Below are positions 1 to 64,000 of a stretch of 64,000 nucleotides of DNA, one piece after another. Location: assembly GCA_040754075.1 (NCBI GenBank), contig JBFMDH010000013.1:1-64000 (forward strand). The letters are read 5' to 3'. The position numbers were made by a program, and so were the translations under genes. A model generated the notes under the pieces. That model was given only the letters and a program-made list of their open reading frames with translations. It was not told the origin of the DNA and did not search any database. The number at the start of each line of letters is the position of its first letter. Position 1 is the stretch's first letter. The stretch is from Acidobacteriota bacterium (GTDB lineage: Bacteria > Acidobacteriota > Blastocatellia > UBA7656).

Positions 1-34
1 CAAGCGAATTGGCAAAAGTGTTATGATGCATCGA

Positions 35-97
35 GACCTTCCTCCGGTTCTGTGTGGTTTTGCAACTAACAGAGTAACCGAGGGAGGTCCTTTTTTT
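35..97 (+). terminator. Intrinsic terminator of a gene left of the window
   Basis: A long imperfect hairpin has GACCTTCCTC/CGGTT/CTGT on the left arm and ACAG/AACCG/AGGGAGGTC on the right arm, and is followed directly by a run of seven T. The shape and T-run fit a Rho-independent terminator reading rightwards. The gene it ends lies outside the window. Confidence 0.7.
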
Positions 98-170
98 AAT
101 TGTCAACCGACTTTGTTACAGCCCTGTTATTTCCGAGGTTCGCTTTTTAAATTGGCTTAATTGATGGCAA

Positions 171-1202
171 TTAAGCAACCCGCTCAGCTTGTTGTTGACT
201 GATGGATTGTGCCTGTTTAACCGCTTCCTGATAGCTTGAAAGATAACTGGAAAAATCCTGTTCATTGGTGGGAAACATGCCATACCAGAAATAATCGAAT
301 CGGTCGGTTAAATAATTCATTGCCGGCAGCAGCGTAGAAAATCGCGCTACCTTCGTCAGATATTCATGATTGGTGGCATGGGCGTCCAATTCAATCAGGT
401 TACGCTCGGAAAGCTCATATAACAACGCAATGTAAAGTTTACGGATGCCGGTGCGGAAATCTCCGGCTTTAGCGGCAGCAACAGCAGCATCAGCAAAATC
501 TTTCGGCGTCATATGTTCATCAATCTCTTCACCAAGAACCGTCTTCTTTTTCGGTCTCTTTTTCGCCCACTTGAATTGCATCGCCATGCGAAACACGAAA
601 TATCCGACAACTCCTAATAAAACGATGAACAATCCGCGAATTGCCCACCCTCCTTGAGAACTTGCGCCAAACAACGCATTCCAGAGTTTCAACATGAGTT
701 CGGAAAACATCTCCAATACGCGACGGCGAATCTCTTTGATTTTGGCAGTCAACCAGTTGTCTTTTTTTTCGCGGTATTTGTCATCGGCGAGAATTTTTTT
801 GACCTGTGCATTCAACTCCTGCTTGTTGAGTTGCTCTTTTGAGATGTCTTCGGCTTCAATCAGGTGTTGATTGAGAGCTGATAATTTATTCTTCAAATTC
901 TCCAAAATTTCATCGGTGTTATCGTTAGCCAGCCTGACCGATTCAAAAACCTTTAATTCATCATACAACCACTTATTATCAACATCGACCGTGCGATTAT
1001 CTATGGTCACCTTTTCCCCGGCGGGGATTAAACTTTTGATGGCGCTGATGCCTTCCTCTGTATAAGCCTCATCCTTTTTAATCCGCTCCACCTGTTCGAC
1101 GGCGCGATGAATCCGCGACTGGTAATTCAACAAAGTAGATTGGCAATAGCCTTCACCAGCCAGGAAAAATATGAACAAAATTGGCAGAATCGTTTTTTTC
1201 AT
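171..1202 (-). CDS. DUF4129-type exported membrane protein
   Basis: 343 residues. A signal peptide (about residues 1-20, ending near GYCQ) is followed by a helical, probably periplasmic region, one transmembrane segment at about 186-208, then a basic stretch and a C-terminal cytoplasmic domain. That domain contains the FRTGIRKLYIALLYEL and LDAHATNHEYL segments typical of DUF4129. The ATG at 1202 is chosen because it gives an ATGA overlap with the upstream gene and starts directly with the signal peptide; a longer frame exists but would bury the signal. It is co-transcribed and translationally coupled with the zinc-ribbon membrane protein upstream. DUF4129 proteins often occur with transglutaminase or MoxR/DUF58 genes, none of which is visible here. 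Molecular function is unknown. Confidence 0.8.
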   Translation of the reverse strand: MKKTILPILFIFFLAGEGYCQSTLLNYQSRIHRAVEQVERIKKDEAYTEEGISAIKSLIPAGEKVTIDNRTVDVDNKWLYDELKVFESVRLANDNTDEILENLKNKLSALNQHLIEAEDISKEQLNKQELNAQVKKILADDKYREKKDNWLTAKIKEIRRRVLEMFSELMLKLWNALFGASSQGGWAIRGLFIVLLGVVGYFVFRMAMQFKWAKKRPKKKTVLGEEIDEHMTPKDFADAAVAAAKAGDFRTGIRKLYIALLYELSERNLIELDAHATNHEYLTKVARFSTLLPAMNYLTDRFDYFWYGMFPTNEQDFSSYLSSYQEAVKQAQSISQQQAERVA

Positions 1203-2560
1203 CGAATCCCCGTTGCGTTTCCACAACGAATACAAAACCGCGCATTCGGTTCTAACGCCGAACCGCAATGATGACATATTTGATTTGTGACGCCAACATT
1301 TTCAATAGATGGCTTTTCCGGCGGGCGCGCAGATTCATTTGAATGGATTGGGGGTTCCGATTGCCCCCATCTTTCAGTGAATTGATTTGCAGCAGGTTGA
1401 GCCATTGGATTTGGGATTGATTGAACCACACAGTCAGGAACCGATACCGGTGGCGGTTGCGTTCGCGGGGGTTGCCATCCGGCAAGCCCCAACGGACTGG
1501 TTTGCACCGGAACGCGACCAAAATTGGTTTGATAAGGCATTTGATAGCCCATCACCGGCGCAGGTGCCATCTGCGGTTGCCAATAAAACCCGGGATTGAC
1601 CTCTCTTGCCAGGAGTTCAATATCATACGCCTCTTTACGAACCCGGCTATCGAAATACAGCAGGGTGAACGCCACCATTTGAATCGGCAGCGATAATAAA
1701 TTGATCAATTGACTGAATGAGGTATAGATCAAATTCCAGGTTGTACCTGCAATGAATTCGGCAGATAAAATATCGGCAAAATATAAAACCAACATTACCG
1801 GCAAAGTAATCGCGGTCAACAATGAAAGCGAGATAAAATAATTAAACAGTAAAATGGCTCCGACTTTATACCAGTTGCCTTTTCCGAGTTGCATGGCTCT
1901 CGATATAGCCTGTCCCGGCGATTGCCCTTCAATCATCACAATCTGCGGTAGAAATACCACTCGTGAAAGCACCACCAACATCGCGCCGATTCCCAAGCCA
2001 ATCACCACCAAAGCCACGATTCCGGCAAATAACCCGGCAAGCCAGGCGGGAATCCCTGAAGATGCGGTTGCCAAAACCAGCACACTGACAACCAATACAA
2101 CAACGATGGCAATGCCGTAAAAAATCATGCCGACAACCATGCCGATAACAATGACCAATAACGCCATCAAAAAAATATCGCCGAGTCGTTTGCGAACCGC
2201 TGAGAAACATTTTTTAAAGGTAATCGGTTCATTCAACATGATGTTGTCGCCAATGACTCGCGATAACCCTGAGATGGTTGCAAGGAACGCAAAAAGCCAG
2301 ACCGGATAAAGCACCAACCCCAGAATCAGCATCAGAATTGCCAGCGGCGAAGGGTCTGGAGTTAAGACGCCGTCCTCACTGATTTGTCCGATCAAGAGTT
2401 TGGTGTACCCATAAAGCAACATGGTTTGCGCCAGGTATCCGGTTAGACTCGGCAACGCAACGATTGAAAGCAAGGGCGCAAAGTTGCGGCGATAAAGTCG
2501 CAAAGCGCGATCAATCACATCGCCGGTTGACATGGGTTCGAGAATGGTGAAATTTGCCAT
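1199..2560 (-). CDS. Multi-pass membrane protein with C-terminal zinc ribbon
   Basis: 453 residues. The N-terminal 320 residues hold about six hydrophobic segments and resemble the glycerophosphodiester phosphodiesterase-type membrane domain (a membrane region without the catalytic PDEase domain). A Pro/Gln-rich linker follows (about 330-420). The C-terminus is a zinc ribbon with a CHHCG and a CIRCG knuckle spaced by 13 residues. The zinc ribbon should lie in the cytoplasm. Its stop overlaps the start of the DUF4129 gene by 4 bases, so the two products probably act together. No catalytic residues were recognised, and a transport or scaffold role cannot be decided from sequence. Confidence 0.75.
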   Translation of the reverse strand: MANFTILEPMSTGDVIDRALRLYRRNFAPLLSIVALPSLTGYLAQTMLLYGYTKLLIGQISEDGVLTPDPSPLAILMLILGLVLYPVWLFAFLATISGLSRVIGDNIMLNEPITFKKCFSAVRKRLGDIFLMALLVIVIGMVVGMIFYGIAIVVVLVVSVLVLATASSGIPAWLAGLFAGIVALVVIGLGIGAMLVVLSRVVFLPQIVMIEGQSPGQAISRAMQLGKGNWYKVGAILLFNYFISLSLLTAITLPVMLVLYFADILSAEFIAGTTWNLIYTSFSQLINLLSLPIQMVAFTLLYFDSRVRKEAYDIELLAREVNPGFYWQPQMAPAPVMGYQMPYQTNFGRVPVQTSPLGLAGWQPPRTQPPPVSVPDCVVQSIPNPMAQPAANQFTERWGQSEPPIHSNESARPPEKPSIENVGVTNQICHHCGSALEPNARFCIRCGNATGIR

Positions 2561-2635
2561 CAGTCGTTTCTATTCTTCGTTTCGTTTACCCATTAACCAT
2601 AAAAGAAATTTTAATAAATAGAAACCGGGAATCCT

Positions 2636-3007
2636 TCATTCTTTGGGATTTGCTTTAATTTCCGGCGGTTTTTGCAACAGCAGAGGTAAGACGGGTTTCG
2701 TATGCTTCTCGCTCAAATAGCGTTCAAACATTCCGATTAATAAATTCACCCGCTCATCGGTTTCAGCAATAATGTTGGGAAATGACGAGACATTGTTCAG
2801 GGCGTGTTCCTGTAGGGCAGACATTTTTTCCATGATGTTGACCATCTTGGTCAATAAATCTTCGATATTCGCCATGCGTTCTTCGAGTTTGGCGATTCTT
2901 TCAACCTCACCCACTGCCCCTCGCTTGACGGCTTCCAACTCAGCCGCAAACTGTGCCTGTTGTTCGAGAATAAATTCCAAGGTTTTATTTTGTATTCCAT
3001 TCGTCAT
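2636..3007 (-). CDS. Small coiled-coil protein of unknown function
   Basis: 123 residues, no signal peptide. Residues about 8-75 are strongly amphipathic and charged (LEFILEQQAQFAAELEAVKR, KLEERMANIEDLL), predicting a long coiled coil. The tail is rich in Pro and Lys. A GGAG ribosome-binding site sits about 8 bases before the ATG at 3007. I do not recognise a named family. It lies between the acylase gene and the membrane-protein pair on the same strand, with no overlap, so a functional link is not shown. Confidence 0.6.
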   Translation of the reverse strand: MTNGIQNKTLEFILEQQAQFAAELEAVKRGAVGEVERIAKLEERMANIEDLLTKMVNIMEKMSALQEHALNNVSSFPNIIAETDERVNLLIGMFERYLSEKHTKPVLPLLLQKPPEIKANPKE

Positions 3008-3042
3008 AGGGATTCTCCGGGTGAACTGAAAGAACAGGGGCG

Positions 3043-3073
3043 AGTGTCGAGAGCCGTTCCAGCCCTCGACACT
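3043..3073 (-). terminator. Hairpin just downstream of the acylase gene
   Basis: A perfect 9-bp inverted repeat, AGTGTCGAG and CTCGACACT, with a 13-base loop lies 7 bases beyond the stop of the acylase gene. It lacks a clear T-run, so it may be a weak terminator or an mRNA-end stabiliser rather than a canonical intrinsic terminator. Confidence 0.4.
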
Positions 3074-3079
3074 TTGATA

Positions 3080-5248
3080 TTAACGAGAAACGGTTGCTGC
3101 CATCGCGCCGCGTCGTAAAACTTTGGTTGAGGTGAGGTGTTTCAACAATCCGGGTTTATCCAAAAAGTAACTTGGCGCAGCTTTGCTCCTGCTGAACAGC
3201 TTTTCCGCCTGATCATCCCAGTGTCCGCTTTCCTGGTGGTCGCTTTGACCGAGCGGAATAATCGCGTAGGATTTGGGCGGATTGCTCAGCACTACCACCT
3301 GCGTAGAAGTTTGCCCGGTATGCCCGACCATTTCGTTGCCTTTCTGTGAAAAGCTGATGGCACGCGGCGTTGCCATGCCGACGGCTTGCAAAGAACCGCC
3401 ACCCACCGGGTAGGTTTTATTTCCCCCCTGACGCCCGACACGAAAATAACGACCATAGGAAACGCTGAGCGAGGCGAAGCTTGAATTTAACCACTCTGCC
3501 CCTTTAACCAGGGCATCAATAATTTGCTGGTTGGTTAACTCTTTCGGCGGATCAATCTCTCTTGCCAGTTTATCGCCAAGTCCGCGTTTAAAGGCATAGA
3601 AAGCCAGTGCGCCTTCCGAATCGGGGTCGCTACGGCGATTCCATTTTTGAATCAAGGCATAAACTTCACTGGCATTTTTCGGGATGCTTCTGCCTGCCCC
3701 ACTCATTCGCTTCTCATCGAATTCTACTTCCCAGGCTTCTTTCATCTTCGCTTGCCAGAGTTCGGCATGGTAAACGCCCGGATAAAACGCCAGGTCAATG
3801 GCTTTCTCCAAATCCACCTGGTTCGCCTCATCCATCATTTGCGTAGCCATCTCGCCGCGCTGATGACGTGGAGCCGTGCGACTGGCGTTATAAAGATACG
3901 GTCTTTCGCTGTAGGTATCCGGCAACAATTCTTTCGGCGCATCTTTAATCATCGCAAACGGCGTGACATTGCAATTGTGCATATAACCGCTCGCAGGATT
4001 TTTTATCTGCACCAGGTCTTCGAGTTTATGAATCCCCTGCCATTCATTCGCCGAGGTGTTTCCCGGAATCGGTTTACTCGGATCAACGCCTTTCGGACGA
4101 ATCGGCACGCGACCATTACGAACATAATAAATATCGCCTTGAACGGTGCCAATCATCACGTTCTGCTGCATGAGTTGGAATTGACTGATGGCTTTTTTCA
4201 TCTCTTCGAGATTTTTTGCCTTGAGCATTTCATAAATCTGGTCTGACAAGCCGACCTCTTCGACGTAAGGAACGGCGAAGCTATAGGCTTTTCCGCCTTT
4301 GTGCGCAACGACCGGCCCGTGATGCGTATATTCGACTTCGACCTCTTTGACATCAAAACCTTTTTCAGTCTTCACGCCGATTTTCATCTTGCGCACCAGC
4401 ATATCGCGCCACTTTCCATCATATTTATATTGTCGCGGATTTTGTGGATTGAGTTCTTCTTCGTAAACGTCCGACGTATCTGGTCCACCTGTGGTCATAG
4501 CAATCGAACAATAGCGGCTGTGTCCGAGACTGGGAATCGGCACGCCGAGAATCGACACCCCCGAAACACTGAAATCCCCCGCGTAAATCCGCACCTGATA
4601 AAAACGAAACTGTCCGTACCAGCTTAAGTGCGGGTCAATAATCGCCACCGGCGCGCCAAGCGTCGTGCGATTCGCCGCTATCAACATTTGATTGGAACCG
4701 CGATAGGCAGATGGGTCGGGTTGGATGCCTGCGCGTTGTAATTCCCCCGCGCATTCGCCGAGAGGCCAGCCGTAGATGATATAACGCGATAAGGAAATCA
4801 CATCCCAGGGGCGAATCTCCTGTGCCCATCCGGGAACCTGTTCCGGATGTTCACGCATGAATTGTTTAATGCCTTCTTGATACGATTCAATCACGGCACG
4901 CATTTTCGGGCTAACCTGGTTATAACGCTCGCGACTGATTTCTTCGTGTCGCCACATCCGTTGCATCAAATCGTCCCGAAAATTTTCGGGTCCGAAAACT
5001 TCGGACATGGTGCCGTTGGCGCGACGATAATTTTTCAACAACTCTTCCAAACGGTCTTCCGCCTGGGCATAACCGATGGCATAAGCAGCGTCTTCAAGCG
5101 TGTTGGCAAACACATGCGGAATGCCGAAATCATCGCGATACAGCGTTGCCTGACCATTTGATTTAAAGATTTTTTGTTGAGCGGCTGAAAAATCAGCAAA
5201 AGGCACAAAAAAAGAAACTGAAATCAGTACCAGCAACAACCTCTTCAT
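3080..5248 (-). CDS. Exported penicillin acylase family (Ntn) hydrolase
   Basis: 722 residues from the ATG at 5248, chosen because AAGGAG lies 8 bases upstream and the product then opens with a signal peptide ([14 protein letters not shown]). Members of this N-terminal-nucleophile family are made as a precursor that cuts itself into alpha and beta chains. The beta chain begins with the catalytic Ser of the GSNQ motif, here Ser185. N-terminal family marks [11 protein letters not shown] and [12 protein letters not shown] are present, as is the [13 protein letters not shown] segment. The family covers penicillin G acylases, AHL (quorum signal) acylases and aculeacin acylases, and substrate cannot be assigned here. 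Location is probably periplasmic. Length is within the family range and no break is seen. Confidence 0.88.
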
Positions 5249-5536
5249 GGCATTCACTCCTTGATTTTTTATGATGGCAATGTCCGGGGAAAAGGAAGAT
5301 TGGTATTTTTGATTAATGGTTTTCAACCCTCAACATTTCGCCCAGGTTCAATTAGAAAGCGCACGGATAATAAGCCAACTCTTAAAGTATTGTCCATCGC
5401 ATCCGTGACAATTCATTAAATCCGCCGCTTAATTATTGTTGAAATTCCGTTTGAAATAAAAACCACTTGTTCGCTCAAGGGAAAATGTATATTCTTCCTC
5501 AGGCACACCAAATTCCTAATCATTTAAAAGCGTGAT

Positions 5537-6463
5537 ATGAAGAAACGACCGGGCAATCTCATTACCAGACGACAAGCTTTATTTTCTCTATCGGCATTGA
5601 CCGCGAGTGCCTTTATAAATCCGTCTATCCTGCTTGCTGATGTCGCGCCACATCCCAGACACACCTTTGCGGTGATTGGCGATTGGGGAAGCGGCGACAA
5701 GGAAGAATTTGAACTCGCAAAAAAGATGTTCGAGGTCTATCAGAAAACTCCTTATGAGTGTGTATTGACAGTTGGCGATAACATTTACCCGGACGGCAAT
5801 CCCAATTTAATCACCAAAAAATTTGAGCAACCTTTTGCAGACTTATTAAGCGCCAGTGTTCCTTTTTATGCGGCATTAGGTAACCACGATGTTGAAAAAG
5901 GGCGTGAAGCACAGACCAATTATCCGCTTTTCAATATGGGCGGAAAAAATTATTACGTGATTAACAAATGCGACGGGCTGGTCGATTTTTTCATGCTTGA
6001 TTCAACCACATTCGATGAACGGCAAAAAGATTGGTTAGAGAAAAATCTTTCCGAATCACAAGCCAAATGGAAGATGGCATTTTTCCATCATCCGCTCTAT
6101 TCATCCGGTAAAAAACATGGTCCGCAGGAAGAACTGCGCAAGATTTTAGAACCCATCTTTGTTAAATATGGCGTCAAGGTCGTGTTTCAAGGTCACGATC
6201 ATTTTTACGAGAGATTGAACATTCAAAATGGCATTCAGTATTTTGTAACCGGCGGCGGCGGAAAACTGCGCAAAGGTGGTCTGGATTTGAAAAGCGGAAT
6301 GCGGGCTGCCAGTTTCGATTTGGATAACCATTTCATGTTTATCGAAATCAATGAGAAAGAATTTACTTTCAAAGCCATCAGCCGCACCGGCAGCATTGTT
6401 GATGAAGGGGTGGTTAAAAAAGTCCTCAATGCGCAGGCGCAAACCGCCGGGACATCACTTTAA
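5537..6463 (+). CDS. Tat-exported metallophosphoesterase, purple acid phosphatase-like
   Basis: 308 residues. The N-terminus has a twin-arginine signal (ITRRQALFSLSAL, residues 9-21). The dinuclear-metal phosphoesterase motifs are all present in order: GDWG (Asp49), GDN (Asp81), GNHD (Asn116, His117), FFHHP (His184/185) and GHDHFYER (His220, His222). This order and the YER tail match tartrate-resistant/purple acid phosphatase-like enzymes, so it probably hydrolyses phosphomonoesters in the periplasm. It converges on the nicotinamidase gene with only about 60 bases between stops. The substrate is not known. Confidence 0.87.
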   Translation: MKKRPGNLITRRQALFSLSALTASAFINPSILLADVAPHPRHTFAVIGDWGSGDKEEFELAKKMFEVYQKTPYECVLTVGDNIYPDGNPNLITKKFEQPFADLLSASVPFYAALGNHDVEKGREAQTNYPLFNMGGKNYYVINKCDGLVDFFMLDSTTFDERQKDWLEKNLSESQAKWKMAFFHHPLYSSGKKHGPQEELRKILEPIFVKYGVKVVFQGHDHFYERLNIQNGIQYFVTGGGGKLRKGGLDLKSGMRAASFDLDNHFMFIEINEKEFTFKAISRTGSIVDEGVVKKVLNAQAQTAGTSL

Positions 6464-6520
6464 TTTTTCAACAGTATTTACAGCGTCTTGGGCTTTACGG
6501 GGTGAGAGATTTTCAAAAAA

Positions 6521-7132
6521 TTACTCACCCGCAATCTGGGCTTTTCGTCGCAAATTCAAAATCGCGCGACTATCAATTATTTTCGCGCCTGCGGCAATCA
6601 TCTCGTTAAACGCCTTTTCACTGTCACCCGGCTGAACCTCGACGGCGCGAACCGCATCTGTAAAGACATAGACTTCATACCCCAGTTTCAAGCCATCCAG
6701 CGCCGTGGCTTTCACGCAATAATCCGTGGCAAGCCCTGCAATATAAATTTTACGCGCGCCATTTGCTTTCAAATACTCATTCAATGAACGCTCCTGGCTA
6801 TCGATTCCTTCAAAACTTGAATAGGCATCTTTCTCTTTCGCAGATGCTTTGCGAAAAATATTCCTGATGCGCTGTTGATTGAGTTCGGAATGAAAGGCTG
6901 CCCCAAAGGTGTTCTGCATACAATGCGGAGGCCAGGGTCCGCCCTGCTCCTGAAATGAAATATGCCCGGCGGGGTGCCAATCCTGTGTAGCCACAACCAG
7001 CGGAAAAATCTTTTGCAATTGATTGATCACTGGAATAATTTCATCGCCTCGATTTACTCCAAGCGCCCCGCCCGGACAAAAATCGTTTTGCAGATCTACG
7101 ATTAAAAATGCTGCATCTGTTAAAGCTTCCAT
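6521..7132 (-). CDS. pncA: Nicotinamidase
   Basis: 203 residues. Isochorismatase-fold hydrolase that deamidates nicotinamide to nicotinate in NAD salvage. Visible active-site residues are Asp13 (LIVDLQNDF), metal ligands Asp51, His53 and His57 (TQDWHPAGH), Lys95 and nucleophile Cys139 (GLATDYCVK). The PHC and FPGG-like family marks are present. The start at 7132 follows an AGGAGG six bases upstream; ATG 7135 is also possible and a TTG at 7150 is upstream of the ribosome-binding site. The partner enzyme, nicotinate phosphoribosyltransferase, is 12 kb away at 19.1-20.5 kb, so the salvage route is present but not an operon. Confidence 0.92.
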   Translation of the reverse strand: MEALTDAAFLIVDLQNDFCPGGALGVNRGDEIIPVINQLQKIFPLVVATQDWHPAGHISFQEQGGPWPPHCMQNTFGAAFHSELNQQRIRNIFRKASAKEKDAYSSFEGIDSQERSLNEYLKANGARKIYIAGLATDYCVKATALDGLKLGYEVYVFTDAVRAVEVQPGDSEKAFNEMIAAGAKIIDSRAILNLRRKAQIAGE

Positions 7133-7204
7133 CATTAACCTCCTGTCCAAAACTTATGAGCTAATATTAGCGATTATTGAGGTCTTTCAAAATATCAAAT
7201 GAAA

Positions 7205-7259
7205 AACCATCAATCAGTAACCTGAGTTTTTGAAATGAACCGGCTTCCGATTGATGGTT
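7205..7259 (-). terminator. Terminator after the alpha/beta hydrolase gene
   Basis: Perfect 11-bp inverted repeat AACCATCAATC / GATTGATGGTT just downstream of the hydrolase stop, with a T-rich tract (GGTTTTTCATTT) on the minus strand. It probably ends the minus-strand catabolic cluster. Confidence 0.6.
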
Positions 7260-7270
7260 GAAAAGTTATA

Positions 7271-8059
7271 TCAATTCTCTTCTAAAAACCCAAGAATAGC
7301 TTGATAACTGCTCTCCGGTTTATCGGTGACAAAGATATGGCTGGCATCAGGAATCATCACCAGCCTGGCATTGGGAATTAAATCGGCAAGCATTTGCCCA
7401 TTTTCCGGCGGCACCAGTTCGTCGGTTTCACCATGAATGACCAGTGTCGGGACGTTAATCTGTGACAAACGCTCACGCGATTCCCAGGTAAAAATCGCGC
7501 CGATTTGCCCAAGGTAGCCTTCCAGAGTCGGGTTCCATTGCAACCGGATGGCGAGGTCTTCTTCAATGAGTTCACGCGGCGTCGATTTATCATAAATATA
7601 TGGAGCCATCGCCCAGGCGGCTTCCGCAGGGGGCATCATTGCACGGGATTTCAAAATATCCAACACTTGAGGGGATGCGGGCTTGATCTGTCTTCCACCA
7701 AAATTGGTGCACCCTAAAACCAGTGATTGAACGCGCTCGGGATAATTTAAAGTAAATTCCTGAGCAATCATTCCGCCCATCGAGATTCCGAAAATTCTCG
7801 CGCATTCAATCTCAGCCGCATCCATCACTCTGGCGACGTCGTCTGCCATATGGGCAATTGAATAGGGAAACATCGGAACATCGCTTCGCCCGACGCCACG
7901 ATTATCAATCAGAATCGTCCGGTATTTTTCTTTCATCACCGGCAAGGTGCGATGCCACATATCCAGAGTCGATGCCAATCCCATGATTAACACCAATGGC
8001 TCGCCTTCGCCGTGTTCTTCCCAGTAAATTTTTAGCCCTTGATTTTCAATGAATGGCAC
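7271..8059 (-). CDS. Alpha/beta hydrolase
   Basis: 262 residues. Alpha/beta-hydrolase fold with nucleophile Ser93 in GISMGG, acid Asp213 (HGETDELVP) and His241 (DASHIF), the canonical triad order. The oxyanion-hole region LIMGLAS and the DNRGVGRSD turn are also visible. It resembles 3-oxoadipate enol-lactonase and related carboxylester hydrolases, but the substrate is not fixed. Its start lies 9 bases below the stop of the acyl-CoA ligase gene, so it is almost certainly co-transcribed with it and is the last gene of the cluster. Confidence 0.88.
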   Translation of the reverse strand: MPFIENQGLKIYWEEHGEGEPLVLIMGLASTLDMWHRTLPVMKEKYRTILIDNRGVGRSDVPMFPYSIAHMADDVARVMDAAEIECARIFGISMGGMIAQEFTLNYPERVQSLVLGCTNFGGRQIKPASPQVLDILKSRAMMPPAEAAWAMAPYIYDKSTPRELIEEDLAIRLQWNPTLEGYLGQIGAIFTWESRERLSQINVPTLVIHGETDELVPPENGQMLADLIPNARLVMIPDASHIFVTDKPESSYQAILGFLEEN

Positions 8060-8068
8060 AATTGCTCC

Positions 8069-9577
8069 TTAACGTTTGATTTGCTCTCCCCACTTGGTTT
8101 CCTGACGGATTTTGGCTTTTAAAATTTTCCCATTCGGGTTGCGCGGCAAAGGCGTTTGGCTGATTGCCACAAATTGCGGGACTTTAAAATCGGCAATCAA
8201 TTCGCGAGTGAATCCGACCAGTTCCCTCGCATCAACCGTCTGTCCGGGTTTCGGAAAGACCACTGCGCCAACCTTTTCACCCATCACATCGTCGGGAACG
8301 CCAAGCACTGCCACTTCAAAAACCGCAGGGTGAGCCGAGATGGCATTTTCGACCTCGACACAATAAACATTTTCACCGCCGCGACAAATCATGTCTTTTT
8401 TGCGATCCACGATTTGCACAAACCCATCGGCATCGATTTTCGATAAGTCACCGGAATGCAACCAGCCGTCAATGAACGTATTCGCCGTCGCTTCGGGTTT
8501 ATTCCAATAGCCTTTCACCACATTCTGCCCGCGAATGAGCAATTCGCCGACGCCGGTTTCGCTATCGACTTCAAACAATTCCACATCAACCACTGGGGCG
8601 GCAAAGCCTACGGTTTCCGGGCGCAGCTTCGCATATTCGTGCGGCAGGAAAGTTGAAACCGAAGAGGTTTCCGTAAGTCCAAAACCATTACCTAAACGCG
8701 CATTCGGGTAGGCATTGAGCAGTTGCGAAACCAGTTCGGGGGCAATCGGCGCACCGCCATAGGTCACCCAGCGAACGTGCGAGACATCCAAAGTTTTAAA
8801 TTGCGGTTGATTGATTGCCAGCCAGTGAATTGCCGGAACCGAGGTGACGATGTCGGTCTTTTCTTCAACAATCGCTTTTAGAAAGTCCTGCACATTAAAC
8901 GCAGGCATGATCACCACCGCGCCGCGCCCTTCAATGGTCGGCAACAATTGGCTGTTGCAACCGGTGACGTGAAAGAGCGGAACCGAGATTAAATTTTTGA
9001 GCGACCCGTCGCGTTCCATTCCAAGGTTGATGCGAAAACAGGTTTCGACATTCGACAGGAAATTTTCATGCGTGGTCATCGCGCCTTTGGGAAAACCGGT
9101 GGTGCCACTGGTATAAAAAATCGCCGATACTTCATCACGGGTTATGTCTTCAACGACGAACGGGTCACCGGTTGGTAACGATGCGCCCGGTTGAAACATA
9201 TATTTCGAGCCGGAATCATTGACGACATATTCAACTTCGGATTCACTGAAGCGCGTATTGACCGGCACGGCTATCGCGCCGCACATCTGTACACCGTAAA
9301 ATGCCAGGCACCAATCGACGCCATTCTGTAAACGAACCGCAACCCGGTCGCCACGTTCAATACCAAGTTTTTTCAAGCCACCGGCAACGCGCGCGGCTTC
9401 GTCCCAAAACTCACGATAGGTCAATCGTCTGCCGCCGAGTTCGATTAACGCTTCGTTACCGGGCATCTCATCAACCGAGGCGCGAAGCATCTCAACAATC
9501 GAATTTTTTAAATCCGTATAACGAGCAATTCCCTGCTCATCACGTTCTACGCCTGCTCTATCAAATGGATAATTCAT
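8069..9577 (-). CDS. Acyl-CoA synthetase (AMP-binding enzyme)
   Basis: 502 residues from ATG 9577; a longer reading exists but runs through a hairpin repeat. ANL-superfamily enzyme: the A3 phosphate loop YTSGTTGFPKGA, the A5 segment GLTETSS, the A7 motif HSGDLSKIDADGF, the hinge DRKKDMICRGGENVY and the C-terminal catalytic Lys segment LPRNPNGKILK are all visible. It activates a carboxylic acid to an acyl-AMP and then to an acyl-CoA. It is the middle gene of a minus-strand cluster with an alpha/beta hydrolase downstream and a phosphotriesterase-family enzyme upstream, so the substrate is probably the acid released by those hydrolases. Chain specificity is unknown. Confidence 0.9.
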   Translation of the reverse strand: MNYPFDRAGVERDEQGIARYTDLKNSIVEMLRASVDEMPGNEALIELGGRRLTYREFWDEAARVAGGLKKLGIERGDRVAVRLQNGVDWCLAFYGVQMCGAIAVPVNTRFSESEVEYVVNDSGSKYMFQPGASLPTGDPFVVEDITRDEVSAIFYTSGTTGFPKGAMTTHENFLSNVETCFRINLGMERDGSLKNLISVPLFHVTGCNSQLLPTIEGRGAVVIMPAFNVQDFLKAIVEEKTDIVTSVPAIHWLAINQPQFKTLDVSHVRWVTYGGAPIAPELVSQLLNAYPNARLGNGFGLTETSSVSTFLPHEYAKLRPETVGFAAPVVDVELFEVDSETGVGELLIRGQNVVKGYWNKPEATANTFIDGWLHSGDLSKIDADGFVQIVDRKKDMICRGGENVYCVEVENAISAHPAVFEVAVLGVPDDVMGEKVGAVVFPKPGQTVDARELVGFTRELIADFKVPQFVAISQTPLPRNPNGKILKAKIRQETKWGEQIKR

Positions 9578-9610
9578 AGCTGCCTTTCTGGAATTCAGAA
9601 TGCCGGAAAC

Positions 9611-9669
9611 GATGAACGATGAACGATGAACAGATATTAAATCTTTTTGTTCATCCTTCATCATTCATA
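9611..9669. repeat. GATGAAC tandem/inverted repeat hairpin
   Basis: Three perfect tandem copies of GATGAAC (9611-9631) face an imperfect reverse complement (9649-9669, 19 of 21 bases), separated by 17 AT-rich bases. It forms a strong hairpin between the phosphotriesterase-family gene and the acyl-CoA ligase gene. The shape suggests a small dispersed palindromic element rather than a terminator, since no T-run follows. Confidence 0.65.
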
Positions 9670-9716
9670 CTTCATACTTTCTTCAATCTGACTCCCGACT
9701 CCTGAATTCTTCAAAT

Positions 9717-10694
9717 TTAATACGTCCCTTGCACTTCAAAAATTTTTCGCGGGTTATCGACCAGCATGGTGTGAATCTGTTCGGCAGTCACGCCCTGTTC
9801 TTTAAGCGCCGGAATGACATCGTTATGAATGTGCAGGAAATGCCATTTCGGGAGAATGACCGGCAGCGCCTCTTCCGGCAGCCAGTCATTAAAACAGGCG
9901 GCGTCCTGTGAAAGTACCATTTTATCGGCAAACCCGCGTTTGCAAAGTTCGGCTACGGTGGTCACACGATCTTCAAATGGCAACAGCGTATCGATGCCAA
10001 ACCTGTCCATACCGATGTAAGAACCCGATGCCATCAACTTTTCGAGATAATCTAAATCCGTGGTGTCGCCCGAATGACCGATGATGACGCGGGACAGGTT
10101 TACACCTTCTTCTTCAAAGATGCGCTGTTGTTCAAGCCCGCGTTCAGTATGCGCGTGGGTATGCGTAGAAATCGGCACGCCGGTTTTGCGATGGGCTTGG
10201 GCGACAGCGCGCAACACACGTTCTACGCCTTCGGTGACGCCTTGCCGGTCGGTAGCGCATTTCAAAATCGCGGCTTTGACACTGGTTCCGGCGATGCCTT
10301 CTTCGATGTCGCGCACGAACATATCAACCATCAGTTCCGGACCTTCGAGAATCGTGCCGGGTCCACGAAAATGAAAATACATCGGGATGTCGTTGTAGGT
10401 GTAAACGCCTGTAGCGACGATGATATTGATGTCGGTTTCCTCGGCGATGCGTTGAATGCGCGGTATGTAGCGACCAAGACCGATAACCGTGAGATCAACC
10501 ACCGAATCGACGCCTCGCGCTTTGAGTTCATTCATTCGCGCGATGGCATCACTGACGCGCTTTTCTTCATCGCCCCAGATTTCCGGGTAGTTTTGATTGA
10601 TTTCCGACGAGAGCACGAAGATATGTTCGTGCATCAACGTCTGCCCAAGATTGTCAGTACCAATCGCGCCTTTAACGGTATTAATTTGTGGCAT
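9717..10694 (-). CDS. Phosphotriesterase-family metal-dependent hydrolase
   Basis: 325 residues. Amidohydrolase-superfamily barrel of the phosphotriesterase/lactonase type. Metal ligands His22 and His24 (LMHEH), the carboxylated lysine Lys145 (AAILKCATD), His178 (STHTHA), His207 (IIGHSGD) and Asp264 (LSQDAA) are all present, so the enzyme should be active. Family members include phosphotriesterases, N-acyl-homoserine lactonases and other lactonases, and the substrate here cannot be told. It sits upstream of the acyl-CoA ligase and hydrolase genes on the same strand; the 140-base gap holds a hairpin repeat. It probably belongs to the same degradative pathway. Confidence 0.88.
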   Translation of the reverse strand: MPQINTVKGAIGTDNLGQTLMHEHIFVLSSEINQNYPEIWGDEEKRVSDAIARMNELKARGVDSVVDLTVIGLGRYIPRIQRIAEETDINIIVATGVYTYNDIPMYFHFRGPGTILEGPELMVDMFVRDIEEGIAGTSVKAAILKCATDRQGVTEGVERVLRAVAQAHRKTGVPISTHTHAHTERGLEQQRIFEEEGVNLSRVIIGHSGDTTDLDYLEKLMASGSYIGMDRFGIDTLLPFEDRVTTVAELCKRGFADKMVLSQDAACFNDWLPEEALPVILPKWHFLHIHNDVIPALKEQGVTAEQIHTMLVDNPRKIFEVQGTY

Positions 10695-10712
10695 AGACCC
10701 TTCCCATCTTAG

Positions 10713-11819
10713 TTAATTTATTTCCTTCTTATTTTTTTCATATCCAATTTTAATTTGTTCAAAGTTATTCTCAACTTCACGATGGTAATAAATAAAATCA
10801 AGAATTTCATTTACTTCATCTTTTCTTACAATATTTAACCGTTTTGCAAGAACATAAACTGCACCGGAAAACCTAAAAATGCGATGCCGTATGTCTTTAT
10901 ATTCAGGATTGAAGAGATCATCTTTATAATTGGCGGGAAGATTTTGTTCCGCTATTTTTAGAAACTCCTGGTCTTCCCGAATAATATTTATAATCTCATT
11001 TTCCAGTTCTGCACTTTCAAATCTTTCAATTCTCCTAAAGATATAAAATGCATTATCCATTCTGTCCAAATCGTTAATTATTCGCTTAATACCTGGAATC
11101 GCTGCTTTTTTACAACCAAATAGAGCACTTATGACAAATAAGTTGACTTCACGAACATTCGTTTTAGAAATGGATTCCAAAGTACTCGCTCGTTTTATTA
11201 AATCCTCCGTTTCCATTGCCCGGTCGAAAATTTCTTTAGCTCCAACCACCTCCAAAATATTCTTTCTTAGAAATTCATTAACCTTCCCCTCTACTGAATC
11301 TGCAAACGATTTTACTGAAATTAAATTCGCCATTGAATGCTCGATATTTAAAAAGAAATAAGCATCATCATTTTCAAACCAAATCACAGGTAGGTAGTAA
11401 TGATTAACCTTTTCAAATGGTTCCCACTCTTTAACATTCGGGTTGGTATTTTCTAAAATTGAAGATTCCTGATTAAATTTTGTTTGTAAAGGCTTCTCCG
11501 TTAAAAAGAGAACCATCTTTTTCCCTAATACAAGGTTCAATCCCGAAACATTATCACCGAAATCTTTAATTATTCTCAGGTTCATATCTTTGAAAGGTTT
11601 TAATTCAGGGAAAAATAATTCCTCCCCAGGTTTCAAATCTCCTTTAAGAGATTCAATGACCGTTACCCTGCCATCTATGTCTGTCCCTTCGGTCACAATA
11701 ACAATATGTGTTGAAAACCATGCATAGCTATACGGGTCAAAAGGTGCAGGGGTACTGGCGTTTACAATAAATGGGATAAATAGGAAAAAAGTCAGAGAAA
11801 CAAATTTTACTACTCTCAA
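10713..11819 (-). CDS. Exported protein of unknown function, AT-rich gene
   Basis: 368 residues. The start is a TTG at 11819, chosen because AAGGAG lies 6-7 bases upstream and the product opens with a signal peptide (VSLTFFLFIPFIVNAS). The first half looks beta-rich (VIVTEGTDIDGRVTVIESLKGDL). The second half is helical and charged, possibly HEAT-like, but no named domain was recognised. The gene is clearly richer in A/T and in Lys, Ile, Asn and Phe codons than its neighbours, which suggests recent arrival. It lies between the phosphotriesterase-family gene and an SDR remnant, splitting what looks like a catabolic cluster. Confidence 0.65.
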   Translation of the reverse strand: MRVVKFVSLTFFLFIPFIVNASTPAPFDPYSYAWFSTHIVIVTEGTDIDGRVTVIESLKGDLKPGEELFFPELKPFKDMNLRIIKDFGDNVSGLNLVLGKKMVLFLTEKPLQTKFNQESSILENTNPNVKEWEPFEKVNHYYLPVIWFENDDAYFFLNIEHSMANLISVKSFADSVEGKVNEFLRKNILEVVGAKEIFDRAMETEDLIKRASTLESISKTNVREVNLFVISALFGCKKAAIPGIKRIINDLDRMDNAFYIFRRIERFESAELENEIINIIREDQEFLKIAEQNLPANYKDDLFNPEYKDIRHRIFRFSGAVYVLAKRLNIVRKDEVNEILDFIYYHREVENNFEQIKIGYEKNKKEIN

Positions 11820-11860
11820 GAATTTCTCCTTCCCTAAAATTTTTTATACATTCAACGCAG

Positions 11861-11911
11861 TCAAACAATCATGGTTCCATCATCGACGACAATGCCTTGA
11901 CTGGTGATTTA
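11861..11911 (-). pseudogene. 3' remnant of a second SDR dehydrogenase gene
   Basis: Read on the minus strand, this stretch encodes ITSQGIVVDDGTMIV and a stop. That is 12 of 15 residues identical to the C-terminus of the intact SDR gene 0.7 kb away (ITGQGIVVDGGTTIV). At DNA level 11863-11911 matches 12569-12617 at 42 of 49 bases. The codon that should be Tyr before this segment is TAA, and the similarity ends there, so this is a broken fragment. It suggests a former tandem SDR paralogue, or a duplication made when the toxin-antitoxin pair arrived. Confidence 0.75.
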
Positions 11912-11941
11912 TGGGAAAAATCTTTTCGCCAATGCTTCAAC

Positions 11942-12286
11942 CTATTGCCAGAGGCTTTGCACCAAGTCTCGCATTACTACGGTCAACCCTCGCCATTCTT
12001 TTTCTGAAAACTGGTTTACTGCCTGTATGATTCGTGTATGAATCTTCAGTTCATTTGGTTGACGAAGGCGAATGATTAAAATGCCAAAGTGTGATTCTTC
12101 CCGACGATGAAGAAAACCCTTATCTGTGGTGATTAGTAATCGCTCTTCGGCTTGAACCTTTTCCCATAAAAGGTTGTCTTCCATTCCCTCTTCTTGTGTG
12201 CCACGAATATCGAGTACATCGTGACCAAGGTTTTGCAACTCGGTAACCGTGCTTTTCGGAATGTTTTCATCCACGAAAATTTTCAT
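11942..12286 (-). CDS. DUF5615 PIN-like toxin
   Basis: 114 residues. Opens with MKIFVDENIP and has a TTDKGF segment; the acidic residues in these positions (Asp5, Glu6, later Asp) are the metal-binding set of the Mut7-C/DUF5615 PIN-like fold. The family is expected to act as an RNase toxin. It follows the DUF433 gene with a 3-base gap, the usual antitoxin-then-toxin order. Activity has to be inferred from the family. Confidence 0.82.
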   Translation of the reverse strand: MKIFVDENIPKSTVTELQNLGHDVLDIRGTQEEGMEDNLLWEKVQAEERLLITTDKGFLHRREESHFGILIIRLRQPNELKIHTRIIQAVNQFSEKEWRGLTVVMRDLVQSLWQ

Positions 12287-12289
12287 GCA

Positions 12290-12517
12290 TTATGCAACCC
12301 CTTCAAGTGGCGTTACCTGTTCTTCAGCCAGCGCGGCTGCATACTCTAAACAAGCCAGGATGTCTGCACGCTCGATTGAAGGGTAAGCTTTGAGCAAATC
12401 ATCAATTGTATCGCCATTCGCCATCATTCCGATGATTTGATAAACCGGAATGCGTGTGCCTTTTATGCAAGCCTGTCCGTGACAAACTTTAGGATTGATT
12501 GAAATTCTTTCGTGCAT
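12290..12517 (-). CDS. DUF433 antitoxin
   Basis: 75 residues. Shows the DUF433 signature: ISINPKVCHGQACIKGTRIPV followed by a winged-helix-like half (IDDLLKAYPSIERADILACLEYA). In this family the protein binds DNA and neutralises the DUF5615 partner, and usually represses its own operon. An AGGAG lies about 10 bases before the ATG. The pair is flanked on one side by the intact SDR 3' end and on the other by the SDR remnant. Confidence 0.85.
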   Translation of the reverse strand: MHERISINPKVCHGQACIKGTRIPVYQIIGMMANGDTIDDLLKAYPSIERADILACLEYAAALAEEQVTPLEGVA

Positions 12518-12566
12518 AATTTAGGACTCCTATTTCTTTTGAGTCATTATCGCGCTCTATCAATTT

Positions 12567-13343
12567 CTAAACAATCGTGGTTCCGCCATCGACGACGATG
12601 CCTTGCCCGGTGATGTAATTTGAAGCGTCGGCGGCGAGGAACACGGCTACGCCTTTGAGTTCGCCGGGGCTGCCGATGCGTCCCATCGGCGAGGAACTCT
12701 TTATCGCTTCGGTGGCATTCTCGATAATTTTGTCAGCCATTCGCGAAGAGAAAAAGCCCGGACAGATGGCATTCACGCGAATGTTATGTTGCGCCCATTC
12801 GGCGGCAAGCGCCCGCGTCAGTGATAACAATCCGCCTTTTGCCGCATTGTATGCGGAGGTCTGTTGAATATCGGGCGTCGAAGCGATGATTCCGGCAATC
12901 GATGCGACATTAATAATCCGCCCATATTTGCGTTTAATCATCTCGCGTCCGGCAGCCTGTGAAAACAGAAACGCGCCGGTCAAATCAATGTCAATTACCA
13001 TCTTCCATTTTTCAACCGGCAAATCTTCGGCGGCTTGCCCCCACGCAACGCCCGCGTTATTTACCAGAATATCGACCTGCCCGAAAGTCTCTACAGTCTT
13101 ACTGACTGCCGCTTGCACGTCTTCGGGATTCGAGACATCGCAAATCACCCCTTCGCATTTCACGCCGTGGGCTTTGAAGGCTTCAACAGTCGGCGTCAAC
13201 CATTGTTCGCGACGAGCGACCAACATCAATGATGCGCCGGCTTCGGCTAAGCCTTCTGCCATCTCAGCGCCAAGCCCGCGCGACCCGCCGGTAACCAGTG
13301 CGACTTTTCCGCTCAAATCAAATAACTCTTTCAGCTTTTTCAT
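12567..13343 (-). CDS. Short-chain dehydrogenase/reductase
   Basis: 258 residues, the usual length for a classical SDR. It has the cofactor loop TGGSRGLG (18-25), the NNAG motif (95-98), catalytic Ser148 and the YNAAK pair Tyr165/Lys169. CDVSNPEDV after the second strand suggests an adenine-ring contact. It probably oxidises or reduces a hydroxy/keto group with NAD(P)H; the substrate is not known. It is the first gene of the minus-strand cluster that runs to the alpha/beta hydrolase, but inserted genes now separate it from the rest. It diverges from the ilv operon. Confidence 0.88.
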   Translation of the reverse strand: MKKLKELFDLSGKVALVTGGSRGLGAEMAEGLAEAGASLMLVARREQWLTPTVEAFKAHGVKCEGVICDVSNPEDVQAAVSKTVETFGQVDILVNNAGVAWGQAAEDLPVEKWKMVIDIDLTGAFLFSQAAGREMIKRKYGRIINVASIAGIIASTPDIQQTSAYNAAKGGLLSLTRALAAEWAQHNIRVNAICPGFFSSRMADKIIENATEAIKSSSPMGRIGSPGELKGVAVFLAADASNYITGQGIVVDGGTTIV

Positions 13344-13486
13344 GATGATTCCTTGTGGTGTTGGATTTTAAATAAAAATTGCCGAGTAAATTTACAGCAA
13401 AGTTTTTCAACGCGCCAAGCGCAGGGCGACTTTATCAAATTAAAGCCAAATGCAATTTCGCTTACGATGTCATAAAAATAAATTAA

Positions 13487-13515
13487 TTGACCGTGTTAGT
13501 TTCCTATGTTATCAA
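13487..13515 (+). promoter_or_regulatory. Candidate ilv operon promoter
   Basis: TTGACC at 13487-13492 and TATCAA at 13510-13515, separated by 17 bases, match a sigma-70-type promoter (-35 good, -10 four of six). The predicted start near 13522 would place the leader ORF close to the 5' end of the transcript, as required for attenuation. Confidence 0.45.
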
Positions 13516-13586
13516 GGTAAGGAATTATTTGGGCAATGCTCGGCAATCGTATGCAATTTCAATCAAACAAATTGAAAAACAACCGA

Positions 13587-13691
13587 ATGAATATCGCTTT
13601 GTCCGCAAACAGCCTCTTCTCTAAAGCCATAATCAACAACATCGCCGTCATTATTATTATCGCCATTATTAGCATTATTGTACGCACCTGA
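13587..13691 (+). CDS. Isoleucine-rich ilv leader peptide
   Basis: 34 residues starting MNIALSANSL and ending IISIIVRT before a TGA at 13689-13691. Twelve residues are Ile, with two Val and two Leu; eight of the Ile fall within codons 22-31. This is the composition of an attenuator leader peptide that senses charged tRNA-Ile. In-frame ATGs at 13551 and 13536 could give 46 or 51 residues; none has a strong ribosome-binding site, so the start is uncertain while the reading frame is not. The stop codon overlaps the left arm of the antiterminator, as in classical ilv and thr leaders. Confidence 0.85.
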   Translation: MNIALSANSLFSKAIINNIAVIIIIAIISIIVRT

Positions 13692-13734
13692 CGGCACGCG
13701 AAAACGCAAACATAAGTTTTAGCGAAAGCCGTCA
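13689..13734 (+). promoter_or_regulatory. Antiterminator stem of the ilv attenuator
   Basis: TGACGGC (13689-13695), CGC (13697-13699) and AAAAC (13701-13705) can pair with GTTTT (13716-13720), GCG (13722-13724) and GCCGTCA (13728-13734), giving about 15 pairs with a 10-base loop. The GCCGTCA arm is also the core of the terminator's left arm, so the two folds exclude each other. A ribosome stalled on the Ile codons leaves 13689 onward free and favours this fold. A ribosome at the leader stop covers the left arm and favours the terminator. Confidence 0.8.
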
Positions 13735-13768
13735 TCCACAAAAAAAGGATGACGGCTTTTGAATTTTA
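13725..13768 (+). terminator. Attenuator terminator of the ilv operon
   Basis: Perfect 13-bp stem, AAAGCCGTCATCC (13725-13737) with GGATGACGGCTTT (13747-13759), 9-base A-rich loop, then TGAATTTT. It lies between the Ile-rich leader and ilvB. The ilvB ribosome-binding site follows at once. It should stop transcription when isoleucyl-tRNA is plentiful. Confidence 0.88.
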
Positions 13769-13778
13769 CGAGGAGAAA

Positions 13779-15554
13779 ATGACAGCTTTACACAAACAAT
13801 ATCCACTCTCACTGGTCAAAGCGGCACTGCACGACAGAACGGTCGCAAAATCAGAACCGGTTGAAATGCGCGGCGCGAAAATTTTATGTGAAGCCTTGCT
13901 GCGCGAAGGCGTTGATACAATTTTCGGTTATCCGGGCGGCGCAGTCCTGCACATCTACGACGAGCTGTTTAATTATCAAGACCGTTTGCATCACGTTCTG
14001 GTGCGCCACGAACAGGGCGCTGTGCATATGGCAGAAGGTTATGCGAAAGCCACAGGAAAAGTCGGCGTCGCGCTCGTCACCTCCGGTCCCGGCGCAACCA
14101 ATGCCGTAACCGGAATCGCTGACGCCATGCTCGACTCCGTGCCGCTTGTGGTTATCTCCGGCAACGTGCCAAGTAAACTCATCGGTTCGGATGCCTTTCA
14201 GGAAGTCGATACCGTAGGCATCACACGTCAATGTACAAAATATAATTATCTGGTTACCGATGTTCGCGATTTGGCTGGGGTCATCAAAGAGGCATTTCAC
14301 GTCGCCAGCAGCGGGCGTCCAGGTCCCGTCTTGATTGATATTCCCAAAGACATTTCGGGCGAAAAGACTTTGTTTGAATACCCCGAAGAATTACACCTGA
14401 CGAGTTATCATTCACAGCATTTCGGTGATGCGGCGCTGGTGAAAGCAGCGGTCGAAATGATGTGCGAAGCCCGACAACCGATTTTGTATGTCGGGGGTGG
14501 CGTGGTGCATTCGGCGGGAGTGGATGAACTGCTGGAACTCGCAGAAAAATTATCCCTGCCGGTTACGCCAACGCTTATGGGACTCGGTTGTTTCCCGTCG
14601 GGTCATCCGCTTTGTCTGGGAATGCTCGGCATGCATGGAACTTACTGGGCGAATATGGCGATTTCCGATGCCGATTTAATTGTCGCTATCGGGGTTCGCT
14701 TCGATGACCGCGTCACCGGCGCATTAAACAAATTCGCACCCGACGCAAAAATCGTCCACGTCGATATAGACCCGACTTCAATCAACAAAAACCGCCGCGT
14801 CGAAGTCGGCATCGAAGGCGATGCCAAAACCGTGATGCAACAGATGCTCGATATGCTTTCAGATGAAGCAGGCGAAACGAGCAACTCCCGTCTTGAAAAT
14901 TGGTGGGCGCAAATCAATGGATGGAAAAATCATGCGCCACTCACCTATGTGAAATCCGAATCCGTCATCAAGCCGCAACAACTCATTGAAGAACTTTACC
15001 GATTGACCGATGGGGATGCCATCGTTGCAACCGATGTCGGACAGCACCAGATGTGGGTGGCGCAATACTATCCGTTCAACAGTTCGCGCCAATGGTTGAC
15101 TTCGGGCGGACTCGGCACTATGGGCTTTGGACTTCCGGCAGCCATCGGCGCACAGGTCGCTTTTCCTGACCGCCAGGTTATCGCCTTTGTCGGTGACGGC
15201 GGATTTCAAATGACCGCGCAGGAACTTGCGGCGGCTGTGCAATATCAAGCCAATGTCAAAGTCGTGGTGATGAATAACGGCTATCTGGGAATGGTTCGCC
15301 AATGGCAGGAGATGTTTTACAACCGTCAATATTCGCACGTCGGCATGCAATGCCAACCGGATTTCGTGGCGCTTGCCAAAGCCTATGGCGCGACCGGTCT
15401 CAGAGCCAATTCACCCGATGAATTGCGAAGTGTCCTGCAAGAAGGACTCAGCACACCCGGCGTAGTGGTAATCGATGTTGTAGTGTCCGAAGAAGAAAAC
15501 GTTTTTCCGATGGTTCCCGCGGGAGCCGGACTGAAAGAAATGGTTCTGGGTTAA
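13779..15554 (+). CDS. ilvB: Acetolactate synthase large subunit
   Basis: 591 residues. Thiamine-diphosphate enzyme joining two pyruvates, or pyruvate and 2-oxobutyrate, in valine/leucine and isoleucine synthesis. Catalytic Glu78 is in [13 protein letters not shown], the thiamine motif runs from GDGGFQ (about 472) to NN (499-500), and [16 protein letters not shown] is present. The ATG at 13779 has GAGGAG 3-8 bases upstream; an earlier ATG at 13749 lies inside the terminator stem and is rejected. First structural gene after the attenuator. No small subunit gene (ilvN) follows, which is unusual; it must be elsewhere or absent. Confidence 0.95.
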
Positions 15555-15577
15555 TCAATATGACTAAAAGGAGCGGT

Positions 15578-16564
15578 ATGTCTTTCGATAAAACCAAATG
15601 GGTCTGGATGAATGGTGAAATGGTTGAATGGCACCAAGCCAATTTCCACGTTTCATCACACGCTTTACATTACGGCACCGGCGTATTTGAAGGAATGCGC
15701 TGTTATGAAACCGATGAGGGCGCAGCGGTCTTCCGCATGGATGCGCATCTTGATCGACTTTATACCTCGGCGAGCGTGTATGGTTTAGACCTTCCGTATT
15801 CACAAGTTGAATTGGCGAATGCTGTTTGTGAAGTCATTGAACGCAACGGCTTCAACAGTTGTTATATTCGCCCCATCTGTTTTTTTGGCAGCAATGTGCT
15901 CGGCTTGGTGCCAAGAAATTGCCCGGTTGAAGTGGTGGTTTTCGCCTGGGAATGGGCACCGCTGCTTGGTCAGGAATCGCTGGAAAAAGGGGTTCGCATC
16001 ACGGTTTCGCCGTGGACGAAATTTCATTCGCGAATGATGCCAACCACTGCAAAAGCCAGCGGTCAATATCTGAACTCGATACTTGCAGTGCGCGATGCGC
16101 AGGCGCGAGGTTTTGATGAAGCGATTTTGCTTGATGAAAAAGGCAACCTCGCAGAAGGTCCCGGCGAAAACCTGTTTATTGTTAGTGACAATAAAATTTT
16201 TACCAACGATGAAAGCTCATCCATTTTAATGGGCATCACTCGCGATGCGGCTATCGAACTGGCAGAAGATTTAGGCTACAGGGTCAAGGTTTGTAAATTG
16301 ACTTTGAACGATCTGATGGCTGCCGATGAAGCGTTTTTTACGGGAACGGCTGCCGAAATTACGCCGATTCGCGAAGTTGATTTTAACCCGATAGGCGATG
16401 GCACACGCGGCAAGGTGACTCACGAGTTGCAACAGGCATTTTTTGCTGCGGTACAGGGAAAATCCGCCGCCCACAGAAAATGGCTTCATTTTGTTGCGCG
16501 TCCGAATCAGCCATTTCTTTCAGAGCCTTTAACGTCAGAAGCTTTTGTGAGCGTCGGAGATTGA
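15578..16564 (+). CDS. ilvE: Branched-chain amino acid aminotransferase
   Basis: 328 residues from the ATG at 15578, preceded by AAAGGAG; an ATG at 15560 lies upstream of that site. Class IV pyridoxal-phosphate transaminase. Lys159 in [12 protein letters not shown] is the Schiff-base lysine, and [11 protein letters not shown] and AEGPGENLF are family marks. It makes Leu, Ile and Val from the keto acids in the last step of the pathway. The last 25-30 residues are a proline-containing tail beyond the usual end. It follows ilvB by 23 bases within one operon. Confidence 0.94.
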
Positions 16565-16580
16565 ACAAGAGGGGTAAATT

Positions 16581-17531
16581 ATGGAGTTCATGCAACTGGA
16601 AATGTTTGTGACTGTGGTTGAAGAAGCGAGTGTTCGCAAGGCTGCCGAACGTGTCCACCGCACCCAACCTGCGGTCAGTATCGCGCTTCGTAAACTCGAA
16701 GATGAGGTCGGCTCACCTTTATTTGACCGAACCAATCGTCAGGATACCAAGCTCACACCGACCGGTGAACTGCTTTATGAATACGCCATGCGATTATTGA
16801 CGATTCGTCGTGAAGCGTTCAGTTCAATTGAAGATTTGAACAGTTTGCGTTCCGGGAAACTGAGAATCGGCGCCAATGAAAGCATCAGTTTTTATCTGCT
16901 GCCCAATCTCACTTCCCAATTCCAGCAAAATTACCCGAATGTAAAACTCGAAATCCGTTGCGAAAATTCCAATTCTCTCCTGAACGATTTGCACCAGCGC
17001 AAACTGGATGTTGCCTTACTCTCCCATCTTCCTGATGGCGAGGCGTTCGATGCGTTGCCGTTGATGCGTGATGAACTGGTGTTAATCACCAGTCCACACC
17101 ATCGACTCGCCAAGAAAGAGTTTGTCTCGATAAAAGAACTCGCCAATGAATCGTTTATTGCCGAAGATGTTTTTTCTCCGTGGAGGAAAAAATTTTTAGA
17201 TGCTTTTGAAAATTCAAACACCGAACTCAACATCATCGTCGATAATGCGCCGATTGAAACGATTAAAAAAATGGTGCAGATGAATCTCGGCATCGGATTC
17301 GTTCCCCTGATGTGTGTTGGTGAAGAAATCATCAGCGGAAAACTCGCCCTGCTGCGTTTGAAAGATTTCCAACAGGAACGCACCATCTGGGCAGTTCAAC
17401 GCAAATTTGCGCCCCATTCTTACGCCGCTAAAGCTTTTATGCGCGTCGTCCAAACTTTGAGCGACGATTCGTTAGAAAAAGCTGAAATGTCCCAACAAAA
17501 ATTAAAATCACTGAAAAGTAATACAAAATAA
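16581..17531 (+). CDS. LysR-family transcriptional regulator
   Basis: 316 residues. N-terminal winged helix-turn-helix (about 1-60; SVRKAAERVHRTQPAVSIALRKLE) followed by the LysR co-inducer domain opening with SGKLRIGANES. The gene sits inside the ilv operon between ilvE and ilvA with gaps of 16 and 11 bases, so it is co-expressed with the pathway. It probably controls this operon or a related amino acid gene. The effector is not known; in Proteobacteria the LysR protein IlvY senses acetolactate, but no orthology is claimed. GGGG lies about 7 bases before its ATG. Confidence 0.9.
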   Translation: MEFMQLEMFVTVVEEASVRKAAERVHRTQPAVSIALRKLEDEVGSPLFDRTNRQDTKLTPTGELLYEYAMRLLTIRREAFSSIEDLNSLRSGKLRIGANESISFYLLPNLTSQFQQNYPNVKLEIRCENSNSLLNDLHQRKLDVALLSHLPDGEAFDALPLMRDELVLITSPHHRLAKKEFVSIKELANESFIAEDVFSPWRKKFLDAFENSNTELNIIVDNAPIETIKKMVQMNLGIGFVPLMCVGEEIISGKLALLRLKDFQQERTIWAVQRKFAPHSYAAKAFMRVVQTLSDDSLEKAEMSQQKLKSLKSNTK

Positions 17532-17542
17532 TTGGAACTCTT

Positions 17543-18568
17543 ATGATGACAGCCACAACTTTGAATTCACCTGAATCTGAACTAATCACCCTTGAAGACG
17601 TAGAGCGAGCCGCAGTACGCATCGCACCGTTCGTCCGCCACCCGGCAACCTGTCGCAATCAAACCCTGAGCGAACGATTAAATACCAATGTCTATTTAAA
17701 GCCTGAACTCTTTCAAAAGACCGGCGCTTTCAAACTGCGCGGCGCTTTCAATAAAGCGTTGACATTGAGCGAGGAACAAAAACAGACCGGGGTGGTCGCG
17801 GTAAGCGGCGGAAACCATGCACAAGCCGTCGCTTATGCGGCGAAAACTTTAGGTTTAAACGCCACGATTCTGATGCCGGAATTCACGCCAAGAAATTATC
17901 TGGATGCGACCGCGAATTATGGAGCTGAGATTGTCCTGACCAAATCATTGATGGAGGCTTTCAAACAGGTTCCGCTTTATGAAGCGCACGGCTTTGCATA
18001 CATTCACCCCTACGATGACCCGTATGTCATCGCCGGGCAAGGCACCATCGGGCTGGAAATATTCGCTGATGTCCCGCAAGTCACCGATGTGGTTTTAAGC
18101 GTCGGTGGCGGCGGACTCGCAGGTGGTGTAGCAACGGCTTTAAAGGCGCTGAAACCCGAGGTGCGCGTCTGGGGCGTAGAAACCGAAGGTACACACAGCA
18201 TGGCAAGCGCGCTTGCCGCCAACCGGGTTGTTGAACTTCCGGCTATCACTTCGATTGCCAAAACCCTCGGCGCTCCGGCGGTCACGGAAAGGACGTTGGC
18301 ATTGGCTAAAAAATATCTTGAATCCGTCACCGTGGTTAAAGACGAAGAAGCGGTTTCCGAATTGAAGTTTTTATTGGAGCGCGTCAAATTGCTTACCGAA
18401 CCCGCAGCGTCATGCACACTTGCCGCCGCCGAACACTTGCGGTCAAATTTTTCCCAGGACAGTCACGTCGTTTTGATTTTGTGTGGCGGGAATTTCGGCG
18501 TTGAAGATTTGTTCAGGTATTACCAGCAACACTCAATATTGAATGAACAGGTCGAATTCGCTGCTTAA
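17543..18568 (+). CDS. ilvA: Short-form threonine dehydratase
   Basis: 341 residues. Fold-type II pyridoxal-phosphate enzyme with Lys64 (KTGAFKLRGAFN), the SGGNHAQAVA loop (88-97) and the tetraglycine phosphate loop at about 188-191 (VGGGGLAGG). It deaminates threonine, or serine, to 2-oxobutyrate, the first step specific to isoleucine. It ends after the catalytic domain and lacks the C-terminal ACT-like regulatory domain of feedback-inhibited IlvA, as in TdcB-type enzymes. Its place as last gene of the attenuated ilv operon argues for a biosynthetic role. Confidence 0.9.
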   Translation: MMTATTLNSPESELITLEDVERAAVRIAPFVRHPATCRNQTLSERLNTNVYLKPELFQKTGAFKLRGAFNKALTLSEEQKQTGVVAVSGGNHAQAVAYAAKTLGLNATILMPEFTPRNYLDATANYGAEIVLTKSLMEAFKQVPLYEAHGFAYIHPYDDPYVIAGQGTIGLEIFADVPQVTDVVLSVGGGGLAGGVATALKALKPEVRVWGVETEGTHSMASALAANRVVELPAITSIAKTLGAPAVTERTLALAKKYLESVTVVKDEEAVSELKFLLERVKLLTEPAASCTLAAAEHLRSNFSQDSHVVLILCGGNFGVEDLFRYYQQHSILNEQVEFAA

Positions 18569-18630
18569 AACTTTTCACTGAACTCTGAAAATACTATTGA
18601 CCTTTTTACAATTCGGCAAAAAATAGCGGT

Positions 18631-19098
18631 ATGAAACCAAAGCTATTTATCGTCGGCTTTGTGCTTTTATCAATCGCGTCGATTTCTTTGGCGGGTTATC
18701 TATATTCAAAACGCATAGACACCCCGAAGGAAAGGGAAAAATACGCAGTCGAAAAAGGCGAAGAAGCGTTCCAACACTATTTCAAATCCGATTACCAGAC
18801 CGCAAAACAATCCATTCAAAATCATATTGCCTTGCTTGATAAATTGAGCCGTGAATCCAATGACCCGATTCGCAATCCACATGCGGCAGACGCAGCTTTT
18901 TTCTGCATTCGATTAGCCAAACTCGAAGAGAAATTTAACGGTCAGGAGAAGGCGAAGTATATGAACGAAGGCGTAGAGCGTTGCAACCGCATCGGAAAAA
19001 TGGTTTGTAACGAGGAATATTTACGCCAGCAAGTAGATTCTATGGATTTAATTGCGCTTCGTAATGTCGAACGAAAAGCCGAATCACCGGGCAATTGA
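18631..19098 (+). CDS. Membrane-anchored protein of unknown function
   Basis: 155 residues. One N-terminal hydrophobic segment (about 5-25) anchors a helical, charged domain with a TPR-like feel (EEAFQHYFKSDYQTAKQSI). Two Cys flank the segment CNRIGKMVC. No named family was recognised. It follows ilvA by 62 bases on the same strand, with TTGACC near 18595 that could be its own promoter. It converges on pncB with 2 bases between stops. Confidence 0.65.
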   Translation: MKPKLFIVGFVLLSIASISLAGYLYSKRIDTPKEREKYAVEKGEEAFQHYFKSDYQTAKQSIQNHIALLDKLSRESNDPIRNPHAADAAFFCIRLAKLEEKFNGQEKAKYMNEGVERCNRIGKMVCNEEYLRQQVDSMDLIALRNVERKAESPGN

Positions 19099-19100
19099 TT

Positions 19101-20519
19101 TCAATCCTGTAATTTTTTTTTCAACATCTCTCGTTCGCTTTGAAGGCGTTCGGATATTTGTACATCGAAATGAATTTGCCGGTAGAGCGCCAGTAATTCT
19201 TCTGGAAGACGCTGCAAATTCGCCCCTGCTCTTTTACGGATAACCTGCAACCTCGCGAATTGCAATTCTCTGGCAGTGGTAAAATCAGTCAAATTTCGGT
19301 GCTCGTCAGTTGCGATGCGTGATTCCGTCGCTTTGCCATTATGCATCACCGGAACAATTAATGATTGCCAATGTTTTCCATCCTCAATCGCCGGTTGTTC
19401 ATCGGCAAAGGTAATCAAATCGGAAATGTACTTTTCATTTTCATCGAGCAATCGCCAAACCTGTTTGGCTCCGGGGTAGGTCGCTTTTTCAGGGCTGAGT
19501 TTAATTTTCAAACTAATTTTGCCATTCGCTTCCAGTTCAACCAGTTTATAAATACCGCCCAGCGCCGGTTGATCGAATGAGGTTGCCAGATAAGTTCCGA
19601 CGCCGAAGGCATCAATGGTTGCGCCCTTTGAAATTAAATCCGCAATGATGTCTTCATTCAAATCGCCGCTCGCGAGAATTTTGGTATTCGACATTCCGGC
19701 ATCATTCAAAATTTTTCTTGCCCGAATGCTGAGGTCGAGTAAATCGCCGCTATCCAGACGAATCGCAGGAATTTTTTCATTGAAATCACGAGTCAATCTT
19801 TCAACCGCGTCAAGCGTATCGTAAGTATCAACCAATATGGTCGCGCTTTCAGGAAATGCCTTTAAAAAAGCGTGAAATGCGGCATCTTCTTTTTCAAACG
19901 ACATGACAAATGAATGCGCGAGAGTGCCAAAAATCGGGATGCCGAAATGAAACCCGGCTTCAACATTCGAGGTGCCGATGGCTCCTGCGATATAAGCGGC
20001 GCGAGCGGCATACATTCCCGCTTCGGTTCCGTGCGCCCGCCGGGTGCCAAATTCGATAATCCCGCTTTTCCCTGCGACGGTCACCAGGCGCGCGGTTTTG
20101 CTGGCAATCATGGTCTGAAAATTCAATGTGGATAATAAAAAGGTTTCGACCAGTTGGGCTTCAATGATCGGCGCTTCAACTCTGAGCATTGGCTCATTGG
20201 CAAAAAAAGCTGTCCCTTCCGGGAGCGCCCAGACGTTTCCCGAAAATCTGAAGGTCTTTAAATATTCAAAAAATTCCCGGCTGATATTTTTGAATGCAGG
20301 TTGTGAACGAAGGTATTCAATCTGTTCGTCGGTAAATTTTAAAGATTCCAGATAATCCAGTGCTTGATCAAGCCCTGCGGCAATCAGATAGGAGCGGTTT
20401 TTTAGGGAACGAACAAACATTTCAAAAGTCGCCCGTTCATCGACCATCCCATTTTCAAAATAAGCGGCTGCCATCGTGAGTTGGTATAAATCTGTAGATA
20501 ACCCGATTGCGCGTTCCAT
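19101..20519 (-). CDS. pncB: Nicotinate phosphoribosyltransferase
   Basis: 472 residues. Converts nicotinate and PRPP to nicotinate mononucleotide, the step after nicotinamidase in NAD salvage. Family marks include LSTDLYQLTMAAAYF near the N-terminus, the EFGTRRAHG segment around the phosphate/His region and DSGDLLDLS. Length fits the long bacterial form. It stands alone on the minus strand, converging on the unknown gene at 18.6 kb and diverging from the thioesterase gene. Confidence 0.93.
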   Translation of the reverse strand: MERAIGLSTDLYQLTMAAAYFENGMVDERATFEMFVRSLKNRSYLIAAGLDQALDYLESLKFTDEQIEYLRSQPAFKNISREFFEYLKTFRFSGNVWALPEGTAFFANEPMLRVEAPIIEAQLVETFLLSTLNFQTMIASKTARLVTVAGKSGIIEFGTRRAHGTEAGMYAARAAYIAGAIGTSNVEAGFHFGIPIFGTLAHSFVMSFEKEDAAFHAFLKAFPESATILVDTYDTLDAVERLTRDFNEKIPAIRLDSGDLLDLSIRARKILNDAGMSNTKILASGDLNEDIIADLISKGATIDAFGVGTYLATSFDQPALGGIYKLVELEANGKISLKIKLSPEKATYPGAKQVWRLLDENEKYISDLITFADEQPAIEDGKHWQSLIVPVMHNGKATESRIATDEHRNLTDFTTARELQFARLQVIRKRAGANLQRLPEELLALYRQIHFDVQISERLQSEREMLKKKLQD

Positions 20520-20638
20520 TTTAATTTAATGCTCCCTCCCCGATTGAACAGGATAATTTCATTCAGGATAGTAATCCCTAAGTGAAACCGCAAACCTGAT
20601 TCCGAAAACTCCGTTTTTATTGGTAAAATCGCTGACTT

Positions 20639-21091
20639 ATGAAAGAATCCAATAACTTAATCGGTATTATTTCCGAATCGCGAATTCGTGTGCGTTATGC
20701 TGAAACCGATCAGATGGGCGTTGCCTATCATGGCAATTACCTGGTCTGGTTTGAGGTCGGGCGCAGCCAGTATTGTAATGATTGCGGGTTTTCTTACCGG
20801 CAGATGGAAGAAGAGTTGCAACTCTATATGATTGTTGCCGAGGCTTATTGTCGATATAAAAATGCTGCGCGCTACGAAGACGAATTAACTGTTAAAACGA
20901 CCTTGAAAGCGATAACCCGACGCACAGTGCGATTCGCTTATGAAATCCATCGGGATGACGGCGTGCATATCGCCAGCGGGGAAACTTTACATATTTTGAT
21001 AAACAAGGATAGTCGCCCATCGAGTATGCCGGAAAAGTTTCTAAACCTGTTGCGTGGCGATGCCAGGATGAATAAAAGTTTTCATGGATAA
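20639..21091 (+). CDS. YbgC/4HBT-family acyl-CoA thioesterase
   Basis: 150 residues. Hot-dog fold thioesterase with the family active-site segment YAETDQMGVAYHGNYLVWFE (catalytic Asp24, His31). It hydrolyses a short or medium acyl-CoA; the exact substrate is unknown. A TAAAAT box ends only 12 bases before the ATG and no ribosome-binding site is seen, so the message may be nearly leaderless. It overlaps the next gene by 8 bases. Confidence 0.88.
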   Translation: MKESNNLIGIISESRIRVRYAETDQMGVAYHGNYLVWFEVGRSQYCNDCGFSYRQMEEELQLYMIVAEAYCRYKNAARYEDELTVKTTLKAITRRTVRFAYEIHRDDGVHIASGETLHILINKDSRPSSMPEKFLNLLRGDARMNKSFHG

Positions 21092-21935
21092 ATTCGTTTT
21101 ACACAACCAGCAGATTGTTGAAGCGCAGAAAGCCAAAGTTGATGCCACTCTGGCAGGGTTGCTTTACGGCTGGGGAGTGTTTACCACCATGAAAGTTATT
21201 GATGGTCGGATTTTCGCCTTTGACAGACATCTTGAGCGATTAATCAAACACGCTGACAAAGCCCGTGTATCTTTTGCTGCGCATAAAAAATCTTTACTGG
21301 AAAATATCGCCAGCCTGATTTCGGCAAATCAAATCAGCAATGGGCGATTGCGGCTTACGGTTTTAAAAAGTGATGCCGGCATCTGGAGAACCGAGCCTAA
21401 GAACGAAGCCGAAGTTCTGGTATTTACCGCCAGCGAACCCAATCAACGGTCAAGAGAATTGAATTTAACCAACTCACCTTACCGATTGCTTTCGACGAAT
21501 CCGATGGTCAATATCAAACGCACGGCGATGCTCGAACAATTGCTGGCTTTGGAAGAGGCTCGTCATCGAAATTTTGACGATGCAGTTTTATTGAATGAAC
21601 GGGGAGAGATGATATCAACTACATCGGGGAATATTTTCTGGGCACAGGATACTGAACTTTATACTCCGTCTCTGGCGACCGGGTGCATCGCCGGAATAAC
21701 CAGAGCCTTGGTTATCGAGGTTGCCAAACGAATAAACATTCATGTCAGTGAAGGCAGCTACCCGATAACCCGTTTGCTCGACGCCAGTGAAGTTTTTATC
21801 ACCTCAACCACCAGAGGAATCACTCAGGTCAAATCTTTTGATATAAAAATTTTCGATAACCGATTCGCTGTAGTCGCTAAAAATATCAATCGTCAATATG
21901 AAAAATTATTCAGCGATGCTAAGCTGATTTCATAA
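21084..21935 (+). CDS. Class IV aminotransferase (aminodeoxychorismate lyase-like)
   Basis: 283 residues. Pyridoxal-phosphate fold-type IV enzyme with Lys145 in NIKRTAMLEQLLA and the family segments LLYGWGVFTTMKV, FDRHLERL, DAVLLNERGEMISTTSGNIFW and CIAGITRALV. The short length and the Thr/Ser-rich STTSGNIFW resemble PabC (4-amino-4-deoxychorismate lyase, folate pathway) more than IlvE. D-amino acid transaminase or a second branched-chain aminotransferase cannot be ruled out. It is translationally coupled to the thioesterase gene. Confidence 0.82.
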   Translation: MDKFVLHNQQIVEAQKAKVDATLAGLLYGWGVFTTMKVIDGRIFAFDRHLERLIKHADKARVSFAAHKKSLLENIASLISANQISNGRLRLTVLKSDAGIWRTEPKNEAEVLVFTASEPNQRSRELNLTNSPYRLLSTNPMVNIKRTAMLEQLLALEEARHRNFDDAVLLNERGEMISTTSGNIFWAQDTELYTPSLATGCIAGITRALVIEVAKRINIHVSEGSYPITRLLDASEVFITSTTRGITQVKSFDIKIFDNRFAVVAKNINRQYEKLFSDAKLIS

Positions 21936-21974
21936 GTATTTCCTAATCATTTTCAACTAATGGAGTTTTAGATT

Positions 21975-22385
21975 GTGGCAATCAACGACCCGGAAGCAAT
22001 CAGACGAATTTTAGAAACCACCAGAACCATTGCGGTCATCGGGCTTTCATCCGACCCCAGACGACCGAGTTATGATGTGTCGCGGTTTATGCAATCCAAA
22101 GGCTATCGCATTATTCCGGTCAACCCATTTGAAACCCAGGTCTTGAATGAAAAAGCCTATGCCACCCTAGTTGATGTTCCCTATGAAATTGATTTGGTGA
22201 ATATATTTCGTCGCAGCCAGGAAGCCGGGCAATTCGTTGACCAGGCGATTACCCTTGGCATTAAAGCCGTGTGGATGCAGGATGGCGTGATTGACACCGC
22301 AGCCGCAAAACGGGCAGTGGATGAAGGGCTTGATGTCGTAATGGACGACTGTATCCTCAGACAATACATTCGACGAATGCGGTAG
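21975..22385 (+). CDS. CoA-binding domain protein
   Basis: 136 residues starting at GTG 21975, preceded by GGAG. A lone Rossmann CoA-binding domain of the YccU type: TIAVIGLSSDPRRPSYDVSRFM near the N-terminus, YRIIPVNPFE, and the central VDQAITLGIKAVWMQDGV. The family resembles the N-terminal part of succinyl-CoA ligase alpha but has no catalytic His domain. Physiological role is unknown. It is the last gene of a three-gene plus-strand run. Confidence 0.87.
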   Translation: MAINDPEAIRRILETTRTIAVIGLSSDPRRPSYDVSRFMQSKGYRIIPVNPFETQVLNEKAYATLVDVPYEIDLVNIFRRSQEAGQFVDQAITLGIKAVWMQDGVIDTAAAKRAVDEGLDVVMDDCILRQYIRRMR

Positions 22386-22407
22386 TTGGTTTACTTGATT
22401 CCAACCT

Positions 22408-23487
22408 TCACCGCAAGCGTTCAGCGCGGACATTGAAAATGACTACAAATATTTCATCGCCTCTTAAAAACTGAGTCCAGATGCGGTAATTCCCTTCCCT
22501 TGGAAACAACGCTTCAAAGGTAACATTGGGACCCCCGAAAAATAATTTTTCGTTGGTGATTTCCGTATCGAATGGGTCGGGCGGAAGTTCGACCGGGTGG
22601 GAATGAACGTAATCGGTTTGGTCATCACTTAAAATCAACGTATGCCCCCAGGCACCGAGATAAGGTGAGAGGTCGTGAATCGGTTCTCCGGTTTTGGCAT
22701 CGGTCAGGTGGTATTTTAATGTGGTCTGGCGTCCGGCAATGATTTTCCCTTCTTCGATTTTGATTTCAACCTGCAACGGATTTAATTCACGGTGTTGCAA
22801 TTTTGCGAAGTCTACACCGATATTTTCGGCATTTTCAGCCAGAATTTTCTCACCGCTAAAAATTTTTGATAAGCTGTGGTCAACCTTTATTTCTGTTTTG
22901 GCTCCGAACAAATCCGCCTGGTAACCGGCTGTCGCGATATTTTTTTGCAGCACCTGTGGGCTTCCTTCAAGCGGATAAAAGTCACTGTAGATTTTATAGC
23001 GTCCGGGTTTTGGCAACTGCGTTTCAATGGTAAAGCTGCCATCTTTATTAAAAGCCGGGTGAATATGTTGAAATTGTGAGAGGTCTTGACTGACAACGAA
23101 TACATGAAAGAGTTTTTCATGAAGCAAGGCAAACTCTTGAACCTGTTTTCCGCTTTTCGGATTGATTACGGTGAAGCGCAATTTCAATTTCTCACCGGGT
23201 TTGGGTTGGAGCGGATTCGCCTCCATCTGCAAAATAAAATCGTCTACCACGTCCGGGTAGATTGATACCAACGGCATGGCACATTTCGGGCATTTACCTT
23301 TGGTTTTGGTACGAACCTCCGGGTGCATCGTACACATAAATTCAGCGTCTTCGTCGACTTTACCTTGCGATTTTTCTTCAGATTTCTGCTCGCTTTTTTG
23401 ATTGAAGTTGGCACGAACCAAAGCTGATTTTGAGACTAATAAAAACAGAGTGAAGAGAGCAAAGATGATAATAGACAAGCGTTTCAT
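22408..23487 (-). CDS. Exported heavy-metal-binding-domain protein
   Basis: 359 residues. Signal peptide or anchor at 5-25, a Lys/Glu/Ser-rich linker, then the heavy-metal-binding motif CTMHP...KGKCPKCAMPL (Cys52, His55, Cys66, Cys69) also found in copper-efflux CusB and CopA-type proteins. The rest looks like two beta-sandwich domains with many His (HEKLFHVFVVSQDLSQFQHIHP; GHTLILSDDQTDYVHSHP). It probably binds copper or another soft metal in the periplasm. No efflux pump gene is adjacent. Confidence 0.8.
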   Translation of the reverse strand: MKRLSIIIFALFTLFLLVSKSALVRANFNQKSEQKSEEKSQGKVDEDAEFMCTMHPEVRTKTKGKCPKCAMPLVSIYPDVVDDFILQMEANPLQPKPGEKLKLRFTVINPKSGKQVQEFALLHEKLFHVFVVSQDLSQFQHIHPAFNKDGSFTIETQLPKPGRYKIYSDFYPLEGSPQVLQKNIATAGYQADLFGAKTEIKVDHSLSKIFSGEKILAENAENIGVDFAKLQHRELNPLQVEIKIEEGKIIAGRQTTLKYHLTDAKTGEPIHDLSPYLGAWGHTLILSDDQTDYVHSHPVELPPDPFDTEITNEKLFFGGPNVTFEALFPREGNYRIWTQFLRGDEIFVVIFNVRAERLR

Positions 23488-23663
23488 AATTCCCCCAAAC
23501 CGTTAAAATGCCGAAGCCTATTTTATCCAAGCTTCGGCATTTTTTTCTATAAAGAAATCATTCCAAGATTAATCCAGCCAGTGATTGACTTAAATTTGAT
23601 TCTGCTGAGTAAGCGATTATTGACCGCGATTCCCCCATCAAATCGTCTTTAAGCCACTCATCT

Positions 23664-26273
23664 CTAATAACTCAGCGTATAAGACCGCGACTCCAAGTCC
23701 TCGTTTACAATTTTAATCGTGTTATCGCCAGCCTTTATTCCCATGTTCTTGGCTTTGCCTTTTAATTTGATGGAGGTGTCACCGGAAGCTCTGATGAAAC
23801 TGCTCTGGTCAACATCGTTAATGATGACTTTCGGAGACCTTCCAAAATTGCTTCCGGTAATGATTAAAACTTTCGGCGTCTGGAAAACTGCTGAACTGAT
23901 TACCGGGCCCAGGCTTCGATCAATCTGGAAAGCTCCACGTCCATAAGTCGCCACCTGAATCAACCCGCTTTTTTGCGATGAAAAGGCGGTCACAATCGCC
24001 GGAGGCATTCCCTTGTTGTAGTAATCCCAATTCGTGCCACCGTTCCCTGAGCGGAACACGCCAATATCGGTTCCTAGAAAATAAATATTGGGGTTCAAGG
24101 GGTCAAAAATAAATGCGCTTGCCGGAATATCCGGGAGATTGCCGCTAATATCCGTCCAGGTCTGCCCGATATTGGTGGTTTTAAAAATATGACCGCTGCC
24201 ATAACCGGAAAGCGATAAATAGGCAATCTCGGAATTTGCCGGATCAACATAGACAGTGGAAATCGAACGATTGGGTAAACCGGCGGTCACCTCGCTCCAC
24301 GTCAGTCCGGCATCGGTTGAAACCATCGCTCGCCCCTGACGCGACCCCGTATAAATAATATTTTTATTCGCGGGACCAACCCCGATGGCTGTCAGCACGT
24401 CGATTCCGGCTGAGGTATTCCCTTTGGTTAAATCCAAATCACCCGCAGGGGCAATCCAGTTGTTACCATCGTCTTCGCTGATAAACAACCGCCACGTCCC
24501 GAAATATAATGTTTGATCAAGATTATTGCCGGTAAATGGCGGGTAAAACGCTACTCGCGGGCTGGATGAACTCTCACCAAAGGTCGAATCGAACCCGACC
24601 TGATAATCAAATGAGGCGGTGTTATTCGAGAAGCGATAAATATTGTTTCGCACATAGGTGGTGAAAACCACTGACGGGTCTAAAGGGTTGATGACGACGC
24701 GCCCGCCATCCCCTGAAAAAAATTCCTGCCATTGATTGCCATTCTGAGTTCGGCGTTGTGTGCCATTGTCCTGCGTTCCACCATAGGTAACGGCGGGATT
24801 GGTGGGATGTGTGGCAAGGCTCGTAAACATGGTTAAATTCAAGGTTGAATTCAAACTCGAAAAGCTATCGCCGCCGTTGCTTGATTTAAAAATTCCGCCG
24901 TCATTGCCAATCAATAATTCGCGCGAGTTCAACTCTGAAAACCAGAGCGCGTGTTGGTCAGGGTGGGCATTGGAAGAGTTTGGGAAGTACCCCCAGGTTG
25001 AACCGGTAAACCGGAAATTTTTGGTTTTATTCGTCCAGCTTAATCCGCCATCTACACTTTTGAAGACATCACGCGAGCCGATATAAATGGTGTTGGCATC
25101 AGATGGGTCAACGTGCAGATAGGTGTTATAACCGAATTGGGCAGGGTCGATGCCCTCATTTCCAAAAGTCAATACTCTTTCCCCAAAGGTATTGCCGCCA
25201 TTGGTGCTGATATAGAGATTAAATCTTGCAGCCGTGCCACTGACGCCGCCTGAATAAACATAGAGGTTTTGCGGGGCTGCCGGAGTGACGGCTATCCGCA
25301 CATCTGCGGTTCGATTGAGGTCATAAGGGGTTGTGAAAATCCTCGTCCAGCTTAATCCGCCATCAGTTGAGCGGTAGAGTCCCGCAGGAGTGTTTGCCGG
25401 TGAATCAACGCGAGCCACACCCAGATAAAGGGTTCGCGAATTTGAAACATCCAACACCAAATCTCTCGGCAATCCGGTTAAGGTCTTTGTCCAGCTAATG
25501 CCACCATCGGTTGATAAATAAAAACCGCTCGAAAATCGTTGACTCTCATTCAATCTCGCATATTGCGCCAGGTAAATCCGATTAGCATCGTTCGGGTCAA
25601 CGGCTAAATCCGCTGCCTGCCCTTTGGTTGGCAACGTACCGTCTGAATTAACCCGAACCCAACTTCGTCCGGCGTCCGTAGATTTCAGTACCCCTGTTCC
25701 AAAATAGGCGCTCTTATAATCGCCTAACCCTGCGTAAACCACACTTGGATTGCTCTTTGCAAAAGCGATGGCGCTCACAGCTAAATCAACTTGATTATCG
25801 GTTACCGGTTCAAAATTGACGCCGCCATCGCCGGAACGGAAAATGCCGCCGGTGGCGCTCCCTATCAAAATAATATTTGGGTTATGGGGTGAAACGGCAA
25901 TAGCGTTGATGCGACCGCTGGTCAACCCCCAATTATTCATGAAAGCCGAACGGGTTGGTGAAGGACCAATGGATTCCCAGATGGTCGCTGATAGGTTTTC
26001 CAATCCATCACTCTCATCAAATCTTGCGGGGCGCGAAAGAAAAGCCCGACGGCGTGCCTCATCTGGAATATCTTCAAAAGGATAAGCGCGTTGAAAATAA
26101 AACCAATCCAATCGCTCATCAATTTTATCCTCGTCGGAATGGAATGCTTCCAACTCTTCCACCATTGGAATCACCAGTGGATTAGCGTTTCGGTGGATTT
26201 CCGTAAACCTCGGAGAGAGCAAACCGGAAAATAGAATAACCAGACACAAACCGCTTAATACATTTCTTTTCAT
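23664..26273 (-). CDS. Large exported Asp-box propeller protein with C-terminal TIG domain
   Basis: 869 residues. N-terminal signal segment, then about 700 residues rich in Asp-box repeats of the S-x-D-G-G-x-x-W type (for example STDGGLSWTR, SVDGGLSWTN, SEDDGNNWIA), forming VPS10/sortilin- or glycosidase-like beta propellers. The last 80 residues look like an IPT/TIG immunoglobulin-like domain (VLIITGSNFGRSPKVIIND). No glycosidase catalytic set was recognised. Likely an extracellular or outer-surface binding protein. The C-terminal module resembles that of the exported protein at 36.5-38.7 kb. Confidence 0.8.
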   Translation of the reverse strand: MKRNVLSGLCLVILFSGLLSPRFTEIHRNANPLVIPMVEELEAFHSDEDKIDERLDWFYFQRAYPFEDIPDEARRRAFLSRPARFDESDGLENLSATIWESIGPSPTRSAFMNNWGLTSGRINAIAVSPHNPNIILIGSATGGIFRSGDGGVNFEPVTDNQVDLAVSAIAFAKSNPSVVYAGLGDYKSAYFGTGVLKSTDAGRSWVRVNSDGTLPTKGQAADLAVDPNDANRIYLAQYARLNESQRFSSGFYLSTDGGISWTKTLTGLPRDLVLDVSNSRTLYLGVARVDSPANTPAGLYRSTDGGLSWTRIFTTPYDLNRTADVRIAVTPAAPQNLYVYSGGVSGTAARFNLYISTNGGNTFGERVLTFGNEGIDPAQFGYNTYLHVDPSDANTIYIGSRDVFKSVDGGLSWTNKTKNFRFTGSTWGYFPNSSNAHPDQHALWFSELNSRELLIGNDGGIFKSSNGGDSFSSLNSTLNLTMFTSLATHPTNPAVTYGGTQDNGTQRRTQNGNQWQEFFSGDGGRVVINPLDPSVVFTTYVRNNIYRFSNNTASFDYQVGFDSTFGESSSSPRVAFYPPFTGNNLDQTLYFGTWRLFISEDDGNNWIAPAGDLDLTKGNTSAGIDVLTAIGVGPANKNIIYTGSRQGRAMVSTDAGLTWSEVTAGLPNRSISTVYVDPANSEIAYLSLSGYGSGHIFKTTNIGQTWTDISGNLPDIPASAFIFDPLNPNIYFLGTDIGVFRSGNGGTNWDYYNKGMPPAIVTAFSSQKSGLIQVATYGRGAFQIDRSLGPVISSAVFQTPKVLIITGSNFGRSPKVIINDVDQSSFIRASGDTSIKLKGKAKNMGIKAGDNTIKIVNEDLESRSYTLSY

Positions 26274-26347
26274 TTCACGACACCCATTTTTTTTTTGACA
26301 GGGAGATGATGAGATTTTTCAGGAGGTCTAATTCTGCCGCAAAATTC

Positions 26348-26382
26348 GTTCAGGGAGAAGTAAAATTTGCTACTCCCTGAAC
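26348..26382 (-). terminator. Hairpin after the MFS transporter gene
   Basis: GTTCAGGGAG and CTCCCTGAAC form a perfect 10-bp stem with a 15-base loop just beyond the transporter stop; the minus strand continues GAATTTTG, a weak T-run. Probable terminator separating the transporter from the propeller protein gene. Confidence 0.55.
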
Positions 26383-26398
26383 GGACATTGAAGCGCCA

Positions 26399-27748
26399 CT
26401 AATCGGCGGCGACCTCTTCTTGTTTGCTCGACTCAGCCATCCACTTTTCCAATTTTTCCATATCCTTGCCAATCGTCCGTGAGGCAAGAAATAAAACGAT
26501 AGCCAGGAGCACTCCCAGAATCGGCACCACATACATAGCCATATGCAGCCCCGCGCCTCTGAATGGCTCAAGCGCCTGTTGGGTAAACTCGGTTATGCCA
26601 GCCGCTGCGGCTGCCTGCCTGGTGAAATAATCGCTCAGAAATCCGGTTCCCACGGGACCAAATGAAGCGCCGAGAACATACATGGCGAAAAAGTAAATCG
26701 CCATTGCGGTTCCGCGAAGCGATGGTTCGATGACATCTTGAATCGCCGAATAAACCGTCGAGTAATAGACATACATGGTTGCGATGCCTATAGAAGCCAA
26801 AATCATAAACCCAACCCACTCGCCAGCAGGTCGCGCGATACTGAAATACATAAATGGAATGGTTATCACTAACGCCACCGCAGCGACCACCATTCGTCCG
26901 TTTTTTTGTTTACGCACCGCCGCATCGCCCAAGACCCCGCCAACCAATAAACCGGGAATTCCCGCAATGCCATTGACCACCATTGCAATCAATCCGGCAT
27001 TTTTGATATTCATTGAGTGATAGCGCATCAAAAACGGTGTCAAAAAAGAGCCGATGGCGTACATATTAAAGTTGTGCAAAGCGCCCGACAGAATCAACCA
27101 CCACATGGTCGGAATCGAAAGCACCAATAAAAACGGAGACCCTTCTCGCTTTTTTTGTCCGACGCGATGGATTTCCGTCGCCCCTCGTTGCGGTTCACGC
27201 ATAAAATAAGCCGCAACCGCACAAATAATCCCCGGAATTCCGGCAATATAAAAAGCGGCTCGCCATCCGTAGGATTGCGCAATCAAGCCGCTGACGGCAT
27301 AGCTCAGGGCGATACCAATCGGCAACCCCAACATAAAAACCGAAAGCGCTTTGGCGCGTTTGGTGGCGGGAAATAAATCGCCCAGTAACGAGGTAGCGGC
27401 AGGCGCACAGGTCGCTTCACCGATGCCAACTCCCAAACGCATCATAAACATTTGCGAAAAATTCTTTGCCATCCCGGAAGTAACGGTCAACAAACTCCAG
27501 ATGAAAACCCCAAAAGAGAGGATTCTGGTTCTCGCATATTTGTCAGCCAATCTGCCAAGCGGCAATCCGACAAATGCATAAATAAGCGTGAATGAGGTGC
27601 CCAGCGTGCCAAGCACTGTGTCATTCAATCCCCATTCTTTTCTGATCATTTCACCGACCGCGCCGAGAATTTGCCGGTCAAAAAAATTCATGGTGTTGAT
27701 GGCAAACACCAAGCCTAAAACCCATCCCGCTTTACTTTTATTGCTCAT
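26399..27748 (-). CDS. Major facilitator superfamily transporter
   Basis: 449 residues from ATG 27748, which has AGAGGA about 6 bases upstream. Twelve hydrophobic segments. The MFS loop 2-3 motif appears as GLPLGRLADKYARTRIL, and NFFDRQILGAVG in helix 1 is typical of the spinster-like/hexuronate-type subgroup. Substrate is unknown; relatives carry organic anions or lipids. The enoyl-CoA hydratase gene lies upstream on the same strand, but with 170 bases between them co-transcription is uncertain. Confidence 0.85.
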   Translation of the reverse strand: MSNKSKAGWVLGLVFAINTMNFFDRQILGAVGEMIRKEWGLNDTVLGTLGTSFTLIYAFVGLPLGRLADKYARTRILSFGVFIWSLLTVTSGMAKNFSQMFMMRLGVGIGEATCAPAATSLLGDLFPATKRAKALSVFMLGLPIGIALSYAVSGLIAQSYGWRAAFYIAGIPGIICAVAAYFMREPQRGATEIHRVGQKKREGSPFLLVLSIPTMWWLILSGALHNFNMYAIGSFLTPFLMRYHSMNIKNAGLIAMVVNGIAGIPGLLVGGVLGDAAVRKQKNGRMVVAAVALVITIPFMYFSIARPAGEWVGFMILASIGIATMYVYYSTVYSAIQDVIEPSLRGTAMAIYFFAMYVLGASFGPVGTGFLSDYFTRQAAAAAGITEFTQQALEPFRGAGLHMAMYVVPILGVLLAIVLFLASRTIGKDMEKLEKWMAESSKQEEVAAD

Positions 27749-27920
27749 GAAATTCCTCTTTGAATAATGATTTCGGCAATCCCACCCCATAACCAATCGT
27801 GGTCAACGCATATAAAACCAATCGGACAATTTCAGCTATGCTCGATTTTTTTTGTTGAGAGCTTACTAAATGTTTCTTTTACTTGTGACGGATGAAAGGA
27901 TGATTACCAAAAATCGAAAG

Positions 27921-28709
27921 TTACCTTCCGATGAAATTGGCTTTGCGTTTTTCAAGAAATGCCTGAACGCCTTCTTTAAAATCCTGAGAGCGAAAACAAT
28001 CGGCTTGATTCACTGCTTCGTTATCCAACGCCTCGGCAAGCGTGTGATTCATCGCATAATTCAATTCCTGTTTGATTTTTGCCAGTGCAACCGACGGAGC
28101 CGCCGCCAAACGAGTCGCCAGTTCATTGACGGTACGATCCAATTCAGACAGTGGGACGACACGGTTGATCAAACCCAGGTTGAGCGCGTCCTCAGCTGAC
28201 AGCAACTCACCGGTTGCAATTAACTCGAAAGCTTTGGCGTACCCAACGGTTCGCGGTAAGAAAAAACTTCCGCCACCGTCTGGCGCAAGTCCGATTTTCA
28301 CAAACACCTGTCCGAATCTGGCTTCATCAGAGGCGATGATGAGGTCGCAGGCAAGCGCATAATTGCAGCCGACACCGGCAGCCGCGCCATGCACTCTGGC
28401 AATAATCGGTTTATTCAATTCGCGCATGGCGACTACCGTCGGGTTGGTATTTTCTCTTAAAAGTTTGGTGACATCGATTTCCCTTAAATTGAAATTTTCG
28501 GATGATTGTAAATCCGCTCCGGCGCAAAAGCTGTCGCCGGAGCCGGTCAGGATGATGACTTTCGATTCATCTTCAGCCGATTCCTGGATTGCTTGACGCA
28601 AAAGCGCAAGCGTTTCATTATCGGCAGCATTGCGGCGTTCCGGGCGATTAAAGGTGATGCGTTTAATGCCGTTTTCAAGAGAAACCAATAGCTTCGATTC
28701 TGTTGTCAT
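27921..28709 (-). CDS. Enoyl-CoA hydratase/isomerase family protein
   Basis: 262 residues from ATG 28709; an in-frame TTG at 28721 touches the AGGA and is less likely. Crotonase fold: oxyanion-hole segment SFCAGADL, HGAAAGVGCNYALACD and ARFGQVFVKIGLAPDGGGSFFL. Most similar in layout to the PaaG-like enoyl-CoA hydratases/isomerases. A hydratase Glu is not clearly placed: the usual second Glu position reads Asp in APDGG, so an isomerase or other crotonase activity is possible. It diverges from the aminotransferase gene. Confidence 0.87.
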   Translation of the reverse strand: MTTESKLLVSLENGIKRITFNRPERRNAADNETLALLRQAIQESAEDESKVIILTGSGDSFCAGADLQSSENFNLREIDVTKLLRENTNPTVVAMRELNKPIIARVHGAAAGVGCNYALACDLIIASDEARFGQVFVKIGLAPDGGGSFFLPRTVGYAKAFELIATGELLSAEDALNLGLINRVVPLSELDRTVNELATRLAAAPSVALAKIKQELNYAMNHTLAEALDNEAVNQADCFRSQDFKEGVQAFLEKRKANFIGR

Positions 28710-28837
28710 AATTATTTTCAATCCTGATTATTATTTGAATGCGCGTTATTCTCTATGAAAGCGCGCGGTTTTGCAATGCGGATAAAATTCGATTCCCGGA
28801 TTTTCAAAGTTTTGAAATTTATTAAGCGGCACATTGC

Positions 28838-28867
28838 TTGACACTCGTCATCAGGGCTTCGTACCAT
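28838..28867 (+). promoter_or_regulatory. Promoter of the aminotransferase gene
   Basis: A perfect TTGACA at 28838-28843 and TACCAT at 28862-28867 with an 18-base spacer. The predicted start near 28875 lies inside a longer reading frame, which supports the downstream TTG start of the aminotransferase. Confidence 0.55.
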
Positions 28868-28932
28868 GCTCGGCTAACTCACATAAACTTTTTATCACTT
28901 TTAAGTCAAAGCACTTTAAGGAGGTCATTCGC

Positions 28933-30093
28933 TTGCAACCACAACCAAAGCCGACACAGCCCGATATTCGCGCCATTGCCCGTTTAATCAAACCGAGCGG
29001 CAATCTTGTACAAGGGCAAAATGAAATCCCCATCCACCCCGATTTGCGCGAGGCGTTAACTCAAGTCGTTGCCGAAGGGCTGAATCATTATAGTTTCTTT
29101 GAGGGAGTCGCAGAGTTACGACAAGCCGTTGCCGAAAAAATAAAACTTTTTAACGGCATTACCGTAAACCCCGAAGCTCAACCGTTGGAATTGATGATAA
29201 CTCCCGGTGGAACCGGCGGCATAGTCACCGTTTCCCATACCTACCTTCGACAAGCCTCGGCGGTGGTCTTTGAACCTTATTACCCTTATCACAAAAAAAC
29301 TCTGGCGACCTGCGATGCCAAAACCGATGTCATCAAACTCAAGGGGGATAATCTGGTTCTCGATTTGGATGAACTTCGCAAGGTGTGCGCGGAAGGCGTC
29401 AACCGCAGCGAATATCCGATTAAAGCTATCATCGTTTGCTCGCCTGCAAATCCCACTGGACGGGTACTGACTCGCGATGAATTGACCGGAATATTAAAAA
29501 TTGCCGAAGAGTTTAATCTGTTCATCATTGCTGATGAAGTTTACGAACACTTCACCTTAACGTCGGAAGACCATATTTCCATCGCCTCGCTGCCGGGCGG
29601 GTTTGAACGGACAATTACCGTCAATTCATTCTCGAAATCCTGGGCGATTTCCGGTTGGCGCATCGGCTATATGTACGGGCCCGGACATTTGATTGGCAAA
29701 ATCGGGCTGTTAGGAAACCTCTACTACGTTTGCACACCCACGCCCTTACAACACGCCTTATCGAGAGTGTTGATGGCAGACCCATCGTTTTATGGCAAGT
29801 TGCGATTAGATTTTGGTCGCAAGCGGAAAATTTTATGCGACGCTTTGGAAAGCGTCGGTTTTCAAGTTTATAACTCGCGTTCAGCATTTTATCTCTGGGC
29901 AAAAATCCCTCCGCGGTTTAATAACTCGGTAGAATTAAATGAATTTTTGATAAAGGAAGCGGGAGTTGCCGCAGTTCCCGGAAGCGCCTTTATGGATAAC
30001 CTGGAAGAAGATGTTTATATGCGCTGGTGTTTTGCCAGGGAAGATGCCATGTTGGAAGAAGCCTCGGCAAAAATTAAAAAAGTTCTCGGTTAA
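28933..30093 (+). CDS. Class I/II aminotransferase
   Basis: 386 residues. The start is TTG at 28933, chosen because AAGGAGG lies 8 bases upstream and a good promoter lies between it and the upstream ATGs. Fold-type I pyridoxal-phosphate enzyme: SPANPTGRVL, ADEVYEHF, and the Schiff-base lysine in NSFSKSWAISGWRIGY. It is in the aspartate aminotransferase I-gamma-like group; the amino acid donor is not determined. It stands alone, followed by small unknown genes. Confidence 0.88.
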   Translation: MQPQPKPTQPDIRAIARLIKPSGNLVQGQNEIPIHPDLREALTQVVAEGLNHYSFFEGVAELRQAVAEKIKLFNGITVNPEAQPLELMITPGGTGGIVTVSHTYLRQASAVVFEPYYPYHKKTLATCDAKTDVIKLKGDNLVLDLDELRKVCAEGVNRSEYPIKAIIVCSPANPTGRVLTRDELTGILKIAEEFNLFIIADEVYEHFTLTSEDHISIASLPGGFERTITVNSFSKSWAISGWRIGYMYGPGHLIGKIGLLGNLYYVCTPTPLQHALSRVLMADPSFYGKLRLDFGRKRKILCDALESVGFQVYNSRSAFYLWAKIPPRFNNSVELNEFLIKEAGVAAVPGSAFMDNLEEDVYMRWCFAREDAMLEEASAKIKKVLG

Positions 30094-30182
30094 GTTGTTC
30101 GACTTGTTCAACCGAATCCCTTACGTGTATTGTTTTTTCTCAAAGTTTTTCCGGCATCCCCCGTTTTTTGTGAGGTAACAGT

Positions 30183-30725
30183 ATGAGAATAAGACCGAGT
30201 GAAAGACAGGAAATCAACGAAATTTGTCGTGAAGAATTGGAAATCGCGTCCCAACGAATCAGTGAACGATTAGGACAATTTGAAGCGCGTCCGGCTTCAA
30301 ATAGCGATGACAAACTGGAAACCGTTCGTAAATTTTATGAAGACCTGGCGGACAAAAACTGGACAATGGCAGACGAAGACGCCTTAAAAAATCTCTCGGA
30401 CATGAGAGAAGATGAAATCAAACATTTAATGCGCGTCGGATTTCGTAAAGCACTTTTATTCCCTATTCCAAATTTTGCCTATTTAATCAGCGCCGCAACC
30501 GAAGAAAAAGTAGCGGATTATGGCACCGGCTCATTGGTCAACCTTGATGCGGTTTCGGCTGCTGAACGTGAACATCTGGCATTCGTCCTTGAAAAAGAGT
30601 TGGCGGAAGCGGTGCAGGATATTGCGATGAATTTGCAACTAAACACCTCTAAAGCCGAATTGGTTCGCAAGCAATTGCAATTAACCCAGGGCAACATCAT
30701 TGGTCGGTTGACCCCGCTGGCATAG
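30183..30725 (+). CDS. Helical protein of unknown function
   Basis: 180 residues, no signal peptide, GAGG 7 bases before the ATG. Predicted almost all helical, with acidic N-terminal half (ERQEINEICREELEIASQRISERL) and a Gln/Leu-rich C-terminus. There is a hydrophobic stretch LLFPIPNFAYLISAA near the middle that could be a buried helix. I do not recognise the family. It is followed 48 bases later by a 47-residue membrane protein on the same strand. Confidence 0.6.
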   Translation: MRIRPSERQEINEICREELEIASQRISERLGQFEARPASNSDDKLETVRKFYEDLADKNWTMADEDALKNLSDMREDEIKHLMRVGFRKALLFPIPNFAYLISAATEEKVADYGTGSLVNLDAVSAAEREHLAFVLEKELAEAVQDIAMNLQLNTSKAELVRKQLQLTQGNIIGRLTPLA

Positions 30726-30773
30726 TTTTTGGCAATGGTTTTTGTTGTTAATTTCAACCTTTAGGAGAGTGAA

Positions 30774-30917
30774 ATGGCAGAAAACGATTACAGTTCAATC
30801 TGGACATTGAATTCGGCAGCCGTAAAAGAAGCCGTCGAGATGATGAAGTATCTCTTGATTGTGATGGTAGCGACCGCGATATTTATTTATGTTGTCGGAT
30901 TTGTTGCCAACCTCTAA
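30774..30917 (+). CDS. Small single-pass membrane protein, 47 residues
   Basis: A 48-codon frame starting MAENDYSSIWTLNSAAV with AGGAGAG 5 bases upstream. Residues about 26-46 are a transmembrane helix (YLLIVMVATAIFIYVVGFVA) ending close to the C-terminus, so it would be tail-anchored. The strong ribosome-binding site and the polar, well-formed N-terminus make it a credible gene. No family recognised. It sits in a run of small unknown genes between the aminotransferase and RlmD genes. Confidence 0.7.
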   Translation: MAENDYSSIWTLNSAAVKEAVEMMKYLLIVMVATAIFIYVVGFVANL

Positions 30918-30993
30918 ACCTCTTTTGATTTTCTATTCGCGAGTAGTTTCATTGAAGCGATAATGAAATTACTCGCGCCCTGTTTTTCTAATT

Positions 30994-31767
30994 GTGGAAG
31001 AAGCAACCGCCGATAACCAACCTGTCAAACCGGATTCCTTCAACTACTTTAATTATTTCACCGAGATTGAAGAAGAGTTCGTCCGTCGGCGCGGGAAACC
31101 GATGTTTATTTCTCCGCTGGACTGGGCGCTGATCGAAAGTTGGAAGAATGCGCAGATTCCTCTGCATATCGTCATTCGCGCCATTAATGAATCATTCGAT
31201 GCTTATGAAGCCAAGGGGCGAAAATATCGAAAGGTGAATTCAATCTTCTATTGCGAACAAATGGTCGAATCGCTATTTGCCGACTATCGACTCACTCAAG
31301 TAGGCGCGGTTCAACCGCCTGAGATTAAATTAAAGCAAGCGGATTCCCAGAATCCATCGGCATTTTCCAAATCCACCATCGTCGAATTTCTCTTGCGTTC
31401 GCAACGCGAATTGGCAATAGCAGAAAAACAAGCACAAGAATCTCAGCGAAAAAACACCATTGAAGCGATTCGTCGTTCTCGTTCGCGATTGAATGAATTA
31501 ATCCATGAATTGGATAATGCCCATTCATTCAATGAAGAAGCTATTGAACATGATTTAGACGCCATCGACCGATTGCTTTTAAAGTCTATCTCCGACGATT
31601 TATCTGTTGAAGAATCGCAACGCCTCAGACAGGATGCGGAAAATCAACTCGCCATCTATAAAAAGAAAATGGATAAAAAAATATTTCAACGAACTGTAGA
31701 TAATTTTATCGCCAGACGAATGCGCGAAATGAACCTGATTCCTCGATTGAGCCTGTTTTATATTTAA
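30994..31767 (+). CDS. Protein of unknown function, DnaD-like N-terminus possible
   Basis: 257 residues from GTG 30994; the ribosome-binding site is weak. Residues about 15-100 contain FISPLDWALIESWKNAQIPL and VIRAINESFDAYEAKG, which recall the helical fold of DnaD-like or replication-associated domains, but this is only a resemblance. The second half is a long charged helix region (RELAIAEKQAQESQRKNTIEA). It ends 2 bases before the rRNA methyltransferase gene starts, so the two are co-transcribed. Confidence 0.65.
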   Translation: MEEATADNQPVKPDSFNYFNYFTEIEEEFVRRRGKPMFISPLDWALIESWKNAQIPLHIVIRAINESFDAYEAKGRKYRKVNSIFYCEQMVESLFADYRLTQVGAVQPPEIKLKQADSQNPSAFSKSTIVEFLLRSQRELAIAEKQAQESQRKNTIEAIRRSRSRLNELIHELDNAHSFNEEAIEHDLDAIDRLLLKSISDDLSVEESQRLRQDAENQLAIYKKKMDKKIFQRTVDNFIARRMREMNLIPRLSLFYI

Positions 31768-31769
31768 GT

Positions 31770-32963
31770 ATGCAAATTTCGCCGGGCGATATATTGGAAG
31801 TCACCACAGAACGCCTCACTTATGGCGGTGAGGCAATTGCCCGTTACCAGGGGTTGGCGATTTTTATTCCATTCGCGGCTCCGCAGGAACGATTGCTGAT
31901 TCAAATCACCGAAAAGAAAAAAAATTATGCGCGAGCCAGAATCAAAAAGGTGCTTTCGCCTTCGCCTGCCAGAATAGAACCCTTTTGTCAGTATTTCGGT
32001 CGATGTGGAGGTTGTCAGTTTCAACACGTAGATTACCAAACCCAGTTGAATGAGAAAGTCGGGTTTATTCGCGATGCGCTTAAACGGATTGGCGGGATAA
32101 ACTGGCAAAAGGAAATTCCAATTCGCTCTGCCAAAGAATATGGTTATCGTTTAAGAGCACAAATCAAGGTCGATTATGATGACAATGATCATCTGGTAAT
32201 TGGATTTCATCAGGCAAATTCCCATCAACTTTGTGATATAGAGAGTTGCCCGGTTTTATTGCCTCAACTCAATGATCTGTTGGCTCGCACTCGCAGTGCG
32301 TTAAAGGGTCAATCTGAAATCCTCACGTCCGAGGTGGATTTGGCAACCGATGGATTAAAGGCGCGAACCGAACCGCAATTTTTTGATTTTCACACCGACG
32401 ACCTCGAAATTGAAATCGGCGAAACCAAATACCGGTTTTCACCTTCGGTCTTTTTTCAAGGCAATTTCCTGCTCCTCGAAGAATTTGTCAACGCAGTAAC
32501 CCAATCGGAATCCGGGGATTTTGCCCTGGACCTATATTCCGGGGTTGGGTTGTTTTCGTTGCCGCTTGCCCAAAAATTCAAAACCGTTGTTGGCGTTGAA
32601 TCTAACCTTGATGCGTATGATTATGCAGCGCAAAACGCTTTGCTCAACCACCGGACAAACGTGAATTTTTACAATCAGAAAGCGAATGATTGGTTAGATG
32701 GGTTTTTCGATAAAGGGAATCTACCCACACCTGATTTAGTCGTATTAGACCCGCCACGCGCAGGTGCGATTGATTGCCTCGATCAACTTATTCGATTGAA
32801 TGCTCCTAAAATCACTTATGTTTCCTGTGACCCGACGACTTTAGCTCGCGATTTAAAATCACTTTTATCAAACCATTATCAATTGGAACAGATTGTTGCC
32901 TTGGATTTATTTCCACAAACCTTTCATATCGAAACCATCGCTTTTTTAGAAAGGGTGGCTTAA
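31770..32963 (+). CDS. rlmD: 23S rRNA (uracil-5)-methyltransferase, RlmD type
   Basis: 397 residues. N-terminal TRAM domain (about 1-60), then the iron-sulfur Cys set Cys73, Cys79, Cys82 and Cys160, the SAM-binding DLYSGVGLFSLPLA, and the catalytic VLDPPRAG and VSCDPTTLAR with nucleophile Cys353. The complete set supports an active 5-methyluridine methyltransferase using a 4Fe-4S cluster. RlmD or RlmCD specificity (which uridine) is not resolved. It follows the unknown 257-residue gene with a 2-base gap. Confidence 0.88.
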   Translation: MQISPGDILEVTTERLTYGGEAIARYQGLAIFIPFAAPQERLLIQITEKKKNYARARIKKVLSPSPARIEPFCQYFGRCGGCQFQHVDYQTQLNEKVGFIRDALKRIGGINWQKEIPIRSAKEYGYRLRAQIKVDYDDNDHLVIGFHQANSHQLCDIESCPVLLPQLNDLLARTRSALKGQSEILTSEVDLATDGLKARTEPQFFDFHTDDLEIEIGETKYRFSPSVFFQGNFLLLEEFVNAVTQSESGDFALDLYSGVGLFSLPLAQKFKTVVGVESNLDAYDYAAQNALLNHRTNVNFYNQKANDWLDGFFDKGNLPTPDLVVLDPPRAGAIDCLDQLIRLNAPKITYVSCDPTTLARDLKSLLSNHYQLEQIVALDLFPQTFHIETIAFLERVA

Positions 32964-33025
32964 TCAAACTGCAATACTGAGGAAGAAAATTGTTTTCAGC
33001 ATGAGCAAACATCAGGAGGAAGAAG

Positions 33026-33532
33026 ATGGAAAATGACGGATTCAATGAAGTGGTATTACAAACCTTGAAAGAAAGGTTGACGAAAATTTTGCCGAATCAA
33101 ATTCGGGCATGTCTGGATGAGTTAAGTGAAGACCAAATCTGGTGGCGACCAAATGAATCAAGTAACTCGATTGGCAATCTCATCCTTCATGTTTCAGGGT
33201 CTTTAAAACACTATCTCGCCCATCAAATCGGCGGGATCGAATACTCGCGCAACCGTTCGGCTGAATTTGCAGAGCGAAGCAATCTCCCGAAAGCTGAGCT
33301 ATTGAATATCTTCAATCAAATGATTACGGAGGTTTCGCAGACCATCGACTCATTTGCGGCTTCCAGATTTTTAGAAGAATCTTCCGAACCACATTACAAC
33401 CCAACGCTTTTCCACGCATTTTTGAATGCGACAATCCATCTGGCGGTTCATACCGGACAAATTGTCTTTATCGCAAAAATGTTGAAGGAGGGAGCTGTGG
33501 AAGAAATCTGGATTAAGTCATTTCGGAATTAG
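33026..33532 (+). CDS. DinB-family protein (DUF1572)
   Basis: 168 residues with a strong CAGGAGG before the ATG. A four-helix DinB-type fold with likely metal His in ILHVSGSLKHYLAHQ and HLAVHTGQIVFI. Family members bind Zn or Ni and some are thiol-dependent transferases. The exact role is unknown. Stands at the end of the RlmD run. Confidence 0.8.
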   Translation: MENDGFNEVVLQTLKERLTKILPNQIRACLDELSEDQIWWRPNESSNSIGNLILHVSGSLKHYLAHQIGGIEYSRNRSAEFAERSNLPKAELLNIFNQMITEVSQTIDSFAASRFLEESSEPHYNPTLFHAFLNATIHLAVHTGQIVFIAKMLKEGAVEEIWIKSFRN

Positions 33533-33558
33533 CTCTGAAAACTTTTCTCATTGCCGGG

Positions 33559-33858
33559 CTATAACAATTCACGAAGTTTTTTGGCGGCGCGATAATGAAT
33601 GGCGTTGGCTTCGGAAGGAATTTCACCCGGACGAAATAGTCCGTCAACCCAGCGCAGATATTCACCAATAGTGCGTTTGCCTTTAACAATGATTTTTACT
33701 CCTTTTCGACTTTGAGATGCCGAAAAATGATAGACAAATTTATCGGAAACGAGATAAACCCCCTCTTCCCACAGGTTTTTCTTAATTTCTTTTCCGTCTA
33801 TTCCGAGCAAAAGCCCTTGGGATATGATTTGTTCAAACTGGGAATTGGTTTCAGACAT
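33559..33858 (-). CDS. Small protein of unknown function
   Basis: 99 residues. No signal or membrane segment. Contains GVYLVSDKFVYHFSASQSRKG and IHYRAAKKLRELL; overall basic C-terminus. No family recognised. It lies alone on the minus strand between DinB and the STAS gene, and its open frame with plausible composition is the only support. Confidence 0.5.
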   Translation of the reverse strand: MSETNSQFEQIISQGLLLGIDGKEIKKNLWEEGVYLVSDKFVYHFSASQSRKGVKIIVKGKRTIGEYLRWVDGLFRPGEIPSEANAIHYRAAKKLRELL

Positions 33859-34086
33859 AGCTTATTTTTACCCGAACATTGGGTCTCTCGCAATTTAGTT
33901 TATGATTAAACTCACGACCTGCTTGTTCGCTTTCGATCAGTGAGGTAATATGATTTACCATTTTTGTTTTCAATCCATTCATATGGGCGAAATCTAAAAT
34001 AATCTGAAAATGACAGGCAAAAGAAACGGGTGAAAGATGGGGATAACCCTAATCTCCTATTTCACTTTATAAAAGAGAAACAAGCT

Positions 34087-34485
34087 ATGATGAGAAAACC
34101 GACAAAGATAATAAGCCGAGTAGAAGGTGACGTACGGATTGTGAAAATTACCGGAAGGCTGGACCCGGGTGATGGACATGATTTATTGAGTGATCACATT
34201 CAAAAATATATTGAAGAAGGTGAAAATAATTTTCTAGTCGATCTCAGAGCAGTAACTTATATCAGCAGTACAGGTATCGGCAGTTTAATCAAATGTTATC
34301 GGGCAGTATTAAAGCAAAAAGGCCATGTTAAACTACTATCCCCTTCACAATCCGTAAGAAATATTCTTGCGATTTCCAAATTAGATGGGGTGTTTGAAAT
34401 ATTTTCGGACGATAATGAAGCCCTTGAGAGTTTCAATGCTGCAAATGATGAAGAATCCAAAGCTAAGACCAAATCAAAAAAATAA
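34087..34485 (+). CDS. STAS-domain anti-sigma factor antagonist
   Basis: 132 residues from ATG 34087 (34090 also possible). STAS fold of the SpoIIAA/RsbV type: RIVKITGRLDPGDGHDL, then FLVDLRAVTYISSTGIGSLI with the phosphorylatable Ser in the YISSTGIG loop, then SVRNILAISKLDGVFEIF. Such proteins are switched by phosphorylation by an anti-sigma kinase and dephosphorylation by a PP2C phosphatase. Neither partner is adjacent. The C-terminal tail is Lys-rich. The gene ends at a bidirectional terminator. Confidence 0.85.
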   Translation: MMRKPTKIISRVEGDVRIVKITGRLDPGDGHDLLSDHIQKYIEEGENNFLVDLRAVTYISSTGIGSLIKCYRAVLKQKGHVKLLSPSQSVRNILAISKLDGVFEIFSDDNEALESFNAANDEESKAKTKSKK

Positions 34486-34511
34486 GCCGGGGATTAATTT
34501 CCCGGCTTTTT
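34484..34511. terminator. Bidirectional terminator between convergent genes
   Basis: AAGCCGGG (34484-34491) and CCCGGCTT (34501-34508) form a perfect 8-bp stem with T-runs in both directions. It overlaps the 3' ends of the STAS gene and of the small exported protein gene, so it serves both. Confidence 0.8.
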
Positions 34512-34712
34512 ATCTTTGGGTCTGGGTTCCGGTTCACTTTTTGGCCCTTTCGGTTTGACGGGCGGCGGTCCCGGCGGGTCTTTCTTCTTATCATCTTTTT
34601 TCTGTTCAGTGAAAATGCCAACCCCACCCTGGGCTGCCTTGATTTCCGGAGTAATCATGCCAGTGGTTGAAATAAAGATGGCGATTAAAAATGTGATGAA
34701 TAATTTTTTCAT
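34494..34712 (-). CDS. Small exported proline/lysine-rich protein
   Basis: 72 residues from ATG 34712, which has AGAGG 5-10 bases upstream. Signal peptide MKKLFITFLIAIFISTTG, then a mature part of about 50 residues dominated by Lys, Pro, Asp and Gly (DPPGPPPVKPKGPKSEPEPR). It is probably an unfolded periplasmic or surface peptide. No family recognised. Confidence 0.6.
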   Translation of the reverse strand: MKKLFITFLIAIFISTTGMITPEIKAAQGGVGIFTEQKKDDKKKDPPGPPPVKPKGPKSEPEPRPKDKKPGN

Positions 34713-35073
34713 AACTACCTCTGCCAACTCAACCAGTCCGGTGAAACCTTATAAGCATATCATTCCCTTCCCGGTTGTAAACTCATTCCTTAATTGAATA
34801 CCGAATTCGGGTAGCATTCAAAAGCAGCCTCTCCCTTTTTGGCAAACCGCATTCCATACCCCTTCAACTTTATTAAATCATCGAATAACTGTACTTAGGT
34901 TAAATTCGTATATCCGAGAACACTTTTTTTGCAACCTAATGGTTATTTGACTACACGTTTTAGTGCACTGGAGTCTATTAGATAGGCAGACATAGATGGT
35001 TCAGATACACGATACCAATTTTATGCGGGCAGGCTAAACGACAATGTAAAGAAGGTCTAAACAGTGCCCCAGA
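34713..35073. other. Intergenic region, 361 bases, no gene seen
   Basis: AT-rich spacer between the small exported protein gene and HU. It holds the 5' leader of the exported protein gene and the 3' region of HU. No reading frame above about 15 codons with a ribosome-binding site, no clear RNA fold and no repeat was recognised. Confidence 0.5.
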
Positions 35074-35361
35074 TTAACGACTACGGCGTTTGTTTATCGC
35101 CTCCTTCAATTTTTTACCGACCGAAAACCTCACGGTTTTACTTGCCGGAACCTTGATGAGTTTATTGGTAAATGGATTATGTGCCCTGCGGGCTTTTCGT
35201 TGCGAGACGGCAAAGGTGCCAAATCCAACTAAGGTTATTTTTTGACCTTTTCGCAAGCTATCGGTTATAGCGCCTTTGAATGCGTTAATGGCTCTTTCCG
35301 CTTCAGCTTTGGTTATCGAAGCCGCCATCGCTACCTTTTCAATTAAATCCCCTTGATTCAT
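35074..35361 (-). CDS. HU family DNA-binding protein
   Basis: 95 residues. Classical HU/IHF: MNQGDLIEKVA start, TLVGFGTFAVSQRKARRAHNPFT with the Pro-tipped DNA-binding arm, and the helical C-terminus. It bends and compacts DNA as a homodimer. AGGAGA is 7 bases before the ATG, and a good promoter lies upstream at 35428-35455. Monocistronic. Confidence 0.95.
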   Translation of the reverse strand: MNQGDLIEKVAMAASITKAEAERAINAFKGAITDSLRKGQKITLVGFGTFAVSQRKARRAHNPFTNKLIKVPASKTVRFSVGKKLKEAINKRRSR

Positions 35362-35427
35362 ACATTCTCCTAAATGTTGTATGTTGGATGAATTCTTAAC
35401 ACGATATATTGCGCATTGGGCGGCGAG

Positions 35428-35455
35428 TTTATAACAACTATAATTTGAAAGTCAA
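35428..35455 (-). promoter_or_regulatory. Promoter of the HU gene
   Basis: Read on the minus strand: TTGACT (35450-35455) and TATAAA (35428-35433), spacer 16. A strong sigma-70-type match about 70 bases before the HU start. Confidence 0.6.
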
Positions 35456-35463
35456 CCGGAAGT

Positions 35464-35510
35464 AAAAATAAAAAACCCTGAAACTGGCTCACAGAGCCGG
35501 ATTCAAGGTT
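35464..35510 (-). terminator. Intrinsic terminator of the dehydrogenase gene
   Basis: Hairpin ACCCTGAAACTGGCTC / GAGCCGGATTCAAGGTT with a 3-base loop, followed on the minus strand by TTTTTTATTTT. It lies 30 bases after the dehydrogenase stop and isolates it from the HU promoter. Confidence 0.75.
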
Positions 35511-35541
35511 CATCGTGTAAGCTATACGTTTGTTTGCTTAA

Positions 35542-36522
35542 CTACATCTCGATAATCACCTTCATCACATCGGCTTGAGACGCCGCCTGAAATGCCTCAA
35601 TTCCTGCATCCATAGGAAATTTTTTTGAAATTAACGACTTGAAATCAACCCTAAAATCCGTCATCACTTCAATGGCTTTCTGAAACCGCCCGCATCGCGA
35701 GCCGATTATTTTGATTTCATTCACCACGACAGCAGACATATCAATGGTGGTCTTTTGATGATGCGTTGATTTTAAAACAATCGTTCCTTTAGGCTTCACG
35801 ATTTGTATGGCAAAAGGCAAACCTGTTGCTGAACCGGTGGCTTCCACGACCACGTCAAAGGATTCTCCTAAGTTGACTTTCAATAATTCGCCAACGTTAT
35901 CTTTGCTTTCCTCGTAAATGAAATATTGTGTCGCGTAGTTTTTAAGAAGCGATAGTTTATTCAGGTGCTTTCCAATTACGGTCAACTCACAACCCGTAAA
36001 AAAAAGGGCGCGCGCAATTAACTGGGCGAGTTTCCCATCGCCGATGATAGCTACCTTGGTTTCGGGATTGATTTCAACCTGTTCAGTAATCTGGCAAGCC
36101 GCGGCAAAAGGTTCAACGAAGACCGCTTCTTCGTTGCTAATTGATTCGGGAACCATCAAGAGGTTTTGAACCGGCAGCGAAAGGTATTCGGCAAATGCTC
36201 CGTTTCTATTTTTAATCCCTAAAACCGTTCGGTCAGCACAATGCCTGCTGTCATGTGCCAGGCAAAGTTCACATTTGCCGCAACCGGCATTGATTTCTCC
36301 AACGACTCGTTTACCTACGAACTCCGTTTCCGGCGATTCAACCACGCAGCCGACGAATTCATGTCCCAAGATGCCTTGAAACCCCGCGTATCCTTTCACA
36401 ATTTCCAAATCGGTATTACAAATCCCCGCACAGATCACCTTCACCAACGCTTCATCAGGGTATCTGCTGATCGGCGCATCTTTGATAAGCCGTAATTTCC
36501 CGTCAAAATTTAAAGCTTTCAT
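35542..36522 (-). CDS. Zinc-dependent medium-chain dehydrogenase
   Basis: 326 residues. Alcohol-dehydrogenase-like: catalytic zinc site in CAGICNTDLEIVKGYAGF and GHEFVG, structural zinc in CGKCELCLAHDSRHC, and the cofactor loop VAIIGDGKLAQLIARAL. Oxidises an alcohol or polyol with NAD(P); threonine or sorbitol dehydrogenase-like relatives exist. The Gly pattern of the Rossmann loop is GDGKLAQ instead of GxGxxG, so the third Gly is replaced. Stands alone with its own terminator. Confidence 0.85.
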   Translation of the reverse strand: MKALNFDGKLRLIKDAPISRYPDEALVKVICAGICNTDLEIVKGYAGFQGILGHEFVGCVVESPETEFVGKRVVGEINAGCGKCELCLAHDSRHCADRTVLGIKNRNGAFAEYLSLPVQNLLMVPESISNEEAVFVEPFAAACQITEQVEINPETKVAIIGDGKLAQLIARALFFTGCELTVIGKHLNKLSLLKNYATQYFIYEESKDNVGELLKVNLGESFDVVVEATGSATGLPFAIQIVKPKGTIVLKSTHHQKTTIDMSAVVVNEIKIIGSRCGRFQKAIEVMTDFRVDFKSLISKKFPMDAGIEAFQAASQADVMKVIIEM

Positions 36523-36530
36523 TGGTGTTT

Positions 36531-38699
36531 TTAACGAACGAATTTAATCGATTGGGTGACACGATTGCCGCCAACCGGACTTTCAATGCGCAAGACGACG
36601 GTTTTATTTGGCTTGATTACTTTATGAATCTTTTTACGTGTACCGAAAATTTGCGCGAAGGTGTTATCGCCCTGTCGCGCGCCATCTACGATATGAGTGG
36701 TCATGGGAATATCTTCACCGTTTTTGGTCACAATCATTAAAGAATTGTTTTCGATAAACCCAGCGCCGGTTACTTTGACCGATTCGGCACCATTGGGAGC
36801 TACGGTATATTGAGCACTGATGATTGTCGGAAAGCCCAGGCGAATTTGTAAATTTCCGCCGGTGCCCTTTGCTGCCACTTCAATTAAATAGGTGGTTCCG
36901 GCATTTGCCGAAAACACCAGAACGGAACGATTCGATTCGGTGATCAAGTTGCCAAAATCATCGCTGCAAGCAATTTGATTTAATGCTCCACAATTTCCTG
37001 TATAAACGCTTACAACCGTATCAAAATCGCTGCCAATCGTATCAATGCCGTAAGTCGTATTAACCGCTGGCGTCAAGCTATACCAGACCGTTTGATTATT
37101 AGCGCTACCTGAACACGATACCGGGTCATCAATAGCAGAAGTTGCCGGGCGAATATCCAGATTTTCTTTAAAGGGAAGAATATTTATGACTCTTGGTACA
37201 GCACAAATATCTCCCGGCAAACCTTCTCCTCCACCACCGCCGCCTCCGCCGGGTGACGCATAGTTCACATTACTGTAGAAAATTTCCTGTTTTTGATTGC
37301 GGGTGTCAGTCCACAACAGATGTGCCTTTTTATTCTGAGCGGAAATTGCCAGATAATCACCTATGCCAATCTCATTGCCAAATCCGCCTAAGACAGTAGC
37401 TTGGACACGAGGATTTGAGTTTTCCGAGCTGATGCGAATATTGGGTTCAAATGTAGCGCCGCCATTGGTCGAACGCGCCAGATAAGCATTCATTGAAGGT
37501 TGGGCATCGCGTCGATCATAAAAGGCGACGTAAATATCCCCGTTCGATTGATCTACTTTTAAACTTGGAAAAAATTGGTCGGCATTTGTCGCATCGTCGT
37601 TAATTTTAACGGGTAAACTGATGTCCGGGCGAAAACCATTGGGGGGCGTCAGGCGAATCAAAAAAATATCCGCATCACTGCGATTCGTGGTCTCAGCCCA
37701 AGAGATATAAATCATTCCCCGATTTGCGCCATTGCTTCGATCAACATCGATTGACGGAAAGCTGTTGATTCGCGAAACCCCGATAACATTTATCGCAGGA
37801 TTTGGGCTATCCAACGAACCGGTAAAATTATGGATGTTCAGGTCGGTTGAGGGTGCCGCAACCGGTGGTAAAAAGGTTTCTCCGCCATCGGTTGAAGCAT
37901 TGAACAGTAAGACCTTGGGGCTGCCGATACCTTCCCAAACGGCATAAAACTCGCCGTTGGGTCCGGTTGCCAAAGAGACGCCGCGCATATCGCCAAAATG
38001 GCTAATGGTTTTTTCGGTTGAAAAGGTCAGTGCATCTGGGCGACGGTAAGCCGATTTTATAGAGGCTCTCGGAAAACCCTGGGCATCGCGGTCGGTCAAC
38101 GTCCAAGCCACATAAATCGTGTTTTTAAAATTGCTGGTTGCCGAAGTATCAATCGTTATCCAGCATTTATCTGCCTGTTTTGGGGTAGTGCCGCTTCCAA
38201 CATCAAAAGTAACCGGGATGGGGTTGGTGAAATTCCGTCCGTTATCCGTTGAAGTGTAAATATAAATGCCGCTATCAAAACTTGTGATGTCAAACAACAA
38301 GACGCACAAATGAAATGTCCCATTCGTATCAACCGCCAAAACCGGGTCAGAAGCTTTTTCCCAGGTTTTCTGCGGGGTTTCCAGATTTAATAAATTACTG
38401 CCCCAGGTTTGTCCGCCATCGCTTGAAAAGTAATATTTAACCTGAGTTGAGCCGGAACCGCTCGACCCGCCCACGATAACTTTCGATGCGCCAACCAGAA
38501 TTTGTTCATTCAACGGGCTGACCACGATGCTGGTTTCATCATGCGGGTCGGCATTTGCTGATGGACTGACGAGTATATTATTGGAAATAACCGGACTGGT
38601 TTGCGCCAGCGAGCTTTTAAAACCGGTTACTGGGATAAAATTTAATGCAATAAATACACTAACGAAGATAATGGCAATTTTTTTATTCAACCTGAACAA
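36531..38699 (-). CDS. Exported sialidase-like propeller protein with PPC-like and TIG-like domains
   Basis: 722 residues. Signal peptide (about 1-32), then Asp-box repeats (SSDGGQTWGS, STDNGRNFTN, STDGGETFLP, STNGGATFEP) forming a propeller to about 500. A run of eight Gly follows as linker, then a PPC-like beta domain (NNQTVWYSLTPAV, DFDTVVSVYTGNC) with paired Cys, and a C-terminal TIG-like module. Catalytic sialidase Arg triad and Tyr were not recognised, so binding rather than hydrolysis is likely. It ends 8 bases above the dehydrogenase start. Confidence 0.8.
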   Translation of the reverse strand: MFRLNKKIAIIFVSVFIALNFIPVTGFKSSLAQTSPVISNNILVSPSANADPHDETSIVVSPLNEQILVGASKVIVGGSSGSGSTQVKYYFSSDGGQTWGSNLLNLETPQKTWEKASDPVLAVDTNGTFHLCVLLFDITSFDSGIYIYTSTDNGRNFTNPIPVTFDVGSGTTPKQADKCWITIDTSATSNFKNTIYVAWTLTDRDAQGFPRASIKSAYRRPDALTFSTEKTISHFGDMRGVSLATGPNGEFYAVWEGIGSPKVLLFNASTDGGETFLPPVAAPSTDLNIHNFTGSLDSPNPAINVIGVSRINSFPSIDVDRSNGANRGMIYISWAETTNRSDADIFLIRLTPPNGFRPDISLPVKINDDATNADQFFPSLKVDQSNGDIYVAFYDRRDAQPSMNAYLARSTNGGATFEPNIRISSENSNPRVQATVLGGFGNEIGIGDYLAISAQNKKAHLLWTDTRNQKQEIFYSNVNYASPGGGGGGGGEGLPGDICAVPRVINILPFKENLDIRPATSAIDDPVSCSGSANNQTVWYSLTPAVNTTYGIDTIGSDFDTVVSVYTGNCGALNQIACSDDFGNLITESNRSVLVFSANAGTTYLIEVAAKGTGGNLQIRLGFPTIISAQYTVAPNGAESVKVTGAGFIENNSLMIVTKNGEDIPMTTHIVDGARQGDNTFAQIFGTRKKIHKVIKPNKTVVLRIESPVGGNRVTQSIKFVR

Positions 38700-38895
38700 C
38701 TCCGCTTAAAAATAACCTTGTGGTATAAGGAGAATTTGTTGACCTTGAATTTTTTCATACCCAATCATACTGCGCAAGACGCCTTTAATCTATCCTTATC
38801 ATAAATCCGCTATTAACTTAAAAAACTATTGAAGCCTTTATTTTTTCAAAGAATAATGGATTGAATGAAAACCGTTTGGGTTTTGAAGGAGGCAT

Positions 38896-39408
38896 ATGAT
38901 TGGAAGAATTCTCATTACACTTTGCGCCTTCACGGTGGTTGCCGTCGGGATGGTTTTTCTCCTTCAAGAGCAGGATAAAGCGAAACATCGCGCAATTAAA
39001 ATTTCCAATGACGATTCTTTAAATACCGTAAATTCACCGACCAACCCTAAAATTGCAACGGGTAACACAGCTATCCCGTGGCAGACTAACCTCGATAAAG
39101 CTCTCGCCCTGGCAAAAGCCAATAACACCCAGGTGGTTGTCGATGTCTATACGGACTGGTGCGGTTGGTGCAAGCGCATGGATAAAGACATTTACACCCA
39201 TCCACAGATTATTTCTCTCAGCAGTCGTTATGTTTTTCTAAAATTGAATGCGGAGGATTCGGGTCAGGGTTCAACTTTTGCACGAAAAAATAATGTCGAA
39301 GGCTATCCCACTACGGTAATCATTGATGGGAATGGGCGTTATTTGCGCTCAGTTCCGGGATACCCGCCATCGGTGCAAGCCTTTGCTTCATTTATTGAAC
39401 GAGGTTAG
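38896..39408 (+). CDS. Membrane-anchored thioredoxin-fold protein
   Basis: 170 residues. N-terminal hydrophobic anchor (about 3-22), a polar linker, then a thioredoxin fold with active-site Cys89-Gly-Trp-Cys92 (DWCGWCKRMD) and GYPTTVIIDGNG with the cis-Pro. The CGWC form and KDIYTHPQI resemble the DsbD C-terminal or DUF255-like thioredoxins. It probably reduces disulfides in the periplasm. AGGAGG is 4 bases before the ATG. Diverges from the propeller protein. Confidence 0.87.
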   Translation: MIGRILITLCAFTVVAVGMVFLLQEQDKAKHRAIKISNDDSLNTVNSPTNPKIATGNTAIPWQTNLDKALALAKANNTQVVVDVYTDWCGWCKRMDKDIYTHPQIISLSSRYVFLKLNAEDSGQGSTFARKNNVEGYPTTVIIDGNGRYLRSVPGYPPSVQAFASFIERG

Positions 39409-39564
39409 AAACCTATCTTAACCTGTTCAAGACTTTCCAAAGCAAATCCCGCAAAGCTATACTGCAAGACTCAAAATTTTTATAAAATTCGACTATTCAG
39501 TCAGACGCAACGGCATCACCACGTTGATTTTTTAATGATTTATTCATAACTGAGGAGATTTTAT

Positions 39565-40977
39565 TTGGATAAGAAGCACTATCATTTAATTGGCATATGT
39601 GGAACTGCAATGGCTTCACTTGCCGGAATGTTGAAAGGACAGGGGCACCGGGTGACCGGCTCTGACGAAAATGTTTATCCGCCAATGTCAATCGAACTCG
39701 AACGCCTGGGCATTTCAATCAATAAAGGCTATCGACCGGAAAATGTTTTCGCTAAACCCGATGTCGTGGTGGTCGGAAACGCCATCAGTCGCGGCAACCC
39801 TGAGTTGGAATATGTGTTGAATGAAAAAATGTATTACACCTCGATGGCATCGGTCGTAAAAGAAAATTTCATTCGGGGAAAGCATTCAATTGTGGTTGCC
39901 GGAACCCACGGCAAAACCACCACAACTTCTATCGCTGCCTGGGCATTGGAAAAAGCCGGGGTCAACCCATCGTTTTTGATTGGTGGGGTTGCCGAAAACT
40001 TCAATGCATCGTTTCGCGTAACCGAAGGGAAATATTTTGTTATCGAAGGTGATGAATACGACACTGCTTATTTCGATAAAGGTCCGAAATTCATGCATTA
40101 CCTGCCCGATACGGTCATCCTCAACAATGTTGAATACGACCATGCGGATATTTACAGAGACCTTGAAGCCATCAAATTTGCATTCAGTCGATTGGTAAAT
40201 TTAATTCCGCAAAATGGCAATCTTTTCGCCGGATGGGATTCGCCCGTGGTTCGCGAATTAAAAAAATTCGTCCATTGTTCACTTCACACCTATGGCACCT
40301 GCGAGGACAGCGAATGGCGCGCTCAGGACTTTGATTTCACAGGCGAGATGACCCGATTTAAGGTCAGTTATAAGGGGTCGCTTTTCGAGCAATACGCCAC
40401 GCCGCTTGTCGGTCTATTTAATATCAGAAATTGCCTGGCAGTCATTGCCATGTGTGAGGTGCTGGGATTTGATAGAAAATTAATTAAGGAATCAATGGCG
40501 GAATTTAAAAGCGTCAAACGGCGAATGCAGGTACGTGGAATCGCCAGAGGCGTAACCGTAATTGACGATTTCGCGCACCACCCGACGGCGGTTCGCGAAA
40601 CCCTTCAAGCCGCCAGGCAGAAATACGCCGGCCATCGCATCATTGCGGTTTTTGAACCGCGCTCTTACACCGCCCAACGCAAAGAATTTCAAAATGATTT
40701 TACCGCCGGTTTATCAACAGCCGATAAGATTGTTATATCGGGACTTTTTCACCCCGAACGTTATGATAAAAATACTGCCATTTCACCCGCTGAGATGATT
40801 AACGAATTGCGGGCGCAAAATAAACAAGCCGATTTCATCGAATCGGTGGATGACATTGTTGCGAAATTGGTTTCACAACTTCTTGACGGTGACGTTGTGG
40901 TCGTCATGTCCAATGGCTCGTTTGGTGGCATCCACGAGAAATTGTTGAATGCACTCAATGCAAATAACCCAAAATGA
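39565..40977 (+). CDS. mpl: UDP-N-acetylmuramate:L-Ala-gamma-D-Glu-meso-DAP ligase
   Basis: 470 residues from TTG 39565, preceded by GAGGAG 8 bases upstream. Mur-ligase family: N-terminal Rossmann (HLIGICGTAMASLAGML), ATP loop GTHGKTTTTSIAAW, and C-terminal domain with DDFAHHPTAV. The IGICGTAMASLA start and the SDENVYPPM segment separate Mpl from MurC. Mpl re-attaches the recycled tripeptide to UDP-MurNAc. This implies a Gram-negative-type murein with meso-DAP and recycling. It overlaps the exporter gene by 29 bases. Confidence 0.9.
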   Translation: MDKKHYHLIGICGTAMASLAGMLKGQGHRVTGSDENVYPPMSIELERLGISINKGYRPENVFAKPDVVVVGNAISRGNPELEYVLNEKMYYTSMASVVKENFIRGKHSIVVAGTHGKTTTTSIAAWALEKAGVNPSFLIGGVAENFNASFRVTEGKYFVIEGDEYDTAYFDKGPKFMHYLPDTVILNNVEYDHADIYRDLEAIKFAFSRLVNLIPQNGNLFAGWDSPVVRELKKFVHCSLHTYGTCEDSEWRAQDFDFTGEMTRFKVSYKGSLFEQYATPLVGLFNIRNCLAVIAMCEVLGFDRKLIKESMAEFKSVKRRMQVRGIARGVTVIDDFAHHPTAVRETLQAARQKYAGHRIIAVFEPRSYTAQRKEFQNDFTAGLSTADKIVISGLFHPERYDKNTAISPAEMINELRAQNKQADFIESVDDIVAKLVSQLLDGDVVVVMSNGSFGGIHEKLLNALNANNPK

Positions 40978-42190
40978 AAACACGCGCTTTCAAGAGCAGG
41001 CTGCGGAGTTTGTCATCAAACTCGGTTCGGCTTTACATAATTATGGAACCTCATCTGAACGCCTCGAATCCGCTCTGAGAAAATTGATGGCGCGGCTGAA
41101 TCTTGAAGGCGATATTTTTGCCTCGCCAACCGGGCTGTTTATTTCCATCGGCGTAACTGAACACCAGCAAACCCACATCATTCGGGTTGACCCGGGTGAA
41201 GTCCATCTTGAAAAACTCGCTTTACTCGATGAACTCAGTCAACAGGTCATCAATGACCGGATTCATATCACCGAAGGAGTTAAACGGATTGATGAAATTG
41301 TCAATGCGCCTTCACGGTACGGCACGGTTTTAACGATTTTATCCTACAGTATTGCTTCGGCGATGGTTTGCCGTTTTTTGGATGGCGGCTGGCGTGAAAT
41401 TTTAATTTCGGGATTTATCGGAACCTTGATTGGGCTTACCGGCTTTTTTGTAGGCAAACGTCACCAGACTTCATTTCTGTTTGAGCCGATTGCCGCAGCA
41501 ATTTCATCGGCGCTGGCAATTATCATCGCCCAGAAAATAATGGTGATTTCGGTTTATGAAGTGACGCTTTCAGGATTGATCGCTGCGGTTCCGGGAATGA
41601 CCATGACGCTGGCGATGAAGGAACTCGCAACCCGAAATCTGGTAGCCGGAACGGTGCGCGTCGCCTGGGCAGGATTGCTATTTTTAGAGGTCGCTTTCGG
41701 TTTTGCAGTGGGCACACAGGTCAATAAATTATTCGCCATGCCGCTTCCCGAAATTGATCCTGCCGGGCTTCCAAATTGGACGGAATGGCTTGCTTTATTG
41801 ATTGCTCCTTTTGCGCTTTCGGTGCGGTTTCAGGCGCGCCCAAAAGATTTCGGCTGGATTATGATTGGATGTATCATCAGTTTCGGCGGAGCGCGATTGG
41901 GCGCATCGTATTTCGCCTGGGAATACAGCGGTTTTATCGGGGCATTTTTTGCTTGTGCTGTCAGCAATCTGATTGCCCGATTTAAAAATTTCCCAGCGGC
42001 AATCGTGCTTTCTCCCGCGCTGCTGTTATTAGTGCCCGGGAGTATCGGTTTTGTCAGTGTTTCAAACTTTCTCGAAAAAAATATTTTAAGTGGCGTGGCA
42101 GCGGCATTCTCAATGGTGATGGTAGCCATGTCAATCGTCATCGGCTTGCTGTTAGCCAATGCCATTGTTCCGGCAAGGAAAAATATTTGA
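40949..42190 (+). CDS. ThrE-family threonine/serine exporter
   Basis: 413 residues. Soluble N-terminal part with FVIKLGSALHNYGTSSERLESAL and ASPTGLFISIG (DUF1212), then about ten transmembrane segments (DUF1212 plus the DUF3815 half fused in one chain). Exports threonine and serine using the proton gradient, by family. The start inside the end of mpl (ATG 40949, or 40958) means translation is coupled. Confidence 0.88.
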   Translation: MHSMQITQNENTRFQEQAAEFVIKLGSALHNYGTSSERLESALRKLMARLNLEGDIFASPTGLFISIGVTEHQQTHIIRVDPGEVHLEKLALLDELSQQVINDRIHITEGVKRIDEIVNAPSRYGTVLTILSYSIASAMVCRFLDGGWREILISGFIGTLIGLTGFFVGKRHQTSFLFEPIAAAISSALAIIIAQKIMVISVYEVTLSGLIAAVPGMTMTLAMKELATRNLVAGTVRVAWAGLLFLEVAFGFAVGTQVNKLFAMPLPEIDPAGLPNWTEWLALLIAPFALSVRFQARPKDFGWIMIGCIISFGGARLGASYFAWEYSGFIGAFFACAVSNLIARFKNFPAAIVLSPALLLLVPGSIGFVSVSNFLEKNILSGVAAAFSMVMVAMSIVIGLLLANAIVPARKNI

Positions 42191-42331
42191 TCGCAGAGAC
42201 AGCGTGATTCCAATTTTCAAATTGCCGTCGTCTTTGTGATTAATTGAGCGTAGAATTTTTCGGGTCGTTAAAAATTAAACGTTGATGTCATCCCCTCACC
42301 ATCTGCCATTAGCTACTAGGAGGAAATCATC

Positions 42332-44023
42332 ATGATTCAGACCAGGTTCGTTTTTGTAACAATCCTTTTACTTTGTTTTTTTATGCAAACTCAGGCGCAA
42401 CTGCGAGGACAGGAATGGAACAGCACAAGTTATGGAAGAGGCACGCTGAAAATTTCCGGGCAACGCGATGAATTTTTCAATCGCGCGCGCCTGAATTTAT
42501 TGAGAAACGGTGAAGCCGAAATCCAGATATTCGGTGAAAAAACCTATACTTTTTATGGTCGCTGGAGCCGAAATCGAACCTCAACTATCGACTTGAATAT
42601 CGAAGAGGCATTTGGTCGCGCCGAACCCGCCAGAGGCACTTTGCGATTTCGAGCGAATGGTGAATTGGAGCGATTCGATTTTACCGGGTCGGGGATTCGT
42701 CCAACCTATTCCCTGACCTTTGAATCGAGAAGCGGAACCGGTGGCAGTCAGGGTGCCAATTTCATCGGTATTTATCGGAGTGTCGTTCAGGTGAGAGAAG
42801 GTCGCGAGGATTATACGATGGTTCGGATTTTACGAATCAAAGAGGATAAATCGGTGGAACTGGTATCCCGTTATAAAGGGAGCGAGCCGCAGGTAAATCG
42901 CAACTCTATACGTCGTTTTGGTGATTTATTACAAGAGATACGCAACCGAAAAACCATTCTGCATACCGGCACGTGGAGCATCGTTGGCAGGCGGCTCGAA
43001 ATCAATTTAACTACGCTTGATGGCGGACGCGAAGCGACCCGCATGCAATTTGAACTTGCCGGTCAGGATTTAACGACGATTTACTGGGACAAACAGACCT
43101 ACGGAACCGAGGGGTTTAATTTTAAACGCTCGGAAACCACCGATGAAGATGACGGAACGCAGCCTGATAACTATCCGCCTGCCGGAGACCTTCTCATTGG
43201 AAAATATTCAGTAACGATTCAAAGTTATGATGGCAGGGCAACCATCGAACGAACCCTGGATTTACAGGCTGCCGGACAAGCAACCTTGACGACGAGATGG
43301 AGAGGCGCAGGGCGTCCGCGCTTTAGCAATCGCGATGTCGATGAATTGGGTCGCATCATCGTTGAACTCGAAGAAGGCGCTAATGAAGTGGTTCATTCAG
43401 GAACCTGGCGACGTTCGGGTAATGAATTGACGATTAATTTTGATCGTTTGAACAACTCCAGGGATTCCGGTTCGATTGTCTTTACGATTCGTAGCGACGG
43501 GTTTCAGGCGATTCGATTTGATGAAAATCAATATGGAACCCGCGAATTCTTTTTAACCCGCGTCGCTTACGCCGTAACGCCCGACCCATACGGACAGGGC
43601 GCGACTCCGCAATATCTTGTCGGGAGATATTCCACCAATTTACGTGTACCCGAAACCACCGGTGACATCGAACGGGTGCTGGAACTTTCGCCAAACGGTT
43701 CGGCTACGTTTACAACCGAATGGCTCGGCGGCGGACAACCGCAATTCGGATTCCGGGCGACTCGCGAGTTGGGTAACTTATTAAAATCCATCGAAAGAAC
43801 CCGGCAACCGGTTAGCCAATATGGCAGATGGTCATTCATTAATAATTCCATTGTGGTGCGATTAACCAGCACCGCTGCTTCAAACACTAATATTGGCAAC
43901 CGCGTTGATGTTCGAGAAACCACCGTCGTTTTCAGAGTGCGGGATAACGTTCTGGAAGCCGAAAACTACGACCAGGAAATTTATGGGTCAAGAGCTTTCA
44001 GCCTCTACAGTCGCCGAAGATAA
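42332..44023 (+). CDS. Exported protein with three tandem beta repeats
   Basis: 563 residues, AGGAGG upstream, signal peptide ending near QTQAQ. After a shorter N-terminal domain (38-130) there are three repeats of 120-130 residues at about 145-266, 288-411 and 429-560. Each has GIYRS/GKYSV/GRYST, a middle RYKG/RWRGAGRPRF/EWLGGGQPQF, GTWSI/GTWRR/GRWSF, a linear DLTTIYWDK/GFQAIRFDE/NVLEAENYD, and YGTEGFNF/YGTREFFL/YGSRAFSL. Pattern is that of a lipocalin- or NlpE-like beta barrel copied in tandem. No known family name is assigned. It has its own terminator. Confidence 0.75.
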   Translation: MIQTRFVFVTILLLCFFMQTQAQLRGQEWNSTSYGRGTLKISGQRDEFFNRARLNLLRNGEAEIQIFGEKTYTFYGRWSRNRTSTIDLNIEEAFGRAEPARGTLRFRANGELERFDFTGSGIRPTYSLTFESRSGTGGSQGANFIGIYRSVVQVREGREDYTMVRILRIKEDKSVELVSRYKGSEPQVNRNSIRRFGDLLQEIRNRKTILHTGTWSIVGRRLEINLTTLDGGREATRMQFELAGQDLTTIYWDKQTYGTEGFNFKRSETTDEDDGTQPDNYPPAGDLLIGKYSVTIQSYDGRATIERTLDLQAAGQATLTTRWRGAGRPRFSNRDVDELGRIIVELEEGANEVVHSGTWRRSGNELTINFDRLNNSRDSGSIVFTIRSDGFQAIRFDENQYGTREFFLTRVAYAVTPDPYGQGATPQYLVGRYSTNLRVPETTGDIERVLELSPNGSATFTTEWLGGGQPQFGFRATRELGNLLKSIERTRQPVSQYGRWSFINNSIVVRLTSTAASNTNIGNRVDVRETTVVFRVRDNVLEAENYDQEIYGSRAFSLYSRRR

Positions 44024-44050
44024 ATACACAAAAAAACTTACCAATAAAAA

Positions 44051-44080
44051 GGGAGCTTGAAATCAGCTCTCTTTTTTTTT
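44051..44080 (+). terminator. Terminator after the tandem-repeat protein gene
   Basis: GGGAGCT and AGCTCTC (one G-T pair) with a 7-base loop, followed by a run of at least eight T. Typical intrinsic terminator 27 bases after the stop. Confidence 0.8.
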
Positions 44081-44115
44081 ACAAATTCCCTTCCGACAAA
44101 TGATAAGGAAAACTC

Positions 44116-45618
44116 ATGAAGCTCTTTTTAGGTTTAGATATTTCGACAACCGGTGCCAAAGCCTTAATCATTGATGAAACCGGAAACGTCATCAGCGAAT
44201 CAACCACTTCATTAACCCTAGCCAATCTTCGACCGCTGTGGTCGGAACAAAATCCCGAAGATTGGTGGAACGCCATTTCCGAAAGCATAAAGACCTGCCT
44301 GGCACAGAAAAATATTTTAGGAGAACAGATTGTTTCAATCGGTTTAACCGGGCAGATGCATGGATTGGTGTTGCTGGATGAAAAAGGTGAAGTGTTAAGA
44401 CCGGCTATTTTATGGAACGATCAACGATGCAGCGATGAATGTGAGGAAATTCGCCAAAGACTCGGACGGGAAACTTTAATCCAAACCACCGGCAACGAGG
44501 CGTTGACCGGTTTTACCGCTCCCAAAATTTTATGGGTGCAAAACCATGAACCGGAAATTTATCGGCGAGTGAAACAAATCCTGTTACCCAAAGATTATGT
44601 TCGTTACCGATTGACCGGGAAATTCGCGATGGATAAAGCCGACGGTTCAGGCACCATCCTGTTTGATTTAAAAAATCGCAACTGGTCAGAAGCGGTTTTA
44701 AAAACCTTGAATATTCCAAGTGAATGGTTGCCTCCAACCTTTGAAGGTCACGAAATCACCGGCGAGGTTTCAGTCGATGGCGCAATCGCAACCGGATTGA
44801 ATGCCGGGACTCCGGTTGTAGCCGGAGGCGGCGATCAAGCCGCCCAGGCTGTTGGCGTGGGAGCCGTACAAAGTGGCATCGTTGCCTTGACATTGGGAAC
44901 CTCTGGAGTGGTGTTTGCTTCGACCGATGCGCCATTTATTGAACCCGAGGGTCGCCTCCATGCGTTTTGCCATGCCTTGCCCAACCGCTGGCATTTTATG
45001 GGGGTGATGCTCAGCGCCGCCGGCAGTTTCCAATGGTTTAAAGATACCTTGGCATCTGAAGTTTCATTTTCCGAATTGACTGAAAGAGCATCCGAGATTC
45101 CTGCGGGAAGTGACGGCTTAATTTTCCTGCCTTATTTAACCGGCGAACGAACGCCGCACCCAGACCCCTTCGCCAGAGGCGCATGGATTGGACTCACGAT
45201 TCGCCATCACCGCGCTCACTTAACGCGAGCCGTGATGGAAGGCGTAGGTTTCGGGTTGCTGGATAGTTTTTCATTGATTAAAAATGCCGGATTGGAATCC
45301 ATCGAACAGGTTCGCGTTTCGGGCGGTGGCGCAAAAAGTCAACTTTGGCAGCAGATACTTGCGGACCTATTTGGCGTTGAACTCGTCAAGGTCAATACCA
45401 CGGAGGGCGCAGCCTATGGCGCGGCGTTACTGGCGGGTGTCGGTTCAGGTTTCTGGGCTGATATTCAAATCGCCTGTAGTGAAACCATTAAAATCATTGG
45501 GAAAACCGAACCCAATCGTAAAAATGAAACGGTGTACCGTGAACTGTATGGGTTATACAAAAATCTCTATCCGATTTTAAAACCGACATTCGATGGTTTG
45601 TCTCTGCTTACCCACTAA
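44116..45618 (+). CDS. xylB: Xylulokinase
   Basis: 500 residues. FGGY carbohydrate kinase: N-terminal LGLDISTTGAKALIID phosphate loop, GLTGQMHGLVLLD (xylulokinase signature), LWNDQRC, the catalytic Asp in GGGDQAAQAVG and the C-terminal VSGGGAKSQLWQQI. The QMHG motif separates xylulokinase from glycerol and rhamnulose kinases. It phosphorylates D-xylulose for the pentose phosphate pathway. No xylose isomerase or transporter gene is adjacent, so it is a stand-alone gene. Confidence 0.9.
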   Translation: MKLFLGLDISTTGAKALIIDETGNVISESTTSLTLANLRPLWSEQNPEDWWNAISESIKTCLAQKNILGEQIVSIGLTGQMHGLVLLDEKGEVLRPAILWNDQRCSDECEEIRQRLGRETLIQTTGNEALTGFTAPKILWVQNHEPEIYRRVKQILLPKDYVRYRLTGKFAMDKADGSGTILFDLKNRNWSEAVLKTLNIPSEWLPPTFEGHEITGEVSVDGAIATGLNAGTPVVAGGGDQAAQAVGVGAVQSGIVALTLGTSGVVFASTDAPFIEPEGRLHAFCHALPNRWHFMGVMLSAAGSFQWFKDTLASEVSFSELTERASEIPAGSDGLIFLPYLTGERTPHPDPFARGAWIGLTIRHHRAHLTRAVMEGVGFGLLDSFSLIKNAGLESIEQVRVSGGGAKSQLWQQILADLFGVELVKVNTTEGAAYGAALLAGVGSGFWADIQIACSETIKIIGKTEPNRKNETVYRELYGLYKNLYPILKPTFDGLSLLTH

Positions 45619-45625
45619 CATAAAA

Positions 45626-45656
45626 AGGCGAAGGTTATTGAAATAACCCTTCGCCT
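45626..45656 (-). terminator. Terminator of the YkvA gene
   Basis: AGGCGAAGG-TTAT pairs with ATAACCCTTCGCCT (one bulge). On the minus strand it is followed by TTTTTATG, so it mainly serves the minus-strand YkvA gene; the plus strand lacks T. Confidence 0.7.
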
Positions 45657-45675
45657 CAAAAACTTAAAACCGCCT

Positions 45676-46110
45676 CTATTCATTAACAACTTTGGCATCG
45701 GAGACGACGGTTAAATTCGCTTTGGCGCGTGGTTCAATTCGTCCATGTAACACATTTTTTATTCTTTCGGGCAAAAAGAAAGAGGCGACTCGCGAAAGAT
45801 TGGAAACCAGTTCTTTGACATCGTGTGTGCCACGCCAATGTTCCATAATAATATTGCGGTCAGCGCGATTCAATAATCGTAATACGGCTATTCCAATCAG
45901 ATAAGAATCATCGACCAATCCGATAAAGGGAATAAAATCGGGAATGACATCAATCGGCGCTATGACATAAACAATGGTTCCCGCAACGATGGCTTTATCT
46001 GCGGAAGAGACCCTGGGGTCTCTCAATAACTTCAATAACAGTTTTAATAAATTAGGAATAAAAAGTAGCAATTCTTTCATCCGTTTTTTCATTTTTCGGC
46101 GTTCGGTCAT
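45676..46110 (-). CDS. YkvA-family membrane protein (DUF1232)
   Basis: 144 residues. The DUF1232 core IVAGTIVYVIAPIDVIPDFIPFIGLVDDSYLI is a hydrophobic pair of helices with two conserved Pro and Asp. The N-terminus is basic and the C-terminus polar. Family function is unknown; it is an inner-membrane protein. GGGAGA lies about 7 bases before the ATG. No partner is evident. Confidence 0.87.
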   Translation of the reverse strand: MTERRKMKKRMKELLLFIPNLLKLLLKLLRDPRVSSADKAIVAGTIVYVIAPIDVIPDFIPFIGLVDDSYLIGIAVLRLLNRADRNIIMEHWRGTHDVKELVSNLSRVASFFLPERIKNVLHGRIEPRAKANLTVVSDAKVVNE

Positions 46111-46224
46111 CTAAATCTCCCTCATCCAGGTTAAAATTGTTGGCGGCTTCATTCTATGAAGCCGTTACATTTGCGTCAATTTGAAACCGTAAAAGTGGAA
46201 AAAGTTGTAAGTAAAAATAAAAAT

Positions 46225-46245
46225 GGTGCGGTCAAAAACCGCACC
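46225..46245 (-). terminator. Terminator of the 269-residue exported protein gene
   Basis: GGTGCGGT and ACCGCACC form a perfect 8-bp stem with a 5-base loop. On the minus strand it continues ATTTTTATTTTT, and it lies 38 bases after the gene's stop. Confidence 0.8.
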
Positions 46246-46282
46246 TCAATTGTTGTAGTTCTCAAACGTTGATGGGAATTGA

Positions 46283-47092
46283 TTAAAACTCGTCTGACTG
46301 GAAAGCGGTTTCAAATTGCATTTCATCCTTTTCGGTATCACTCTGTCCATTCACCCGATAAACCACTTTCGCGGTTTTTAATTTCTTGATTTCATTTGTC
46401 ACCCGGGCATTTTTAATTGCTTCAAAATTACAGTTTTCCAGTTGTTTAAAGGCTTTCTGCAATTCGCGCTTGATAATCGGACTCATCACATAAACAAACT
46501 GGTAATCGGGTTTTGCCATCACCTCAGTTGCTTTAACTTCGATGGGCAGAGTTAAGACTGGCGTTGGCACTTGCGGCGCTTTGGCAATCGTTACGGTTTC
46601 AGCCATTCTTCTATGAACGCTTCTTCTAGGTAAAGGGCTTGCAGGAACCTTAACCGTGCGAGTGGTCGGCACGGCGGCGGCTTCATCAGTATTTTCCTGC
46701 GGTTTGGGTTTTTCAACCGGGTCAGCTATCTGATTGCCCTTCTCTTTTTCATTATCCTTTGGTCTGGGTTTCGGCATCGCTGGGTCAGCAATTTCATCAA
46801 AGGGCACAACTTTTTTCTGGGTGGCATTGCAGGCAATTTGCGGACGACAGTTGTTTTCATTCATCTGCCGGTCGATTGCCGGGGAGAATAACTGCTCGCC
46901 AATAAGACTTAAATTTGACATCAAGGCGGGATTGTAAAAACATCCGATGGTTCCGGTAATCCGCATCCAGGATGAAACCACGGTTCCCACACCCAGATTA
47001 TACCCGGCTAGCCTTAAAGAGATGGGCAATGCCACACAGCTTAACATCAATATCATCAAGACAGGGGTCTTCTTTTTTAATAAATACTTCAT
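46283..47092 (-). CDS. Membrane-anchored protein of unknown function with Pro/Lys-rich linker
   Basis: 269 residues, AAGGAG 6 bases before the ATG. N-terminal hydrophobic segment (about 10-27), then a short region with four Cys (GCFYNP, NNCRPQIACN), a long Pro/Lys/Glu linker (PKPRPKDNEKEKG, PVEKPKPQEN), and a C-terminal domain of about 75 residues (DYQFVYVMSPIIKRELQKAF). The layout recalls TonB-like or periplasm-spanning proteins, but no domain was recognised. Monocistronic. Confidence 0.6.
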   Translation of the reverse strand: MKYLLKKKTPVLMILMLSCVALPISLRLAGYNLGVGTVVSSWMRITGTIGCFYNPALMSNLSLIGEQLFSPAIDRQMNENNCRPQIACNATQKKVVPFDEIADPAMPKPRPKDNEKEKGNQIADPVEKPKPQENTDEAAAVPTTRTVKVPASPLPRRSVHRRMAETVTIAKAPQVPTPVLTLPIEVKATEVMAKPDYQFVYVMSPIIKRELQKAFKQLENCNFEAIKNARVTNEIKKLKTAKVVYRVNGQSDTEKDEMQFETAFQSDEF

Positions 47093-47255
47093 GTTGTTCT
47101 CCTTTATTGACCCAGAAATCGGCTGTTAAAGATTGATACCTCAAAAAACGACCTATTTCAACCAAAGTTCCTTTTTTATCAATTAAAATCTATCGTTTTC
47201 TATCACTTAATTACGCCGTGTAAGTGTAGACAGAATGCAAAAAGTTGCAGAGAAA

Positions 47256-47290
47256 AATCCTCTGTCGTAAAAAAAATGCGACAGAGGATT
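47256..47290 (-). terminator. Terminator of the ruvB gene
   Basis: Perfect 12-bp stem AATCCTCTGTCG / CGACAGAGGATT with an 11-base loop beginning 4 bases beyond the ruvB stop; the minus strand continues TTTCTCTG after the stem. Confidence 0.75.
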
Positions 47291-47294
47291 TTAT

Positions 47295-48350
47295 TTAAAA
47301 AAGATTTCGTTGGTTTGGGGATTCCGATTGCGATTTATACGGAAATCCGAAGTGCTCATAAACCGCCTTTGTCGCCACCCGTCCGCGCGGCGTTCGATCA
47401 AGAAAACCTTTCTGAATCAAATACGGTTCATAGATTTCCTCAATTGCATCCTTCTCTTCGTTGATTGCCGCAGATAACGTTCCTAACCCCACAGGCCCGC
47501 CATTGAATTTTTCTATGATGGTTCTAAGCAATTTACAATCGACCTCATCGAGTCCATAAATATCGACTTCCATCTGATCCAATGCAAGCGCCGCAACCTG
47601 CGCCGTAATAATTCCCTCAAATTTTACTTCAGCAATATCACGGACTCGGCGTAATAATCGATTGGCAATTCGCGGTGTACCTCTTGACCGTTTGGCAATC
47701 TCAACGGCACCTTCCGATTCAATGTGAACCTCCAACACCTCAGCCGAACGGGTGACAATCTCAACAATATCTTCGTCTGAATAAAAATTCAGATGCAGCG
47801 GAATCCCGAACCTGGCGCGCAGTGGTGCGGTCAATAATCCTGCTCGCGTGGTCGCCCCAACCAGGGTAAATTTAGGCAAATCAATTTTAATTGAGCGGGC
47901 AGACGGACCTTGTCCAATAATGATGTCGAGTTGGTAATCTTCCATCGCCGGATAAAGTATCTCTTCAATCGCCGGATTGAGCCGGTGAATCTCATCAATA
48001 AACAGGACATCGTTATCCGCTAGATTGGTTAAAATCGCCGCCAGATCACCGGCTTTTTCGATAACCGGCCCGGAGGTGCTTTTAATGTCGCTGCCCATCT
48101 CATTGGCAACGATATTGGCAAGCGTGGTTTTTCCGATTCCCGGTGCTCCATAAAGCAAAACGTGGTCGAGTGCCTGAGCGCGTTTGCGCGCGGCTTGAAT
48201 AAAAATCCCTAAATTTTCTTTGGCTTTTTTCTGACCGATATATTCTCGCAGCCATTTCGGTCTGAGGCTTAATTCAATTTGCTGCTCGTCGCCACCATCC
48301 GAAAATCCTGAAACCAACCTTCCTTCGTTCAAGGTGTTCTCTTCTGTCAT
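47295..48350 (-). CDS. ruvB: Holliday junction branch-migration helicase RuvB
   Basis: 351 residues. AAA+ motor: Walker [10 protein letters not shown] (68-76), Walker [10 protein letters not shown], sensor GATTRAG, and the Arg-rich [18 protein letters not shown], then the winged-helix C-terminus ([16 protein letters not shown]). The hexamer drives branch migration with RuvA. ruvA and ruvC are not next to it. AGGAG is present upstream of the ATG. Confidence 0.96.
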
Positions 48351-48427
48351 TATTTTTCTCCTAGATTCATTTATTGGGTTCGGAGTTTTCTATTGAACTT
48401 TATCACATCTTGTCGAAAGTAAAAATT

Positions 48428-49063
48428 ATGTTAGAGTTCAAAAGAATGGCAATTACAAGGTACTGGCGTTCACGCTGGTGGGCGGAGACCCTCAAACCAA
48501 AAGCCCAACAAATTGCGGCACACCCGCGTGCCGAGGGGTTTGTTTTCTTCCTTGAACTTGCCGGCATCACCCTGTTTCCAATTCCCGTTGCGCTCATTCT
48601 GGTCGCCCTGGTGACCGCGGCTCCCCGCAAATGGTTTCGCTTTGCATTGAGTGCCAGCGTCGGCTCAATCATCGGTTCCATCATTCTCTATTTAATTGGC
48701 AGTCTATTTTTTCAATCCATCGGCGAAAAGCTGATTCATTTGTATGGCGCTTCTGAAAAATGGATGAGCCTAACCGATAAGTTTGATGGACATTTCGGTA
48801 TCACTTTTATTTTGGTAGCCGGGATGACTACCGGATTTATGCGTATCGCCTGTATTGCCGCAGGGTTTTCGGGATTAAATCCAATTCTCTTTATTATGTT
48901 GCTCGCCATCAGTCGCTCGGTTCGTTTCGTTGCCGAATGCGGCTCGATTAAATATGTCGGTGATCGCGTGCAAACCTTTCCCAAACACTACTACAAATAT
49001 GGCGTCATTGGCGTTGGGGTTTTGGTGCTGGTCACCCTCGCGATTCTCACCTTTATAAATTAA
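48428..49063 (+). CDS. YqaA/VTT-type membrane protein
   Basis: 211 residues from ATG 48428; ATG 48446 is also possible. About five transmembrane segments. The re-entrant-loop segment ITLFPIPVALILVALVTAAPRKW and FILVAGMTTGFMRIACIAAGFSG match the DedA/YqaA (VTT) family, which handles lipid or small-molecule transport. The start is weak, without a clear ribosome-binding site. Confidence 0.75.
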   Translation: MLEFKRMAITRYWRSRWWAETLKPKAQQIAAHPRAEGFVFFLELAGITLFPIPVALILVALVTAAPRKWFRFALSASVGSIIGSIILYLIGSLFFQSIGEKLIHLYGASEKWMSLTDKFDGHFGITFILVAGMTTGFMRIACIAAGFSGLNPILFIMLLAISRSVRFVAECGSIKYVGDRVQTFPKHYYKYGVIGVGVLVLVTLAILTFIN

Positions 49064-49143
49064 TTTGCGGTCAAGCGATCAAATGAAATCCATCAATCAT
49101 CAAAAAGCCGGTTTGGTAATTTCAGTTTCAAGGTGGAGCAGTA

Positions 49144-49698
49144 ATGATTAATCGAGAAAACCGGAACGACTATTTATACGCAACTCGTGAAAACTCTTAT
49201 GAACAACTTAATCTTTCTTCAAACCTTTCAATTCAGGAAAGAATAAAAAGTATTGGGCTAGACAAAATCACTTTTTACCTCGATCAATTTTTTCGCATAC
49301 CGGGAACCAATATTCGATTCGGCTTAGACCCAATCATCGGATTTTTCTTCCCAATGGCAGGCGACACAGTGACGACATTGATGTCGATTTATATTGTGCT
49401 TCGTTCGATTCAATTCGGGTTGCCTAAAATCGTCATCGGGCGAATGATGTTCAACGTCGCATTGGATTATCTGGTTGGCAGTATTTCGATTTTTGGCGAT
49501 CTTTTCGACTTTGGGTTCAAAGCCAATAGTAAAAACTTAAAACTGCTTGAACGCTTCGCCAAACCTGATGCGCGCGCCAACTGGACGGATTGGCTCTGGA
49601 TGTTTATGCTCATTGGTCTTTTGGTAAGCGCGATTGCTTTCTGGTTGTGGTTCATCTTCTGGTTATTTCAATCTGTCAATAATTCTCTATACGGTTAA
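49144..49698 (+). CDS. DUF4112 membrane protein
   Basis: 184 residues, AAGGTGGAG before the ATG. DUF4112 core: LDPIIGFFFPMAGDTVTTLMS, with two predicted helices, then FDFGFKANSKNLKLLERF and a C-terminal transmembrane helix (LIGLLVSAIAFWLWFIFWLF). Function unknown. It ends 3 bases before the secernin-like gene and may be co-transcribed with it. Confidence 0.85.
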   Translation: MINRENRNDYLYATRENSYEQLNLSSNLSIQERIKSIGLDKITFYLDQFFRIPGTNIRFGLDPIIGFFFPMAGDTVTTLMSIYIVLRSIQFGLPKIVIGRMMFNVALDYLVGSISIFGDLFDFGFKANSKNLKLLERFAKPDARANWTDWLWMFMLIGLLVSAIAFWLWFIFWLFQSVNNSLYG

Positions 49699-49701
49699 TC
49701 T

Positions 49702-51006
49702 ATGTGCGACACCTTAGTAGCTCTGCAAAACCACACGAACGATCATTCGGTATGGTTTGCCAAAAACAGTGACCGCGAACCCGGCGAAGCCCAAGCCATT
49801 GAACATCATCCGCAAACCAATCATGCGTCAACGCGAAAACTGCAATGCACTTATATTGAAATTCCCGCGGCTGAAAAAACCAACGAAGTTTTAATCTCTC
49901 GTCCGGTGTGGATGTGGGGCGCAGAATTTGGCGCTAATGAATACGGCGTCACCATCGGCAATGAAGCGGTGTGGACGAAAATCCCTACGGAAAAAATCGG
50001 TTTAACCGGAATGGATTTGTTGCGGCTGGCAATTGAGCGAACCGTTACGGCGCGCGAGGCATTGGAACTGATTACAGACTTCATTCAACGTTACAATCAA
50101 GGTGGGGCATGTGGCTTTCGCAATAAAAATTTTCGCTATCACAATTCATTCATCATTGCCGACCCGCAAGAGGCTTGGGTGCTGGAAACCGCCGGGAAAT
50201 TTTGGGCAGCCGAAAAAGTCAAAGGAATTCGCACGATTTCCAATTGCCTGTCTATCGGCAAAGCATTTGATTTAATTGCCGATGGCGCGTTTTCTTATGC
50301 AAAACAGAAAGGCTGGTGTAAATCGACAGCCGATTTCGATTTTGCCAAATGTTTCGGCGACCCGATATATCGAAAACTATCCGGCGGGGTCGAACGAAGC
50401 AGTTGTACTTTTCGCAACCTGTCATCAGTTAATGGATTGCTGAGGCGCGAAGATTTTTTCGCAACCCTTCGCAATCATAATGGTCGCGCGCCGCAAAATG
50501 GCTGGCGAATGCGTATGCCTTGCGCTCACGCTTCGATACAACCGACTCGCCGCGCCGGACAAACCACGAGTTCAATCGTCAGTTGTCTGAACCCTTCTCA
50601 AAACCTACATTGGCTCACCGGAACATCATCTCCCTGTCTATCGGTTTTTAAACCAATGCGACTCAGACAAGGAATCATTCAAACCGGTAAACCGCCGCAA
50701 ATTTCTTATGACACCGATAGCCTCTTCTGGCGACACGAACGGTTGCACCGTCTGGTTTTACGAGATTACGAAAATTTAAAACCGGTCTTCGATGACGCAA
50801 GATTGGCTCTGGAAGCCAGTTTCACGACATTACCCGCTCAAGCGTTTACGCCGGAAATATGCGCCAAAACCTGGCAACAGCATTTTGATAATCTTAATGA
50901 TTGGATAAATCAAATTGAAAAGGCAGGAATAAAAAAGCAACGGCTTTCAATGTTTCAAAGATATTGGGCGCAACAGGAAAAATTGGACGGGATGCCTGCA
51001 ACTTAA
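49702..51006 (+). CDS. Secernin-like C69-family peptidase
   Basis: 434 residues starting MCDTLVAL, so the N-terminal nucleophile would be Cys2, exposed by removal of Met. KNSDREPGEAQ (about 22-32) is the family substrate-site segment, and VTIGNEAVWTK and NCLSIGKAFD follow. Secernins and C69 dipeptidases are Ntn hydrolases. Peptidase activity is not shown; the substrate is unknown. It follows the DUF4112 gene by 3 bases. Confidence 0.8.
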   Translation: MCDTLVALQNHTNDHSVWFAKNSDREPGEAQAIEHHPQTNHASTRKLQCTYIEIPAAEKTNEVLISRPVWMWGAEFGANEYGVTIGNEAVWTKIPTEKIGLTGMDLLRLAIERTVTAREALELITDFIQRYNQGGACGFRNKNFRYHNSFIIADPQEAWVLETAGKFWAAEKVKGIRTISNCLSIGKAFDLIADGAFSYAKQKGWCKSTADFDFAKCFGDPIYRKLSGGVERSSCTFRNLSSVNGLLRREDFFATLRNHNGRAPQNGWRMRMPCAHASIQPTRRAGQTTSSIVSCLNPSQNLHWLTGTSSPCLSVFKPMRLRQGIIQTGKPPQISYDTDSLFWRHERLHRLVLRDYENLKPVFDDARLALEASFTTLPAQAFTPEICAKTWQQHFDNLNDWINQIEKAGIKKQRLSMFQRYWAQQEKLDGMPAT

Positions 51007-51047
51007 CCCCACCCATCAAAATTCAAACGCAATAGGTGCGAGTATTT

Positions 51048-52709
51048 TTATACTTCAACCACTACCGGAAGAATCATGGGTCGCCGCCCGGTCTTCTTTT
51101 GGATAAATCGTTTCAAGGCAATGCGGGTTTTTTCTTTGATAATCGCCGGGTCTATGCGTTCTTCGTGACTTGCCGCCGTTACGGTCTCAACAATCAAATC
51201 TTTCAATTCCTCTAATAAGCTTTCCTCTTCAGCGGCATCAATGAACCCCCGCGTAACGATTTCGGGTTCAGATTCCATTTCGCTGGTCGAGGGGTTAATC
51301 GCGACAACCGGCACGACAATGCCGTCATAAGAAAGATGCCTGCGGTCGCGTACCACCAAATCATCCACTTCGCCGTATGATTCATCAATCAGCGTCCGAC
51401 CGACAGGTTCTTGCGCGACAACCTTGGCGCTGGTTTCGTCAAGCGCCAACACATCTCCGTTTTCGATGATAATGATATTGCGCGGTTCAACGATTCCCAG
51501 TGTTTCAGCCCATTCTTTATGGCGATAAAGTTGACGATATTCGCCATGAATCGGAATTAAAAATTTCGGGCGGACGGCTGCAATCAAAATCTGCAAGTCT
51601 TCCTGACTGCCATGTCCTGAACAATGTACGCGGGCTTGCGAACTATCAATGACCTTTGCCCCGCGTTTATAACAATGTGAAATCAACCGCGAAATCGCCG
51701 CTTCGTTTCCGGGAATAATTCGCGAAGACAAAATCACCATATCATCCGGTTTGACCGCGATGTTTTTATGTTGGTCGGTTGCCATGCGCATCATTGCCGA
51801 CATCGGATCAGCCTGACAACCGGCGGTTAATAACACAACCTGATCGTCATCCATTTGTCGCGCTTCGGCAGGTGAAATGAAAATGCCATCGGGAACATCC
51901 AATTGCCTGTAGCTGTCGGCAGTATCTACGTTCCGCAACATGCTTCGCCCCAGCAAACAAACCTGGCGTCCGGATTCCTGCGCTAAATCGAGAATAATTT
52001 GAATGCGATGAACCGATGTAGTGAAACAACTGACAATGATTCGTTTATCGGTTTCCGCAAAAATATTTTCCAGAGCCGGAATCACCGCTCGTTCCGATTG
52101 CGTTCTTCCGGGGCGTTCGGCATTGGTTGAATCGGCAAACAGCGCCAGCACACCGTTATCGCCATAGGTGGTGAGCCTTTTCAAATCGATGGTTTCACCG
52201 ACGACCGGGGTATCATCAACTTTGAAATCACCTGAATGAATAATTACGCCTACCGGTGTAGTAATGGCAACCGCTGTGCAAGACGTCAGGCTGTGGGATA
52301 CGTGAATCCATTCGATTTCAAAATTGCCAATCGAAATTTTTTCGCGGGGTTCGACTGCATGAACCGTGGTGTCATTAATCAACCCGTGTTCCACCAGTTT
52401 GTTTTCAAGCAAAGCCAGGGTAAAGTGTGTGCCATAAACCGGCACATCAATTTCTTTAAGTAAAAACGGAACCGCGCCGATATGGTCTTCGTGACCGTGG
52501 GTCAGGATAATCGCGGAAATTTCTTCGAGATAATTATCAATAAAGGTGAAGTCGGGAATGATGATGTCAACACCGGGAAGGTCTTCGTTTGGAAACGACA
52601 TGCCGGCATCAATGATGATGATTTCGCTGTCGTAACGAACCGCCATCATGTTCATTCCAAAATGCCCTACCCCGCCAAGCGGAATGATTTCTAATTTACT
52701 GTCGCTCAT
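51048..52709 (-). CDS. rnj: Ribonuclease J
   Basis: 553 residues. Metallo-beta-lactamase fold with the HGHEDHIGA motif (His71-His76), the beta-CASP domain (CFTTSVHRIQIILD, GRSMLRN) and the C-terminal domain. It is a 5'-3' exo- and endoribonuclease of mRNA turnover and rRNA processing. The first gene on the minus strand before it in order is rsmA, 91 bases upstream, so a shared transcript is possible but not shown. Confidence 0.93.
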   Translation of the reverse strand: MSDSKLEIIPLGGVGHFGMNMMAVRYDSEIIIIDAGMSFPNEDLPGVDIIIPDFTFIDNYLEEISAIILTHGHEDHIGAVPFLLKEIDVPVYGTHFTLALLENKLVEHGLINDTTVHAVEPREKISIGNFEIEWIHVSHSLTSCTAVAITTPVGVIIHSGDFKVDDTPVVGETIDLKRLTTYGDNGVLALFADSTNAERPGRTQSERAVIPALENIFAETDKRIIVSCFTTSVHRIQIILDLAQESGRQVCLLGRSMLRNVDTADSYRQLDVPDGIFISPAEARQMDDDQVVLLTAGCQADPMSAMMRMATDQHKNIAVKPDDMVILSSRIIPGNEAAISRLISHCYKRGAKVIDSSQARVHCSGHGSQEDLQILIAAVRPKFLIPIHGEYRQLYRHKEWAETLGIVEPRNIIIIENGDVLALDETSAKVVAQEPVGRTLIDESYGEVDDLVVRDRRHLSYDGIVVPVVAINPSTSEMESEPEIVTRGFIDAAEEESLLEELKDLIVETVTAASHEERIDPAIIKEKTRIALKRFIQKKTGRRPMILPVVVEV

Positions 52710-52799
52710 AGGATTTTCGTTTTAATTATTGTGGAAAGGCTTTCCTAATCTTCTTTTATAACTCCGGGTTCTCAATACAGAGTCCAAGTATAGCAATCC

Positions 52800-53660
52800 T
52801 TATGAAGGGTTCCTAATCATTGTGGTGAATAATGCCTGGTACAGTCTCTCAAAATCTTTCAGCGATAAAGTTTCGGCTCGACGTTGCGGTTCAATGTCGG
52901 CTTCCTTTAAGGCGCTGAGAATTTCCGAATGAAAATGTAAAGTGGAAGCCGCCGACTTTAAATTATTCAAAATGGTTTTTCGCCGGTGAGCGAATGCCGC
53001 GCGAATCAGAGCAAAAAACCTGGCATTATCCTGAACCTCAACCGGAGGTTGTTTGCGAATCTTTAAGTGTAAGAGCGCCGACCAGACACCGGGAACCGGA
53101 CGAAAGGATTGCGGAGATACCCGAAATAATTTTGTCGCCTCTGCATGATATTCGACAAAAACCGTAAGATAACCGTATTCCTTATTCCCCGGAGTCGCGG
53201 TGATACGGTCAACCACCTCTTCCTGTAACATCAAAGTCAAATCCGAAATTTCATTGCCGAGATTCAGCAATCGTTCGAGAATCGGTGTCGAGATGTAATA
53301 GGGCAAATTCGCAACCACCCGAACTCCAGGAAAATCTTTCTCATCCGCATTCAGTTTTTTCCATTCGTCAATCGCCTCTGAAATTAACTGCTGCCAGGCG
53401 ATTTTCAAAGCATCGGCTGCCACCAATTTGAATCGTTCACCCCGGAATTGGGATTGCAGGATTTGAATGAAGCGTTGGTCGATTTCTACAGCTACGAGGT
53501 AGCCACAGGTTTTTAAAAGCAACCCGGTAATCGCGCCTTCTCCGGGGCCGATTTCGATAATAATATCGCGACGGGTCGCACCAACCTGTTCAACGATTCG
53601 TTGAGAGATACCGGCATCAACGAGAAAATTTTGCCCTAAACTTTTCTTCGCTTTAATCAA
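52800..53660 (-). CDS. rsmA: 16S rRNA dimethyladenosine transferase
   Basis: 286 residues from TTG 53660, placed immediately after the stop of the deaminase gene (TAG then TTG), so translation is coupled. KsgA/RsmA: SLGQNFLVD, SAM loop IEIGPGEGAIT, and the catalytic NLPYYIS. It dimethylates two adjacent adenines near the 3' end of 16S rRNA. No ribosome-binding site is needed for the coupled start. Third gene of tsaD, deaminase, rsmA. Confidence 0.93.
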   Translation of the reverse strand: MIKAKKSLGQNFLVDAGISQRIVEQVGATRRDIIIEIGPGEGAITGLLLKTCGYLVAVEIDQRFIQILQSQFRGERFKLVAADALKIAWQQLISEAIDEWKKLNADEKDFPGVRVVANLPYYISTPILERLLNLGNEISDLTLMLQEEVVDRITATPGNKEYGYLTVFVEYHAEATKLFRVSPQSFRPVPGVWSALLHLKIRKQPPVEVQDNARFFALIRAAFAHRRKTILNNLKSAASTLHFHSEILSALKEADIEPQRRAETLSLKDFERLYQALFTTMIRNPS

Positions 53661-54128
53661 CTATTTTTTCGACTCACTTCTTGAGATGAAATACGTTTTA
53701 TTTAATTCGTAGGCTTCGTGCTCGCATATGCCGATGTGAACTGCAATTCCCGCATCCCGCAACTGCTGAATTCCCTTTCCTGAAACCCGTGCATCATTGT
53801 CAATGATGGCAATGAAGGCGCGAGCGATACCGGCGTTAATCAAAGCATCGGTGCAGGGCGGCGTTCGTCCCCAGTGGCAACAAGGTTCAAGGCTGCAATA
53901 GAGCGTCGCGCCTTTGGCAAGACTTCCGGCGTTATCGATGGCTACGATTTCGGCATGTTTTAAATTGGAGAATAAATGAAAACCTTCGCCAACAATTTCA
54001 TCGCCGTTCACCAGCACTGCACCAACCATCGGGTTGGGAAACGCCAAACCTTCACCTTGTCGCGCCAGTTCAAGCGCTCGATTCATAAAAAATATATCTT
54101 TATCTGAAATAATATTTATATCTGTCAT
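53661..54128 (-). CDS. Stand-alone RibD-type deaminase domain
   Basis: 155 residues. Cytidine-deaminase fold with zinc site His58 in HAEIVAI, Cys83 and Cys92 in EPCCHWGRTPPC, Glu60 as proton shuttle. The TPPCTDA and VSGKGIQQLRDAGI segments are those of the RibD deaminase domain (riboflavin step 2). The reductase domain normally fused to it is missing, so it would be a separate deaminase or act on another pyrimidine. It lies between tsaD and rsmA with small gaps. Confidence 0.82.
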   Translation of the reverse strand: MTDINIISDKDIFFMNRALELARQGEGLAFPNPMVGAVLVNGDEIVGEGFHLFSNLKHAEIVAIDNAGSLAKGATLYCSLEPCCHWGRTPPCTDALINAGIARAFIAIIDNDARVSGKGIQQLRDAGIAVHIGICEHEAYELNKTYFISRSESKK

Positions 54129-54137
54129 TTGAGAAAT

Positions 54138-55211
54138 TTAAGTTTTGTATCGGACTTTTAAAGGTATTTCATAGCCTTGCAAAATCAGATTTTCGATTTT
54201 CAATGTCGCCGCCGCATGAAATTCCAACCCGTCATTTTCGCCTCGTTCAAGTTTTGCATATCCGGCAGCGGCAATCATTGCGGCATTATCAGTGGTTAAA
54301 ATCGGGCTGGGATAATAGACCGGAATTTCCCGGACGGCTTTTTTGATTGCCGCTCTTAACGCGCTATTACAAGCCACTCCCCCAGCCATAATGACGGATT
54401 TCGGTTGGTGGCGACGAACGGCTTCCACAACTCTTGAAATCAAGGAGCGAACCACTTTGTCCTGAAAACTCGCGATTAAATCGAGCATTTGCGGGGTTAC
54501 TTCATCAATTGATTGAACCGGCTTGATGGCATTTTCTTTTACATAACGAAGCACGGCGGTTTTTAATCCGCTGAAACTGAAATCAAGATGCGCAGTATGA
54601 AATCGCGGCAATGAGAAAACCAGTTCTGCGGCTTCAGGATTGCCGGATTTTGCCAGACGGTCAATCACCGGACCTCCCGGATAACCGAGTCCCAACAACT
54701 TCGCCACCTTATCATAAGCTTCGCCTGCTGCATCATCTCGGGTTCGACCGAGAACCGCGTATTGACCTTCACCTGGAATGTAGAAAAGCGTGGTGTGCCC
54801 GCCTGAGACAATCAGGGCAATTGCCGGATATGCGATTTTCGGGTTTTCAAAAATAACCGAATAGATATGGCCTTCGATGTGGTTGACCCCGACAATCGGC
54901 TTTTTCGCGACATACGCCAGCGATTTTGCATAACTGACGCCAACCAGTAAGGAACCGATTAAACCGGGCCCGCGGGTAACCGCGATACCATCAATTTCGC
55001 TTAACGAGACCTGCGATTCCCGAAGCGCTTCGGAAACCACATGCGAGATATTTTTCAGATGTTCGCGGGATGCCAATTCGGGAACCACCCCTCCAAATGG
55101 CGCATGAGTTTTAATCTGGGATGCGATGATATTCGATTTAATCGTTGTCCGGTTCTCGACGATTGCCGCGGCAGTTTCATCACAAGAACTCTCTATACCA
55201 AGAACTAACAT
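54138..55211 (-). CDS. tsaD: tRNA threonylcarbamoyladenosine synthase TsaD
   Basis: 357 residues from ATG 55211, which has AGGG close upstream; a GTG at 55229 is further out. ASKHA fold: [12 protein letters not shown], the metal-binding NHIEGHIYS (His pair) and VSGGHTTLF. It works with TsaB, TsaC and TsaE to make t6A in tRNAs that read ANN codons. First gene of the minus-strand tsaD, deaminase, rsmA run. Confidence 0.95.
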
Positions 55212-55254
55212 TACCCTGTCATTGTACACACTGGGGCACTATCAGCAAAGAATG

Positions 55255-55282
55255 TTGACAACTTCCATCAACGTGTTATGGT
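55255..55282 (+). promoter_or_regulatory. Promoter of the histidine kinase gene
   Basis: TTGACA at 55255-55260 and TATGGT at 55277-55282, spacer 16. Good sigma-70-type match, about 90 bases before the kinase ATG. Confidence 0.5.
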
Positions 55283-55375
55283 TGAGTTCCTCATATTCAA
55301 TTTAGCTGTTGGTGTCATTGTCAGGATAAATTTGGCTTTGCACTTCTACTTGTTTTATTTAAGGGGTGAACGACA

Positions 55376-56653
55376 ATGAATACCAAAGAAGCAGACCTGA
55401 ATGACATTCTCGCAAGGCTTGCCCGTTCAACCGCTATGTCGGAAGGTAAACAACGGGAAGCTTTAAAAGTAATCACCGAAACCGCTGCCAAAGCTCTGGA
55501 AGTTGATCGGGTCAATGTCTGGCTTTTTGATTCGTCCCGCACCAAAATTTCCTGTATCGAAGCCTATCAGGCAAGCAATCATCAACATACCCTCGGAGAG
55601 AAATTGCTGGCAAAAGATTACCCTATCTATTTTGAGGCGCTCAGGAATCTCCGTGTGATTAATGTGATTGATGCATTTAAAGATGACCGTACCAGGGAAT
55701 TGAAAGAGACCTACCTGAAACAACATCAGGTTACTACGATGCTGGATGCGCCGATTTATATTGCGGGGGAAATGACCGGCGTGGTTTGCCATGAACACAT
55801 TGGAAGAACCAGAGATTGGACCAGAGAAGAGATGAGTTTTGCCGGTTCGATTGCCGATTTGGTCTCCTTAACTCTCGAAACCGACAGGCGCATCCAGGCT
55901 GAACAACAGGCGCTGGTATTACAAGCCAAAATGCTGGAATCCCATCGCCTCGAAAGCCTGGGGTTATTAGCCAGCGGCGTCGCCCACGATTTCAATAACC
56001 TCTTACTCACCATCTCGACCAATGCAGAATTGATCAAACGAAATCTCTTCGATGCGGTTAAAATTCAATCCTATATTGCCGATATTGCGCTGGCATCCGA
56101 ACGCGCTTCGGAATTATGTAATCAGTTATTGACCTTTTCAGGAAAAGCCGAAATCCATTTGGGGTCAGTTAATTTAACCGAGGTGGTTTTTGAAACCATT
56201 CGTTTGTTAAAAGTTTCGATTCCGAAAAACATCAAAATAGAAACGAGATTGGACAGACAGATTCCGGTCGTGAACGCCGATGCCATTCAAATTCGCCAGA
56301 TAGTCTTAAATCTTTTAACCAATGCTTCGGAAGCGATAGGAGAAAACCCTGGAACCATCCGTATTCAAACCGGAACTGCATACTTTGATAAAGAGATTTT
56401 GGATGACGCCTATCACAATGGAAAAATTGACAGCGGGAAATATGTTTTTTTGGAGGTAGCTGATTCCGGTTGTGGAATGAACAGCGAAACCCAAAAGCTG
56501 ATGTTGGAACCCTTCTTTACGACAAAACCAACGGGACGCGGTCTGGGGATGGCAGTTACGCTCGGCATTATTCGCAAACATAACGGTGCCATTAAAATTT
56601 CAAGTGATGTCGGAAAGGGTGCAACCATTCGCGTGCTTCTGCCCTTGAGTTAG
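55376..56653 (+). CDS. GAF-domain sensor histidine kinase
   Basis: 425 residues, no membrane segment. GAF domain at about 20-170 (VDRVNVWLFD, MLDAPIYIAGEMTGVVCHEH), then a His-kinase domain with His204 in GVAHDFNNLL, N-box and G1/G2 boxes (ADSGCGMN, GRGLGMAVTLGI). The HDFNN form is the hybrid/NtrB-like subfamily. Cytoplasmic, so it senses a soluble signal. There is no response regulator gene next to it, so the partner is elsewhere. Confidence 0.9.
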   Translation: MNTKEADLNDILARLARSTAMSEGKQREALKVITETAAKALEVDRVNVWLFDSSRTKISCIEAYQASNHQHTLGEKLLAKDYPIYFEALRNLRVINVIDAFKDDRTRELKETYLKQHQVTTMLDAPIYIAGEMTGVVCHEHIGRTRDWTREEMSFAGSIADLVSLTLETDRRIQAEQQALVLQAKMLESHRLESLGLLASGVAHDFNNLLLTISTNAELIKRNLFDAVKIQSYIADIALASERASELCNQLLTFSGKAEIHLGSVNLTEVVFETIRLLKVSIPKNIKIETRLDRQIPVVNADAIQIRQIVLNLLTNASEAIGENPGTIRIQTGTAYFDKEILDDAYHNGKIDSGKYVFLEVADSGCGMNSETQKLMLEPFFTTKPTGRGLGMAVTLGIIRKHNGAIKISSDVGKGATIRVLLPLS

Positions 56654-56695
56654 ACTTCGATTTCCTTCATGGTTAGACTTCCAGAGGAGGAAATC

Positions 56696-57499
56696 GTGAA
56701 TCCAGAAGCAATGATTAAAACTATTGATAATCAAGAAATCTTATCCCGCATCGAAACGGCGTTAAACCATTCAACCGATGTTGCCCGCCAATTCATTAAT
56801 CAAAAATTGAATGTCCAATATAAAAGCGATTGGGACCCGGTGACCGAGGCTGACCACGAAGTCAATGCCATCCTGAAGGAAATACTTTTAAAGGATAATG
56901 AAGGCTGGTTATCGGAAGAGACCACAGACGATTTATCCCGCTTAGAAAAAGAACAGGTTTGGATTGTCGACCCGATTGATGGGACGCGGGAATTTGTCGA
57001 AGGCATTCCCGAATGGGCAATCTCTGTCGCCTACGTCGTCAATGGCGTACCGGTTGCCGGAGGCATCAGTAATCCTGCCAGTGCAGAAATGATTATTGGG
57101 TCAAAAGCTACAGGAGTTTTTTATAACGGAAACCCGGCATCCATCAGCAACAGGCAGTCACTGGATGGAGCAATTATTCTCGGCAGTCGCAGCGAAGCCA
57201 AACGCGGCGAATGGGATCGCTTTGAAAATGCTATTTTCCAAGTCCGTCATGTCGGTTCAGTGGCGTATAAACTCGGACTGGTTGCCGCCGGTATCGGTGA
57301 TGCAACCTGGACTCTGGTTCCCAAACACGAATGGGATGTCGCAGCCGGCGTTGCGCTGATTCGCGCGGCAGGCGGATTTGTTCGCGGGCTACAAAGCGAA
57401 AATATTGTTTTTAATTCAGTGAGTCCAAAACTCACGGGCTTGATTGCCGGCCCGGTGACTCTGAAAAAAGCGATTGAAGAAACCCTGGGGTTGGAATAA
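56696..57499 (+). CDS. Inositol monophosphatase/CysQ-family phosphatase
   Basis: 267 residues from GTG 56696, with AGAGGAGG 6 bases upstream; a longer frame from 56669 covers that site and is rejected. Lithium-sensitive phosphatase fold: EADHEVN, WIVDPIDGTREFVEG with the metal-binding Asp pair, and HEWDVAAGVALIRAAGG. Family members act on inositol phosphate, PAP (CysQ) or histidinol phosphate. Substrate is not resolved. It follows the kinase gene by 42 bases and may share its transcript. Confidence 0.86.
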   Translation: MNPEAMIKTIDNQEILSRIETALNHSTDVARQFINQKLNVQYKSDWDPVTEADHEVNAILKEILLKDNEGWLSEETTDDLSRLEKEQVWIVDPIDGTREFVEGIPEWAISVAYVVNGVPVAGGISNPASAEMIIGSKATGVFYNGNPASISNRQSLDGAIILGSRSEAKRGEWDRFENAIFQVRHVGSVAYKLGLVAAGIGDATWTLVPKHEWDVAAGVALIRAAGGFVRGLQSENIVFNSVSPKLTGLIAGPVTLKKAIEETLGLE

Positions 57500-57825
57500 A
57501 GCGATTATTCGAGAATGAAAGCGGATGAGCCGGAATTAAAATTTTTCCGACTTTTTCAGACACTCAGCTATCTTACAAACGAATACAACATCCAACACCA
57601 ATTGATGTAAAAGTTGTTTGCTTGTAAAGCAGTACGTTTGTCCTCCAGTGAACGAATTGCGAATCGTTCACCTTAGCTGGGGTTGCGAAATACCTGGGTC
57701 ACCATCCGCACTCGCCCATCAACTAAGCAACCTCAGCATTATTTTTTCATGCGCAATTGGTTTAAAATTTATTTCCCTCACATTAATTTTCAGGCAATCC
57801 ATTTTGCCTCGACACGAGGTGTCCG
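57500..57825. other. Intergenic region, 326 bases, with a hairpin
   Basis: No supported gene. The most notable part is GTGAACGA (57648-57655) and TCGTTCAC (57664-57671), a perfect 8-bp stem, flanked by CCAG and CTGG that could lengthen it. It lies 155 bases before YceI and has no T-run, so it may be an mRNA leader structure or a binding site. The remainder is the YceI upstream region. Confidence 0.45.
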
Positions 57826-58557
57826 ATGATTAATAGACGACGATTTTATTTTTTCTTTCTGGCTTGCGCGTTTTTCATTGCGTTCACTCTCCCGGAAACG
57901 CAGGTAGCATCTGATGTCAATTCAAACCGGAATCCGGTTACATCTGACAGCTATTCATTGAATGGAAATGAAAGTCCTGCAAGTCAACCATCTGACCCAA
58001 CCCTTTCAGCCGTGGTTCGCTATAAACTCGATGCCGGTCAAAGTCGATTTATTGTTCGCGCATTAGTCGGCGGGTTGCTTTCAACCTTTGGGCATAATCA
58101 CACCATTGGTATCCGTGATTTTTCAGGCGATGCGACCTTAACACCGGATTCGATTACGCCCGCCTCACTGCAAATGACCATCAAGTCCGATTCTATCACT
58201 GTTCTCGATAAAGTCTCCGCCAGTGACAAACAGGAGATTGAAACTAAAATGCGCAATGAGGTTTTAGAAACCGGCACCTATCCGACAATCACCTTCAAGA
58301 GCACCAACGTCAGCGCCACCAAAACCGCCGAGGGGCATTATGACCTGCAAATCTGGGGCGATGTCTCGCTTCACGGCGTAACCAAAAGCATCTGGTTCAA
58401 AGGGCAAATGAGTTTGACCGGCAATTCATTGCGGGCACGCGGCGAGTTTGCTTTGAGACAAAGCGAATTCAAAATCAAACCGGTATCGGTTGCCGGGGGA
58501 ACCATCAAGGTCAAGGATGAGTTGAAATTTTCCTTCGATATGGTTGGAGTTAAATAA
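57826..58557 (+). CDS. YceI-family exported protein
   Basis: 243 residues. Signal peptide (about 5-25), a Ser/Asn-rich linker, then the YceI lipocalin-like fold: YKLDAGQSRFIVRALVGG, FGHNHTIGIRDFSGD, and MRNEVLETGTYPTITFKST, SLHGVTKSIWF. YceI binds isoprenoid chains in the periplasm. The fold is complete and in frame; a linker of about 45 residues precedes it. Confidence 0.88.
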   Translation: MINRRRFYFFFLACAFFIAFTLPETQVASDVNSNRNPVTSDSYSLNGNESPASQPSDPTLSAVVRYKLDAGQSRFIVRALVGGLLSTFGHNHTIGIRDFSGDATLTPDSITPASLQMTIKSDSITVLDKVSASDKQEIETKMRNEVLETGTYPTITFKSTNVSATKTAEGHYDLQIWGDVSLHGVTKSIWFKGQMSLTGNSLRARGEFALRQSEFKIKPVSVAGGTIKVKDELKFSFDMVGVK

Positions 58558-58570
58558 AAATTCTACTGGT

Positions 58571-59347
58571 TTATTCGCCACGGGCAATTCGACCGAGTGC
58601 GCCGCTTGGATGCCACTGAGCATATTGTTCGCGAGTCAACCCTTTATGCGTTTCGAGAGAAACCGATAATCCGCACAGGACAAAAATTTTGGCGAGGATG
58701 CTGGCGCGCGGAACTAAATTCAACGTGCCACCTTCATTTTCAACCCCGGCGTTTAAAACGACGGTTGACAGTTTAGCGAGATGCGATTCGGGTTGCCCCG
58801 ATACACAGATAATTTTCACGCCAAACTCTTTCAGGACTTCAACGGCATGTATTAGTTCAGGGGTTTCACCGCTATTTGAAATCGCAATTAACACGTCCTC
58901 TTTACGTACCTGCCCGGCTGAACCATGCACACATTCGGTGGCGTGTAAAAAATAGGCGGGGGTTCCGGTGCTTGAAAGTAATGAGGCGGCATACCGCGCG
59001 ACATGTTCGGATTTCCCGATTCCCGTAACGTGTACGCGCCCCCCAAAGGTTTCCTGATGGAGAATTAACTCCGCAGCTGTTTCAATGGAAACGAACTCTG
59101 CGCGGGTTCGCAATGCGGTCAGTTCATCAACCGCAAGGGTAAAAAAATTTTCAACTTCCAATGCCGCCCTGGATTGGTGATTTACCGCGGTAGTCTCAGA
59201 CAATTCCGACACCCCATTGGCAGTTTGCGGATGATTGTCTTCCGGTTGTTTGGCTATATCCTGGCTGTTTGTCAAACTGGTAGCTCTTTCGGTATCGTTG
59301 GAAACAATTACTGCTGCCAACCCTTTTCCCTCGCGCCTAATTGTCAT
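58571..59347 (-). CDS. SIS-domain sugar isomerase, arabinose-5-phosphate isomerase-like
   Basis: 258 residues. SIS fold: VHVTGIGKSEHVARYAASLLSSTGTPAYFLH, AISNSGETPELIHAVEVL, and the C-terminal catalytic-type HPSGALGRIARG, as in KdsD/KpsF. It lacks the two CBS domains normally following the SIS domain (328 residues in KdsD) and instead has an extra N-terminal part of about 75 residues rich in polar residues. Product would be D-arabinose 5-phosphate for KDO, by homology. Converges with YceI. Confidence 0.85.
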   Translation of the reverse strand: MTIRREGKGLAAVIVSNDTERATSLTNSQDIAKQPEDNHPQTANGVSELSETTAVNHQSRAALEVENFFTLAVDELTALRTRAEFVSIETAAELILHQETFGGRVHVTGIGKSEHVARYAASLLSSTGTPAYFLHATECVHGSAGQVRKEDVLIAISNSGETPELIHAVEVLKEFGVKIICVSGQPESHLAKLSTVVLNAGVENEGGTLNLVPRASILAKIFVLCGLSVSLETHKGLTREQYAQWHPSGALGRIARGE

Positions 59348-59498
59348 TTAATGGTTCCCAAAACGAATTTGATTGATAGTTATATTGCTCGCACTATCAA
59401 AGAGTCAAGTTCATAACTTATTGTCCTTGCGGGCACCCATTTTCATAATGCGGTCAAATAACTATCAGCCAAATTCAAACCTGGCTCCAACTGAAAAC

Positions 59499-60635
59499 CT
59501 ATGGAGCAATCGCCAGCACCCTGACAGGGCTTCCCGACCCGCCTTCAATTGGTAAAGCGCCGACAAAAATCACCGCTCCACGCGCCGGTAATTTATCGAG
59601 ATTGGTCAGGTTTTCGAGGTGATAGAGTCCGCTTCCGTGAGAAATTTTATGCCCTTGAAAATTTTTTGAAGGACCGTAATCAATCGATAGCGTGTCGATT
59701 CCGAGTCCGACAATTTTAGGGTTGCGCAAAAGGTATTGAATGGCTTCTTCGGAAAAACCTGGAAAATGCATAACTCCGTTGGCATCGACGTTGCGGTATT
59801 TTTCAATATCATTGAATCGTTTGTCCCAACCGGTCAGCAGTAAAATAATCGCGCCTTCGGGAATCGCCCCGCCTTTTTCAAACTCCTGAATATCGGTTGC
59901 CGAGAGTTGATAATCGGGATTGGTTTCGACCTTTGAACGCGCGTCTATCACCACTGCCGGGGCAATAAATTTTTTAACCTTTATTCGCTCAACCGTTTCT
60001 TTCCAAACAATGAAATGACCGGGCGCATCCAGATGGGTTCCGAAATGTTCGGGCAGGCGAATTGCTCCACTGGCATACCCGTCTTTTTTAATGTCCGAAA
60101 GTTTTTCGTAACGATATAAATCTTTTTCGCCGCTAAAAGCAGGGGTTTTATCGCCGAGCAATTGGGTCAAATCGAGGATTTGCGCCTGACCTTTTAAAGC
60201 TCTTTCCAATAGCCCTTCCCCTGCGGTTGGCGCAGGTTTCGTTTCTTCGACAATCGGTTTCTCGCCGTTTTCATTGCGGATTGGAAAACTGCGAATATAG
60301 CGAACCAGATTTTTAACCTGTCCGGGATTGAGCGTTAATTTAAACGATGGCATTCCCCCTCGACCTTTGGTTATCGAAGCAATGAATCGCGCATCGGTTT
60401 TCCCTTTATGAAATGCCGGGTTGGTAAAATCAGGAACCCCATTTCCCCCCTTCCCGTCCGGTTTATGACAGATTGAACATTTCTTTAAAAAATCTGCGCT
60501 TGCCGCCACTTCATCATACGGTGAAGCGGTTGGCGAAGTCTTTTTCGATTTACTTTGCGTGGCAAACACCACGGTAACGACACCCATAAAAAACAGCAGC
60601 AACAAGGTTGTAACTTTCAATTTTCTAAACTGCAT
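59499..60635 (-). CDS. Exported cytochrome c - cyclase family fusion
   Basis: 378 residues, AGAGGTG before the ATG. Signal peptide (about 8-25), then a small class I-type cytochrome c domain with haem motif CSICH (53-57) and a probable axial Met95 (RGGMPSF). A Pro-rich linker (120-140) leads to a cyclase/kynurenine-formamidase-like domain with the metal motif HFGTHLDAPGH (His197, His201, Asp203, His207). Both domains look intact. It lies 14 bases after selB on the same strand, so they are co-transcribed. Substrate and the role of the haem are unknown. Confidence 0.85.
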   Translation of the reverse strand: MQFRKLKVTTLLLLFFMGVVTVVFATQSKSKKTSPTASPYDEVAASADFLKKCSICHKPDGKGGNGVPDFTNPAFHKGKTDARFIASITKGRGGMPSFKLTLNPGQVKNLVRYIRSFPIRNENGEKPIVEETKPAPTAGEGLLERALKGQAQILDLTQLLGDKTPAFSGEKDLYRYEKLSDIKKDGYASGAIRLPEHFGTHLDAPGHFIVWKETVERIKVKKFIAPAVVIDARSKVETNPDYQLSATDIQEFEKGGAIPEGAIILLLTGWDKRFNDIEKYRNVDANGVMHFPGFSEEAIQYLLRNPKIVGLGIDTLSIDYGPSKNFQGHKISHGSGLYHLENLTNLDKLPARGAVIFVGALPIEGGSGSPVRVLAIAP

Positions 60636-60649
60636 AACACCTCTTTGAT

Positions 60650-62623
60650 TTATAAAATTTCTCTCTCATTTCCGAGTCGACGGGTGACGCGCTCTCGATC
60701 CAGAAATTCAAGCAGGGGTATAGCATGTTTTCGTGATATTCCTCCGGTTATCTCTTTAAATGCGGCGACATCAATTTTTGTGCTTTTGGTTTTATATTCC
60801 CGAATCCGATTTTTCAAGTCTTCGATGATTTCCGAATGAAAGACAAAATCATCTATCCGAATCAAGCGTTTTTCAGCAAGCAGCAAGTTATATAATTTGC
60901 GCGCCAGGTTGGTTTGAATTTTCAATTGACCGGCAATTTCATCAAACGATGAGGCTTGAAATCCTGCCGCTTTGATTGCCATTTCAAGTTTATTTTTAAT
61001 CTCGCTGTCGGCGTTTGAAAGCGTTAGTTTATGCGATGATAAGCGTAAAACCTCGCGTTCAGCAGTGACTTTCCCTTGTTCGGATAAAAAGCCAATTACT
61101 GCGCGAAAAATTTCCGGTTGCAATTTTCCGAATAATTTTTCGCGAACCTCTTCACGTCCCATACCAAGCGATAAGGGTTCGCGTTTATGATGGGTTTCAA
61201 GTAAAGCGATGACCTGAGCAGCCAATTGTTCATAGTTGGTTTTGGAAATAAAAATTAAAGGTAAGGCAGAGACCTCGATGATTTGCTGCTTGTTTTTCAA
61301 CTCGCTTATCGATTCAAGGATTTGTTTATTGGTCGCGCCGGTTTTTGCTGCAATTTCACCAAAGGTCATTGCCTGTTCGCCTGCCATTTCAATAAAGGTG
61401 GCGATTTGTTCGGCAACACTCGTGGCATTTTCCAACTTAATTAAATGGTTTCGCGCCTGTGCATCATGTAATCGGTGCTTTTGTGGTAAAGCGTCTAAAA
61501 TCACCCCTCCACCAATGGTAATCTGGGGCGAATAACTGCGAATGATGAAGCGGTCTCCGGGCAGTGCGGCAATCGGTTCTTCAAGCCGCAATTGAGCGAA
61601 ATCACTTTTATTGGGTTCAAGGGCAAATTGTGGCTTATAGTTTTGCCAATTCGATTCTTCATCACGAGTTTCAGAAATCGGCGCAACCGATGAAGGATTT
61701 TTTATGAAATACACCCGCGCCATCACCTCTGCGGTTCCATGATGCAAGCGCACCCGCGCGCGGTGTGAGAGCGGTCTTGGGGCGCTGGCGAGCAAATTCA
61801 ATTTGACATCCAACATCGAAGACGATTGCAAACGATTCGCCAGGGTCAAGACATTTCCACGTTCGGCATGTTCGAGGTTGACGCCTTGCAAATTGACCGC
61901 CGTTCGTTGACCCGCTGAGGCAATATCGGTGTCTGCTCCATGTACCTGTAAATTGCGGATTCGGGTTTTTTCGCCAATCGGTAAAATCTCAATCTCATCT
62001 CCAACTTTGAATTCACCGGCAACCAGTGTACCGGTGACCACGGTTCCATAACCTTTAACCGTAAACGCGCGATCTATCGGCAATCTCGGAGTCGCCGAGG
62101 TATTTTTCGGTTGACTAGTTTTTGCCAAATCAAGCAACGCAGTTTTCAATTTATCGATTCCTGCGCCAGTTCGTGAACTGACGGAAATGATGGGCGAACT
62201 TTCAAGAAAAGACCCTTTGACATAATCTTCCACCTCGGCGCGGGCGAGTTCCAGCAACTCTTCATCAACCATATCGGCTTTGGTTAAAACGACCAGTCCG
62301 GTTTTGATTTTTAATAATTTGCAAATATCAAAATGCTCGCGGGTCTGTGGCATCACCGATTCGTCTGCGGCAATCACCAGCATCACCATATCCAATCCGT
62401 GTGCCCCGGCAAGCATATTTTTAACGAACCGTTCATGACCCGGCACATCGACAAACCCGAATTGATAATCATCCAAATGCAGGTCGGCAAATCCTATATC
62501 AATGGTGATGCCGCGCTGCTTTTCTTCTTTCAAACGGTCTGCATCAATCCCGGTTAAAGCTTTTACGAGAGCGGTTTTTCCGTGGTCAATATGTCCGGCT
62601 GTTCCGATGATAATGTGTTTCAT
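60650..62623 (-). CDS. selB: Selenocysteine-specific elongation factor
   Basis: 657 residues. EF-Tu-like GTPase with G1 [11 protein letters not shown]3 DVPGHE, G4 TKAD, followed by EF-Tu-like beta domains and C-terminal winged-helix domains ([14 protein letters not shown]...) that bind SECIS RNA. It carries Sec-tRNA to UGA codons with a SECIS element. The organism should therefore make selenoproteins; selA, selD and selC are not in this window, and no in-frame TGA selenoprotein was recognised here. Co-transcribed with the fusion gene downstream. Confidence 0.92.
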
Positions 62624-62761
62624 AATGATTAATCAGGTCACGCGCTGAACCTGTTTCTCATCATATCCCAGAACCATTTGTTTGTTGTAGTAGAGGAGAA
62701 AATTTTTGTCGCCATCGGTCATTGCGATTAATTGACTTGCCCTAATTTTAAGCCGGTTTTC

Positions 62762-62791
62762 TTGCAATTTATTGGGTTTTCTAGCTATACT
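62762..62791 (+). promoter_or_regulatory. Candidate promoter of the zinc-ribbon/FHA gene
   Basis: TTGCAA at 62762-62767 and TATACT at 62786-62791, spacer 18, in the 297-base gap between selB and the FHA gene. The rest of the gap shows no gene or clear structure. It would give a leader of about 125 bases. Confidence 0.45.
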
Positions 62792-62920
62792 CGCCCCTGA
62801 TGTTAGGTTGTGAATGAATCGATTTTATCAGCATTTGAATTTTTCCATCAAAATCGGATAGCCTTTAATAAGGCGCAACAGAAGAGGATTTCAAATATTA
62901 ATTGTGGAACCCGATAGCTT

Positions 62921-64000
62921 ATGAATTTTCAATGTCCGCAGTGTCAATCTCCCATCGCCTCCGAAGGGCAACGGTTTTGTAACCGTTGTGGATACGAACT
63001 GAAATTTCCCGTTTCAAGTGTTGAGACAATAACGCCGGGGCAGGCAGGCGAGATTGCGCCAAATGCCAATCCTGAGATTGAGACTTTGGAAATTCCACCT
63101 TCACCGGATACCGTTTCTCCGCCGGCGATTCAACAAGAAACCGTCGCCATTGTAAATCCTGACATTACTCTGGAAACCCCGTTAAACAACCATCAAAATC
63201 AACAATCGGCAATTTTGCGTATCGTGTTGCCATCAAGTGATGTATTTGATCGGGAGGTTAAAAAGGCAGAAACCCAAATCGGTAAAGGTCCGCGAAATGA
63301 CATCGTCATCGCCGATTCGGCAGTTTCCACATCGCATGCGGTTATTAAATTAGATAATGGGAATTACACCATCACCGACCTCGGCAGTCGCAATGGCACC
63401 ACCATCAATGGACATCGAATTGCCGCTCCACAGAAATTAAATCATGGCGATGTCATCGGCATGGGAGTCACAAAATTGACCTTTCGCCTCAGTGGTTATA
63501 GTGAAACCGGGGTTATTCAAATGCCGGAAACCACCGCGGCAATTCCCAATATGCCGTTGCCCTTAAACGAAGAAGCTTTAGCCCACACCTTGATAGCCGA
63601 AAATGTCGTCCCCCAATCCGTCATCGAGAGATGGCGCGGCGCTGAGACGAAAGGCAGACGGCTGGTGCGCGCCTTGATTGAAGAAAAGCAAGTAAACGAT
63701 GAGCACTTGCGCGATTTAATGGCGAGAATTTTTCAGATTCAACCGATCAACCTTCGGGATACTCAGGTTGATGAATCATTAGTCGCTAAATTCTCCAATA
63801 AACTGGCAAAAAATTCGTGGATTTTTCCTGTATCCGATACTCCTTGGCAATTGACCATAGCGGTTGCCGACCCGACCGATGTCGCAGCAATTGAAGAAGT
63901 AAAAAAACAGAATTTCCTACAAGTTCTCGTGCGTATCGCCGCCGCCAACGAAATAATTGAAAAAATCGATTTTCATTACGGTGCCAGGTTAGTTGGCGTT
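62921..64000 (+). CDS. Zinc ribbon - FHA - MshEN domain protein, 3' end cut by window
   Basis: The frame is open from ATG 62921 to the end of the window, 360 codons without stop. A zinc ribbon (Cys5, Cys8, Cys20, Cys23) opens it, followed by a Pro/Glu-rich linker. An FHA domain spans about 95-190 (IGKGPRNDIVIADSAVSTSH, LGSRNGTTING), which binds phosphothreonine. From about 205 the sequence looks like the N-terminal domain of GspE/PilB ATPases (MshEN): RRLVRALIEEKQV, VADPTDVAAIEEVKK. The missing part may be an ATPase or other output. It opens the next unit after selB, in the opposite direction. Confidence 0.82.
   Translation, partial: MNFQCPQCQSPIASEGQRFCNRCGYELKFPVSSVETITPGQAGEIAPNANPEIETLEIPPSPDTVSPPAIQQETVAIVNPDITLETPLNNHQNQQSAILRIVLPSSDVFDREVKKAETQIGKGPRNDIVIADSAVSTSHAVIKLDNGNYTITDLGSRNGTTINGHRIAAPQKLNHGDVIGMGVTKLTFRLSGYSETGVIQMPETTAAIPNMPLPLNEEALAHTLIAENVVPQSVIERWRGAETKGRRLVRALIEEKQVNDEHLRDLMARIFQIQPINLRDTQVDESLVAKFSNKLAKNSWIFPVSDTPWQLTIAVADPTDVAAIEEVKKQNFLQVLVRIAAANEIIEKIDFHYGARLVGV

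Follow-up and report, generated by a model that had tools for sequence, protein, structure and literature searches.

A cytochrome c domain fused to a putatively exported cyclase-fold hydrolase in two genera of Acidobacteria

The window analysed here, a stretch of 64,000 nucleotides from an Acidobacteriota contig, encodes on its minus strand (59499..60635) a protein in which a signal-peptide-like N-terminus, a cytochrome c domain, a linker and a cyclase-fold hydrolase follow one another in a single chain. The architecture is new, although both of its domains are well known; it arose once and is known from two carriers. The best explanation of the open reading frame, its Pfam profiles and its counterpart in a second genome is that the gene specifies a two-domain enzyme that is probably exported. 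It comprises 378 codons, with an ATG start and a stop within the span, and its coordinates, strand and length are exact. The first 26 residues (60558..60635, minus strand) belong to the N-terminus MQFRKLKVTTLLLLFFMGVVTVVFA, which by eye resembles a signal peptide, so that the secretion proposed in the original prediction is plausible. All of the features of the window described below lie on the same strand.

The cytochrome domain occupies residues 48-116 (60288..60494) and exceeds the curated cut-offs of PF13442 (residues 48-114, 42.5 bits against 27) and PF00034 (24.3 bits against 21.3). The haem attachment motif, CSICH, lies at C53-H57 (60465..60479), and Met95 in the sequence GGMPSF (60351..60353) is a candidate axial ligand that is present in both fusions; the domain thus has the CxxCH and distal Met, within a profile match, by which monohaem class I c-type cytochromes are recognised. 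A phmmer search matched it to a CcoP-type domain of a cbb3 subunit (E 6.5e-11) and to KustA0088, a small class I c-type cytochrome (E 3.6e-10). CxxCH and Met are common to the domain and to both of these matches, and among the matches examined none was fused to a PF04199 hydrolase. Modelling with AlphaFold gave the cytochrome a low confidence (pLDDT 59.5, from a two-sequence alignment) and was poor in both of the models made, because only two sequences were alignable; the top PDB matches of the model are cytochromes c, but with an E value of 0.4 at best. The same genome contains cytochrome c assembly proteins, with two genes over the PF01578 cut-off, and the domain would be expected to mature, and to be loaded with haem, outside the cytoplasm.

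The hydrolase domain (residues 149-378; 59502..60191) matches PF04199 over residues 155-319 with 124.9 bits, compared with a curated cut-off of 23.1. It contains the metal-binding and catalytic motif H197-x-G-T-H201-x-D203-x-P-x-H207 (60015..60047) and the second part of the metal site, H329 and E341 (59613..59651), so that H197, H201, D203, H207, H329 and E341 are all present. H197, T200, H201, D203, P205 and H207 are invariant in an alignment of 12 rows; in one of 43 rows the same is true save for H201, which is nearly invariant, and H329 and E341 are invariant as well. AlphaFold modelled this domain with confidence (pLDDT above 90 for the most part), and comparison of the model with PF04199 structures yields Z scores of 20.9-33.9. 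Profile, motif and cyclase fold therefore agree on membership of PF04199, and the earlier description of one chain with a CxxCH haem domain, a likely Met ligand and a complete HxGTHxDxPxH site was correct. Of the two domains that it had proposed to model, the hydrolase alone gave a confident result.

Among the structures listed, the closest is 8f9x from Ruegeria pomeroyi DSS-3, a cyclase-phosphotriesterase by its entry title (Z 33.9, rmsd 1.6, 225 residues aligned, 36% identity), which is also the best match in sequence (E 3.1e-42). Its aligned part, chain residues 47-272, corresponds to the hydrolase domain only, and it has GIEN where the fusion has HLEN, with the same Glu. Isatin hydrolases A and B (5nmp, 5nna, 4j0n and 4m8d) have the fold and HxGTHxDxPxH in common with the fusion, at 36-37% identity and Z scores of 31.8-32.0; their solved chains, of 257-265 residues, likewise consist of the hydrolase domain only. 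According to PMC6117287, the place taken in KynB by a conserved Glu lies within GLQC or GLAS in isatin hydrolases. In the fusion H339-L340-E341-N342 aligns to GLQC of 5nmp, placing E341 where isatin hydrolases have Gln or Ala and KynB has Glu, and by that signature, as it is given there, the protein is therefore not an isatin hydrolase. For KynB (4co9, 4cob and 4cog) PMC4243253 gives H50, H54, D56, H60, H161 and E173 as ligand or catalytic residues, and these six positions are alike in the fusion and have the same spacing, as judged by motif and spacing. Identity to KynB is, however, only 21-24% (Z 24.1), and the curated equivalog model TIGR03035 scores 52.6 bits, far under its cut-off of 223.05, so that by this model the protein is not KynB. 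The original label, kynurenine-formamidase-like, therefore survives for the fold and the metal ligands and fails for family membership, the nearest structures being 8f9x and the isatin hydrolases. PF04199 also includes metal-dependent esterases besides amidases, an example being MGS0169 (PMC5341072); there two of the motif His residues are Gln, whereas the motif of the fusion is complete. These likenesses suggest as substrate a small amide, imide, lactone, ester or phosphotriester, and Glu341 makes a KynB-like site, with possible room for two metals, more likely than the single-Mn site of isatin hydrolases.

The original prediction had proposed a search for the same two-domain order in other genomes, and it was found in a groundwater Acidobacteria MAG (G001, contig JACQDB010000118.1), with 72% identity over residues 5-378. 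Both domains of this second fusion likewise exceed the profile cut-offs, in one frame, and the gene order is that of the window: selB, the fusion, a gene for a KpsF-like SIS-domain protein and yceI. The two proteins are 65% identical in the cytochrome and 83% in the hydrolase; the linker (residues 121-142; 60210..60275) is poorly conserved, with 45% identity. Over the first 40 residues pN/pS is 0.49 and in the linker 0.39, against 0.26 in the cytochrome and 0.19 in the hydrolase; as dS, at 1.5 in the hydrolase, is saturated everywhere else, only the contrast among these values counts. The values for the two domains are lower than those for the linker and the N-terminus, from which it follows that both domains have been kept. 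Both domains are under purifying selection and the fusion is conserved across two genera.

The fusion is rare. In the class it was found in 2 of 162 genomes; 27 of these contain a match at 1e-45 or better, the level at which matches were listed with at most 12 candidates scored per genome, and in the other 25 the match covers the hydrolase only. In a draw of 297 genomes from the phylum the fusion appeared only in G000 (G001 was outside that draw), and in the 294 genomes of a Planctomycetota draw, the phylum of Candidatus Kuenenia hertensis, it appeared in none, the 28 genomes with a match at 1e-40, the threshold there, all lacking it; in both draws at most 6 candidates were scored per genome. 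With these thresholds a fusion bearing a diverged hydrolase could escape, and most of the genomes are drafts. Among 80 named loci, kept from 233 relatives, CxxCH occurs within the hydrolase chain once, in G001 (L069), and 49 further loci, partly the same as the named ones, yielded again only the G001 locus (L005). A plasmid search returned three records with coverage of at least 80%; the one examined, from Deinococcus sp. KNUC1210 (85% coverage), is really a 258-aa stand-alone cyclase gene. Among open-access papers on such a fusion or on exported cyclase-family proteins we found no description of it, which does not prove its absence from the literature.

A tree of the hydrolase domain (93 rows; ten loci of the pool were omitted, nine because they duplicate named loci and L068 because its open frame is artefactual) places the two fusions as sisters with support of 100/99. 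The next branch, with support of 99/97, is a protein of G003 (L070) that has no cytochrome. The placement as sister to rows from Melainabacteria, Cyanobacteria and Actinobacteria has a support of only 86/99, and the rows OWN_C36 and L067 form long branches. The G003 protein, the closest outgroup, consists of a signal peptide and the hydrolase only, with the sequence DDGLLERAL following the signal peptide; in the window protein the matching GEGLLERAL stands after the cytochrome and the linker. Because the outgroup has the signal peptide and hydrolase alone, we conclude that the cytochrome went in behind the signal peptide of a hydrolase that was already exported. A small stand-alone exported cytochrome encoded elsewhere in the same genome (contig C6) carries the same motifs, and stand-alone cytochromes of relatives match the domain at 32-46% identity; proteins of these kinds are plausible donors.

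The original prediction regarded the pairing as odd on the ground that cyclase-family enzymes are mostly cytoplasmic. For this clade that contrast does not hold. In 74 of the 80 named relatives a hydrophobic 10-mer (mean hydropathy of at least 1.8) is found in the 75 residues that precede the domain. The test is crude and is no signal-peptide prediction; in L129 the stretch must fall within an amidohydrolase domain. Six lack such a 10-mer: the G001 fusion, in which the signal is farther upstream; L094 and L109, in which the hydrolase is fused to another domain; and L082, L090 and L096. As far as hydropathy can indicate, the clade thus seems to be largely exported. In L109 (8261-10687) and L129 (4811-7288) Pfam identifies a PF04199 hydrolase fused C-terminally to an Amidohydro_3 (D-aminoacylase-like) domain, and L094 (7-1572), which ends at a contig end, has the same arrangement by eye. 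These exported amidohydrolase fusions belong to a different branch from the cytochrome fusion.

A same-strand CxxCH gene within 130 bp of the hydrolase was present at 3 of the 86 loci examined within 4 kb. In Candidatus Brocadia sp. AMX1 (L103, 8463-9824) a protein with eight CxxCH motifs, which matches the multihaem cytochrome family PF13447 with 112.7 bits (cut-off 21.9), is encoded 128 bp upstream of the hydrolase. In Candidatus Kuenenia hertensis (L113, 10739-12127) a homologue of this octahaem protein, also over the PF13447 cut-off, is encoded 12 bp downstream. The two proteins are 37% identical over 456 columns, and the pair stands in opposite order in the two genomes. The third case (L061, 2176-3567) comes from G177, of the Acidobacteria phylum, where an exported PF04199 hydrolase has, 24 bp upstream of it, a gene for an exported-looking protein of 463 aa with one CxxCH; this protein scores 28.9 bits with PF03712, the C-terminal domain of copper type II monooxygenases (cut-off 23), and 18.7 bits with the haem profile, below its cut-off of 27. 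Among 49 shorter loci there was one more redox neighbour, the start of which is the same as that of L103. Other CxxCH open reading frames within 4 kb of a hydrolase lie farther off; among them, the one in L126 is PDZ/thioredoxin-like, that in L130 is Tll0287-like and 2.5 kb away, and that in L107 has no family match. Two further candidate neighbours with CxxCH, one of 133 aa in L105 and one of 79 aa in L131, were rejected as other-frame reading frames overlapping the hydrolase.

Anammox genomes are rich in multihaem cytochromes, and the Brocadia and Kuenenia neighbours could therefore be due to chance. A tblastn search of the pool of 100 loci revealed no further homologues of this cytochrome, though the pool includes several more anammox loci. 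The 22 largest clusters of neighbours around 91 loci (9 duplicates dropped) include no recurring family that resembles a partner; they track the synteny of lineages, and several of their representatives look like wrong-frame reading frames. The three redox neighbours give modest support to a redox partner of the exported hydrolases. It had been argued originally that relatives with the two parts as separate genes would count against the prediction, and in a loose sense they exist: the same small cytochrome stands beside no relative examined, and another haem or redox gene does so at these three loci. Since such genes support a redox partnership, this finding does not refute it.

We tentatively propose, as a possibility that falls somewhat short of an even chance, that a tethered periplasmic hydrolase acts on the product of an oxidation for which the cytochrome is the electron acceptor; the coupling and the partner are both guesses. 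A separate periplasmic oxidoreductase would hand electrons to the cytochrome domain, which would pass them to the respiratory chain. With a metal-activated water the hydrolase domain would cleave some small substrate, whether an amide, an imide, a lactone, an ester or a phosphotriester, and, opening a lactone, imide or ester made by the oxidation, would pull the reaction forward. A broader version is distinctly more doubtful. It would have the fusion be a same-chain periplasmic module for oxidising and opening a substrate, with the same partnership existing as separate genes in relatives, with the octahaem cytochrome of anammox bacteria and the haem-copper monooxygenase-like protein of L061, so that the exported PF04199 clade as a whole would serve oxidative pathways. 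If the domains cooperate, a non-redox metal hydrolase would be wired to an electron carrier, and there would be a route to the substrate of the exported PF04199 clade in Acidobacteria and in Planctomycetota, including anammox bacteria.

The genes nearest to the fusion are selB, the SIS gene and yceI, with no oxidoreductase among them, and because of this coupling is only slightly more likely than a loose or neutral fusion. The cytochrome would then be a mere add-on, either docking or localising the hydrolase to the respiratory membrane or joined to it by chance and tolerated, and this is a serious possibility. The single origin in only two genera and the variable linker, together with the absence of an adjoining redox gene, are what such a history would leave. 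Against it, the cytochrome is under purifying selection, albeit with synonymous sites saturated, and has kept CxxCH and Met, while separate haem or redox genes adjoin three of the stand-alone relatives. Should the domains not cooperate, the fusion would be a recent domain insertion of little wider meaning. It is unlikely that the haem instead senses redox state or a gas and thereby controls the hydrolase. The presence of haem and a catalytic domain in one chain is consistent with a sensor, but the conserved Met in GGMP suggests a six-coordinate electron-transfer cytochrome and the poorly conserved linker speaks against tight allostery.

A further explanation, which is quite improbable, is that the fusion gene belongs to the selenium system, being expressed with selB and serving a selenoprotein or selenium metabolism. 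In its favour, the gene begins 14 bases (60636-60649) downstream of selB (60650..62623; TIGR00475, 383.8 bits, cut-off 242.25), as originally reported, and a comparison of neighbours shows that the order in G001 is alike, with the SIS gene (58571..59347 in the window) on the other side. The original prediction tied the gene to selenium by position only, and we agree; comparison within the family weakens the tie further. The hydrolase adjoins selB in just two of seven family genomes, with gaps of 14 and 182 bp, which does not amount to a conserved association with sel genes. G004 and G006 have selB, the SIS gene and yceI with no hydrolase between; G003 has the hydrolase and SIS genes together and selB elsewhere; and in G002 and G005 selB is elsewhere, lacking SIS and yceI in the stretches taken. 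The 182-bp gap of G001 holds an inverted repeat of the CGCCTAAAGGCG type (L049, 7888-8069) that is missing from the 14-bp gap of the window. There is no in-frame TGA in the fusion gene before its stop. Four separate contigs of its own genome carry selA, selB, tRNA-Sec and a selD that contains an in-frame TGA. A match to selB or selD stands beside the hydrolase at only 4 of the 80 named loci, in two branches, several of the loci ending at contig ends. In L119 and L120 the selB probe gave weak matches (36% over about 115 aa), which we attributed to other GTPases. The link to selB is best read as an insertion of the hydrolase gene between selB and the SIS gene, and the place of the fusion beside selB looks accidental. 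Neither selB nor the SIS gene is counted as part of the system.

A point for selenium comes from a distant branch of the exported hydrolases (support 100/99), separate from the fusion and not its sister. This lies directly downstream of selD in all six genomes having it at 1e-60, among 18 genomes of another Acidobacteria order; the 8 that combine high completeness with low contamination all lie outside these six. The loci are L092 (9131-10915), L115 (8178-9934) and L121 (8154-9934), and also L197-L201. The selD and hydrolase genes share 4 bases in L115 and L121, whereas 27 bp separate them in L092. The selD genes of this branch score 346-358 bits with TIGR00476 (cut-off 125). Those of L092, L115 and L121 contain an in-frame TGA (CAG-TGA-ASK), in the position usual for the active site, and probably encode selenoproteins. 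That a sel gene adjoins this hydrolase clade twice, in unconnected instances, may be coincidence.

The last alternative, that an assembly or annotation artefact joins two genes, has a negligible probability: nothing was found in its favour, the second genome carries the fusion in frame (72% identity) and purifying selection acts on both domains, and this excludes chance and makes a frameshift, which had been named at the outset as a possible undoing, or a joining error very unlikely. A split-gene reading, prompted by matches in G028, G098 and G192 that span both domains with stops, was rejected, since no CxxCH gene lies within 4 kb of the hydrolases there (L066, L067 and L062); in G192 the gene upstream of the hydrolase is selD. 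The genome that carries the window also has, on contig C5, a second exported-looking, lipoprotein-like cyclase-family paralogue (L185, 6563-8660); a same-strand gene for a dienelactone hydrolase (PF01738) stands upstream of it.
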